From the NCBI GenBank assembly GCA_963681505.1, contig OY811992.1:62001-126000 (forward strand): a stretch of DNA of 64,000 nucleotides. Reading direction: 5' to 3'. The DNA is from Eunapius fragilis. Lineage: Eukaryota; Porifera; Demospongiae; Spongillida; Spongillidae. Shown here piece after piece: positions 1-64,000 of the stretch (position 1 is its first letter; the number at the start of each line of letters is the position of its first letter). The notes under the pieces were generated by a model, which was not told the origin of the DNA, did not search any database, and saw nothing but the letters and a program-made list of their open reading frames with translations. The position numbers were made by a program, and so were the translations under genes.

Positions 1-185
1 TATTGCATGTCTCATCAACACCTCGATGCTAATATAGTCAAAAATTTCCTATAGAAATGTATGGGTGGGAACCTACTTTTGAATCGCTTGGTAAACCCAT
101 ACCAAAGCTGGTATGCTCGGGGTGGCATTTAAAACAGATTGAGGAATGGTTACTGCTATCTTCCATGTGTGCAGTGGTTTACTTA
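1..185 (+). repeat. Satellite A, short monomer (185 bp), example
   Basis: One complete short-class unit counted from TATTGCATG to the next TATTGCATG at 186. It has a single dyad, preceded by AGTCAAAAATTTCC. In this copy the dyad's left arm is changed to CCTATA; most other short units have CCCATA. Confidence 0.9.
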
Positions 186-393
186 TATTGCATGTCTCAT
201 CAACACCTCGATGCTAAGATAGTCTATATTTCCCATAGAGATGTATGGGTGGTTTCCCATAGGAATGTATGGGTGGGAAGCTACTTTTGAATCGCTTGGT
301 TAACCCATACCGAAGCAGGTATGCTCGGGGTGGCATTTAAACCAGATGAAGGAATGGTTACTGCTATCTTCCATGTGTGCAGTGGTTTGCTCA
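186..393 (+). repeat. Satellite A, long monomer (208 bp), example
   Basis: One complete long-class unit from TATTGCATG at 186 to the next at 394. Relative to the short class it has one base fewer before the dyad and an extra 24 bp that repeats the dyad, giving 185 - 1 + 24 = 208. Long and short classes also differ consistently elsewhere: GGTTAACCC with AACCAGATAAAGG is common after a double dyad, GGTAAACCC with AACAGATAGAGG after a single dyad. Confidence 0.9.
232..273 (+). repeat. Duplicated dyad CCCATA-N6-TATGGG (24 bp period)
   Basis: Two imperfect copies of the same dyad lie at 232-249 (spacer GAGATG) and 256-273 (spacer GGAATG), exactly 24 bp apart. Each has perfect 6 bp arms that are reverse complements. 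This pair defines the 208 bp monomers throughout domain A. The dyad could be a binding site for a dimeric DNA-binding protein or simply a recombination-prone sequence. The sequence does not decide between these. Confidence 0.85.
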
Positions 394-1019
394 TATTGCA
401 TGTCTCATCAACACCTCGATGCTAATATAGTCAAAAATTTCCCATAGAAATGTATGGGTGGGAACCTACTTTTGAATCGCTTGGTAAACCCATACCAAAG
501 CTGGTATGCTCGGGGTGGCATTTCAAACAGATAGAGGAATGGTTACTCCTAACTTCCATGTGTTCAGTGGTTTGCTCATATTGCATGTCTCATCAACACC
601 TCGATGCTAAGATAGTCATTATTTCCCATAGAGATGTATGGGTGGTTTCCCATAAGAATGTATGGGTGGGAATCTACTTTTGAATCGCTTGGTTAACCCA
701 TACCAAAGCAGGTATGCTCGGGGTGGCATTTAAAATAGATAAAGGAATGGTTACTGCTATCTTCCATGTGTGCAGTGGTTTGCTCATATTTCATGTCTCA
801 TCAACACCTCGATGCTAAGATAGTCAAAAATTTCCCATAGAAATGTATGGGTGGGAACCTACTTTTGAATCGCTTGGTGAACCCATACCAAAGTTGGTAT
901 GCTCGGGGTGGCATTTAAAACAGATAGAGGAATGGTTACTGCTATCTTCCATGTGTGCAGTGGTTTACTCATATAACATGTCTCATCAACACCTCGATGC
1001 TAAGATAGTCATTATTTCC

Positions 1020-2900
1020 CATAGAGATGTATGGGTGGTTTCCCATAGGAATGTGTGGGTGGGAACCTACTTTTGAATAGCTTGGTTAACCCCTACCGAA
1101 GCAGGTATGCTCGGGGTGGCATTTAAACCAGATAAAGGAATGGTTACTGCTATCTTCCATGTGTGCAGTGGTTTGCTCATATTGCTTGTCTCATCAACAC
1201 CTCGATGCTAAGATAGTCAAAAATTTCCCATAGAAATGTATGGGTGGGAACCTACTTTTGAATCACTTGGTAAACCCATACCAAAGCTGGTATGCTCGGG
1301 GTGGCATTTAAAACAGATAGAGGAATGGTTACTGCTATCTTTCATGTGTGCAGTGGTTTGCTCATATTGCATGTCTCATCAACACCTCGATGCTAAAATA
1401 GTCAAAAATTTCCCATAGAAATGTATGGGTGGGAACCTACTTTTGAATTGCTTGGTTAACCCATACATGAGCAGGTATACTCGGGGTGGCATTTAAAAAA
1501 GATAGAGGAATGGTTACTGCTATCTTACATGTGTGCAGTGGTTTGCTCCTATTCCATGTCTCATCAACACCTCGATGCTAAGATACTCATTATTTCCCAT
1601 AGAGATGTATGGGTGGTTTACCATAGGAATGTATGGATGGGAACCTACTTTTGAATAGCTTGGTTAACCCATACCGATGCAGGTATGTTGGGGTGGCATT
1701 TAAACCAGATAAAGGAATGGTTACTGCTATCTTCCATGTGTGCAGTGGTTTGCTCATATTGCATGTCTCATCAACACCTCGATGCTAAGATAGTCATTAT
1801 TTCCCATAGAGATGTATGGGTGGTTTCCCATTGGAATGTATGGGTGGGAACCTACTTTTGAATCGCTTAGTGAACCCAAACCAAAGCTGGTATGCTCGGG
1901 GTGGCATTTATAACAGATAGAGGAATGGTTACTGCTATCTTCCAAGTGTGCAGCGGTTTGCTCATATTGCATGTCCCATCAACACCTCGATGCTAAGATA
2001 GTCAAAAATTTCCCATAGAAATGTATGGGTGGGAACCTACTTTTGAATTGCTTGGTTAACCCATACATGAGCAGGTATACTCGGGGTGGCATTTAAAACA
2101 GATAGAGGAATGGTTACTGCTATCTTACATGTGTGCAGTGGTTTGCTCCTATTGCATGTCTCATCAACACCTCGATGCTAAGATAGTCATTATTTCCCAT
2201 AGAGATGTATGGGTGGTTTCCCATAGGAATGTGTGGGTGGGAACCTACTTTTGAATAGCTTGGTTAACCCCTACCGAAGCAGGTATGCTCGGGGTGGCAT
2301 TTAAACCAGATAAAGGAATGGTTACTGCTATCTTCCATGTGTGCAGTGGTTTGCTCATATTGCTTGTCTCATCAACACCTCGATGCTAAGATAGTCAAAA
2401 ATTTCCCATAGAAATGTATGGGTGGGAACCTACTTTTGAATCACTTGGTAAACCCATACCAAAGCTGGTATGCTCGGGGTGGCATTTAAAACAGATAGAG
2501 GAATGGTTACTGCTATCTTTCATGTGTGCAGTGGTTTGCTCATATTGCATGTCTCATCAACACCTCGATGCTAAAATAGTCAAAAATTTCCCATAGAAAT
2601 GTATGGGTGGGAACCTACTTTTGAATTGCTTGGTTAACCCATACATGAGCAGGGATACTCGGGGTGGCATTTAAAAAAGATAGAGGAATGGTTACTGCTA
2701 TCTTACATGTGTGCAGTGGTTTGCTCCTATTCCATGTCTCATCAACACCTCGATGCTAAGATACTCATTATTTCCCATAGAGATGTATGGGTGGTTTCCC
2801 ATAGGAATGTATGGATGGGAACCTACTTTTGAATAGCTTGGTTAACCCATACCGATGCAGGTATGCTCGGGGTGGCATTTAAACCAGATAAAGGAATGGT
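1020..2900 (+). repeat. Tandem duplication, period 1178 bp, in satellite A
   Basis: The rare variant AACCCCTACCGAAGC occurs near 1088 and again 1178 bp later near 2266. The following monomers, including one with GAATCACTTGG, match in order. The period is one base short of three short plus three long monomers, consistent with the local deletion in AGGTATGTTGGGG at about 1681. Similarity fades near 1700 (copy 1) and 2900 (copy 2). Confidence 0.7.
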
Positions 2901-4160
2901 TACTGCTATCTTCCAAGTGTGCAGTGGTTTACTCATATTGCATGTCTCATCAACACCTCGATGCTAACATTGTCATTATTTCCCATAGAGATGTATGCGT
3001 GGTTTCCCATAGGAATGTATGGGTGGGAACCTACTTTTGAATTGCTTGGTTAACCCATACATGAGCAGGTATACTCGGGGTGGCATTTAAAACAGATAGA
3101 GGAATGGTTACTGCTATCTTACATGTGAGCAGTGGTTTGCTCCTATTGCATGTCTCATCAACACCTCGATGCTAAGATAGTTATTATTTCCCATAGAGAT
3201 GTATGGGTGGTTTCCCATAGGAATGTGTGGGTGGGAACCTACTTTTGAATAGCTTGGTTAACCCATACCGAAGCAGGTATGCTCTGGGTGGCATTTAAAC
3301 CAGATAAAGGAATGGTTACTGCTATCTTCCATGTGTGCAGTGGTTTGCTCATATTGCATGTCTCATCAACACCTCGATGCTAAGATAGTCATTATTTCCC
3401 ATAGAGATGTATGGGTTGTTTCCCATAAGAATGTATGGGTGGGAATCTACTTTTGAATCGCTTGGTTAACCCATACCAAAGCAGGTATGCTCGGGGTGGC
3501 ATTTAAAATAGATAAAGGAATGGTTACTGCTATCTTCCATGTGTGCAGTGGTTTGCTCATATTTCATGTCTCATCAACACCTCGATGCTAAGATAGTCAA
3601 AAATTTCCCATAGAAATGTATGGGTGGGAACCTACTTTTGAATCGCTTGGTGAACCCATACCAAAGTTGGTATGCTCGGGGTGGCATTTAAAACAGATAG
3701 AGGAATGGTTACTGCTATCTTCCATGTGTGCAGTGGTTTACTCATATAACATGTCTCATCAACACCTCGATGCTAAGATAGTCATTATTTCCCATAGAGT
3801 TGTATGGGTGGTTTCCTATAGGAATGTGTGGGTGGGAACCTACTTTTGAATAGCTTGGTTAACCCATACCGAAGCAGGTATGCTCGGGGTGGCATTTAAA
3901 CCAGATAAAGGAATGGTTACTGCTATCTTCCATGTGTGCAGTGGTTTGCTCATATTGCATGTCTCATCAACACCTCGATGCTAAAATAGTCATTATTTCC
4001 CATAGAGATGTATGGGTGGTTTCCCATAGGAATGTATGGGTGGGAACCTACTTTTGAATCGCTTGGTTAACCCATACCGAAGCAGGTATGCTCGGGGTGG
4101 CATTTAAACCAGATAAAGGAATGGTTACTGCTATCTTCCATGTGTGCAGTGGTTTGCTCA

Positions 4161-7100
4161 TATTGCATGTCTCATCAACACCTCGATGCTAATATAGTCA
4201 AAAATTTCCTATAGAAATGTATGGGTGGGAACCTACTTTTGAATCGCTTGGTAAACCCATACCAAAGCTGGTATGCTCGGGGTGGCATTTAAAACAGATT
4301 GAGGAATGGTTACTGCTATCTTCCATGTGTGCAGTGGTTTACTTATATTGCATGTCTCATCAACACCTCGATGCTAAGATAGTCTATATTTCCCATAGAG
4401 ATGTATGGGTGGTTTCCCATAGGAATGTATGGGTGGGAAGCTACTTTTGAATCGCTTGGTTAACCCATACCGAAGCAGGTATGCTCGGGGTGGCATTTAA
4501 ACCAGATGAAGGAATGGTTACTGCTATCTTCCATGTGTGCAGTGGTTTGCTCATATTGCATGTCTCATCAACACCTCGATGCTAATATAGTCAAAAATTT
4601 CCCATAGAAATGTATGGGTGGGAACCTACTTTTGAATCGCTTGGTAAACCCATACCAAAGCTGGTATGCTCGGGGTGGCATTTCAAACAGATAGAGGAAT
4701 GGTTACTCCTAACTTCCATGTGTTCAGTGGTTTGCTCATATTGCATGTCTCATCAACACCTCGATGCTAAGATAGTCATTATTTCCCATAGAGATGTATG
4801 GGTGGTTTCCCATAAGAATGTATGGGTGGGAATCTACTTTTGAATCGCTTGGTTAACCCATACCAAAGCAGGTATGCTCGGGGTGGCATTTAAAATAGAT
4901 AAAGGAATGGTTACTGCTATCTTCCATGTGTGCAGTGGTTTGCTCATATTTCATGTCTCATCAACACCTCGATGCTAAGATAGTCAAAAATTTCCCATAG
5001 AAATGTATGGGTGGGAACCTACTTTTGAATCGCTTGGTGAACCCATACCAAAGTTGGTATGCTCGGGGTGGCATTTAAAACAGATAGAGGAATGGTTACT
5101 GCTATCTTCCATGTGTGCAGTGGTTTACTCATATAACATGTCTCATCAACACCTCGATGCTAAGATAGTCATTATTTCCCATAGAGATGTATGGGTGGTT
5201 TCCGATAGGAATGTGTAGGTGGGAACCTACTTTTGAATAGCTTGGTTAACCCATACCGAAGCAGGTATGCTCGGGGTGGCATTTAAACCAGATAAAGGAA
5301 TGGTTACTGCTATCTTCCATGTGTGCAGTGGTTTGCTCATATTGCATGTCTCATCAACACCTCGATGCTAAAATAGTCAAAAATTTCCCATAGAAATGTA
5401 TGGGTGGGAACCTACTTTTGAATTGCTTGGTTAACCCATACATGAGCAGGTATACTCGGGGTGGCATTTAAAAAAGATAGAGAAATGGTTACTGCTATCT
5501 TACATGTGTGCAGTTGTTTGCTGCTATTCCATGTCTCATCAACACCTCGATGCTAAGATACTCATTATTTCCCATAGAGATGTATGGGTGGTTTCCCATA
5601 GGAATGTATGGTTGGGAACCTACTTTTGAATAGCTTGGTTAACCCATAACGATGCAGGTATGCTCGGGGTGGCATTTAAACCAGATAAAGGAATGGTGAC
5701 TGCTATCTTCCATGTGTGCAGTGGTTTGCTCATATTGCATGTCTCATCAACACCTCGATGCTAAAATAGTCATTATTTCCCATAGAGATGTATGGATGGG
5801 AACCTACTTTTGAATCGCTTGGTAAACCCATACCAAAGCTGGTATGCTCGGGGTGGCATTTAAAACAGATAGAGGAATGGTTACTCCTAACTTCCATGTG
5901 TTCAGTGGTTTGCTCATATTGCATGTCTCATCAACACCTCGATGCTAAGATAGTCATTATTTCCCATAGAGATGTATGGGTTGTTTCCCATAAGAATGTA
6001 TGGGTGGGAATCTACTTTTGAATCGCTTGGTTAACCCATACCAAAGCAGGTATGCTCGGGGTGGCATTTAAAATAGATAAAGGAATGGTTACTGCTATCT
6101 TCCATGTGTGCAGTGGTTTGCTCATATTTCATGTCTCATCAACACCTCGATGCTAAGATAGTCAAAAATTTCCCATAGAAATGTATGGGTGGGAACCTAC
6201 TTTTGAATCGCTTGGTGAACCCATACCAAAGTTGGTATGCTCGGGGTGGCATTTAAAACAGATAGAGGAATGGTTACTGCTATCTTCCATGTGTGCAGTG
6301 GTTTACTCATATAACATGTCTCATCAACACCTCGATGCTAAGATAGTCATTATTTCCCATAGAGTTGTATGGGTGGTTTCCTATAGGAATGTGTGGGTGG
6401 GAACCTACTTTTGAATAGCTTGGTTAACCCATACCGAAGCAGGTATGCTCGGGGTGGCATTTAAACCAGATAAAGGAATGGTTACTGCTATCTTCCATGT
6501 GTGCAGTGGTTTGCTCATATTGCATGTCTCATCAACACCTCGATGCTAAAATAGTCATTATTTCCCATAGAGATGTATGGGTGGTTTCCCATAGGAATGT
6601 ATGGGTGGGAACCTACTTTTGAATCGCTTGGTTAACCCATACCGAAGTTGGTATGCTCGGGGTGGCATTTAAAACAGATAGAGGAATGGTTACTGCTATC
6701 TTCCATATGTGCAGTGGTTTACTCATATAACATGTCTCATCAACACCTCGATGCTAAGATAGTCATTATTTCCCATAGAGATGTATGGGTGGTTTCCGAT
6801 AGGAATGTGTAGGTGGGAACCTACTTTTGAATAGCTTGGTTAACCCATACCGAAGCAGGTATGCTCGGGGTGGCATTTAAACCAGATAAAGGAATGGTTA
6901 CTGCTATCTTCCATGTGTGCAGTGGTTTGCTCATATTGCATGTCTCATCAACACCTCGATGCTAAAATAGTCAAAAATTTCCCATAGAAATGTATGGGTG
7001 GGAACCTACTTTTGAATTGCTTGGTTAACCCATACATGAGCAGGTATACTCGGGGTGGCATTTAAAAAAGATAGAGAAATGGTTACTGCTATCTTACATG

Positions 7101-8319
7101 TGTGCAGTTGTTTGCTGCTATTCCATGTCTCATCAACACCTCGATGCTAAGATACTCATTATTTCCCATAGAGATGTATGGGTGGTTTCCCATAGGAATG
7201 TATGGTTGGGAACCTACTTTTGAATAGCTTGGTTAACCCATAACGATGCAGGTATGCTCGGGGTGGCATTTAAACCAGATAAAGGAATGGTGACTGCTAT
7301 CTTCCATGTGTGCAGTGGTTTGCTCATATTGCATGTCTCATCAACACCTCGATGCTAAAATAGTCATTATTTCCCATAGAGATGTATGGGTGGGAACCTA
7401 CTTTTGAATCGCTTGGTAAACCCATACCAAAGCTGGTATGCTCGGGGTGGCATTTAAAACAGATAGAGGAATGGTTACTCCTAACTTCCATGTGTTCAGT
7501 GGTTTGCTCATATTGCATGTCTCATCAACACCTCGATGCTAAGATAGTCATTATTTCCCATAGAGATGTATGGGTTGTTTCCCATAAGAATGTATGGGTG
7601 GGAATCTACTTTTGAATCGCTTGGTTAACCCATACCAAAGCAGGTATGCTCGGGGTGGCATTTAAAATAGATAAAGGAATGGTTACTGCTATCTTCCATG
7701 TGTGCAGTGGTTTGCTCATATTTCATGTCTCATCAACACCTCGATGCTAAGATAGTCAAAAATTTCCCATAGAAATGTATGGATGGGAACCTACTTTTGA
7801 ATCGCTTGGTGAACCCATACCAAAGTTGGTACGCTCGGGGTGGCATTTAAAACAGATAGAGGAATGGTTACTGCTATCTTCCATGTGTGCAGTGGTTTAC
7901 TCATATAACATGTCTCATCAACACCTCGATGCTAAGATAGTCATTATTTCCCATAGAGTTGTATGGGTGGTTTCCTATAGGAATGTGTGGGTGGGAACCT
8001 ACTTTTGAATAGCTTGGTTAACCCATACCGAAGCAGGTATGCTCGGGGTGGCATTTAAACCAGATAAAGGAATGGTTACTGCTATCTTCCATGTGTGCAG
8101 TGGTTTGCTCATATTGCATGTCTCATCAACACCTCGATGCTAAAATAGTCATTATTTCCCATAGAGATGTATGGGTGGTTTCCCATAGGAATGTATGGGT
8201 GGGAACTTACTTTTGAATCGCTTGGTTAACCCATACCGAAGTAGGTATGCTCGGGGTGGCATTTAAACCAGATAAAGGAATGGTTACTGCTATCTTCCAT
8301 GTGTGCAGTGGTTTGCTCA
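4161..8319 (+). repeat. Satellite A higher-order repeat, copy 2 (4159 bp)
   Basis: This copy starts with the same variant monomer as position 1. It contains an internal tandem duplication of period 1594 bp. Its first 1.6 kb is repeated almost without change from 8320. Confidence 0.75.
5201..8240 (+). repeat. Tandem duplication, period 1594 bp, in satellite A
   Basis: The marker TTTCCGATAGGAATGTGTAGG occurs at about 5199 and 6793, and the unusual single-dyad monomer with GAGATG at 5788 recurs at 7382. Monomer order is the same in the two copies. Similarity ends near 6645 and 8239, where the sequence after CCGAAGT diverges. Confidence 0.75.
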
Positions 8320-9946
8320 TATTGCATGTCTCATCAACACCTCGATGCTAATATAGTCAAAAATTTCCTATAGAAATGTATGGGTGGGAACCTACTTTTG
8401 AATCGCTTGGTAAACCCATACCAAAGCTGGTATGCTCGGGGTGGCATTTAAAACAGATTGAGGAATGGTTACTGCTATCTTCCATGTGTGCAGTGGTTTA
8501 CTTATATTGCATGTCTCATCAACACCTCGATGCTAAGATAGTCTATATTTCCCATAGAGATGTATGGGTGGTTTCCCATAGGAATGTATGGGTGGGAAGC
8601 TACTTTTGAATCGCTTGGTTAACCCATACCGAAGCAGGTATGCTCGGGGTGGCATTTAAACCAGATGAAGGAATGGTTACTGCTATCTTCCATGTGTGCA
8701 GTGGTTTGCTCATATTGCATGTCTCATCAACACCTCGATGCTAATATAGTCAAAAATTTCCCATAGAAATGTATGGGTGGGAACCTACTTTTGAATCGCT
8801 TGGTAAACCCATACCAAAGCTGGTATGCTCGGGGTGGCATTTCAAACAGATAGAGGAATGGTTACTCCTAACTTCCATGTGTTCAGTGGTTTGCTCATAT
8901 TGCATGTCTCATCAACACCTCGATGCTAAGATAGTCATTATTTCCCATAGAGATGTATGGGTGGTTTCCCATAAGAATGTATGGGTGGGAATCTACTTTT
9001 GAATCGCTTGGTTAACCCATACCAAAGCAGGTATGCTCGGGGTGGCATTTAAAATAGATAAAGGAATGGTTACTGCTATCTTCCATGTGTGCAGTGGTTT
9101 GCTCATATTTCATGTCTCATCAACACCTCGATGCTAAGATAGTCAAAAATTTCCCATAGAAATGTATGGGTGGGAACCTACTTTTGAATCGCTTGGTGAA
9201 CCCATACCAAAGTTGGTATGCTCGGGGTGGCATTTAAAACAGATAGAGGAATGGTTACTGCTATCTTCCATGTGTGCAGTGGTTTACTCATATAACATGT
9301 CTCATCAACACCTCGATGCTAAGATAGTCATTATTTCCCATAGAGATGTATGGGTGGTTTCCGATAGGAATGTGTAGGTGGGAACCTACTTTTGAATAGC
9401 TTGGTTAACCCATACCGAAGCAGGTATGCTCGGGGTGGCATTTAAACCAGATAAAGGAATGGTTACTGCTATCTTCCATGTGTGCAGTGGTTTGCTCATA
9501 TTGCATGTCTCATCAACACCTCGATGCTAAAATAGTCAAAAATTTCCCATAGAAATGTATGGGTGGGAACCTACTTTTGAATTGCTTGGTTAACCCATAC
9601 ATGAGCAGGTATACTCGGGGTGGCATTTAAAAAAGATAGAGAAATGGTTACTGCTATCTTACATGTGTGCAGTTGTTTGCTGCTATTCCATGTCTCATCA
9701 ACACCTCGATGCTAAGATACTCATTATTTCCCATAGAGATGTATGGGTGGTTTCCCATAGGAATGTATGGTTGGGAACCTACTTTTGAATAGCTTGGTTA
9801 ACCCATAACGATGCAGGTATGCTCGGGGTGGCATTTAAACCAGATAAAGGAATGGTGACTGCTATCTTCCATGTGTGCAGTGGTTTGCTCATATTGCATG
9901 TCTCATCAACACCTCGATGCTAAAATAGTCATTATTTCCCATAGAG
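8320..9946 (+). repeat. Satellite A higher-order repeat, copy 3 (partial)
   Basis: Near-identical to 4161-5787 (offset 4159), including the rare variant TTTCCGATAGG at 9360 that matches 5201. Similarity stops at about 9946: copy 2 goes directly from its first dyad to GGGAACC, whereas this copy has the second dyad. Confidence 0.75.
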
Positions 9947-11709
9947 ATGTATGGGTGGTTTCCCATAGGAATGTATGGGTGGGAACCTACTTTTGAATTG
10001 CTTGGTAAACCCATACCAAAGCTGGTATGCTCGGGGTGGCATTTAAAACAGACAGAGAAATGGTTACTGCTATCTTCGATGTGTGCAGCGGTTTGCTCAT
10101 ATTGCATGTCTCATCAACACCTCGATGCTAAGATAGTCAAAAATTTCCCATAGAAATGTATGGGTGGGAACCTACTTTTGAATTGCTTGGTTAACCCATA
10201 CATGAGCAGGTATACTCGGGGTGGCATTTAAAACAGATAGAGGAATGGTTACTGCTATCTTCCAAGTGTGCAGTGGTTTACTCATATTGCATGTCTCATC
10301 AACACCTCGATGCTAAGATAGTCAAAAATTTCCCATAGAAATGTATGGGTGGGAACCTACTTTTGAATCGCTTGGTGAACCCATACCAAAGTTGGTATGC
10401 TCGGGGTGGCATTTATAACAGATAGAGGAATGGTTAATGCTATCTTCCATGTGTGCAGTCGTTTGCTCATATTGCATGTCTCATCAACACCTCGATGCTA
10501 AAATAGTCAAAAATTTCCCATAGAAATGTATGGGTGGGAACCTACTTTTGAATTGCTTGGTTAACCCATACATGAGCAGGTATACTCGGGGTGGCATTTA
10601 AAACAGATAGAGGAATGGTTACTGCTATCTTACATGTGTGCAGTGGTTTGCTCCTATTGCATGTCTCATCAACACCTCGATGCTAAGATAGTCATTATTT
10701 CCCGTAGAGATGTATGGGTGGTTTCCCATAGGAATGTGTGGGTGGGAACCTACTTTTGAATAGCTTGGTTAACCCATACCGAAGCAGGTATGCTCGGGGT
10801 GGCATTTAAACCAGATAAAGGAATGGTTACTGCTATCTTCCATGTGTGCAGTGGTTTGCTCATATTGCATGTCTCATCAACACCTCGATGCTAAGATAGT
10901 CAAAAATTTCCCATAGAAATGTATGGGTGGGAACCTACTTTTGAATCGCTTGGTAAACCCATACCAAAGCTGGTATGCTCGGGGTGGCATTTAAAACAGA
11001 TAGAGGAATGGTTACTGCTATCTTCCATGTGTGCAGTGGTTTACTCATATTGCATGTCTCATCAACACCTCGATGCTAAGATAGTCATTATTTCCCATAG
11101 AGATGTATGGGTGGTTTCCCATAGGAATGTATGGGTGGGAACTTACTTTTGAATAGCTTGGTTAACCCATACCGAAGCAGGTATGCTCGGGGTGGCATTT
11201 AAACCAGATAAAGGAATGGTTACTGCTATCTTCCATGTGTGCAGTGGTTTGCTCATATTGCATGTCTCATCAACACCTCGATGCTAAAATAGTCAAAAAT
11301 TTCCCATAGAAATGTATGGGTGGGAACCTACTTTTGAATCGCTTGGTAAACCCATACCAAAGCTGGTATGCTCGGGGTGGCATTTAAAACAGATAGAGGA
11401 ATGGTTACTGCTATCTTCCATGTGTGCAGTGGTTTACTCATATTGCATGTCTCATCAACACCTCGATGCTAAAATAGTCAAAAATTTCCCATAGAAATGT
11501 ATGGGTGGGAACCTACTTTTGAATTGCTTGGTTAACCCATACATGAGCAGGTATACTCGGGGTGGCATTTAAAACAGATAGAGGAATGGTTACTGCTATC
11601 TTACATGTGTGCAGTGGTTTGCTCCTATTGCATGTCTCATCAACACCTCGATGCTAAGATAGTCATTATTTCCCATAGAGATGTATGGGTGGTTTCCCAT
11701 AGGAATGTG

Positions 11710-14700
11710 TGGGTGGGAACCTACTTTTGAATAGCTTGGTTAACCCATACCGAAGCAGGTATGCTCGGGGTGGCATTTAAACCAGATAAAGGAATGGTTA
11801 CTGCTATCTTCCATGTGTGCAGTGGTTTGCTCATATTGCATGTCTCATCAACACCTCGATGCTAAGATAGTCAAAAATTTCCCATAGAAATGTATGGGTG
11901 GGAACCTACTTTTGAATCGCTTGGTAAACCCATACCAAAGCTGGTATGCTCGGGGTGGCATTTAAAACAGATAGAGGAATGGTTACTGCTATCTTCCATG
12001 TGTGCAGTGGTTTACTCATATTGCATGTCTCATCAACACCTCGATGATAATATTGTCATTATTTCCCATAGAGATGTATGGGTGGTTTCCCATAGGAATG
12101 TATGGGTGGGAACTTACTTTTGAATAGCTTGGTTAACCCATACCGAAGCAGGTATGCTCGGGGTGGCATTTAAACCAGATAAAGGAATGGTTACTGCTAT
12201 CTTCCATGTGTGCAGTGGTTTACTCATATTGCATGTCTCATCAACACCTCGATGCTAAAATAGTCAAAAATTTCCCATAGAAATGTATGGGTGGGAACCT
12301 ACTTTTGAATCGCTTGGTAAACCCATACCAAAGCTGGTATGCTCGGGGTGGCATTTATAACAGATAGAGGAATGGTTACTGCTATCTTCCATGTGTGCAG
12401 CGGTTTGCTCATATTGCGTGTCTCATCAACACCTCGATGCTAAGATAGTCAAAAATTTCCCATAGAAATGTATGGGTGGGAACCTACTTTTGAATTGCTT
12501 GGTTAACCCATACATGAGCAGGTATACTCGGGGTGGCATTTAAAACAGATAGAGGAATGGTTACTGCTATCTTACATGTGTGCAGTGGTTTGCTCCTATT
12601 CCATGTCTCATCAACACCTCGATGCTAAGATACTCATTACTTCCCATAGAGATGTATGGGTGGTTTCCCATAGGAATGTATGGTTGGGAACCTACTTTTG
12701 AATAGCTTGGTTAACCCATACCGATGCAGGTATGTTCGGGGTGGCATTTAAACCACATAAAGGAATGGTTACTGCTATCTTCCATGTGTGCAGTGGTTTG
12801 CTCATATTGCATGTCTCATCAACACCTCGATGCTAAGATAGTCATTATTTGCCATAGATATGTATAGGTGGTTTCCCATAGGAATGTATGGGTGGGAACC
12901 TACTTTTGAATCGCTTGGTTAACCCATACCGAAGCAGGTATGCTCGGGGTGGCATTTAAAACAGATAAAGGAATGGTTACTGCTAACTTCCATGTGTGCA
13001 GTGGTTTGCTCATATTGCATATCTCATCAACACCTCTATGCTAAGATAGTCAAAAATTTCCCATAGAAATGTATGGGTGGGAACCTACTTTTGAATCGCT
13101 TGGTAAACCCATACCAAAGCAGGTATGCTCGGGGTGGCATTTCAAACAGATAGAGGAATGGTTACTCCTATCTTCCATGTGTGCAGTGGTTTACTCATAT
13201 TGCATGTCTCATCAACACCTCGATGCTAAGATAGTCATTATTTCCCATAGAGATGTATGGGTGGTTTCCCATAGGAACGTATGGGTGGGAACCTACTTTT
13301 GAATCGCTTGGTAAACCCATACCAAAGCTGGTATGCTCGGGGTGGCATTTATAACAGATAGATGAATGGTTATTGCTATCTTCCATGTGTGCAGCGGTTT
13401 GCTCATATTGCATGTCTCATCAACACCTCGATGCTAAGATAGTCATTATTTCCCATAGAGATGTATGGGTGGTTTCCCATAGGAATGTATGGGTGGGAAA
13501 CTACTTTTGAATAGCTTGGTTAACCCATACCGAAGCAGGTATGCTCGGGGTGGCATTTAAACCAGATAAAGGAATGGTTACTGCTATCTTCCATGTGTGC
13601 AGTGGTTTGCTCATATTGCATGTCTCATCAACACCTCGATGCTAAGATAGTCAAAAATTTCCCATAGAAATGTATGGGTGGGAACCTACTTTTGAATCGC
13701 TTGGTAAACCCATACCAAAGCTGGTATGCTCGGGGTGGCATTTAAAACAGATAGAGGAATGGTTACTGCTATCTTCCATGTGTGCAGTGGTTTACTCATA
13801 TTGCATGTCTCATCAACACCTCGATGATAATATTGTCATTATTTCCCATAGAGATGTATGGGTGGTTTCCCATAGGAATGTATGGGTGGGAACTTACTTT
13901 TGAATAGCTTGGTTAACCCATACCGAAGCAGGTATGCTAGGGGTGGCATTTAAACCAGATAAAGGAATGGTTACTGCTATCTTCCATGTGTGCAGTGGTT
14001 TACTCATATTGCATGTCTCATCAACACCTCGATGCTAAAATAGTCAAAAATTTCCCATAGAAATGTATGGGTGGGAACCTACTTTTGAATCGCTTGGTAA
14101 ACCCATACCAAAGCTGGTATGCTCGGGGTGGCATTTATAACAGATAGAGGAATGGTTACTGCTATCTTCCATGTGTGCAGCGGTTTGCTCATATTGCGTG
14201 TCTCATCAACACCTCGATGCTAAGATAGTCAAAAATTTCCCATAGAAATGTATGGGTGGGAACCTACTTTTGAATTGCTTGGTTAACCCATACATGAGCA
14301 GGTATACTCGGGGTGGCATTTAAAACAGATAGAGGAATGGTTACTGCTATCTTACATGTGTGCAGTGGTTTGCTCCTATTCCATGTCTCATCAACACCTC
14401 GATGCTAAGATACTCATTACTTCCCATAGAGATGTATGGGTGGTTTCCCATAGGAATGTATGGTTGGGATCCTACTTTTGAATAGCTTGGTTAACCCATA
14501 CCGATGCAGGTATGTTCGGGGTGGCATTTAAACCACATAAAGGAATGGTTACTGCTATCTTCCATGTGTGCAGTGGTTTGCTCATATTGCATGTCTCATC
14601 AACACCTCGATGCTAAGATAGTCATTATTTCCCATAGATATGTATAGGTGGTTTCCCATAGGAATGTATGGGTGGGAACCTACTTTTGAATCGCTTGGTT

Positions 14701-15600
14701 AACCCATACCGAAGCAGGTATGCTCGGGGTGGCATTTAAAACAGATAAAGGAATGGTTACTGCTAACTTCCATGTGTGCAGTGGTTTGCTCATATTGCAT
14801 ATCTCATCAACACCTCTATGCTAAGATAGTCAAAAATTTCCCATAGAAATGTATGGGTGGGAACCTACTTTTGAATCGCTTGGTAAACCCATACCAAAGC
14901 AGGTATGCTCGGGGTGGCATTTCAAACAGATAGAGGAATGGTTACTCCTATCTTCCATGTGTGCAGTGGTTTACTCATATTGCATGTCTCATCAACACCT
15001 CGATGCTAAGATAGTCATTATTTCCCATAGAGATGTATGGGTGGTTTCCCATAGGAACGTATGGGTGGGAACCTACTTTTGAATCGCTTGGTAAACCCAT
15101 ACCAAAGCTGGTATGCTCGGGGTGGCATTTATAACAGATAGATGAATGGTTATTGCTATCTTCCATGTGTGCAGCGGTTTGCTCATATTGCATGTCTCAT
15201 CAACACCTCGATGCTAAGATAGTCATTATTTCCCATAGAGATGTATGGGTGGTTTCCCATAGGAATGTATGGGTGGGAACCTACTTTTGAATAGCTTGGT
15301 TAACCCATACCGAAGCAGGTATGCTCGGGGTGGCATTTAAACCAGATAAAGGAATGGTTACTGCTATCTTCCATGTGTGCAGTGGTTTGCTCATATTGCA
15401 TGTCTCATCAACACCTCAAAGCTAAGATAGTCAAAAATTTCCCATAGAAATGTATGGGTGGGAACCTACTTTTTAATCGCTTGGTAAACCCATACCAAAG
15501 CTGGTATGCTCGGGGTGGCATTTAAAACAGATAGAGGAATGGTTACTGCTATCTTCCATGTGTGCAGTGGTTTACTCATATTGCATGTCTCATCAACACC
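11710..15600 (+). repeat. Tandem duplication, period 1780 bp (2 copies plus part)
   Basis: 1780 bp equals four short plus five long monomers. Copy 1 is about 11710-13489 and copy 2 about 13490-15269, with a partial third to about 15600. Diagnostic shared variants include CTCGATGATAATATTG (12044 and 13824), ATGGTTGGGA (12680 and 14460) and the mutated dyad ATAGATATGTATAGG (12855 and 14635). Only scattered point differences separate the copies, so this is a recent event. Confidence 0.8.
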
Positions 15601-15856
15601 TCGATGCTAAGATAGTCATTATTTCCCATAGAGATGTATGGGTGGTTTCCCATAGGTATGTATGGGTGGGAACCTACTTTTGAATCGCTTGGTAAACCCA
15701 TACCAAACCTGGTATGCTCGGGGTGGCATTTATAACAGATAGATGAATGGTTATTGCTATCTTCCATGTGTGCAGCGGTTTGCTCATATTGCGTGTCTCA
15801 TCAACACCTCGATGCTAAGATAGTCATTATTTCCCATAGAGATGTATGGGTGGTTT

Positions 15857-15880
15857 CCCATAGGTATGTATGAGGTTACT
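15857..15880 (+). other. Junction of satellites A and B
   Basis: Satellite A ends inside the second dyad of a long monomer (CCCATAGGTATGTATG, 15857-15872). Satellite B follows immediately with AGGTTACTCG. In both families GGTTACT normally lies 100 bp after the CCCATA start; here the distance is 17 bp. The join is therefore out of phase, with 83 bp missing, and is not a homologous exchange. Confidence 0.85.
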
Positions 15881-16058
15881 CGTTCGTTCCATGTATACAT
15901 ATTGCAACTCCACTAGTTGGTTTTATTAACACCTTGGTGGGAAGATAGCCAATTTTCACCTATAGAAATGTATGGGAGGGAACAACTAATCTATTTGCAT
16001 GCTACAGCCAAACCAATGAGCTTATTATAGAGGAGGCATTATTTAGAGAAAGAAAACA

Positions 16059-16243
16059 GGTTACTCGTTCGTTCCATGTATACATATCGCAACTCCAATA
16101 GTTTGTTAAATTAACACCTTGGTTGGAACATAGCCAATATTTTCCCATAGAAATGTATGGGAGGGAACCACTAATCTATTTGCATGGTACAGCCAAAACA
16201 ATGAGCTGATAATAGAGGAGGCATTATTTAGAGAAAGAAAACA
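16059..16243 (+). repeat. Satellite B, typical 185 bp monomer, example
   Basis: One unit from GGTTACT at 16059 to the next at 16244. ACACCT begins 55 bp in and the dyad CCCATA 85 bp in. Satellite A short monomers have both landmarks at exactly the same distances. Confidence 0.9.
16144..16161 (+). repeat. Dyad CCCATAGAAATGTATGGG in satellite B
   Basis: A perfect 6 bp inverted repeat around GAAATG, the same 18 bp found in satellite A short monomers. It is kept in most monomers. Variants such as TATGCATGGG or CCTATA occur in specific lineages of units and break one arm. Confidence 0.8.
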
Positions 16244-19200
16244 GGTTACTCGTTCGTTCCATGTATACATATCGCAACTCCAATAGTTTGTTAAATTAAC
16301 ACCTTGGTGTGAAGATAGCCAATTTTCTCCCATAGAAATGTATGGGAGGGAACCACTAATCTATTTGCATGGTACAGCTAAACCAATGAGCTGATTATAG
16401 AGGAGGCATTATTTAGAGAAAGAAAACAGGTTACTCGTTCGTTCCATGAATACATATCGCAACTACAATAGTTTGTTAAATTAACACCTTGGTTGGAACA
16501 TAGCCAATTTTCTCCCATAGAAATGTATGGGAGGGAAACACTAATCTATTTGCATGGTACAGCCAAACCAATGAGCTGATAATAGAGGAGGCATTATTTA
16601 GAGAAAGAAAACAGGTTACTCGTTCGTTCCATGTATACATATCGCAACTCCAATAGTTTGTTAAATTAACACCTTGGTTGGAACATAGCCGATTTTCTCC
16701 CATAGAAATGTATGGGAGGGAACCACTAATCTATTTGCATGGTACAGCCAAACCAATGAGCTGATAATAGAGGAGGCATTATTTAGAGAAAGAAAACAGG
16801 TTACTCGTTCGTTCCATGTATACATATCGCAACTCCAATAGTTTGTTAAATTAACACCTTGGTTGGAACATAGCCAATATTCTCCCATAGAAATGTATGG
16901 GAGGGAACCACTAATCTATTTGCATGGTACAGCCAAAACAATGAGCTGATAATAGAGGAGGCATTATTTAGAGAAAGAAAACAGGTTACTCGTTCGTTCC
17001 ATGTATACATATCGCAACTCCAATAGTTTGTTAAATTAACACCTTGGTGTGAAGATAGCCAATTTTCTCCCATAGAAATGAATGGGAGGGAACCACTAAT
17101 CTATTTGCATGGTACAGCCAAACCAATGAGCTGATAATAGAGGAGGCCTTATTTAGAGAAAGAAAACAGGTTACTCGTTCGTTCCATGTATATATATCGC
17201 AACTCCAATAGTTTGTTAAATTAACACCTTGGTTTGAACATAGCCAATATTCTCCCATAGAAATGTATGGGAGGGAACCACTAATCTATTTGCATGGTAC
17301 AGCCAAAACAATGAGCTGATAATAGAGGAGGCATTATTTAGAGAAAGAAAACAGGTTACTCGTTCGTTCCATGTATACATATCGCAACTCCAATGGTTTG
17401 TTAAATTAACACCTTGGTGTGAAGATAGCCAATTTTCTCCCATAGAAATGTATGGGAGGGAACCACTAATCTATTTGCATGGTACAGCTAAACCAATGAG
17501 CTGATTATAGAGGAGGCATTATTTAGAGAAAGAAAACAGGTTACTCGTTCGTTCCATGAATACATAGCGCAACTGCAATAGTTTGTTAAATTAACACCTT
17601 GGTTGGAACATAGCCAATTTTCTTCCATAGAAATGTATGGGAGGGAAACACTAATCTATTTGGATGATACCACCAAACGAATGAGCTGATAATAGAGGAG
17701 GCATTATTTAGAGAAAGAAAACAGGTTACTCGTTCGTTCCATGTATACATATCGCAACTCCAATAGTTTGTTAAATTAACACCTTGGTTGGAACATAGCC
17801 AATTTTCTCCCATAGAAATGTATGGGAGGGAACCACTAATCTATTTGCATGGTACAGCCAAACCAATGAGCTGATAATAGAGGAGGCATTATTTAGAGAA
17901 AGAAAACAGGTTACTCGTTCGTTCCATGAATACATATCGCAACTCCAATAGTTTGTTAAATTAACACCTTGGTTGGAACATAGCCAATTTTCTCCCATAG
18001 AAATGTATGGGAGGGAACCACTAATCTATTTGCATGGTACAGCCAAACCAATGAGCTGATAATAGAGGAGGCATTATTTACAGAAAGAAAACAGGTTACT
18101 CGTTCGTTCGATGTACACATATCGCAACTCCAATAGTTTGTTAAATTAACACGTTGGTTGGAACATAGCCAATTTTCTCCCATAGAAATGTATGGGAGGG
18201 AACCACTAATCTATTTGCATGGTACAGCCAAACCAATGAGCCGATTATAGAGGAGGCATTATTTATAGAAAGAAAACAGGTTACTCGTTCGTTCCATGTA
18301 TACATATTGCAACTCCACTAGTTGGTTTTATTAACACCTTGGTGGGAAGATAGCCAATTTTCACCTATAGAAATGTATGGGAGGGAACCACTAATCTATT
18401 TGCATGCTACAGCCAAACCAATGAGCTTATTATAGAGGAGGCATTATTTAGAGAAAGAAAACAGGTTACTCGTTCGTTCCATGTATACATATCGCAACTC
18501 CAATAGTTTGTTAAATTAACACCTTGGTTGGAACATAGCCAATATTTTCCCATAGAAATGTATGGGAGGGAACCACTAATCTATTTGCATGGTACAGTCA
18601 AAACAATGAGCTGATAATAGAGGAGGCATTATTTAGAGAAAGAAAACAGGTTACTCGTTCGTTCCATGTATACATATCGCAACTCCAATAGTTTGTTAAA
18701 TTAACACCTTGGTGTGAAGATAGCCAATTTTCTCCCATAGAAATGTATGGGAGGGAACCACTAATCTATTTGCATGGTACAGCTAAACCAATGAGCTGAT
18801 TATAGAGGAGGCATTATTTAGAGAAAGAAAACAGGTTACTCGTTCGTTCCATGAATACATATCGCAACTACAATAGTTTGTTAAATTAACACCTTGGTTG
18901 GAACATAGCCAATTTTCTCCCATAGAAATGTATGGGAGGGAAACACTAATCTATTTGCATGGTACAGCCAAACCAATGAGCTGATAATAGAGGAGGCATT
19001 ATTTAGAGAAAGAAAACAGGTTACTCGTTCGTTCCATGTATACATATCGCAACTCCAATAGTTTGTTAAATTAACACCTTGGTTGGAACATAGCCGATTT
19101 TCTCCCATAGAAATGTATGGGAGGGAACCACTAATCTATTTGCATGGTACAGCCAAACCAATGAGCTGATAATAGAGGAGGCATTATTTAGAGAAAGAAA

Positions 19201-22200
19201 ACAGGTTACTCGTTCGTTCCATGTATACATATCGCAACTCCAATAGTTTGTTAAATTAACACCTTGGTTGGAACATAGCCAATATTCTCCCATAGAAATG
19301 TATGGGAGGGAACCACTAATCTATTTGCATGGTACAGCCAAAACAATGAGCTGATAATAGAGGAGGCATTATTTAGAGAAAGAAAACAGGTTACTCGTTC
19401 GTTCCATGTATACATATCGCAACTCCAATAGTTTGTTAAACTAACACCTTGGTGTGAAGATAGCCAATTTTCTCCCATAGAAATGAATGGGAGGGAACCA
19501 CTAATCTATTTGCATGGTACAGCCAAACCAATGAGCTGATAATAGAGGAGGCATTATTTAGAGAAAGAAAACAGGTTACTCGTTCGTTCCATGTATACAT
19601 ATCGCAACTCCAATAGTTTGTTAAATTAACACCTTGGTTGGAACATAGCCAATATTCTCCCATAGAAATGTATGGGAGGGAACCACTAATCTATTTGCAT
19701 GGTACAGCCAAAACAATGAGCTGATAATAGAGGAGGCATTATTTAGAGAAAGAAAACAGGTTACTCGTTCGTTCCATGTATACATATCGCAACTCCAATG
19801 GTTTGTTAAATTAACACCTTGGTGTGAAGATAGCCAATTTTCTCCAATAGAAATGTATGGGAGGGAACCACTAATCTATTTGCATGGTACAGCTAAACCA
19901 ATGAGCTGATTATAGAGGAGGCATTATTTAGAGAAAGAAAACAGGTTACTCGTTCGTTCCATGAATACATATCGCAACTCCAATAGTTTGTTAAATTAAC
20001 ACCTTGGTTGGAACATAGCCAATTTTCTTCCATAGAAATGTATGGGAGGGAAACACTAATCTATTTGCATGATACCACCAAACGAATGAGCTGATAATAG
20101 AGGAGGCATTATTTAGAGAAAGAAAACAGGTTACTCGTTCGTTCCATGTATACATATCGCAACTCCAATAGTTTGTTAAATTAACACCTTGGTTGGAACA
20201 TAGCCAATTTTCTCCCATAGAAATGTATGGGAGGGAACCACTAATCTATTTGCATGGTACAGCCAAACCAATGAGCTGATAATAGAGGAGGCATTATTTA
20301 GAGAAAGAAAACAGGTTACTCGTTCGTTCCATGTATACGTATCGCAACTCCAATAGTTTGTTAAATTAACACCTTGGTTGGAACATAGCCAATATTCTCC
20401 CATAGAAATGCATGGGAGGGAACCACTAATCTATTTGCATGGTACAGCCAAACCAATGAGCTGATAATAGAGGAAGCATTATTGTGAGAAAGAAAACAGG
20501 TTACTCGTTTGTTCCATTTATACATATCGCAACTCCAATAGTTTGTTAAATTAACACCTTGGTTGGAACATAGCCAATTTTCACCCATAGAAATGTATGG
20601 GAGGGAACCACTAATCTATTTTCATGGTACAGCCAAACCAATGAGCTGATTATAGAGGAGGCATTATTTAGAGAAAGAAAACAGGTTTTTCGTTCGTTCC
20701 ATGTATACATATCGCAACTCCAATAGTTTGTTAAATTAACACCTTGGTTGGAACATAGCCAATTTTCTCCCATAGAAATGTATGGGAGGGAACCACTAAT
20801 CTATTTGCATGGTACAGCCAAACCAATGAGCTGATTATAGAGGAGGGATTATTCTGAGAAAGAAAACAGGTTACTCGTTCGTTCCATGAATACATATCGC
20901 AACTCCAATAGTTTGTTAAATTAACACCTTGGTGTGAAGATAGCCAATTTTCTCCCATAGAAATGTATGGGAGGGAACCACTAATCTATTTGCATGGTAC
21001 AGATAAACCAATGAGCTGATTATAGAGGAGGGATTATCTAGAGAAAGAAAACAGGTTACTCGTTCGTTCCATGAATACATATCGCAACTCCAATAGTTTG
21101 TTAAATTAACACCTTGGTTGGAACATAGCCAATTTTCTCCCATAGAAATGTATGGGAGGGAACCACTAATCCATTTGCATGGTACATCCAAACCAATGAG
21201 CTGATAATAGAGGAGGCATTATTTACAGAAAGATAACAGGTTACTCGTTCGTTCCATGTACACACCTCGCAACTCCAATAGTTTGTTAAATTAACACATT
21301 GGTTGGAACATAGCCAATTTTCTCCCATAGAAATGTATGGGAGGGAACCACTAATCTATTTGCATGGTACAGCCAAACCAATGAGCCGATTATAGAGGAG
21401 GCATTATTTATAGAAAGAAAACAGGTTACTCGTTCGTTCCATGAATACATATTGCAACTCCACTAGTTGGTTTTATTAACACCTTGGTGGGAAGATAGCC
21501 AATTTTCACCCATAGAAATGTATGGGAGGGAACCACTAATCTATTTGCATGCTACAGCCAAACCAATGAGCTTATTATCTAGGAGGCATTATTTAGAGAA
21601 AGAAAACAGGTTACTCGTTCGTTCCATGTATACATATCGCAACTCCAATAGTTTGTTAAATTAACACCTTGGTTGGAACATAGCCAATATTTTCCCATAG
21701 AAATGTATGGGAGGGAACCACTAATCTATTTGCATGGTACAACCAAAACAATGAGCTGATAATAAAGGAGGCATTATTTAGAGAAAGAAAACAGGTTACT
21801 CGTTCGTTCCATGTATACATATCGCAACTCCAATAGTTTGTTAAATTAACACCTTCGTGTGAAGATAGCCAATTTTCACCCATAGAAATGTATGGGAGGG
21901 AACCACTAATCTATTTTCATGGTACAGCCAAACCAATGAGCTGATTATAGAGCAGGCATTATTTAGAGAAAGAAAACAGGTTTTTCGTTCGTTCCATGTA
22001 TACATATCGCAACTCCAATAGTTTGTTAAATTAACACCTTGGTTGGAACATAGCCAATTTTCTCCCATAGAAATGTATGGGAGGGAACCACTAATCTATT
22101 TGCATGGTACAGCCAAACCAATGAGCCGATTATAGAGGAGGCATTATTTATAGAAAGAAAACAGGTTACTCGTTCGTTCCATGTATACATATTGCAACTC

Positions 22201-22889
22201 CACTAGTTGGTTTTATTAACACCTTGGTGAGAAGATAGCCAATTTTCACCCATAGAAATGTATGGGAGGGAACCACTAATCTATTTGCATGCTACACCCA
22301 AACCAATGAGCTTATTATAGAGGAGGCATTATTTAGAGAAAGAAAACAGGTTACTCGTTCGTTCCATGTATACATATCGCAACTCCAATAGTTTGTTAAA
22401 TTAACACCTTGGTTGGAACATAGCCAATATTTTCCCATAGAAATGTATGGGAGGGAACCACTAATCTATTTGCATGGTACAGCCAAAACAATGAGCTGAT
22501 AATAGAGGAGGCATTATTTAGAGAAAGAAAACAGGTTACTCGTTCGTTCCATGTATATATATCGCAACTCCAATAGTTTGTTAAATTAACACCTTGGTGT
22601 GAAGATAGCCAATTTTCTCCCATAGAAATGTATGGGAGGGAACCACTAATCTATTTGCATGGTACAGCTAAACCAATGAGCTGATTATAGAGGAGGCATT
22701 ATTTAGAGAAAGAAAACAGGTTACTCGTTCGTTCCATGAATACATATCGCAACTCCAATAGTTTGTTAAATTAACACCTTGGTTGGAACATAGCCAATTT
22801 TCTCCCATAGAAATGTATGGGAGGGAAACACTAATCTATTTGCATGGTACAGCCAAACCAATCAGCTGATAATAGAGGAGGCATTATTT

Positions 22890-22902
22890 AGAGAAAAAAA
22901 CA
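22890..22902 (+). other. Only net indel in satellite B (1-bp deletion)
   Basis: GAGAAAAAAACAGG replaces the usual GAGAAAGAAAACAGG, so one G is missing and the monomer is 184 bp. All units before and after are in exact 185 bp phase. It could be a real deletion or a homopolymer consensus error. Confidence 0.8.
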
Positions 22903-23639
22903 GGTTACTCGTTCGTTCCATGTATACATATCGCAACTCCAATAGTTTGTTAAATTAACACCTTGGTTGGAACATAGCCAATTTTCTCCCATAGAAATGT
23001 ATGGGAGGGAACCACTAATCTATTTGCATGGTACAGCCAAACCAATGAGCTGATAATAGAGGAGGCATTATTTAGAGAAAGAAAACAGGTTACTCGTTCG
23101 TTCCATGTATACATATCGCAACTCCAATAGTTTGTTAAATTAACACCTTGGTTGGAACATAGCCAATATTCTCCCATAGAAATGTATGGGAGGGAACCAC
23201 TAATCTATTTGCATGGTACAGCCAAAACAATGAGCTGATAATAGAGGAGGCATTATTTAGAGAAAGAAAACAGGTTACTCGTTCGTTCCATGTATACATA
23301 TCGCAACTCCAATAGTTTGTTAAATTAACACCTTCGTGTGAAGATAGCCAATTTTCACCCATAGAAATGTATGGGAGGGAACCACTAATCTATTTTCATG
23401 GTACAGCCAAACCAATGAGCTGATTATAGAGCAGGCATTATTTAGAGAAAGAAAACAGGTTTTTCGTTCGTTCCATGTATACATATCGCAACTCCAATAG
23501 TTTGTTAAATTAACAACTTGGTTGGAACATAGCCAATTTTCTCCCATAGAAATGTATGGGAGGGAACCACTAATCTATTTGCATGGTACAGCCAAACCAA
23601 TGAGCCAATTATAGAGAAGGCATTATTTATAGAAAGAAA

Positions 23640-26280
23640 ACAGGTTACTCGTTCGTTCCATGTATACATATTGCAACTCCACTAGTTGGTTTTATTAACA
23701 CCTTGGTGGGAAGATAGCCAATTTTCACCCATAGAAATGTATGGGAGGGAACCACTAATCTATTTGCATGCTACACCCAAACCAATGAGCTTATTATAGA
23801 GGAGGCATTATTTAGAGAAAGAAAACAGGTTACTCGTTCGTTCCATGTATACATATCGCAACTCCAATAGTTTGTTAAATTAACACCTTGGTTGGAACAT
23901 AGCCAATATTTTCCCATAGAAATGTATGGGAGGGAACCACTAATCTATTTGCATGGTACAGCCAAAACAATGAGCTGATAATAGAGGAGGCATTATTTAG
24001 AGAAAGAAAACAGGTTACTCGTTCGTTCCATGTATACATATCGCAACTCCAATAGTTTGTTAAATTAACACCTTGGTGTGAAGATAGCCAATTTTCTCCC
24101 ATAGAAATGTATGGGAGGGAACCACTAATCTATTTGCATGGTACAGCTAAACCAATGAGCTGATTATAGAGGAGGCATTATTTAGAGAAAGAAAACAGGT
24201 TACTCGTTCGTTCCATGAATACATATCGCAACTCCAATAGTTTGTTAAATTAACACCTTGGGTGGAACATAGCCAATTTTCTCCCATAGAAATGTATGGG
24301 AGGGAAACACTAATCTATTTGCATGGTACAGCCAAACCAATCAGCTGATAATAGAGGAGGCATTATTTAGAGAAAGAAAACAGGTTACTCGTTCGTTCCA
24401 TGTATACATATCGCAACTCCAATAGTTTGTTAAATTAACACCTTGGTTGGAACATAGCCAATTTTCTCCCATAGAAATGTATGGGAGGGAACCACTAATC
24501 TATTTGCATGGTACAGCCAAACCAATGAGCCGATTATAGAGAAGGCATTATTTATAGAAAGAAAACAGGTTACTCGTTCGTTCCATGTATACATATTGCA
24601 ACTCCACTAGTTGGTTTTATTAACACCTTGGTGGGAAGATAGCCAATTTTCACCCATAGAAATGTATGGGAGGGAACCACTAATCTATTTGCATGCTACA
24701 CCCAAACCAATGAGCTTATTATAGAGGAGGCATTATTTAGAGAAAGAAAACAGGTTACTCGTTCGTTCCATGTATACATATCGCAACTCCAATAGTTTGT
24801 TAAATTAACACCTTGGTTGGAACATAGCCAATATTTTCCCATAGAAATGTATGGGAGGGAACCACTAATCTATTTGCATGGTACAGCCAAAACAATGAGC
24901 TGATAATAGAGGAGGCATTATTTAGAGAAAGAAAACAGGTTAATCGTTCGTTCCATGTATACATATCGCAACTCCAATAGTTTGTTAAATTAACACCTTG
25001 GTGTGAAGATAGCCAATTTTCTCCCATAGAAATGTATGGGAGGGAACCACTAATCTATTTGCATGGTACAGCTAAACCAATGAGCTGATTATAGAGGAGG
25101 CATTATTTAGAGAAAGAAAACAGGTTACTCGTTCGTTCCATGAATACATATCGCAACTCCAATAGTTTGTTAAATTAACACCTTGGTTGGAACATAGCCA
25201 ATTTTCTCCCATAGAAATGTATGGGAGGGAAACACTAATCTATTTGCATGGTACAGCCAAACCAATCAGCTGATAATAGAGGAGGCATTATTTAGAGAAA
25301 GAAAACAGGTTACTCGTTCGTTCCATGTATACATATCGCAACTCCAATAGTTTGTTAAATTAACACCTTGGTTGGAACATAGCCAATTTTCTCCCATAGA
25401 AATGTATGGGAGGGAACCACTAATCTATTTGCATGGTACAGCCAAACCAATGAGCCGATTATAGAGAAGGCATTATTTATAGAAAGAAAACAGGTTACTC
25501 GTTCGTTCCATGTATACATATTGCAACTCCACTAGTTGGTTTTATTAACACCTTGGTGGGAAGATAGCCAATTTTCACCCATAGAAATGTATGGGAGGGA
25601 ACCACTAATCTATTTGCATGCTACACCCAAACCAATGAGCTTATTATAGAGGAGGCATTATTTAGAGAAAGAAAACAGGTTACTCGTTCGTTCCATGTAT
25701 ACATATCGCAACTCCAATAGTTTGTTAAATTAACACCTTGGTTGGAACATAGCCAATATTTTCCCATAGAAATGTATGGGAGGGAACCACTAATCTATTT
25801 GCATGGTACAGCCAAAACATTGAGCTGATAATAGAGGAGGCATTATTTAGAGAAAGAAAACAGGTTACTCGTTCGTTCCATGTATACATATCGCAACTCC
25901 AATAGTTTGTTAAATTAACACCTTGGTGTGAAGATAGCCAATTTTCTCCCATAGAAATGTATGGGAGGGAACCACTAATCTATTTGCATGGTACAGCTAA
26001 ACCAATGAGCTGATTATAGAGGAGGCATTATTTAGAGAAAGAAAACAGGTTACTCGTTCGTTCCATGAATACATATCGCAACTCCAATAGTTTGTTAAAT
26101 TAACACCTTGGTTGGAACATAGCCAATTTTCTCCCATAGAAATGTATGGGAGGGAAACACTAATCTATTTGCATGGTACAGCCAAACCAATCAGCTGATA
26201 ATAGAGGAGGCATTATTTAGAGAAAGAAAACAGGTTACTCGTTCGTTCCATGTATACATATCGCAACTCCAATAGTTTGT
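23640..26280 (+). repeat. Satellite B higher-order repeat, 925 bp (5 monomers), about 3 copies
   Basis: The subtype monomer with TATTGCAACTCCACTAG and GGTTTTATT occurs at about 23670, 24595 and 25520, exactly 925 bp apart. The following four monomers show the same variants in the same order, including ACACCCAAACC, AGCTAAACC and CCAATCAGCTG. A related, longer version (1479 bp, one 1-bp deletion) precedes it from about 22190. Confidence 0.85.
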
Positions 26281-26299
26281 TAAATTAACACCTTGGTTG

Positions 26300-29200
26300 G
26301 AACATAGCCAATTTTCTCCCATAGAAATGTATGGGAGGGAACCACTAATCTATTTGCATGGTACAGCCAAACCAATGAGCTGATAATAGAGGAGGCATTA
26401 TTTAGAGAAAGAAAACAGGTTACTCGTTCGTTCCATGTATACATATCGCAACTCCAATAGTTTGTTAAATTAACACCTTGGTTGGAACATAGCCAATATT
26501 CTCCCATAGAAATGTATGGGAGGGAACCACTAATCTATTTGCATGGTACAGCCAAAACAATGAGCTGATAATAGAGGAGGCATTATTTAGAGAAAGAAAA
26601 CAGGTTACTCGTTCGTTCCATGTATACATATCGCAACTCCAATAGTTTGTTAAATTAACACCTTGGTGTGAAGATAGCCAATTTTCTCCCATAGAAATGT
26701 ATGGGAGGGAACCACTAATCTATTTGCATGGTACAGCCAAACCAATGAGCTGATAATAGAGGAGGCATTATTTAGAGAAAGAAAACAGGTTACTTGTTCG
26801 TTCCATGTATACATATCGCAACTCCAAAAGTTTGTTAAATTAACACCTTGGTTGGAACATAGCCAATATTCTCCCATAGAAATGCATGGGAGGGAACCAC
26901 TAATCTATTTGCATGGTACAGCCAAACCAATGAGCTGATAATAGAGGAAGCATTATTTTGAGAAAGAAAACAGGTTTCTCGTTTGTTCCATTTATACATA
27001 TCGCAACTCCAATAGTTTGTTAAATTAACACCTTGGTTGAAACATAGCCAATTTTCACCTATAGAAATGTATGGGAGGGAACCACTAATCTATTTTCATT
27101 GTACAGCCAAACCAATGAGCTGATTATAGAGGAGGCATTATTTAGACAAAGAAAACAGGTTACTCGTTCGTTCCATGAATACATATCGCAACTCCAATAG
27201 TTTGTTAAATTAACACCTTGGTTGGAACATAGCCAATTTTCTCCCATAGAAATGTATGGGAGGGAAACACTAATCTATTTGCATGGTACAGCCAAACCAA
27301 TCAGCTGATAATAGAGGAGGCATTATTTAGAGAAAGAAAACAGGTTACTCGTTCGTTCCATGTATACATATCGCAACTCCAATAGTTTGTTAAATTAACA
27401 CCTTGGTTGGAACATAGCCAATTTTCTCCCATAGAAATGTATGGGAGGGAACCACTAATCTATTTGCATGGTACAGCCAAACCAATGAGCTGATATTAGA
27501 GGAGGCATTATTTAGAGAAAGAAAACAGGTTACTCGTTCGTTCCATGTATACATATCGCAACTCCAATAGTTTGTTAAATTAACACCTTGGTTGGAACAT
27601 AGCCAATATTCTCCCATAGAAATGTATGGGAGGGAACCACTAATCTATTTGCATGGTACAGCCAAAACAATGAGCTGATAATAGAGGAGGCATTATTTAG
27701 AGAAAGAAAACAGGTTACTCGTTCGTTCCATGTATACATATCGCAACTCCAATAGTTTGTTAAATTAACACCTTGGTGTGAAGATAGCCAATTTTCTCCC
27801 ATAGAAATGTATGGGAGGGAACCACTAATCTATTTGCATGGTACAGCCAAACCAATGAGCTGATAATAGAGGAGGCATTATTTAGAGAAAGAAAACAGGT
27901 TACTTGTTCGTTCCATGTATACATATCGCAACTCCAAAAGTTTGTTAAATTAACACCTTGGTTGGAACATAGCCAATATTCTCCCATAGAAATGCATGGG
28001 AGGGAACCACTAATCTATTTGCATGGTACAGCCAAACCAATGAGCTGATAATAGAGGAAGCATTATTTTGAGAAAGAAAACAGGTTACTCGTTTGTTCCA
28101 TTTATACATATCGCAACTCCAATAGTTTGTTAAATTAACACCTTGGTTGAAACATAGCCAATTTTCACCTATAGAAATGTATGGGAGGGAACCACTAATC
28201 TATTTTCATTGTACAGCCAAACCAATGAGCTGATTATAGAGGAGGCATTATTTAGACAAAGAAAACAGGTTACTTGTTCGTTCCATGAATACATATCGCA
28301 ACTCCAATAGTTAGTTAAATTAACACCTTGGTTGGAACATAGCCAATTTTCTCCCATAGAAATGTATGGGAGGGAACCACTAATCTATTTGCATGGTACA
28401 GCCAAACCAATGAGCTGATAATAGAGGAGGCATTATTTAGAGAAAGAAAACAGGTTTTTCGTTCGTTCCATGAATACATATCGCAACTCCAATAGTTTGT
28501 TAAATTAACACCTTGGTGTGAACATAGCCAATTTTCTCCCATAGAAATGTATGGGAGGGAACCACTAATCTATTTGCATAGTACAGCCAAACCAATGAGC
28601 TGATAATAGAGGAGGCATTATTTAGAGAAAGAAAACAGGTTACTCGTTCGTTCCATGTATACGTATCGCAACTCCAATAGTTTGTTAAATTAACACCTTG
28701 GTTGGAACATAGCCAATATTCTCCCATAGAAATGCATGGGAGGGAACCACTAATCTATTTGCATGGTACAGCCAAACCAATGAGCTGATAATAGAGGAAG
28801 CATTATTGTGAGAAAGAAAACAGGTTACTCGTTTGTTCCATTTATACATATCGCAACTCTAATAGTTTGTTAAATTAACACCTTGGTTGAAACATAGCCA
28901 ATTTTCACCCATAGAAATGTATGGGAGGGAACCACTAATCTATTTTCATGGTACAGCCAAACCAATGAGCTGATTATAGAGGAGGCATTATTTAGAGAAA
29001 GAAAACAGGTTTTTCGTTCGTTCCATGTATACATATCGCAACTCCAATAGTTTGTTAAATTAACACCTTGGTTGGAACATAGCCAATTTTCTCCCATAGA
29101 AATGTATGGGAGGGAACCACTAATCTATTTGCATGGTACAGCCAAACCAATGAGCTGATTATAGAGGAGGGATTATTCTGAGAAAGAAAACAGGTTACTC

Positions 29201-32200
29201 GTTCGTTCCATGAATACATATCGCAACTCCAATAGTTTGTTAAATTAACACCTTGGTGTGAAGATAGCCAATTTTCTCCCTTAGAAATGTATGGGAGGGA
29301 ACCACTAATCTATTTGCATGGTACAGATAAACCAATGAGCTGATTATAGAGGAAGGATTATCTAGAGAAAGAAAACAGGTTACTCGTTCGTTCCATGAAT
29401 ACATATCGCAACTCCAATAGTTTGTTAAATTAACACCTTGGTTGGAACATAGCCAATTTTCTCCTATATAAATGTATGGGAGGGAATCACTAATCTATTT
29501 GCATGGTACAGCCAAACCAATGAGCTGATAATAGAGGAGGCATTATTTACAGAAAGATAAAAGGTTACTCGTTCGTTCCATGTACACACATCGCAACTCC
29601 AATAGTTTGTTAAATTAACACCTTGGTTGGAACATAGCCAATTTTCTCCCATAGAAATGTATGGGAGGGAACCACTAATCTGTTTGCATGGTACAGCCAA
29701 ACCAATGAGCCGATTATAGAGGAGGCATTATTTATAGAAAGAAAACAGGTTACTCGTTCGTTCCATGTATACATATCGCAACTCCAATAGTTTGTTAAAT
29801 TAACACCTTGGTTGGAACATAGCCAATATTTTCCCATAGAAATGTATGGGAGGGAACCACTAATCTATTTGCATGGTACAGCCAAAACAATGAGCTGATA
29901 ATAGAGGAGGCATTATTTAGAGAAAGAAAACAGGTTACTCGTTCGTTCCATGTATACATATCGCAACTCCAATAGTTTGTTAAATTAACACCTTGGTGTG
30001 AAGATAGCCAATTTTCTCCCATAGAAATGTATGGGAGGGAACCACTAATCTATTTGCATGGTACAGCTAAACCAATGAGCTGATTATAGAGGAGGCATTA
30101 TTTAGAGAAAGAAAACAGGTTACTCGTTCGTTCCATGAATACATATCGCAACTCCAATAGTTTGTTAAATTAACACCTTGGTTGGAACATAGCCAATTTT
30201 CTCCCATAGAAATGTATGGGAGGGAAACACTAATCTATTTGCATGGTACAGCCAAACCAATCAGCTGATAATAGAGGAGGCATTATTTAGAGAAAGAAAA
30301 CAGGTTACTCGTTCGTTCCATGTATACATATCGCAACTCCAATAGTTTGTTAAATTAACACCTTGGTTGGAACATAGCCAATTTTCTCCCATAGAAATGT
30401 ATGGGAGGGAACCACTAATCTATTTGCATGGTACAGCCAAACCAATGAGCTGATAATAGAGGAGGCATTATTCAGAGAAAGAAAACAGGTTACTCGTTCG
30501 TTCCATGTATACATATCGCAACTCCAATAGTTTGTTAAATTAACACCTTGGTTGGAACATAGCCAATATTCTCCTATAGAAATGTATGGGAGGGAACCAC
30601 TAATCTATTTGCATGGTACAGCCAAAACAATTAGCTGATAATAGAGGAGGCATTATTTAGAGAAAGAAAACAGGTTACTCGTTCGTTCCATGTATACATA
30701 TCGCAACTCCAATAGTTTGTTAAATTAAAACCTTGGTGTGAAGATAGCAAATTTTCTCCCATAGAAATGTATGGGAGGGAACCACTAATCTATTTGCATG
30801 GTACAGCTAAACCAATGAGCTGATAATAGAGAAGGCATTATTTAGAGAAAGAAAACAGGTTACTCGTTCGTTCCATGTATACATATCGCAACTCCAAAAG
30901 TTTGTTAAATTAACACCTTGGTTGGAACATAGCCAATATTCTCCCATAGAAATGCATGGGAGGGAACCACTAATCTATTTGCATGGTACAGCCAAACCAA
31001 TGAGCTGATAATAGAGGAAGCATTATTTTGAGAAAGAAAACAGGTTACTCGTTTGTTCCATTTATACATATCGCAACTCCAATAGTTTGTTAAATTAACA
31101 CCTTGGTTGAAACATAGCCCATTTTCACCCATAGAAATGTATGGGAGGGAACCACTAATCTATTTTCATTGTACAGCCAAACCAATGAGCTGATTATAGA
31201 GGAGGCATTATTTAGACAAAGAAAACAGGTTACTCGTTCGTTCCATGAATACATATCGCAACTCCAATAGTTAGTTAAATTAACACCTTGGTTGGAACAT
31301 AGCCAATTTTCTCCCATAGAAATGTATGGGAGGGAACCACTAATCTATTTGCATGGTACAGCCAAACCAATGAGCTGATAATAGAGGAGGCATTATTTAG
31401 AGAAAGAAAACAGGTTTTTCGTTCGTTCCATGAATACATATCGCAAATCCAATAGTTTGTTAAATTAACACTTTGGTTGGAACATAGCCAATTTTCTCCC
31501 ATAGAAATGTATGGGAGGGAACCACTAATCTATTTGCATGGTACAGCCAAACCAATGAGCTGATAATAGAGGAGGCATTATTTAGAGAAAGAAAACAGGT
31601 TATTCGTTCGTTCCATGTATACATATCGCAACTCCAATAGTTTGTTAAATTAACACCTTGGTTGGAACATAGCCAATTTTCTCCCATAGAAATGTATGGG
31701 AGGGAACCACTAATCTATTTGCATGGTACAGCCAAACCAATGAGCTGATTATAGAGGAGGGATTATTCTGAGAAAGAAAACAGGTTACTCGTTCGTTCCA
31801 TGAATACATATCGCAACTCCAATAGTTTGTTAAATTAACACCTTGGTGTGAAGATAGCCAATTTTCTCCCATAGAAATGTATGGGAGGGAACCACTAATC
31901 TATTTGCATGGTACAGCCAAACCAATGAGCTGATAATAGAGGAGGCATTATTTAGAGAAAGAAAACAGGTTTTTCGTTCGTTCCATGAATACATATCGCA
32001 AATCCAATAGTTTGTTAAATTAACACTTTGGTTGGAACATAGCCAATTTTCTCCCATAGAAATGTATGGGAGGGAACCACTAATCTATTTGCATGGTACA
32101 GCCAAACCAATGAGCTGATAATAGAGGAGGCATTATTTAGAGAAAGAAAACAGGTTATTCGTTCGTTCCATGTATACATATCGCAACTCCAATAGTTTGT

Positions 32201-32404
32201 TAAATTAACACCTTGGTTGGAACATAGCCAATTTTCTCCCATAGAAATGTATGGGAGGGAACCACTAATCTATTTGCATGGTACAGCCAAACCAATGAGC
32301 TGATTATAGAGGAGGGATTATTCTGAGAAAGAAAACAGGTTACTCGTTCGTTCCATGAATACATATCGCAACTCCAATAGTTTGTTAAATTAACACCTTG
32401 GTGT
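26300..32404 (+). repeat. Satellite B higher-order repeat, 6105 bp, copy 1
   Basis: 33 monomers (33 x 185 = 6105). The order of variant units is repeated in the next 6.1 kb. It includes internal duplications of 1110 bp (6 monomers, about 26465-28520) and 555 bp (3 monomers, about 31275-32384). Both internal events are also in copy 2, so they predate the 6105 bp duplication. Confidence 0.88.
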
Positions 32405-35400
32405 GAAGATAGCCAATTTTCTCCCATAGAAATGTATGGGAGGGAACCACTAATCTATTTGCATGGTACAGCCAAACCAATGAGCTGATAATAGAGGAGG
32501 CATTATTTAGAGAAAGAAAACAGGTTACTCGTTCGTTCCATGTATACATATCGCAACTCCAATAGTTTGTTAAATTAACACCTTGGTTGGAACATAGCCA
32601 ATATTCTCCCATAGAAATGTATGGGAGGGAACCACTAATCTATTTGCATGGTACAGCCAAAACAATGAGCTGATAATAGAGGAGGCATTATTTAGAGAAA
32701 GAAAACAGGTTACTCGTTCGTTCCATGTATACATATCGCAACTCCAATAGTTTGTTAAATTAACACCTTGGTGTGAAGATAGCCAATTTTCTCCCATAGA
32801 AATGTATGGGAGGGAACCACTAATCTATTTGCATGGTACAGCCAAACCAATGAGCTGATAATAGAGGAGGCATTATTTAGAGAAAGAAAACAGGTTACTT
32901 GTTCGTTCCATGTATACATATCGCAACTCCAAAAGTTTGTTAAATTAACACCTTGGTTGGAACATAGCCAATATTCTCCCATAGAAATGCATGGGAGGGA
33001 ACCACTAATCTATTTGCATGGTACAGCCAAACCAATGAGCTGATAATAGAGGAAGCATTATTTTGAGAAAGAAAACAGGTTTCTCGTTTGTTCCATTTAT
33101 ACATATCGCAACTCCAATAGTTTGTTAAATTAACACCTTGGTTGAAACATAGCCAATTTTCACCTATAGAAATGTATGGGAGGGAACCACTAATCTATTT
33201 TCATTGTACAGCCAAACCAATGAGCTGATTATAGAGGAGGCATTATTTAGACAAAGAAAACAGGTTACTCGTTCGTTCCATGAATACATATCGCAACTCC
33301 AATAGTTTGTTAAATTAACACCTTGGTTGGAACATAGCCAATTTTCTCCCATAGAAATGTATGGGAGGGAAACACTAATCTATTTGCATGGTACAGCCAA
33401 ACCAATCAGCTGATAATAGAGGAGGCATTATTTAGAGAAAGAAAACAGGTTACTCGTTCGTTCCATGTATACATATCGCAACTCCAATAGTTTGTTAAAT
33501 TAACACCTTGGTTGGAACATAGCCAATTTTCTCCCATAGAAATGTATGGGAGGGAACCACTAATCTATTTGCATGGTACAGCCAAACCAATGAGCTGATA
33601 TTAGAGGAGGCATTATTTAGAGAAAGAAAACAGGTTACTCGTTCGTTCCATGTATACATATCGCAACTCCAATAGTTTGTTAAATTAACACCTTGGTTGG
33701 AACATAGCCAATATTCTCCCATAGAAATGTATGGGAGGGAACCACTAATCTATTTGCATGGTACAGCCAAAACAATGAGCTGATAATAGAGGAGGCATTA
33801 TTTAGAGAAAGAAAACAGGTTACTCGTTCGTTCCATGTATACATATCGCAACTCCAATAGTTTGTTAAATTAACACCTTGGTGTGAAGATAGCCAATTTT
33901 CTCCCATAGAAATGTATGGGAGGGAACCACTAATCTATTTGCATGGTACAGCCAAACCAATGAGCTGATAATAGAGGAGGCATTATTTAGAGAAAGAAAA
34001 CAGGTTACTTGTTCGTTCCATGTATACATATCGCAACTCCAAAAGTTTGTTAAATTAACACCTTGGTTGGAACATAGCCAATATTCTCCCATAGAAATGC
34101 ATGGGAGGGAACCACTAATCTATTTGCATGGTACAGCCAAACCAATGAGCTGATAATAGAGGAAGCATTATTTTGAGAAAGAAAACAGGTTACTCGTTTG
34201 TTCCATTTATACATATCGCAACTCCAATAGTTTGTTAAATTAACACCTTGGTTGAAACATAGCCAATTTTCACCTATAGAAATGTATGGGAGGGAACCAC
34301 TAATCTATTTTCATTGTACAGCCAAACCAATGAGCTGATTATAGAGGAGGCATTATTTAGACAAAGAAAACAGGTTACTTGTTCGTTCCATGAATACATA
34401 TCGCAACTCCAATAGTTAGTTAAATTAACACCTTGGTTGGAACATAGCCAATTTTCTCCCATAGAAATGTATGGGAGGGAACCACTAATCTATTTGCATG
34501 GTACAGCCAAACCAATGAGCTGATAATAGAGGAGGCATTATTTAGAGAAAGAAAACAGGTTTTTCGTTCGTTCCATGAATACATATCGCAACTCCAATAG
34601 TTTGTTAAATTAACACCTTGGTGTGAACATAGCCAATTTTCTCCCATAGAAATGTATGGGAGGGAACCACTAATCTATTTGCATAGTACAGCCAAACCAA
34701 TGAGCTGATAATAGAGGAGGCATTATTTAGAGAAAGAAAACAGGTTACTCGTTCGTTCCATGTATACGTATCGCAACTCCAATAGTTTGTTAAATTAACA
34801 CCTTGGTTGGAACATAGCCAATATTCTCCCATAGAAATGCATGGGAGGGAACCACTAATCTATTTGCATGGTACAGCCAAACCAATGAGCTGATAATAGA
34901 GGAAGCATTATTGTGAGAAAGAAAACAGGTTACTCGTTTGTTCCATTTATACATATCGCAACTCTAATAGTTTGTTAAATTAACACCTTGGTTGAAACAT
35001 AGCCAATTTTCACCCATAGAAATGTATGGGAGGGAACCACTAATCTATTTTCATGGTACAGCCAAACCAATGAGCTGATTATAGAGGAGGCATTATTTAG
35101 AGAAAGAAAACAGGTTTTTCGTTCGTTCCATGTATACATATCGCAACTCCAATAGTTTGTTAAATTAACACCTTGGTTGGAACATAGCCAATTTTCTCCC
35201 ATAGAAATGTATGGGAGGGAACCACTAATCTATTTGCATGGTACAGCCAAACCAATGAGCTGATTATAGAGGAGGGATTATTCTGAGAAAGAAAACAGGT
35301 TACTCGTTCGTTCCATGAATACATATCGCAACTCCAATAGTTTGTTAAATTAACACCTTGGTGTGAAGATAGCCAATTTTCTCCCTTAGAAATGTATGGG

Positions 35401-38400
35401 AGGGAACCACTAATCTATTTGCATGGTACAGATAAACCAATGAGCTGATTATAGAGGAAGGATTATCTAGAGAAAGAAAACAGGTTACTCGTTCGTTCCA
35501 TGAATACATATCGCAACTCCAATAGTTTGTTAAATTAACACCTTGGTTGGAACATAGCCAATTTTCTCCTATATAAATGTATGGGAGGGAATCACTAATC
35601 TATTTGCATGGTACAGCCAAACCAATGAGCTGATAATAGAGGAGGCATTATTTACAGAAAGATAAAAGGTTACTCGTTCGTTCCATGTACACACATCGCA
35701 ACTCCAATAGTTTGTTAAATTAACACCTTGGTTGGAACATAGCCAATTTTCTCCCATAGAAATGTATGGGAGGGAACCACTAATCTGTTTGCATGGTACA
35801 GCCAAACCAATGAGCCGATTATAGAGGAGGCATTATTTATAGAAAGAAAACAGGTTACTCGTTCGTTCCATGTATACATATCGCAACTCCAATAGTTTGT
35901 TAAATTAACACCTTGGTTGGAACATAGCCAATATTTTCCCATAGAAATGTATGGGAGGGAACCACTAATCTATTTGCATGGTACAGCCAAAACAATGAGC
36001 TGATAATAGAGGAGGCATTATTTAGAGAAAGAAAACAGGTTACTCGTTCGTTCCATGTATACATATCGCAACTCCAATAGTTTGTTAAATTAACACCTTG
36101 GTGTGAAGATAGCCAATTTTCTCCCATAGAAATGTATGGGAGGGAACCACTAATCTATTTGCATGGTACAGCTAAACCAATGAGCTGATTATAGAGGAGG
36201 CATTATTTAGAGAAAGAAAACAGGTTACTCGTTCGTTCCATGAATACATATCGCAACTCCAATAGTTTGTTAAATTAACACCTTGGTTGGAACATAGCCA
36301 ATTTTCTCCCATAGAAATGTATGGGAGGGAAACACTAATCTATTTGCATGGTACAGCCAAACCAATCAGCTGATAATAGAGGAGGCATTATTTAGAGAAA
36401 GAAAACAGGTTACTCGTTCGTTCCATGTATACATATCGCAACTCCAATAGTTTGTTAAATTAACACCTTGGTTGGAACATAGCCAATTTTCTCCCATAGA
36501 AATGTATGGGAGGGAACCACTAATCTATTTGCATGGTACAGCCAAACCAATGAGCTGATAATAGAGGAGGCATTATTCAGAGAAAGAAAACAGGTTACTC
36601 GTTCGTTCCATGTATACATATCGCAACTCCAATAGTTTGTTAAATTAACACCTTGGTTGGAACATAGCCAATATTCTCCTATAGAAATGTATGGGAGGGA
36701 ACCACTAATCTATTTGCATGGTACAGCCAAAACAATTAGCTGATAATAGAGGAGGCATTATTTAGAGAAAGAAAACAGGTTACTCGTTCGTTCCATGTAT
36801 ACATATCGCAACTCCAATAGTTTGTTAAATTAAAACCTTGGTGTGAAGATAGCAAATTTTCTCCCATAGAAATGTATGGGAGGGAACCACTAATCTATTT
36901 GCATGGTACAGCCAAACCAATGAGCTGATAATAGAGAAGGCATTATTTAGAGAAAGAAAACAGGTTACTCGTTCGTTCCATGTATACATATCGCAACTCC
37001 AAAAGTTTGTTAAATTAACACCTTGGTTGGAACATAGCCAATATTCTCCCATAGAAATGCATGGGAGGGAACCACTAATCTATTTGCATGGTACAGCCAA
37101 ACCAATGAGCTGATAATAGAGGAAGCATTATTTTGAGAAAGAAAACAGGTTACTCGTTTGTTCCATTTATACATATCGCAACTCCAATAGTTTGTTAAAT
37201 TAACACCTTGGTTGAAACATAGCCCATTTTCACCCATAGAAATGTATGGGAGGGAACCACTAATCTATTTTCATTGTACAGCCAAACCAATGAGCTGATT
37301 ATAGAGGAGGCATTATTTAGACAAAGAAAACAGGTTACTCGTTCGTTCCATGAATACATATCGCAACTCCAATAGTTAGTTAAATTAACACCTTGGTTGG
37401 AACATAGCCAATTTTCTCCCATAGAAATGTATGGGAGGGAACCACTAATCTATTTGCATGGTACAGCCAAACCAATGAGCTGATAATAGAGGAGGCATTA
37501 TTTAGAGAAAGAAAACAGGTTTTTCGTTCGTTCCATGAATACATATCGCAAATCCAATAGTTTGTTAAATTAACACTTTGGTTGGAACATAGCCAATTTT
37601 CTCCCATAGAAATGTATGGGAGGGAACCACTAATCTATTTGCATGGTACAGCCAAACCAATGAGCTGATAATAGAGGAGGCATTATTTAGAGAAAGAAAA
37701 CAGGTTATTCGTTCGTTCCATGTATACATATCGCAACTCCAATAGTTTGTTAAATTAACACCTTGGTTGGAACATAGCCAATTTTCTCCCATAGAAATGT
37801 ATGGGAGGGAACCACTAATCTATTTGCATGGTACAGCCAAACCAATGAGCTGATTATAGAGGAGGGATTATTCTGAGAAAGAAAACAGGTTACTCGTTCG
37901 TTCCATGAATACATATCGCAACTCCAATAGTTTGTTAAATTAACACCTTGGTGTGAAGATAGCCAATTTTCTCCCATAGAAATGTATGGGAGGGAACCAC
38001 TAATCTATTTGCATGGTACAGCCAAACCAATGAGCTGATAATAGAGGAGGCATTATTTAGAGAAAGAAAACAGGTTTTTCGTTCGTTCCATGAATACATA
38101 TCGCAAATCCAATAGTTTGTTAAATTAACACTTTGGTTGGAACATAGCCAATTTTCTCCCATAGAAATGTATGGGAGGGAACCACTAATCTATTTGCATG
38201 GTACAGCCAAACCAATGAGCTGATAATAGAGGAGGCATTATTTAGAGAAAGAAAACAGGTTATTCGTTCGTTCCATGTATACATATCGCAACTCCAATAG
38301 TTTGTTAAATTAACACCTTGGTTGGAACATAGCCAATTTTCTCCCATAGAAATGTATGGGAGGGAACCACTAATCTATTTGCATGGTACAGCCAAACCAA

Positions 38401-38555
38401 TGAGCTGATTATAGAGGAGGGATTATTCTGAGAAAGAAAACAGGTTACTCGTTCGTTCCATGAATACATATCGCAACTCCAATAGTTTGTTAAATTAACA
38501 CCTTGGTGTGAAGATAGCCAATTTTCTCCCATAGAAATGTATGGGAGGGAACCAC
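32405..38555 (+). repeat. Satellite B higher-order repeat, 6105 bp, copy 2
   Basis: Matches 26300-32404 unit by unit with very few differences, for example AGCTAAACC at 30806 versus AGCCAAACC at 36911. Rare markers carried in both copies include TGATATTAGAGG (27491 and 33596), the broken dyad CTCCCTTAG (29277 and 35382) and ATATAAATG (29464 and 35569). Similarity ends near 38555. Confidence 0.88.
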
Positions 38556-40909
38556 TAATCTATTTTCATGGTACAGATAAACCAATGAGCTGATTATAGA
38601 GGAGGCATTATTTAGAGAAAGAAAACAGGTTACTCGTTCGTTCCGTGAATACATATCGCAACTCCAATAGTTTGTTAAATTAACACCTTGGTTGGAACAT
38701 AGCTAATTTTCTCCCATAGAAATGTATGGGAGGGAACCACTAATCTATTTGCATGGTACAGCCAAACCAATGAGCTGATAATAGAGGAGGCATTATTCAG
38801 AGAAAGAAAACAGGTTACTCGTTCGTTCCATGTATACATATCGCAACTCCAATAGTTTGTTAAATTAACACCTTGGTTGGAACATAGCCAATATTCTCCT
38901 ATAGAAATGTATGGGAGGGAACCACTAATCTATTTGCATGGTACAGCCAAAACAATTAGCTGATAATAGAGGAGGCATTATTTAGAGAAAGAAAACAGGT
39001 TACTCGTTCGTTCCATGTATACATATCGCAACTCCAATAGTTTGTTAAATTAAAACCTTGGTGTGAAGATAGCAAATTTTCTCCCATAGAAATGTATGGG
39101 AGGGAACCACTAATCTATTTGCATGGTACAGCCAAACCAATGAGCTGATAATAGAGAAGGCATTATTTAGAGAAAGTAAACAGGTTACTCGTTCGTTCCA
39201 TGTATACATATCGCAACTCCAAAAGTTTGTTAAATTAACACCTTGGTTGGAACATAGCCAATATTCTCCCATAGAAATGCATGGGAGGGAACCACTAATC
39301 TATTTGCATGGTACAGCCAAACCAATGAGCTGATAATAGAGGAAGCATTATTTTGAGAAAGAAAACAGGTTACTCGTTTGTTCCATTTATACATATCGCA
39401 ACTCCAATAGTTTGTTAAATTAACACCTTGGTTGAAACATAGCCCATTTTCACCCATAGAAATGTATGGGAGGGAACCACTAATCTATTTTCATTGTACA
39501 GCCAAACCAATGAGCTGATTATAGAGGAGGCATTATTTAGACAAAGAAAACAGGTTACTCGTTCGTTCCATGAATACATATCGCAACTCCAATAGTTAGT
39601 TAAATTAACACCTTGGTTGGAACATAGCCAATTTTCTCCCATAGAAATGTATGGGAGGGAACCACTAATCTATTTGCATGGTACAGCCAAACCAATGAGC
39701 TGATAATAGAGGAGGCATTATTTAGAGAAAGAAAACAGGTTTTTCGTTCGTTCCATGAATACATATCGCAAATCCAATAGTTTGTTAAATTAACACTTTG
39801 GTTGGAACATAGCCAATTTTCTCCCATAGAAATGTATGGGAGGGAACCACTAATCTATTTGCATGGTACAGCCAAACCAATGAGCTGATAATAGAGGAGG
39901 CATTATTTAGAGAAAGAAAACAGGTTATTCGTTCGTTCCATGTATACATATCGCAACTCCAATAGTTTGTTAAATTAACACCTTGGTTGGAACATAGCCA
40001 ATTTTCTCCCATAGAAATGTATGGGAGGGAACCACTAATCTATTTGCATGGTACAGCCAAACCAATGAGCTGATTATAGAGGAGGGATTATTCTGAGAAA
40101 GAAAACAGGTTACTCGTTCGTTCCATGAATACATATCGCAACTCCAATAGTTTGTTAAATTAACACCTTGGTGTGAAGATAGCCAATTTTCTCCCATAGA
40201 AATGTATGGGAGGGAACCACTAATCTATTTGCATGGTACAGCCAAACCAATGAGCTGATAATAGAGGAGGCATTATTTAGAGAAAGAAAACAGGTTTTTC
40301 GTTCGTTCCATGAATACATATCGCAAATCCAATAGTTTGTTAAATTAACACTTTGGTTGGAACATAGCCAATTTTCTCCCATAGAAATGTATGGGAGGGA
40401 ACCACTCATCTATTTGCATGGTACAGCCAAACCAATGAGCTGATAATAGAGGAGGCATTATTTAGAGAAAGAAAACAGGTTATTCGTTCGTTCCATGTAT
40501 ACATATCGCAACTCCAATAGTTTGTTAAATTAACACCTTGGTTGGAACATAGCCAATTTTCTCCCATAGAAATGTATGGGAGGGAACCACTAATCTATTT
40601 GCATGGTACAGCCAAACCAATGAGCTGATTATAGAGGAGGGATTATTCTGAGAAAGAAAACAGGTTACTCGTTCGTTCCATGAATACATATCGCAACTCC
40701 AATAGTTTGTTAAATTAACACCTTGGTGTGAAGATAGCCAATTTTCTCCCATAGAAATGTATGGGAGGGAACCACTAATCTATTTGCATGGTACAGATAA
40801 ACCAATGAGCTGATTATAGAGGAGGCATTATTTAGAGAAAGAAAACAGGTTACTCGTTCGTTCCGTGAATACATATCGCAACTCCAATAGTTTGTTAAAT
40901 TAACACCTT
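36470..40909 (+). repeat. Satellite B duplication, period 2220 bp (12 monomers)
   Basis: CATTATTCAGAG at about 36574 recurs at 38794, and TTAAAACCTTGG with AGCAAATTTT at 36830 recurs at 39050. The first copy is the right end of 6105 bp copy 2, so this is a later event. CGTTCCGTGAATAC near 38640 and 40860 keeps the same 2220 bp spacing. Confidence 0.85.
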
Positions 40910-41587
40910 GGTTGGAACATAGCCAATTTTCTCCCATAGAAATGTATGGGAGGGAACCACTAATCTATTTGCATGGTACAGCCAAACCATTGAGCTGATA
41001 ATAGAGGAGGCATTATTTACAGAAAGAAAACAGGTTACTCGTTCGTTCCATGTATACACATCGCAACTCCAATAGTTTGTTAAATTAACACCTTGGTTGG
41101 AACATAGCCAATTTTCTCCCATAGAAATGTATGGGAGGGAACCACTAATCTATTTGCATGGTACAGCCAAACCAATGAGCTGATAATAGAGGAGGCATTA
41201 TATAGAGAAAGAAAACAGGTTACTCGTTCGTTCCATGTATACATATCGCAACTCCAATAGTTTGTTAAATTAACACCTTGGTTGGAACATAGCCAATATT
41301 CTCCCATAGAAATGTATGGGAGGGAACCACTAATCTATTTGCATGGTACAGCCAAACCAATAAGCTGATAATAGAGGAGGCATTATTTTGAGAAAGAAAA
41401 CAGGTTACTCGTTGGTTCCATGTATACATATCGCAACTCCAATAGTTTGTTAAATTAACACCTTGGTTGGAACATAGCCCATTTTCACCCATAGAAATGT
41501 ATGGGAGGGAACCACTAATCTATTTTCATGGTACAGCCAAACCAATGAGCTGATTATAGAGGAGGCATTATTTAGACAAAGAAAACA

Positions 41588-41600
41588 GGTTACTCGTGGG
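41588..41600 (+). other. Junction of satellite B and the G-rich minisatellite
   Basis: The last B monomer is cut at GGTTACTCG (41588-41596) and the minisatellite starts at once with TGGGATTGG. The first B sequence at 15874 also starts with GGTTACTCG, so array B is bounded at both ends at nearly the same monomer position. Confidence 0.9.
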
Positions 41601-44600
41601 ATTGGTAGTGGGATTGGTAGTGGGATTGGTAGTGGGATTGGTAGTGGGATTGGTAGTGGGATTGGTAGTGGGATTGGTCGTGGGATTGGTAGTGGGATTG
41701 GTAGTGGGAATGGTAGTGGGATTGGTTGTGGGATTGGTAGTGGGATTGGTAGTGGTAGTGGTAGTGGGATTGGTAGTGGGATTGGTAGTGGGATTGGTAG
41801 TGGGATTGGTAGTGGTAGTGGTAGTTGTAGTGGGATTGGTAGTGGGATTGGTAGTGGTAGTGGTAGTGGGATTGGTAGTGGGATTGGTAGTGGGATTGGT
41901 AGTGGGATTGGTAGTGGGATTGGTAGTGGTAGTGGTAGTGGGATTGGTAGTGGGATTGGTAGTGGGATTGGTAGTGGGATTGGTAGAAGTAGTGGTATTG
42001 GTAGTGGGATTGGTAGTGGGATTTATAGTGGAAATTCTAGTGGTAGAGGGATTGGTAGGGGAATTGGTAGTGGTAGTGGTAGTGGGATTGGTAGTGGTAG
42101 TGGTAGTGGGATTGGTTGTGGGATTGGTAGTGATAGTGGTAGTGGGAATGGTAGTGGGATTGGTAGTGGTAGTGGTAGAGGGATTGGTAGTGGGATTGGT
42201 AGTGGGATTGGTAGTGGGATTGGTAGTGGGATTGGTAGTGGGATTGGTTGTGGGATTGGTAGTGGTAGTGGTAGTTGGATTGGTAGTGGGATTGGTAGTG
42301 GGATTGGTAGTGGGATTGGTAGTGGAATTGGTAGTGGGATTGGTAGTGGGATTGGTAGTGGTAGTGGTAGTGGGATGTGTAGTGGTAGTGGTAGTAGTAG
42401 TGGTAGTGGGATTGGTAGTGGGATTGGTAGTGGGATTGGTAGTAGGATTGGTAGTGGGATTGGTAGTGGGATTGGTAGTGGGATTGGTAGTGGGATTGGT
42501 AGTGGGATTGGTAGTGGGATTGGTAGTGGGATTGTTAGTGGGATTGGTAGTGGGATTGGTAGTGGGATTGGTAGTGGGATTGGTAGTGGGATTGGTAGTG
42601 GGATTGGTAGTGGGATTGGTTGTGGGATTGGTAGTGGGATTAGTAGTGGGATTGGTAGTGGGATTGGTAGTGGTAGTGGTAGTGAGATTGGTAGTGGAAT
42701 TGTTAGTGGGATTGGTAGTGGGATTGGTAGTGGGATTGGTAGTGGGATTGGTAGTGGGATTGGTAGTGGGATTGGTAGTGGGATTGATAGTGGGATTTGT
42801 AGTGGTAGTGGTAGTGGGATTGGTAGTGGGATTGGTAGTGGGATTGGTAGTGGGATTGGTAGTGGGATTGGAAGTAGTAGTGGTAGTGGTAGTGGGATTG
42901 ATAGTGGGATTGGTAGTGGGATTGGTAGTGGGATTGGTTGTGGGTTTGGTAGTGGTAGTGGTTGTGGGATTGGTAGTGGGATTGGTAGTGGGATTGGTAG
43001 TGGGATTGGTAGTGGGATTGGTAGTGGCATTGGTAGAAGTAGTGGTAGTGGTAGTGGGATTGGTAGTGGGATTTGTAGTGGAAATTCTAGTGGTAGTGGG
43101 ATTGGTAGGGGAATTGGTAGTGGGATTGGTAGTGGGATTGGTAGTGGGATTGGTAGTGGGATAAGTAGTGGGATTGGTAGTGGTAGTGGTAGTGGGATTG
43201 GTAGTGGTAGTGGTAGTGGTAGTGGTAGTGGGATTGGTAGTGGGATTGGTAGTGGGATTGGTAGTGGGATTGGTAGTGGTATTGGTAGTGGGATTGGTAG
43301 TGGGATTGGTAGTGGGATTGGTAGTGGGATTGGTAGTGGGATTGGTAGTGGGATTGGTAGTGGGATTGGTACTGGTAGTGGTAGTGGGATTGGTAGTGGT
43401 AGTGGTAGTGGTAGTGGTAGTGGGATTGGTAGTGGGATTGGTAGTTGGATTGGTAGTGGGATTGGTAGTGGGATTGGTAGTGGGATTGGTAGTGGGATTG
43501 GTTGTGGGATTGGTAGTGGGATTGGTAGTGGGATTGGTAGTGGGATTGGTAGTGGGATTGGTAGTGGGATTGGTAGTGGGATTGGTAGTGGGATTGGTAG
43601 TGGGATTGGTAGTGGGTTTGGTAGTGGGATTGGTAGTGGGATTGGTAGTGGGATTGGTAGTGGGATTGGTAGTGGGATTGGTAGTGGGATTGGTAATGGG
43701 ATTGGTAGTGGGATTGGTAGTGGTAGTGGTAGTGGGATTGTTAGTGGAATTGGTGATGGGATTGCTAGTGGGATTGGTAGTTTGATTGGTAGTGGGATTG
43801 GTAGTGGGATTGGAAGTGGTAGTGGTAGTGGAATTGGTAGTGGGATTGGTATTGGGATTGGTAGTGGGATTGGTAGTGGCATTGGTAATGGGATTGGTAG
43901 TGGGATTGGTAGTGGGATTGGTAGTGGGATTGGTAGTGGGATTGGTAGTGGTAGTGGTAGTGGGATTGGTAGTGGGATTGGTAGTGGGATTGGTAGTGGG
44001 ATTGGTAGTGGGATTGATAGTGGGATTTGTTGTGGGATTGGTAGTGGTAGTGGTAGTGGGATTGGTAGTGGGATTGGTACTGGGATTGGTAGTGGGATTG
44101 GTAGTGGGATTGGTACTGGGATTGGTAGTGGGATTGGTAGTGGGATTGGTAGTGGGATTGGTAGTGGGATTGGTAGTGGGATTGGTAGTGGGATTGGTAG
44201 TGGGATTGGTAGTGGGATTGGTAGTGGGATTGGTAGTGGGATTGGTAGTGGGATTGGTAGTGGTAGTGGGATTGGTAGTGGGATTGGTAGTGGGATTGGT
44301 AGTGGGATTGGTAGTGGGATTGGTAGTGGGATTGGTAGTGGGATTGGTAGTGGGATTGGTAGTAGGATTGGTAGTGGGATTGGTAGTGGGATTGGTAGTG
44401 GTAGTGGTAGTGGTACTGGGATTGGTAGTGGGATTGGTAATGGGATTGGTAGTGGGATTGGTAGTGGGATTGGTAGTGGGATTGGTAGTGGGATTGGTAG
44501 TGGGATTGGTAGTGGGATTGGTAGTGGGATTAGTAGTGGGATTGGTAGTGGTAGTGGTAGTGGGATTGGTAGTGGGATTGGTAGTGCGATTGGTAGTGGG

Positions 44601-47600
44601 ATTGGCAGTGGGATTGGTAGTGGGATTGCTAGTGGGATTGGTAGTGGGATTGGTGGTGGGATTGGTAGTGGGATTGGTAGTGGGATTGGTAGTGGGATTG
44701 GTAGTGGGTTTGGTAGTGGGATTGGTAGTGGGATTGGTAGTGGGATTGGTAGTGGGATTGGTAGTGGGAGATTGGTAGTGGGATTGGTAGTGGGATTGGT
44801 AGTGGGATTGGTAGTGGTAGTGGTAGTGGTAGTGGGATTGGTAGTGGGATTGGTAGTGGGATTGGTAGTGCGATTGGTAGTGGGATTGGTAGTGGGATTG
44901 GTTGTGGGATTGGTATTGGTAGTGGTAGTTGTAGTGGGATTGGTAGTGGGATTGGTAGTGCGATTGGTAGTGGGATTGGTAGTGGGATTGGTAGTGGGAT
45001 TGGTAGTGGGATTGGTAGTGGGATTGGTAGTGGGATTGGTAGTGGGATTGGTAGTGGGATTGGTAGTGGGATTGGTAGTGGGATTGGTAGTGGGATTGGT
45101 AGTGGGATTGGTAGTGGGATTGGTAGTGGGATTGGTAGTGGGATTGGTAGTGGGATTGGTAATGGGATTGGTAGTGGGATTGGTAGTGGTAGTGGTAGTG
45201 GGATTGTTAGTGGAATTGGTGATGGGATTGCTAGTGGGATTGGTAGTTTGATTGGTAGTGGGATTGGTAGTGGGATTGGAAGTGGTAGTGGTAGTGGAAT
45301 TGGTAGTGGGATTGGTATTGCGATTGGTAGTGGGATTGGTAGTGGCATTGGTAATGGGATTGGTAGTGGGATTGGTAGTGGGATTTGTAGTGGAAATTCT
45401 AGTGGTAGTGGGATTGGTAGGGGAATTGGTAGTGGGATTGGTAGTGGGATTGGTAGTGGGATTGGTAGTGGGATAAGTAGTGGGATTGGTAGTGGTAGTG
45501 GTAGTGGGATTGGTAGTGGTAGTGGTAGTGGTAGTGGTAGTGGGATTGGTAGTGGGATTGGTAGTGGGATTGGTAGTGGGATTGGTAGTGGGATTGGTAG
45601 TGGGATTGGTAGTGGGATTGGTAGTGGGATTGGTAGTGGGATTGGTAGTGGGATTGGTAGTGGGATTGGTAGTGGGATTGGTAGTGGTAGTGGTAGTGGG
45701 ATTGGTAGTGGTAGTGGTAGTGGTAGTGGTAGTGGGATTGGTAGTGGGATTGGTAGTTGGATTGGTAGTGGGATTGGTAGTGGGATTGGTAGTGGGATTG
45801 GTAGTGGGATTGGTAGTGGGATTGGTAGTGGGATTGGTAGTGGGATTGGTAGTGGGATTGGTAGTGGGATTGGTAGTGGGATTGGTAGTGGGATTGGTAG
45901 TGGGATTGGTAGTGGTAGTGGTAGTGGGATTGGTAGTGGTAGTGGTAGTGGTAGTGGTAGTGGGATTGGTAGTGGGATTGGTAGTTGGATTGGTAGTGGG
46001 ATTGGTAGTGGGATTGGTAGTGGGATTGGTAGTGGGATTGGTTGTGGGATTGGTAGTGGGATTGGTAGTGGGATTGGTAGTGGGATTGGTAGAGGGATTG
46101 GTAGTGGGAATGGTAGTGGGATTGGTAGTGGGATTGGTAGTGGTAGTGGTAGTGGTAGTGGGATTGGTAGTGGGATTGGTAGTGGGATTGGTAGTGGGAT
46201 TGGTAGTGGGATTGGTTGTGGGATTGGTAGTAATAGTGGTACTGGTAGTGGGATTGGTAGTGGGATTGGTAGTGGGATTGGTAGTGGGATTGGTAGTGGG
46301 ATTGGTAGTGGGATTGGTAGTGGGATTGGGAGTGGGATTGGTAGTGGGATTGGTAGTGGGATTGGTAGTGGGATTGGTAGTGGGATTGGTAGTGGGATTG
46401 GTAGTGGGATTGGTAGTGGGATTGGTAGTGGGATTGGTAGTGGGATTGGTAGTGGGATTGGTAGTGGGATTGGTAGTGGGATTGGTAGGGGGATTGGTAG
46501 TGGGATTGGTAGTGGGATTGGTAGTGGGATTGGTAGTGGGATTGGTAGTGGGATTGGTAGTGGGATTGGTAGTGGGATTGGTAGTGGGATTGGTAGTGGG
46601 ATTGGTTGTGGTAGTGGGATTGGTAGTGGGATTGGTAGTGGGATTGGTAGTGGGATTGGTAGTGGGATTGGTAGTGGGATTGGTAGTGGGATTGGTAGTG
46701 GGATTGGTAGTGGGATTGGTAGTGGGATTGGTAGTGGGATTGGTAGTGGGATTGGTAGTGGGATTGGTAGTGGGATTGGTAGTGGGATTGGTAGTGGGAT
46801 TGGTAGTGGGATTGGTAGTGGGATTGGTAGTGGTAGTGGGATTGGTAGTGGGATTGGTAGTGGGATTGGTAGTGGGATTGGTAGTGGGATTGGTAGTGGG
46901 ATTGGTACTGGGATTGGTAGTGGGATTGGTACTGGGATTGGTAGTGGGATTGGTAGTGGGATTGGTAGTGGGATTGGTAGTGGGATTGGTAGTGGTAGTG
47001 GTAGTGGTAGTGGGATTGGTAGTGGGATTGGTAATGGGATTGGTAGTGGGATTGGTAGTGGGATTGGTAGTGGGATTGGTAGTGGGATTGGTAGTGGGAT
47101 TGGTAGTGGGATTGGTAGTGGGATTGGTAGTGGGATTGGTAGTGGTAGTGGTAGTGGGATTGGTAGTGGGATTGGTAGTGCGATTGGTAGTGGGATTGGC
47201 AGTGGGATTGGTAGTGGGATTGGTAGTGGGATTGGTAGTGGGATTGGTGGTGGGATTGGTAGTGGGATTGGTAGTGGGATTGGTAGTGGGATTGGTAGTG
47301 GGTTTGGTAGTGGGATTGGTAGTGGGATTGGTAGTGGGATTGGTAGTGGGATTGGTAGTGGGATTGGTAGTGGGATTGGTAGTGGGATTGGTAGTGGGAT
47401 TGGTAGTGGTAGTGGTAGTGGTAGTGGGATTGGTAGTGGGATTGGTAGTGGGATTGGTAGTGCGATTGGTAGTGGGATTGGTAGTGGGATTGGTTGTGGG
47501 ATTGGTAGTGGTAGTGGTAGTTGTAGTGGGATTGGTAGTGGGATTGGTAGTGCGATTGGTAGTGGGATTGGTAGTGGGATTGGTAGTGGGATTGGTAGTG

Positions 47601-49483
47601 GGATTGGTAGTGGGATTGGTAGTGGGATTGGTAGTGGGATTGGTAGTGGGATTGGTAGTGGGATTGGTAGTGGGATTGGTAGTGGGATTGGTAGTGGGAT
47701 TGGTAGTGGGATTGGTAGTGGGATTGGTAGTGGGATTGGTAATGGGATTGGTAGTGGGATTGGTAGTGGTAGTGGTAGTGGGATTGTTAGTGGAATTGGT
47801 GATGGGATTGCTAGTGGGATTGGTAGTTTGATTGGTAGTGGGATTGGTAGTGGGATTGGAAGTGGTAGTGGTAGTGGAATTGGTAGTGGGATTGGTATTG
47901 GGATTGGTAGTGGGATTGGTAGTGGCATTGGTAATGGGATTGGTAGTGGGATTGGTAGTGGGATTTGTAGTGGAAATTCTAGTGGTAGTGGGATTGGTAG
48001 GGGAATTGGTAGTGGGATTGGTAGTGGGATTGGTAGTGGGATTGGTAGTGGGATAAGTAGTGGGATTGGTAGTGGTAGTGGTAGTGGGATTGGTAGTGGT
48101 AGTGGTAGTGGTAGTGGTAGTGGGATTGGTAGTGGGATTGGTAGTGGGATTGGTAGTGGGATTGGTAGTGGGATTGGTAGTGGGATTGGTAGTGGGATTG
48201 GTAGTGGGATTGGTAGTGGGATTGGTAGTGGGATTGGTAGTGGGATTGGTAGTGGGATTGGTAGTGGTAGTGGTAGTGGGATTGGTAGTGGTAGTGGTAG
48301 TGGTAGTGGTAGTGGGATTGGTAGTGGGATTGGTAGTTGGATTGGTAGTGGGATTGGTAGTGGGATTGGTAGTGGGATTGGTAGTGGGATTGGTTGTGGG
48401 ATTGGTAGTGGGATTGGTAGTGGGATTGGTAGTGGGATTGGTAGAGGGATTGGTAGTGGGATTGGTAGTGGGATTGGTAGTGGGATTGGTAGTGGTAGTG
48501 GTAGTGGTAGTGGGATTGGTAGTGGGATTGGTAGTGGGATTGGTAGTGGGATTGGTAGTGGGATTGGTAGTGGGATTGGTTGTGGGATTGGTAGTGGTAG
48601 TGGTAGTGGTAGTGGGATTGGTAGTGGGATTGGTAGTGGGATTGGTAGTGGGATTGGTAGTGGGATTGGTAGTGGGATTGGGAGTGGGATTGGTAGTGGG
48701 ATTGGTAGTGGGATTGGTAGTGGGATTGGTAGTGGGATTGGTAGTGGGATTGGTAGTGGGATTGGTAGTGGGATTGGTAGTGGGATTGGTAGTGGGATTG
48801 GTAGTGGGATTGGTAGGGGGATTGGTAGTGGGATTGGTAGTGGGATTGGTAGTGGGATTGGTAGTGGGATTGGTAGTGGGATTGGTAGTGGGATTGGTAG
48901 TGGGATTGGTAGTGGGATTGGTAGTGGGATTGGTTGTGGTAGTGGTAGTGGGATTGGTAGTGGGATTGGTAGTGGGATTGGTAGTGGGATTGGTAATGGG
49001 ATTGGTAGTGGGATTGGTAGTGGGATTGGTAGTGGGATTGGTAGTGGGATTGGTAGTGGGATTGGTAGTGGGATTGGTAGTGGGATTGGTAGTGGGATTG
49101 GTAGTGGGATTGGTAGTGGGATTGGTAGTGGGATTGGTAGTGGGATTGGTAGTGGGATTGGTAGTGGGATTGGTAGTGGTAGTGGGATTGGTAGTGGGAT
49201 TGGTAGTGGGATTGGTAGTGGGATTGGTAGTGGGATTGGTAGTGGGATTGGTAGTGGGATTGGTAGTGGGATTGGTAGTGGGATTGGTAGTGGGATTGGT
49301 AGTGGGATTGGTAGTGGTAGTGGTAGTGGTAGTGGGATTGGTAGTGGGATTGGTAATGGGATTGGTAGTGGGATTGGTAGTGGGATTGGTAGTGGGATTG
49401 GTAGTGGGATTGGTAGTGGGATTGGTAGTGGGATTGGTAGTGGGATTGGTAGAGGGATTGGTAGTGGTAATTGAAGTGGGATT
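41597..49483 (+). repeat. G-rich 12 bp minisatellite (GGTAGT/GGGATT), main block
   Basis: About 7.9 kb of almost pure hexamer repeat. The dominant unit is GGTAGTGGGATT, with runs of two to four GGTAGT between GGGATT units. The plus strand is almost free of C. Recurrent variants include GGTTGT, GGTAATGGG, GGAAGT and GGAAATTCTAG. Lack of stop codons in the repeat creates open frames of several hundred to about 1600 codons in several frames and on both strands. These are composition effects, not genes. Runs of GG and GGG every 4-5 bases could form G-quadruplexes on this strand. Confidence 0.97.
45393..49483 (+). repeat. Higher-order repeat in the minisatellite, period 2580 bp
   Basis: GGAAATTCTAG with GGTAGGGGAATTGG occurs at about 43080, 45392 and 47972. 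The following pattern of hexamer variants, including GGGATAAGTAG, repeats at 2312 bp and then 2580 bp spacing. The marker TAGTTTGATTGG at 45244 and 47824 also gives 2580 bp. The second copy is cut short by the first 62 bp block. Confidence 0.75.
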
Positions 49484-49732
49484 GCGGGATCAATCTGTAA
49501 CAATCCAGTGCAATTCGGCGCGCTGCGACGGATTGGTGCACTTTTGCGGGATCAATCTGTAACAATTTGGCGCAATTCGGCGCGCAGCGACGGATTGCAG
49601 CACTTTCGCGGAACCAATCTGTAACAATTCGGCGCGCTACAACGGATTGCTGCACTTTCGCCGGATCAATCTGCAACAATTAGGGGCAATTCGGCGCACC
49701 AAGACCGATTGCTTCACTATGGCGTGATCAAT
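49484..49732 (+). repeat. 62 bp repeat block 1, forward arm
   Basis: Four units and the start of a fifth of a GC-richer repeat unlike the minisatellite. Typical parts are GCGGGATCAATCTGTAACAA, CAATTCGGCGCGCTGCGACG and GATTGCAGCACTTTC. Unit spacings are 62, 62, 52 and 62 bp; the third unit lacks 10 bp. The arm stops at GCGTGATCAAT, where the direction flips. Confidence 0.9.
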
Positions 49733-50049
49733 TTGCAGATTGATCCTGCGAAAGTGCAGCAATCCGTCTCAGCGCGCCGAATTGCGCCGAATTGTTGCAG
49801 ATTGATCCCGCCATAGTGAAGCAATCGGTCTCAGCGCGCCGATTTGCCACGAATTGTTGCAGATTGATCCGGCGATAGTGCAGCATTCCGTTGTAGTGCG
49901 CCGAATTGTTACAGATTGGTTCCGCGAAAGTGCTGCAATCCGTCGCAGCGCGCCGAATTGTGCCAAATTGTTACAGATTGATCCCGCAAAAATGCACCAA
50001 TCCGTCGCAGCGCGCCGAATTGCGCTGGATTGTTACAGATTGATCCCGC
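49733..50049 (-). repeat. 62 bp repeat block 1, inverted arm
   Basis: Read on the minus strand this contains units 1 to 5 and the start of unit 6, ending in TTGATCAC at the hinge. Its variants (GGAATGCTGCACTATC, AATTCGTGGCAAATCGG) match the direct blocks at 50608 and 54324 rather than its own forward partner. The arm therefore came from another block by inversion. With the forward arm it forms a fold-back. Confidence 0.9.
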
Positions 50050-50160
50050 AATCCCACTTCAATTACCACTACCAATCCCACTACCAATCCCACTCCCCAT
50101 CCCACTCCCCATCCCATTACCACTACCACTACCACTACCAATCCCACTACCAATCCCACT
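50050..50160 (-). repeat. Inverted C-rich minisatellite next to block 1
   Basis: Minus-strand copy of the G-rich hexamer repeat (CCACTACCAATCCCACTACC on this strand), including the variant ACTCCCCATCCC twice. It ends at CCCACT, and the G-rich strand resumes with AGTGGTAGTGGG, a second hinge with a 6-base loop. Confidence 0.9.
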
Positions 50161-50607
50161 AGTGGTAGTGGGATTGGTAGTGGGATTGGTAGTGGGATTG
50201 ATAGTGGTAGTGGGATTGGTAGTGGGATTGGTAGTGGGATTGGTAGTGGGATTGGTAGTGGTAGTGGTAGTGGTAGTGGGATTGTTAGGGGAATTGGTAG
50301 TGGGATTGGTAGTGGGATTGGTAGTGGTAGTGGTATTGGTAGTGGGATTGGTAGTGGGATTGGTAGTGGTAGTGGGATTGGTAGTGGGATTGGTAGTGGG
50401 ATTGGTAGTGGGATTGGTAGTGGTATTGGTAGTGGGATTGGTAGTGGGATTGGTAGTGGGATTGGTAGTGGTAGTGGTAGTGGTAGTGGGATTGGTAGTG
50501 GGATTGGTAGTGGGATTGGTAGTGGGATTGGTAGAGGTAGTGGTAGTGGTATTGGGATTGGTAGTGGGATTGGTAGTGGTAGTGGTAGTGGGATTGGTAG
50601 TGGGATT
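50161..50607 (+). repeat. G-rich minisatellite segment
   Basis: Same GGTAGT/GGGATT hexamer repeat as the main block, with variants GGGATTGATAGT and GGTAGTGGTATT. It matches 58151-58597. Confidence 0.93.
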
Positions 50608-51090
50608 GCGGGATCAATCTGTAACAATCCAGCGCAATTCGGCGCGCTGCGACTGATTGGTGCATTTTTGCGAAATAAATCTGTAACAATTTGGCACAAT
50701 TCGGCGCGCTGCGACGGATTGCAGCACTTTCGCGGAACCAATCTGTAACAATTCGGCGCACTACAACGGAATGCTGCACTATCGCCGGATCAATCTGCAA
50801 CAATTCGTGGCAAATCGGCGTGCTGAGACCGATTGCTTCACTATGGCGGGATCAATCTGCAACAATTCGGCGCAATTCGGCGCGCTGAGACGGATTGCTG
50901 CACTTTCGCAGGATCAATCTGCAATATGTTATTCGGCACAATTCGGCGCGCTGCGACCGATTGCTGCACTGTCTTTGGTCCAATCTGCAAAAATTCAGCA
51001 CAATTCGACACGCTGCGACGGAATCCTGCACTTTCACAGGATCAATCTGTAACAATTTGGGGCAATTAGGCGTGCCTTGACCAATTGCTT
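50608..51090 (+). repeat. 62 bp repeat block 2 (direct, 8 units)
   Basis: Eight units of about 62, 62, 52, 62, 62, 66, 62 and 55 bp, all forward. Unit 6 has an extra 4 bp (GCAATATGTTATTCGG), unit 7 starts TTTGGTCCAATCTGC, and unit 8 is cut at GACCAATTGCTT, after which AGTGGTAGTG resumes. The same order and cut point occur in the other direct blocks. Confidence 0.92.
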
Positions 51091-52671
51091 AGTGGTAGTG
51101 CGATTGGTAGCGGTAGTGGTAGTGGGATTGGTAGTGGGATTGGTAGTAGTATTGGTAGTGGTAGTGGGATTTGTAGTGGGATTGGTAGTGGGATTGGTAG
51201 TGGGATTGGTAGTGGGATTGGTAGTGGGATTGGTAGTGGTAGTGGTAGTGGTAGTAGGATTGTTAGGGGAATTGGTAGTGGTAGTGGTAGTGGGATTGGT
51301 AGTAGCAGTGGTAGTGGGATTGGTAGTGGGATTGGTAGTGGTAGTGGTAGTGGTAGTGGTATTGGTAGTGGGATTGGTAGTGGGATTGGTAGTGGTAGTG
51401 GGATTGGTAGTGGGATTGGTAGTGGGATTGGTAGTGGGATTGGTAGTGGTAGTGGTAGTGGGATTGGTAGTGGGATTGGTAGTGGGATTGGTAGTGGTAG
51501 TGGTAGTGGTAGTGGGATTGGTAGTGGGATTGGTAGTGGGATTGGTAGTGGGATTGGTAGAGGTAGTGGTAGTGGTAGTGGGATTGGTAGTGGGATTGGT
51601 AGTGGTAGTGGTAGTGGGATTGGTAGTGGGATTGGTAGTGGGATTGGTAGTGGAAATTATAGTGGTAGTGGGATTGGTAGGGGACTTGGTAGTGTTAGTG
51701 GTAGTAGGATTGTAAGTGGTAGTGGTAATGGGATTGGTAGTGGGATTGGTAGTGGTAGTGGTAGTGGTAGTGGGATTGGTAGTGGGATTGGTATTGGGAT
51801 TGGTAGTGGTAGTGGGATTGGTAGTGGGATTGGTATTGGGATTGGTAGTGGGATAGGTGGTGGGATTGGTAGTGGGATTGGTAGTGGGATTGTTAGTGGT
51901 AGTGGTAGTGGGATTGGTAGTGGGATTGGTAGTGGGATTGGTAGTGGGAATGGTAGTGGTAGTGGTAGTGGGATTGGTAGTGGGATTGGTAGTTGTAGTG
52001 GTAGTGGTAGTGGGATTGGTAGTGGGATTGGTAGTGGGATTGGTAGTGGTAGTGGGATTGGTAGTGGGATTGGTAGTGGGATTGGTAGTGGGATTGGTTG
52101 TGGGATTGGTAGTGGGATTGGTAGTGGTAGTGGTAGTGGTAGTGGGATTGTTAGGGGAATTGGTAGTGGTAGTGGTAGTGGGATTGGTAGTGGTAGTGGT
52201 AGTGGGATTGGTAGTGGGATTGCTAGTGGTAGTGGTAGTGGTAGTGGTATTGGTAGTGGGATTGGTAGTGGGATTGGTAGTGGTAGTGGGATTGGTAGTG
52301 GGATTAGTAGTGGGATTGGTAGTGGGATTGGTAGTGGTAGTGGTAGTGGGATTGGTAGTGGGATTGGTAGTGGGATTGGTAGTGGTAGTGGTAGTGGTAG
52401 TGGGATTGGTAGTGGGATTGGTAGTGGGTTTGGTAGTAGTAGTGGGATTGGTAGTGGGATTGGTAGTGGGATTGGTAGTGGGATTGGTAGTGGTAGTGGT
52501 AGTGGGATTCGTAGTGGGATTGGTAGTGGGATTGGTAGTGGGATTGGTAGTGGGATTGGTAGTGGGATTGGTAGTGGTAGTGGTAGTGGGATTAGTAGTG
52601 GTAGTGGTAGTGGTAGTGGGATTGGTAGTGGGATTGGTAGTGGGATTGGTAGTGGTAATTGAAGTGGGATT
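51091..52671 (+). repeat. G-rich minisatellite segment
   Basis: Hexamer repeat of about 1.6 kb with more multi-GGTAGT runs than the main block. It matches 59081-60661 at 7990 bp offset. No other structure is seen. Confidence 0.93.
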
Positions 52672-53237
52672 GCGGGATCAATCTGTAACAATCCAGTGCA
52701 ATTCGGCGCGCTGCGACGGATTGGTGCACTTTTGCGGGATCAATCTGTAACAATTTGGCGCAATTCGGCGCGCAGCGACGGATTGCAGCACTTTCGCGGA
52801 ACCAATCTGTAACAATTCGGCGCGCTACAACGGATTGCTGCACTATCGCCGGATCAATCTACAACAATTAGGGGCAATTCGGCGCACTAAGACCGATTGC
52901 TTCACTATGGCGTGATCAATTTGCAGATTGATCCTGCGAAAGTGCAGCAATCTGTCTCAGCGCGCCGAATTGCGCCGAATTGTTGCAGATTGATCCCGCC
53001 ATAGTGAAGCAATCGGTCTCAGCGCGCCGATTTGCCACGAATTGTTGCAGATTGATCCGACGATAGTGCAGCATTCCGTTGTAGTGCGCCGAATTGTTAC
53101 AGATTGGTTCTGCGAAAGTGCTGCAATCCGTCGCAGCGCGCCGAATTGTGCCAAATTGTTACAGATTGATCCCGCAAAAATGCACCAATCCGTCGCAGCG
53201 CGCCGAATTGCGCTGGATTGTTACAGATTGATACCGC
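52672..53237. repeat. 62 bp repeat block 3 with inverted arm
   Basis: Forward arm 52672-52920 and inverted arm 52921-53237, with the same hinge (GCGTGATCAAT then TTGCAGATTGATCC) as block 1. Point differences from block 1 include GATCAATCTACAAC in unit 4 and GATTGATACCGC at the end. Confidence 0.9.
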
Positions 53238-53342
53238 AATCCCACTTCAAATACCACTACCAATCCCACTACCAATCCCACTCCCCATCCCACTCCCCAT
53301 CCCACTACCACTACCACTACCAATCCCACTACCAATCCCACT
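53238..53342 (-). repeat. Inverted C-rich minisatellite next to block 3
   Basis: Same arrangement as 50050-50160 but one hexamer shorter (105 versus 111 bp), followed by the same hinge into the G-rich strand. Confidence 0.88.
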
Positions 53343-54323
53343 AGTGGTAGTGGGATTGGTAGTGGGATTGGTAGTGGTAGTGGGATTGGTAGTGGGATTT
53401 GTAGTGGGATTGGTAGTGGGATTGGTAGTGGTAGTGGTAGTGGTAGTGGGATTGGTAGTGGGATTGGTAGTGGTAGTGGTAGTGGGATTGGTAGTGGGAT
53501 TGGTAGTGGGATTGGTAGTGGAAATTTTAGTGGTAGTGGGATTGGTAGGGGAATTGGTAGTGGTAGTGGTAGTGGGATTGTAAGTGGTAGTGGTAATGGG
53601 ATTGGTAGTGGGATTGGTAGTGGTAGTAGTAGTGGTAGTGGGATTGGTAGTGGGATTGGTATTGGGATTGGTAGTGGTAGTGGGATTGGTAGTGGGATTG
53701 GTATTGGGATTGGTAGTGGGATAGGTGGTGGGATTGGTAGTGGGATTGGTAGTGGGATTGGTAGTGGTAGTGGTAGTGGGATTGGTAGTGGGATTGGTAG
53801 TGGGATTGGTAGTGGGATTGGTAGTGGTAGTGGTAGTGGGATTGGTAGTGGGATTGGTAGTAGTAGTGGTAGTGGTAGTGGGATTGGTAGTGGGATTGGT
53901 AGTGGGATTGGTAGTGGTAGTGGGATTGGTAGTGGGATTGGTAGTGGGATTGGTAGTGGGATTGGTAGTGGGATTGGTAGTGGGATTGGTAGTGGGATTG
54001 GTAGTGGGATTGGTAGTGGTAGTGGGATTGGTAGTGGGATTGGTAGTGGGATTGGTAGTGGGATTGGTAGTGGTAGTGGGATTGGTAGTGGGATTGGTAG
54101 TGGGATTGGTAGTGGGATTGGTAGTGGTAGTGGTAGTGGGATTGGTAGTGAGATTGGTAGTGGGATTGGTAGTGGTAGTGGTAGTGGTAGTGGGATTGGT
54201 AGTGGGATTGGTAGTGGGATTGGTAGTGGGATTGGTAGTGGGATTGGTAGAGGTAGTGGTAGTCGTAGTGGGATTGGTAGTGGGATTGGTAGTGGTAGTG
54301 GTAGTGGGATTGGTAGTGGGATT
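53343..54323 (+). repeat. G-rich minisatellite segment
   Basis: Hexamer repeat with GGAAATTTTAG near 53520 and GGGATAGGTGG near 53720 as recurrent variants. It matches 61333-62320 apart from the indels in the later copy. Confidence 0.93.
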
Positions 54324-54806
54324 GCGGGATCAATCTGTAACAATCCAGCGCAATTCAGCGCTCTGCGACGGATTGGTGCATTTTCGCGGGATCAATCTGT
54401 AACAATTTGGCACAATTCGGCGCGCTGCGACGGATTGCAGCACTTTCGCGGAACCAATCTGTAACAATTCTGCGCACTACAACGGAATGCTGCACTATCG
54501 CCGGATCAATCTGCAACAATTCGTGGCAAATCGGCGCGCTGAGACCGATTGCTTCACTATGGCGGGATCAATCTGTGACAATTCGGCGCAATTCGGCGCG
54601 CTGAGACGGATTGCTGCACTTTCGCAGGATCAATCTGCAATATGTTATTCGGCACAATTCGGCGCGCTGCGACTGATTGCTGCACTGTCTTTGGTCCAAT
54701 CTGCAAAAATTCAGCACAATTCGGCACGCTGCGACGGATTCCTGCACTTTCACAGGATCAATCTGTAACAATTTGGGGCAATTCGGCGTGCCGTGACCAA
54801 TTGCTT
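54324..54806 (+). repeat. 62 bp repeat block 4 (direct, 8 units)
   Basis: Same eight-unit order and length (483 bp) as block 2. Distinguishing changes are AATTCAGCGCTCTGC in unit 1, AATTCTGCGCAC in unit 3 and GATCAATCTGTGAC in unit 5. Confidence 0.92.
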
Positions 54807-56323
54807 AGTGGTAGTGGGATTGGTAGTGGTAGTGGTAGTGGGATTGGTAGTGGGATTGGTAGTAGTAGTGGTAGTGGTAGTGGGATTGGTAGTGGGATTG
54901 GTAGTGGGATTGGTAGTGGTAGTGGGATTGGTAGTGGGATTGGTAGTGGGATTGGTAGTGGGATTGGTAGTGGGATTGGTAGTGGTAGTGGTAGTGGTAG
55001 TGGGATTGTTAGGGGAATTGGTAGTGGTAGTGGTAGTGGGATTGGTAGTGGTAGTGGTAGTGGAATTGGTAGTGGGATTGGTAGTGGTAGTGGTAGTGGT
55101 AGTGGTATTGGTAGTGGGATTGGTAGTGGGATTGGTAGTGGTAGTGGGATTGGTAGTGGGATTGGTAGTGGGATTGGTAGTGGGATTGGTAGTGGTAGTG
55201 GTAGTGGGATTGGTAGTGGGATTGGTAGTGGGATTGGTAGTGGTAGTGGTAGTGGTAGTGGGATTGGTAGTGGGATTGGTAGTGGGATTGGTAGTAGGAT
55301 TGGTAGAGGTAGTCGTAGTGGTAGTGGGATTGGTAGTGGGATTGGTAGTGGTAGTGGTAGTGGGATTGGTAGTGGGATTGGTAGTGGGATTGGTAGTGGA
55401 AATGTTAGTGGTAGTGGGATTGGTAGGGGAATTGGTAGTGGTAGTGGTAGTGGGATTGTAAGTGCTAGTGGTAGTGGGATTGGTAGTGGGATTGGTAGTG
55501 GTAGTGGTAGTGGTAGTGGGATTGGTAGTGGGATTGGTATTGGGATTGGTAGTGGTAGTGGGATTGGTAGTGGGATTGGTATTGGGATTGGTAGTGGGAT
55601 AGGTGGTGGGATTGGTAGTGGGATTGGTAGTGGGATTGGTAGTGGTAGTGGTAGTGGGATTGGTAGTGGGATTGGTAGTGGGATTGGTAGTGGGATTGGT
55701 AGTGGTAGTGGTAGTGGGATTGGTAGTGGGATTGGTAGTAGTAGTAGTGGTAGTGGTAGTGGGATTGGTAGTGGGATTGGTAGTGGGATTGGTAGTGGTA
55801 GTGGGATTGGTAGTGGGATTGGTAGTGGGATTGGTAGTGGGATTGGTAGTGGGATTGGTTGTGGGATTGGTAGTGGGATTGGTAGTGGTAGTGGTAGTGG
55901 TAGTGGGATTGTTAGGGGAATTGGTAGTGGTAGTGGTAGTGGGATTGGTAGTGGTAGTGGTAGTGGTAGTGGTAGTGGGATTGTAAGTGGTAGTGGTAGT
56001 GGGATTGGTAGTGGGATTGGTAGTGGTAGTGGTAGTGGTAGTGGGATTGGTAGTGGGATTGGTAGTGGTAGTGGGATTGGTAGTGGGATTGGTAGTGGGA
56101 ATGTAGTGGGATTGGTGGTGGGATTGGTAGTGGGATTGGTAGTGGGATTGGTAGTGGTAGTGGTAGTGGGATTGGTAGAGGGATTGGTAGTGGGATTGGT
56201 AGTGGGATTGGTAGTGGGATTGGTAGTGGTAGTGGTAGTGGGATTGGTAGTGGTAGTGGTAGTGGTAGTGGGATTGGTAGTGGGATTGGTAGTGGGATTG
56301 GTAGTGGTAATTGAAGTGGGATT
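54807..56323 (+). repeat. G-rich minisatellite segment
   Basis: Hexamer repeat. A local irregularity at about 56097 (GGGAATGTAGTGGGATTGG) shifts the hexamer phase. Confidence 0.93.
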
Positions 56324-56806
56324 GCGGGATCAATCTGTAACAATCCAGTGCAATTCGGCGCGCTGCGACGGATTGGTGCTCTTTTGCGGGATTAATCTGT
56401 AACAATTTGGCGCAATTCGGCGCGCAGCGACGGATTGCAGCACTTTCGCGGAACCAATCTGTAACAATTCGGCGCGCTACAACGGATTGCTGCACTATCG
56501 CCGGATCAATCTGCAACAATTAGGGGCAATTCGGCGCACTAAGACCGATTGCTTCACTATGGCGTGATCAATCTGCAACAATTCGGCGCAATACGGCGCG
56601 CTGAGATGGATTGCTGCACTTTCGCAGGATCAATCTGCAATATGTTATTCGGCACAATTCGGCGCGCTGCGACCTATTGCTAATCTTTCTTTGGTCCAAT
56701 CTGCAAAAATTTAGCACAATTCGGCACGCTGCGACGGATTCCTGCCCTTTCTCAGGATCAATCTGTAACAATTTGGGGCAATTCGGCGCGCCGAGACCGA
56801 TTGCTT
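56324..56806 (+). repeat. 62 bp repeat block 5 (direct, 8 units)
   Basis: Units 1-4 carry the variants of the forward arms of blocks 1 and 3 (CCAGTGCAATTCGG, AATTAGGGGCAATTCGG, CTATGGCGTGATCAAT), but the block continues forward with CTGCAAC instead of flipping. It looks like the uninverted parent form of the fold-back blocks. Confidence 0.9.
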
Positions 56807-57473
56807 AGTGGTAGTGGGATTGGTAGTGGTAGTGGTAGTGGGATTGGTAGTGGGATTGGTATAGTAGTAGTGGTAGTGGTAGTGGGATTGGTATTGGGAT
56901 TGGTAGTGGGATTGGTATAGTAGTAGTGGTAGTGGTAGTGGGATTGGTATTGGGATTGGTAGTGGGATTGGTAGTGGGATTGGTAATGGGATTGGTAGTG
57001 GGATTGGTAGTGGGATTGGTAGTGGGATTGGTAGTGGGATTGGTAGTGGGATTGGTAGTGGGATTGGTAGTGGGATTGGTAGTGGGATTGGTAGTGGGAT
57101 TGGTAGTGGGATTGGTAGTGGGATTGGTAGTGGGATTGGTAGTGGGATTGGTAGTGGGATTGGTAGTGGTAGTGGGATTGGTAGTGGGATTGGTAGTGGG
57201 ATTGGTAGTGGGATTGGTAGTGGGATTGGTAGTGGGATTGGTAGTGGGATTGGTAGTGGGATTGGTAGTGGGATTGGTAGTGGGATTGGTAGTGGGATTG
57301 GTAGTGGTAGTGGTAGTGGTAGTGGGATTGGTAGTGGGATTGGTAATGGGATTGGTAGTGGGATTGGTAGTGGGATTGGTAGTGGGATTGGTAGTGGGAT
57401 TGGTAGTGGGATTGGTAGTGGGATTGGTAGTGGGATTGGTAGAGGGATTGGTAGTGGTAATTGAAGTGGGATT
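56807..57473 (+). repeat. G-rich minisatellite segment
   Basis: Starts with two copies of an irregular motif GGTATAGTAGTAGTGG (about 56856 and 56912), then a long, regular 12 bp repeat like 48955-49483. Confidence 0.93.
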
Positions 57474-58039
57474 GCGGGATCAATCTGTAACAATCCAGTG
57501 CAATTCGGCGCGCTGCGACGGATTGGTGCACTTTTGCGGGATCAATCTGTAACAATTTGGCGCAATTCGGCGCGCAGCGACGGATTGCAGCACTTTCGCG
57601 GAACCAATCTGTAACAATTCGGCGCGCTACAACGGATTGCTGCACTTTCGCCGGATCAATCTGCAACAATTAGGGGCAATTCGGCGCACCAAGACCGATT
57701 GCTTCACTATGGCGTGATCAATTTGCAGATTGATCCTGCGAAAGTGCAGCAATCCGTCTCAGCGCGCCGAATTGCGCCGAATTGTTGCAGATTGATCCCG
57801 CCATAGTGAAGCAATCGGTCTCAGCGCGCCGATTTGCCACGAATTGTTGCAGATTGATCCGGCGATAGTGCAGCATTCCGTTGTAGTGCGCCGAATTGTT
57901 ACAGATTGGTTCCGCGAAAGTGCTGCAATCCGTCGCAGCGCGCCGAATTGTGCCAAATTGTTACAGATTGATCCCGCAAAAATGCACCAATCCGTCGCAG
58001 CGCGCCGAATTGCGCTGGATTGTTACAGATTGATCCCGC
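57474..58039. repeat. 62 bp repeat block 6 with inverted arm
   Basis: Copy of block 1 at 7990 bp offset, with the hinge at 57722/57723. No difference from block 1 was noticed in the parts compared. Confidence 0.9.
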
Positions 58040-58150
58040 AATCCCACTTCAATTACCACTACCAATCCCACTACCAATCCCACTCCCCATCCCACTCCCC
58101 ATCCCATTACCACTACCACTACCACTACCAATCCCACTACCAATCCCACT
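58040..58150 (-). repeat. Inverted C-rich minisatellite next to block 6
   Basis: Copy of 50050-50160. Confidence 0.88.
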
Positions 58151-58597
58151 AGTGGTAGTGGGATTGGTAGTGGGATTGGTAGTGGGATTGATAGTGGTAG
58201 TGGGATTGGTAGTGGGATTGGTAGTGGGATTGGTAGTGGGATTGGTAGTGGTAGTGGTAGTGGTAGTGGGATTGTTAGGGGAATTGGTAGTGGGATTGGT
58301 AGTGGGATTGGTAGTGGTAGTGGTATTGGTAGTGGGATTGGTAGTGGGATTGGTAGTGGTAGTGGGATTGGTAGTGGGATTGGTAGTGGGATTGGTAGTG
58401 GGATTGGTAGTGGTATTGGTAGTGGGATTGGTAGTGGGATTGGTAGTGGGATTGGTAGTGGTAGTGGTAGTGGTAGTGGGATTGGTAGTGGGATTGGTAG
58501 TGGGATTGGTAGTGGGATTGGTAGAGGTAGTGGTAGTGGTATTGGGATTGGTAGTGGGATTGGTAGTGGTAGTGGTAGTGGGATTGGTAGTGGGATT
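58151..58597 (+). repeat. G-rich minisatellite segment
   Basis: Copy of 50161-50607. Confidence 0.93.
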
Positions 58598-59080
58598 GCG
58601 GGATCAATCTGTAACAATCCAGCGCAATTCGGCGCGCTGCGACTGATTGGTGCATTTTTGCGAAATAAATCTGTAACAATTTGGCACAATTCGGCGCGCT
58701 GCGACGGATTGCAGCACTTTCGCGGAACCAATCTGTAACAATTCGGCGCACTACAACGGAATGCTGCACTATCGCCGGATCAATCTGCAACAATTCGTGG
58801 CAAATCGGCGTGCTGAGACCGATTGCTTCACTATGGCGGGATCAATCTGCAACAATTCGGCGCAATTCGGCGCGCTGAGACGGATTGCTGCACTTTCGCA
58901 GGATCAATCTGCAATATGTTATTCGGCACAATTCGGCGCGCTGCGACCGATTGCTGCACTGTCTTTGGTCCAATCTGCAAACATTCAGCACAATTCGACA
59001 CGCTGCGACGGAATCCTGCACTTTCACAGGATCAATCTGTAACAATTTGGGGCAATTAGGCGTGCCTTGACCAATTGCTT
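58598..59080 (+). repeat. 62 bp repeat block 7 (direct, 8 units)
   Basis: Copy of block 2. One visible change is CAAACATTCAGC at 58978 versus CAAAAATTCAGC at 50988. Confidence 0.92.
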
Positions 59081-60661
59081 AGTGGTAGTGCGATTGGTAG
59101 CGGTAGTGGTAGTGGGATTGGTAGTGGGATTGGTAGTAGTATTGGTAGTGGTAGTGGGATTTGTAGTGGGATTGGTAGTGGGATTGGTAGTGGGATTGGT
59201 AGTGGGATTGGTAGTGGGATTGGTAGTGGTAGTGGTAGTGGTAGTAGGATTGTTAGGGGAATTGGTAGTGGTAGTGGTAGTGGGATTGGTAGTAGCAGTG
59301 GTAGTGGGATTGGTAGTGGGATTGGTAGTGGTAGTGGTAGTGGTAGTGGTATTGGTAGTGGGATTGGTAGTGGGATTGGTAGTGGTAGTGGGATTGGTAG
59401 TGGGATTGGTAGTGGGATTGGTAGTGGGATTGGTAGTGGTAGTGGTAGTGGGATTGGTAGTGGGATTGGTAGTGGGATTGGTAGTGGTAGTGGTAGTGGT
59501 AGTGGGATTGGTAGTGGGATTGGTAGTGGGATTGGTAGTGGGATTGGTAGAGGTAGTGGTAGTGGTAGTGGGATTGGTAGTGGGATTGGTAGTGGTAGTG
59601 GTAGTGGGATTGGTAGTGGGATTGGTAGTGGGATTGGTAGTGGAAATTATAGTGGTAGTGGGATTGGTAGGGGACTTGGTAGTGGTAGTGGTAGTAGGAT
59701 TGTAAGTGGTAGTGGTAATGGGATTGGTAGTGGGATTGGTAGTGGTAGTGGTAGTGGTAGTGGGATTGGTAGTGGGATTGGTATTGGGATTGGTAGTGGT
59801 AGTGGGATTGGTAGTGGGATTGGTATTGGGATTGGTAGTGGGATAGGTGGTGGGATTGGTAGTGGGATTGGTAGTGGGATTGTTAGTGGTAGTGGTAGTG
59901 GGATTGGTAGTGGGATTGGTAGTGGGATTGGTAGTGGGATTGGTAGTGGTAGTGGTAGTGGGATTGGTAGTGGGATTGGTAGTTGTAGTGGTAGTGGTAG
60001 TGGGATTGGTAGTGGGATTGGTAGTGGGATTGGTAGTGGTAGTGGGATTGGTAGTGGGATTGGTAGTGGGATTGGTAGTGGGATTGGTTGTGGGATTGGT
60101 AGTGGGATTGGTAGTGGTAGTGGTAGTGGTAGTGGGATTGTTAGGGGAATTGGTAGTGGTAGTGGTAGTGGGATTGGTAGTGGTAGTGGTAGTGGGATTG
60201 GTAGTGGGATTGCTAGTGGTAGTGGTAGTGGTAGTGGTATTGGTAGTGGGATTGGTAGTGGGATTGGTAGTGGTAGTGGGATTGGTAGTGGGATTAGTAG
60301 TGGGATTGGTAGTGGGATTGGTAGTGGTAGTGGTAGTGGGATTGGTAGTGGGATTGGTAGTGGGATTGGTAGTGGTAGTGGTAGTGGTAGTGGGATTGGT
60401 AGTGGGATTGGTAGTGGGTTTGGTAGTAGTAGTGGGATTGGTAGTGGGATTGGTAGTGGGATTGGTAGTGGGATTGGTAGTGGTAGTGGTAGTGGGATTC
60501 GTAGTGGGATTGGTAGTGGGATTGGTAGTGGGATTGGTAGTGGGATTGGTAGTGGGATTGGTAGTGGTAGTGGTAGTGGGATTAGTAGTGGTAGTGGTAG
60601 TGGTAGTGGGATTGGTAGTGGGATTGGTAGTGGGATTGGTAGTGGTAATTGAAGTGGGATT
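59081..60661 (+). repeat. G-rich minisatellite segment
   Basis: Copy of 51091-52671 with a few base changes. Confidence 0.93.
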
Positions 60662-61227
60662 GCGGGATCAATCTGTAACAATCCAGTGCAATTCGGCGCG
60701 CTGCGACGGATTGGTGCACTTTTGCGGGATCAATCTGTAACAATTTGGCGCAATTCGGCGCGCAGCGACGGATTGCAGCACTTTCGCGGAACCAATCTGT
60801 AACAATTCGGCGCGCTACAACGGATTGCTGCACTATCGCCGGATCAATCTACAACAATTAGGGGCAATTCGGCGCACTAAGACCGATTGCTTCACTATGG
60901 CGTGATCAATTTGCAGATTGATCCTGCGAAAGTGCAGCAATCTGTCTCAGCGCGCCGAATTGCGCCGAATTGTTGCAGATTGATCCCGCCATAGTGAAGC
61001 AATCGGTCTCAGCACGCCGATTTGCCACGAATTGTTGCAGATTGATCCGACGATAGTGCAGCATTCCGTTGTAGTGCGCCGAATTGTTACAGATTGGTTC
61101 TGCGAAAGTGCTGCAATCCGTCGCAGCGCGCCGAATTGTGCCAAATTGTTACAGATTGATCCCGCAAAAATGCACCAATCCGTCGCAGCGCGCCGAATTG
61201 CGCTGGATTGTTACAGATTGATACCGC
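60662..61227. repeat. 62 bp repeat block 8 with inverted arm
   Basis: Copy of block 3, with the hinge at 60910/60911. A visible difference is CAGCACGCC near 61010 versus CAGCGCGCC near 53020. Confidence 0.9.
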
Positions 61228-61332
61228 AATCCCACTTCAAATACCACTACCAATCCCACTACCAATCCCACTCCCCATCCCACTCCCCATCCCACTACCA
61301 CTACCACTACCAATCCCACTACCAATCCCACT
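61228..61332 (-). repeat. Inverted C-rich minisatellite next to block 8
   Basis: Copy of 53238-53342. Confidence 0.88.
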
Positions 61333-62320
61333 AGTGGTAGTGGGATTGGTAGTGGGATTGGTAGTGGTAGTGGGATTGGTAGTGGGATTTGTAGTGGGAT
61401 TGGTAGTGGGATTGGTAGTGGTAGTGGTAGTGGTAGTGGGATTGGTAGTGGGATTGGTAGTGGTAGTGGTAGTGGGATTGGTAGTGGGATTGGTAGTGGG
61501 ATTGGTAGTGGAAATTTTAGTGGTAGTGGGATTGGTAGGGGAATTGGTAGTGGTAGTGGTAGTGGGATTGTAAGTGGTAGTGGTAATGGGATTGGTAGTG
61601 GGATTGGTAGTGGTAGTAGTAGTGGTAGTGGGATTGGTAGTGGGATTGGTATTGGGATTGGTAGTGGTAGTGGGATTGGTAGTGGGATTGGTATTGGGAT
61701 TGGTAGTGGGATAGGTGGTGGGATTGGTAGTGGGATTGGTAGTTGGGATTGGTAGTGGTAGTGGTAGTGGGGATTGGTAGTGGGATTGGTAGTGGGATTG
61801 GTAGTGGGATTGGTAGTGGTAGTGGTAGTGGGATTGGTAGTGGGATTGGTAGTAGTAGTGGTAGTGGTAGTGGGATTGGTAGTGGGATTGGTAGTGGGAT
61901 TGGTAGTGGTAGTGGGATTGGTAGTGGGATTGGTAGTGGGATTGGTAGTGGGATTGGTAGTGGGATTGGTAGTGGGATTGGTAGTGGATTGGTAGTGGGA
62001 TTGGTAGTGGTAGTGGGATTGGTAGTGGGATTGGTAGTGGGATTGGTAGTGGGATTGGTAGTGGTAGTGGGATTGGTAGTGGGATTGGTAGTGGGATTGG
62101 TAGTGGGATTGGTAGTGGTAGTGGTAGTGGGATTGGTAGTGAGATTGGTAGTGGGATTGGTAGTGGTAGTGGTAGTGGTAGTGGTAGTGGGATTGGTAGT
62201 GGGATTGGTAGTGGGATTGGTAGTGGGATTGGTAGTGGGATTGGTAGAGGTAGTGGTAGTCGTAGTGGGATTGGTAGTGGGATTGGTAGTGGTAGTGGTA
62301 GTGGGATTGGTAGTGGGATT
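61333..62320 (+). repeat. G-rich minisatellite segment
   Basis: Copy of 53343-54323. It includes the first of the clustered single-base indels: AGTTGGGATT at 61741, GTGGGGATTGG near 61767 and GTAGTGGATTGG near 61981. Confidence 0.92.
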
Positions 62321-63210
62321 GCGGGATCAATCTGTAACAATCCAGCGCAATTCGGCGCGCTGCGACGGATTGGTGCATTTTCGCGGGATCAATCTGTAAC
62401 AATTTGGCACAATTCGGCGCGCTGCGACGGATTGCAGCACTTTCGCGGAAACCAATCTGTAAACAATTTCTGCGCACTACAACGGAATGCTGCACTATCG
62501 CCGGATCAATCTGCAACAATTCGTGGCAAATCGGCGCGCTGAGACCGATTGCTTCACTATGGCGGGATCAATCTGTGACAATTCGGCGCAATTCGGCGCG
62601 CTGAGACGGATTGCTGCACTTTCGCAGGATCAATCTGCAATATGTTATTCGGCACAATTCGGCGCGCTGCGGACTGATTGCTGCACTGTCTTTGGTCCAA
62701 TCTGCAAAAATTCAGCACAATTCGGCACGCTGCGACGGATTCCTGCACTTTCACAGGATCAATCTGTAACAATTTGGGGCAATTCGGCGTGCCGTGACCA
62801 ATTGCTTAGTGGTAGTGGGATTGGTAGTGGTAGTGGGTAGTGGGATTGGTAGTGGGATTGGTAGTAGTAGTGGTAGTGGTAGTGGGGATTGGTAGTGGGA
62901 TTGGTAGTGGGATTGGTAGTGGTAGTGGGATTGGTAGTGGGATTGGTAGTGGGATTGGGTAGTGGGATTGGTAGTGGGATTGGTAGTGGTAGTGGTAGTG
63001 GTAAGTGGGATTGTTAGGGGAATTGGTAGTGGTAGTGGTAGTGGGATTGGTAGTGGTAGTGGTAGTGGGAATTGGTAGTGGGATTTGGGTAGTGGTAGTG
63101 GTAGTGGTAGTGGTATTGGGTAGTGGGATTGGTAGTGGGATTGGTAGTGGTAGTGGGATTGGTAGTGGGATTGGTAGTGGGATTGGTAGTGGGAATTGGT
63201 AGTGGTTAGT
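61741..63210. other. Cluster of single-base indels, probable consensus error
   Basis: About 16 single-base indels relative to the 7990 bp upstream copy fall in about 1.5 kb. Most extend a run of G, A or T by one base. Flanking sequence on both sides keeps the exact pattern. Some could be real mutations. Confidence 0.7.
62321..62807 (+). repeat. 62 bp repeat block 9 (direct, 8 units)
   Basis: Copy of block 4 but 487 instead of 483 bp. The four extra bases are at GGAAACC, GTAAACAA, ATTTCTGC (62448-62472) and GCGGACTG (about 62669). Confidence 0.92.
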
Positions 63211-64000
63211 GGTAGTGGGATTGGTAGTGGGATTGGTAGTGGGATTGGTAGTGGTAGTGGTAGTGGTAGTGGGATTGGTAGTGGGATTGGTAGTGGGATT
63301 GGTAGTAGGATTGGTAGAGGTAGTCGTAGTGGTAGTGGGATTGGTAGTGGGATTGGTAGTGGTAGTGGTAGTGGGATTGGTAGTGGGATTGGTAGTGGGA
63401 TTGGTAGTGGAAATGTTAGTGGTAGTGGGATTGGTAGGGGAATTGGTAGTGGTAGTGGTAGTGGGATTGTAAGTGCTAGTGGTAGTGGGATTGGTAGTGG
63501 GATTGGTAGTGGTAGTGGTAGTGGTAGTGGGATTGGTAGTGGGATTGGTATTGGGATTGGTAGTGGTAGTGGGATTGGTAGTGGGATTGGTATTGGGATT
63601 GGTAGTGGGATAGGTGGTGGGATTGGTAGTGGGATTGGTAGTGGGATTGGTAGTGGTAGTGGTAGTGGGATTGGTAGTGGGATTGGTAGTGGGATTGGTA
63701 GTGGGATTGGTAGTGGTAGTGGTAGTGGGATTGGTAGTGGGATTGGTAGTAGTAGTAGTGGTAGTGGTAGTGGGATTGGTAGTGGGATTGGTAGTGGGAT
63801 TGGTAGTGGTAGTGGGATTGGTAGTGGGATTGGTAGTGGGATTGGTAGTGGGATTGGTAGTGGGATTGGTTGTGGGATTGGTAGTGGGATTGGTAGTGGT
63901 AGTGGTAGTGGTAGTGGGATTGTTAGGGGAATTGGTAGTGGTAGTGGTAGTGGGATTGGTAGTGGTAGTGGTAGTGGTAGTGGTAGTGGGATTGTAAGTG
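62808..64000 (+). repeat. G-rich minisatellite segment, to the window edge
   Basis: Copy of the segment after block 4 (from 54807). Single-base insertions continue to about 63210 (for example GTGGGTAGTGGG near 62833, GATTTGGGTAG near 63081, GTGGTTAGTGG near 63202), after which the repeat is regular again. Confidence 0.92.

Follow-up and report, generated by a model that had tools for sequence, protein, structure and literature searches.

A chimeric fold-back in satellite-block arrays of the sponge Eunapius fragilis most likely derives from a single inverse join

The fold-back found in a satellite array of Eunapius fragilis is built of two arms that belong to two different lineages of the same repeat block. 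Its two joins are identical in nine copies, the copies are confined to two chromosomes, and the inverted arm carries a marker of its donor. Most likely, a chimeric inverse join was made once, either by template switching or by end-joining, and was then amplified and exchanged between chromosomes 13 and 22. The kind of event is already known. The fold-back is a clear new case of it, in which both parental lineages can be named; no new kind of system is involved. What it preserves is a clear, naturally arisen inverse join within satellite DNA, and the minisatellite beside it marks the donor class. The two joins serve as genome-wide unique markers, and tandem duplication of the product and its exchange between two chromosomes can be traced. 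Such joins can be used to trace sequence exchange among the repeat arrays of sponges.

The window, which is the whole stretch of 64,000 nucleotides that was analysed, very probably corresponds to positions 62001-126000 of chromosome 22 (C22:62001-126000) of E. fragilis; positions given without a contig name are window positions. The region is rich in repeats and lies close to one end of the chromosome of this freshwater sponge. The genome searched comprises 218,937,333 bases in 24 contigs (219 Mb). The published description of the genome gives 218.91 Mb, 23 chromosomes and a mitochondrion of 28.5 kb (PMC12616128). From position 1 to about 15,872 the window is occupied by an array of alternating 208- and 185-bp units. 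This array is adjoined by a 185-bp satellite (15873-41597; 139 copies, 25.7 kb, 94% matches). Beyond 41,597 the window contains the 12-bp minisatellite GTGGGATTGGTA and C-containing blocks of about 490 bp, which are built from subunits of about 62 bp. The 25-base core of the subunit occurs at 3,367 places in the genome at up to three mismatches (2,022 forward, 1,345 reverse; controls 0). Among the 100 matches listed, 74 lie less than 0.6 Mb from a scaffold end, and the remaining 26 are on C2 and C9. Blocks in direct orientation are present in the fetched stretches of C2, C3, C6, C7, C13, C15 and C22. A literature search restricted to sponge satellites and E. fragilis repeats yielded no published account of this satellite.

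The first copy of the fold-back is located at 49484-50161. Its forward arm (49484..49737, forward strand) corresponds to positions 1-254 of an A-type block, the type represented by block 5 of the window. The inverted arm (49734..50049, reverse strand) corresponds to positions 316-1 of a B-type block, the type of blocks 2 and 4. The two arms meet at the hinge, or join 1, GATCAATTTGCAGATTGATC (49726..49745), the sides of which have TGCA in common. The inverted arm is followed by 112 bp of inverted minisatellite from upstream of the donor B block (50050..50161, reverse strand), carrying the marker GGGATGGGGAGTGGGATGGGG. The inverted minisatellite passes into forward minisatellite at the distal join, or join 2, AATCCCACTAGTGGTAGTGGG (50152..50172) with the overlap TA. 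The reversed piece therefore measures 428 bp (49734-50161; 316 bp of block and 112 bp of minisatellite); its length is 428 bp in seven copies and 422 bp in two. The original prediction expected the arms to pair over about 250 bp. This holds for the block arms, 49484-49737 and 49796-50049, which are complementary at 94% over 254 nt and enclose a 58-nt loop. The full stem is longer, since the forward minisatellite in front of the forward arm (49375..49483, forward strand) pairs more weakly with the inverted minisatellite and extends the stem to 363 nt at 91% (49375-49737 with 49796-50158). Pairing centred on the hinge itself reaches 79% over 121 nt. The junction of forward position 254 with inverted position 316 puts the 20-bp hinge at the edge of the loop. 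The single-stranded fold of 49484-50049 (566 nt) has an energy of -331 kcal/mol; 100 shuffles of this sequence gave a mean of -106 kcal/mol (sd 5.7), and none was as good. The arms of one copy match each other at 236-239 of 252-254 positions, i.e. they are 93-94% identical and 6-7% different.

The hinge GATCAATTTGCAGATTGATC was found without mismatch at nine places in the 219-Mb genome, four on C22 and five on C13, while the reversed-pattern control gave none. The four places on C22 all lie in the window (49726, 52914, 57716 and 60904). The distal join AATCCCACTAGTGGTAGTGGG is present in the same nine copies and at no other place at up to two mismatches (control 0). As joins 1 and 2 occur in identical nine places, a single origin followed by copying and exchange is indicated. 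The fold-back at 49484 is thus confirmed by the inverted repeat, the single-stranded fold and the two joins in nine copies, and the assumption of one founding event is borne out by both joins being exact in all of them. The number of four sites, given originally, is correct for the window and falls short of the nine in C22 and C13. Fold-back 2 is located at 52672..53354 (forward strand; 683 bp to the end of join 2, hinge 52914-52933, join 2 53334-53354). Fold-back 3 (57474..58162, forward strand) equals fold-back 1 across 689 bp with no substitution or gap, and fold-back 4 (60662..61344, forward strand) differs from fold-back 2 by one substitution. The direct blocks between and beyond them, all on the forward strand, are block 2 (50608..51111, B type), block 4 (54324..54813, B type) and block 5 (56324..56813, A type, uninverted across the hinge point), as well as a duplicate of block 2 (58598..59101), identical across the 254 positions compared, and a near-duplicate of block 4 (62321..62814). 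The stretch 49484..54323 (forward strand) is the first copy of a recent tandem duplication, the second copy of which starts at 57474 at an offset of about 7,990 bp. Over the 4.84 kb compared, the two show 4,835 matches, 4 mismatches and 9 gap bases (99.9% identical). The four fold-backs of the window are one pair and its tandem duplicate. The HiFi data of the assembly amount to 184.53 Gb in 18.74 million reads (PMC12616128), from which we calculate a mean read of about 9.8 kb. Given this read length and a contig N50 of 0.49 Mb, the recent duplication on C22 is the part most open to assembly error.

The nine copies (683-689 bp) are 0-15 substitutions apart and comprise eight different sequences. 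Common sites divide them into two subgroups, each with members on both C13 and C22. The stretch C22:111484-117000 is colinear with C13:204254-198900 at 97.3%, and a segment with both subgroups was therefore passed between the chromosomes. Three other orientation switches in the same repeat family were noticed by eye, each of them once among the stretches fetched: a miniature fold-back at the border of a satellite, with arms of 19 nt (C22:29561-30260), a head-to-head block junction (C22:160841-161700, L019) and a forward block running into inverted minisatellite (C2:15999880-16000420, L032).

To assign the arms to lineages, they were compared with 53 direct blocks, each 293 bp or longer, from the fetched stretches of C2, C3, C6, C7, C13, C15 and C22, a set that leaves out shorter, cut and reverse-lying blocks. 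The forward arm of the first copy matches C22:131727 at 250/254 positions and block 5 at 249/254, as against 234/254 for block 2 and 233 of the 252 aligned for block 4. It is thus of block-5 type as predicted, and it falls into the A set in both trees. The inverted arm matches C13:234214 at 314/316 positions and C13:202645 at 313/316. Among the window blocks it is closest to block 2 (50608; 311/316) and block 4 (310/316), followed by block 5 (300/316). The predicted block-2/4 type is therefore right as to lineage, while the minisatellite marker points to a B class found on C13 and C3. A tree was built from the arms of all nine copies (nine forward, nine inverted) and from 43 direct blocks, the ten of the 53 with missing subunits being dropped. 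Every forward arm falls into the A set of 18 rows (100/98), and every inverted arm into the B set of 28 rows (97/91). The tree of arms against direct blocks, which was the check proposed at the outset, hence does not place the arms as nearest neighbours; they lie on opposite sides of the 100/98 branch. One clade for both arms is rejected with a p-AU of 8.45e-07, from a bootstrap that had not fully settled. Each arm set alone as a single clade is not rejected (p 1), and neither forms a strict clade in the free tree. With the hinge columns removed, the A set (99/96), the B set (96/91) and the rejection of a joint clade (p-AU 3.66e-07) persist. Thirteen differences between the arms are fixed in all nine copies. 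Twelve of them recur when one A direct block is compared with one B direct block, which show 14 differences in all, and the thirteenth is the T in the hinge. The fixed differences follow the A/B lines, which means that the arms were different at birth and have never been evened out since.

Block 5 (56324) reads straight through the hinge point, GCGTGATCAATCTGCAACAATTCGG, uninverted as had been stated. The original prediction further placed the inversion or switch at a small palindrome. Direct A blocks read GATCAATCTGCAACAATT at this point, and the two sides of join 1 have only TGCA in common. The 20-bp palindrome of the hinge was therefore absent beforehand and was created by the join, both sides of which end at the subunit motif GATCAATCTGCA. 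The TGCA overlap of 4 bp is the same on both strands; it would extend to 5 bp (TTGCA) only in the case of an A parent that carried the T beforehand. Random inverse joins between one A/B pair, C13:243122 and C13:202645, give an overlap of at least 4 bp in 2.6% and of at least 5 bp in 0.8%. The nearest A blocks have C where the hinge has T (position 250). This T may derive from the B side, because the reversed B block reads ATTGCAGATTG there. In that case the breakpoint would lie just before the T, with no exact overlap; otherwise the T may be a later change. The overlap at join 2 is TA only, 2 bp. The first 400 bases beyond join 2 of five of the nine copies were compared with 40 spacers; in this rapidly changing minisatellite, the best-matching spacer follows a B-type block for two copies, an unclassified block for two and an A-type block for one. 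The rapid change of this minisatellite also defeated the placement of join 2 by alignment. A search for further tail-to-tail joins with a gapped pattern gave no match; the pattern also misses the present hinge, which differs from it at two bases, and is hence uninformative.

The donor of the inverted piece can be narrowed by the marker. As a 44-base pattern in direct orientation with 0-1 mismatch, the marker occurs at 11 places, 8 on C13 and 3 on C3, always 23 bp from a block start; at three mismatches it is spread more widely among the matches listed. The B blocks of the window itself, blocks 2 and 4, have no marker upstream. The attached minisatellite thus points to the marked class of B blocks on C13 and C3 as the source of the inverted arm, away from window blocks 2 and 4. 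The inverted segment of the first copy is colinear with C13:202645 and its upstream minisatellite, without a gap, at 422/428 positions. The runners-up for this copy are marked blocks of C3 and C13 with 415-418 matches (418 for C3 as against 422), and the nearest block on C22 matches at 405 positions, with 11 mismatches and a gap of 12 bases. Of the 53 direct loci, C13:202645 gives the best match to the whole inverted segment in four of the five copies tested; for the copy at C13:201132, C13:253200 ranks first. Truncated blocks of 312 bp, which end three arrays, were tried as donors of the inverted arm and rejected, since they run into different unique sequence and belong to another set of the tree.

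A-type places were searched with CTATGGCGTGATCAATTTGCAAC at up to one mismatch, which gave 16 in the genome. Eight of them are ordinary, with C at position 250 (4 on C13, 4 on C22), six have T (3 on C13, 3 on C3), and two are of another kind (C15, C19). C13 is the likelier birthplace, being the sole chromosome found with both ordinary A and marked B blocks. The fold-back at C13:203689 has C13:202645 as its next block. A marked B block comes next after this fold-back and after the one at C13:205771, and after none of the other seven copies. An uninverted near A block standing directly before a marked B block was sought within 1 kb downstream of the eight ordinary A places and was found at none. 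Five of the six T-variant places, as against none of the eight ordinary ones, have a marked B block 0.7-0.95 kb further on. This arrangement, present on both C13 and C3, probably reflects a higher-order pair of the two kinds of block. The T-variant blocks were at first favoured as the forward parent for this reason, for the T of the hinge and for the grouping of the forward arms with two of them in the tree (96/82). This parent was rejected: the hinge T, which lies inside the join, is the sole site at which the forward arms agree with both T-variants and differ from the seven other A blocks tested, and the forward arm is closer to ordinary A blocks (250/254 as against 245/254). Without the hinge columns, both T-variants fall outside the forward arms and the other A blocks, with a weak support of 83/75. 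Direct blocks of 252 bp and 249 bp on C13, considered as forward arms without inverted arms, proved to be ordinary blocks with inner subunits missing.

We propose, with moderate confidence, that the fold-back is the fossil of one inverse template switch of the four-point type in an array of tandem satellite blocks. Replication would be the cause. Synthesis would have run along an A-type block up to about position 254 (...GATCAATCTGCA). At the self-complementary TGCA it would have changed over to position 316 of a B-type block, on the opposite strand and in the same phase of a later subunit. The B block, possibly a near neighbour, would have been copied backwards through its start and 112 bp of upstream minisatellite, where a switch back to the forward strand of the minisatellite would follow. 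The hairpin-forming A/B chimera, probably born on chromosome 13, would then have been duplicated with the array and passed between the arrays of chromosomes 13 and 22 in a segment of at least 5 kb, and a recent tandem duplication would have given the four copies of the window. The A and B lineages of the arms, the colinear donor, the two joins in the same nine copies and the TGCA argue for this model. The 2-bp overlap at join 2, the hinge T missing from the nearest A blocks and the C3 marked blocks close behind C13:202645 speak against it, and so does the lack of a marked B block within 1 kb after any of the eight ordinary A places.

The main rival is breakage followed by microhomology-mediated end-joining, by which the 428-bp fragment would have been cut out and inserted in reverse after a broken A block, the flanks being lost (deletion-inversion-deletion). 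When the T-variant parent pair was dropped, template switching was for that reason lowered to the moderate standing given above, and end-joining was raised to a possible, though clearly less probable, explanation. The short overlaps TGCA and TA fit it, and so would a breakpoint with zero overlap if the hinge T came from B. It is also in line with the minisatellite past join 2, since in each of the five copies tested the spacers that separate a T-variant A block from a marked B block come 21st or lower among the 40 and are thus not the closest. However, a marked B block stands next after two of the nine fold-backs (C13:205771 and C13:203689), which looks like a retained donor, and the process requires two breaks and two losses. 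Replication error and end-joining leave similar joins, and the present data separate neither from the other.

A different role for the hairpin, as a cause of its own spread, is improbable. The hairpin (254-363 bp) might stall replication forks or be extruded as a cruciform and so drive its own duplication and interchromosomal transfer or, if transcribed, give an array-marking dsRNA. If true, such a self-driving hairpin would explain why nine copies exist here as against the other inverted joins, met once each. An Rfam search with gathering scores over 41500-64000 gave no match, and no function for the fold-back was found in this way.

The ultra-low-input PacBio protocol is PCR-amplified, and palindromic chimeras are known in amplified DNA. 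The reads of the assembly come from an ultra-low-input PacBio library (PMC12616128), and fold-back artefacts have been reported for long reads (PMC6218980, PMC12870357). A self-copied molecule would nevertheless have near-identical arms, whereas those of the fold-back differ by 6-7% along lineage lines; the two joins are common to nine copies, which lie on two chromosomes and comprise eight different sequences, and at less than 0.7 kb the unit is small compared with the mean read of about 9.8 kb. Library artefacts are random and private to single molecules, with near-identical arms, none of which is seen here. On this comparison of sequences we judge the structure to be real, and an artefact of sequencing or assembly to be very unlikely. 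Ordinary recombination between oppositely oriented arrays is still harder to credit. Opposite-oriented blocks do lie within about 20 kb of fold-backs on C22 (e.g. C22:137807) and on C13, but homologous exchange would connect equal positions, while in the fold-back 254 meets 316 and the overlap at join 2 is 2 bp. The two remaining explanations have hardly any probability. In the first, a strand that was broken or still being synthesised folded onto itself and served as its own template. The 58-nt spacer and the short inverted microhomology TGCA fit the pattern of such events (PMC3907307), but the arms would come from one block, whereas the inverted arm is no copy of the forward one and the trees put them in two lineages, and the second join returns the sequence to forward orientation. 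In the second, the fold-back is ancestral, a Foldback-type transposon with inverted repeats of subrepeats, and the direct blocks are its decay products; the long inverted repeats of about 62-bp subrepeats look alike, but direct blocks occur on seven chromosomes and this hinge only on C13 and C22, and both arms nest within direct-block lineages.

Foldback (FB) transposons have inverted arms of short subrepeats. The arms described here are likewise built of subrepeats. Unlike these transposons, which lie at dispersed, unrelated sites, all nine copies are found within two arrays of the same satellite, the C13 and C22 block arrays, and the fold-back derives from direct blocks. Among the closest known events is the short-range, four-point template switch mutation, described as a reverse-complement stretch between two switch points that arises in one event (PMC7954356). 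Similar to these cases, the fold-back contains a gap-free reverse-complement fragment, colinear with one donor, between switch points, is attributable to a single event and may form a hairpin. It differs from the cases given in that source in its donor, a diverged repeat copy, in the 428-bp length of the piece, and in the product, which was amplified in a satellite array and is present on a second chromosome. In hairpin-creating template switching a long stem is likewise obtained from a single event (PMC8794818); in contrast to the cases presented there, the two arms here are drawn from separate repeat lineages, which made the stem imperfect from the outset, and no RNA gene was identified. The human fold-back inverted duplications are described as large and self-copied, with terminal loss (PMC3907307). 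The inverted arms, the single-copy spacer and the inverted microhomology of a few base pairs are shared with them, whereas the present structure is internal, small and of two parents, and has a return join.

Several features of the surroundings were also recorded. The scaffold-end matches of the subunit core that were listed (up to 0.6 Mb) read '-' in 24 of 29 at low coordinates and '+' in 44 of 45 at high coordinates, with exceptions at the low end of C11 and the high end of C8. The low end of C22 (111-133 kb) reads '+', unlike most low scaffold ends, and the first stretch of C22 may be placed backwards or be truly inverted; positions 1-166000 of C22, as fetched, are without N. A repeated module occurs at C22:133.4-139.5 kb, C13:181.4-192.5 kb and C13:265.4-272.8 kb. 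It consists of an array-ending 312-bp truncated block, several kb with a 71-bp tandem repeat, and then opposite-orientation blocks with a 32-bp satellite that carries the palindrome GACTCCTGCAGGAGTC. The module copy at C13:183-190 kb harbours an LTR retrotransposon. Two different LTR retrotransposons with long open gag and pol frames, which by eye we take to be Ty3-like, are located at L020:3254-7998 and L018:1072-5804, and both sit inside or beside block arrays. The mitochondrial contig C24 has a cox1 frame with nine in-frame TGA codons, read as Trp under code 4. Partial cox1-like matches on nuclear scaffolds (C9:9625139-9675257, C11:5693715 and others), most of which have in-frame stops under the standard code, are possible copies of mitochondrial DNA. 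The mitochondrial stretch L047 (C24:17073-21413) contains several short near-perfect hairpins, for example one with 21-nt arms at 95% and an 18-nt perfect palindrome.
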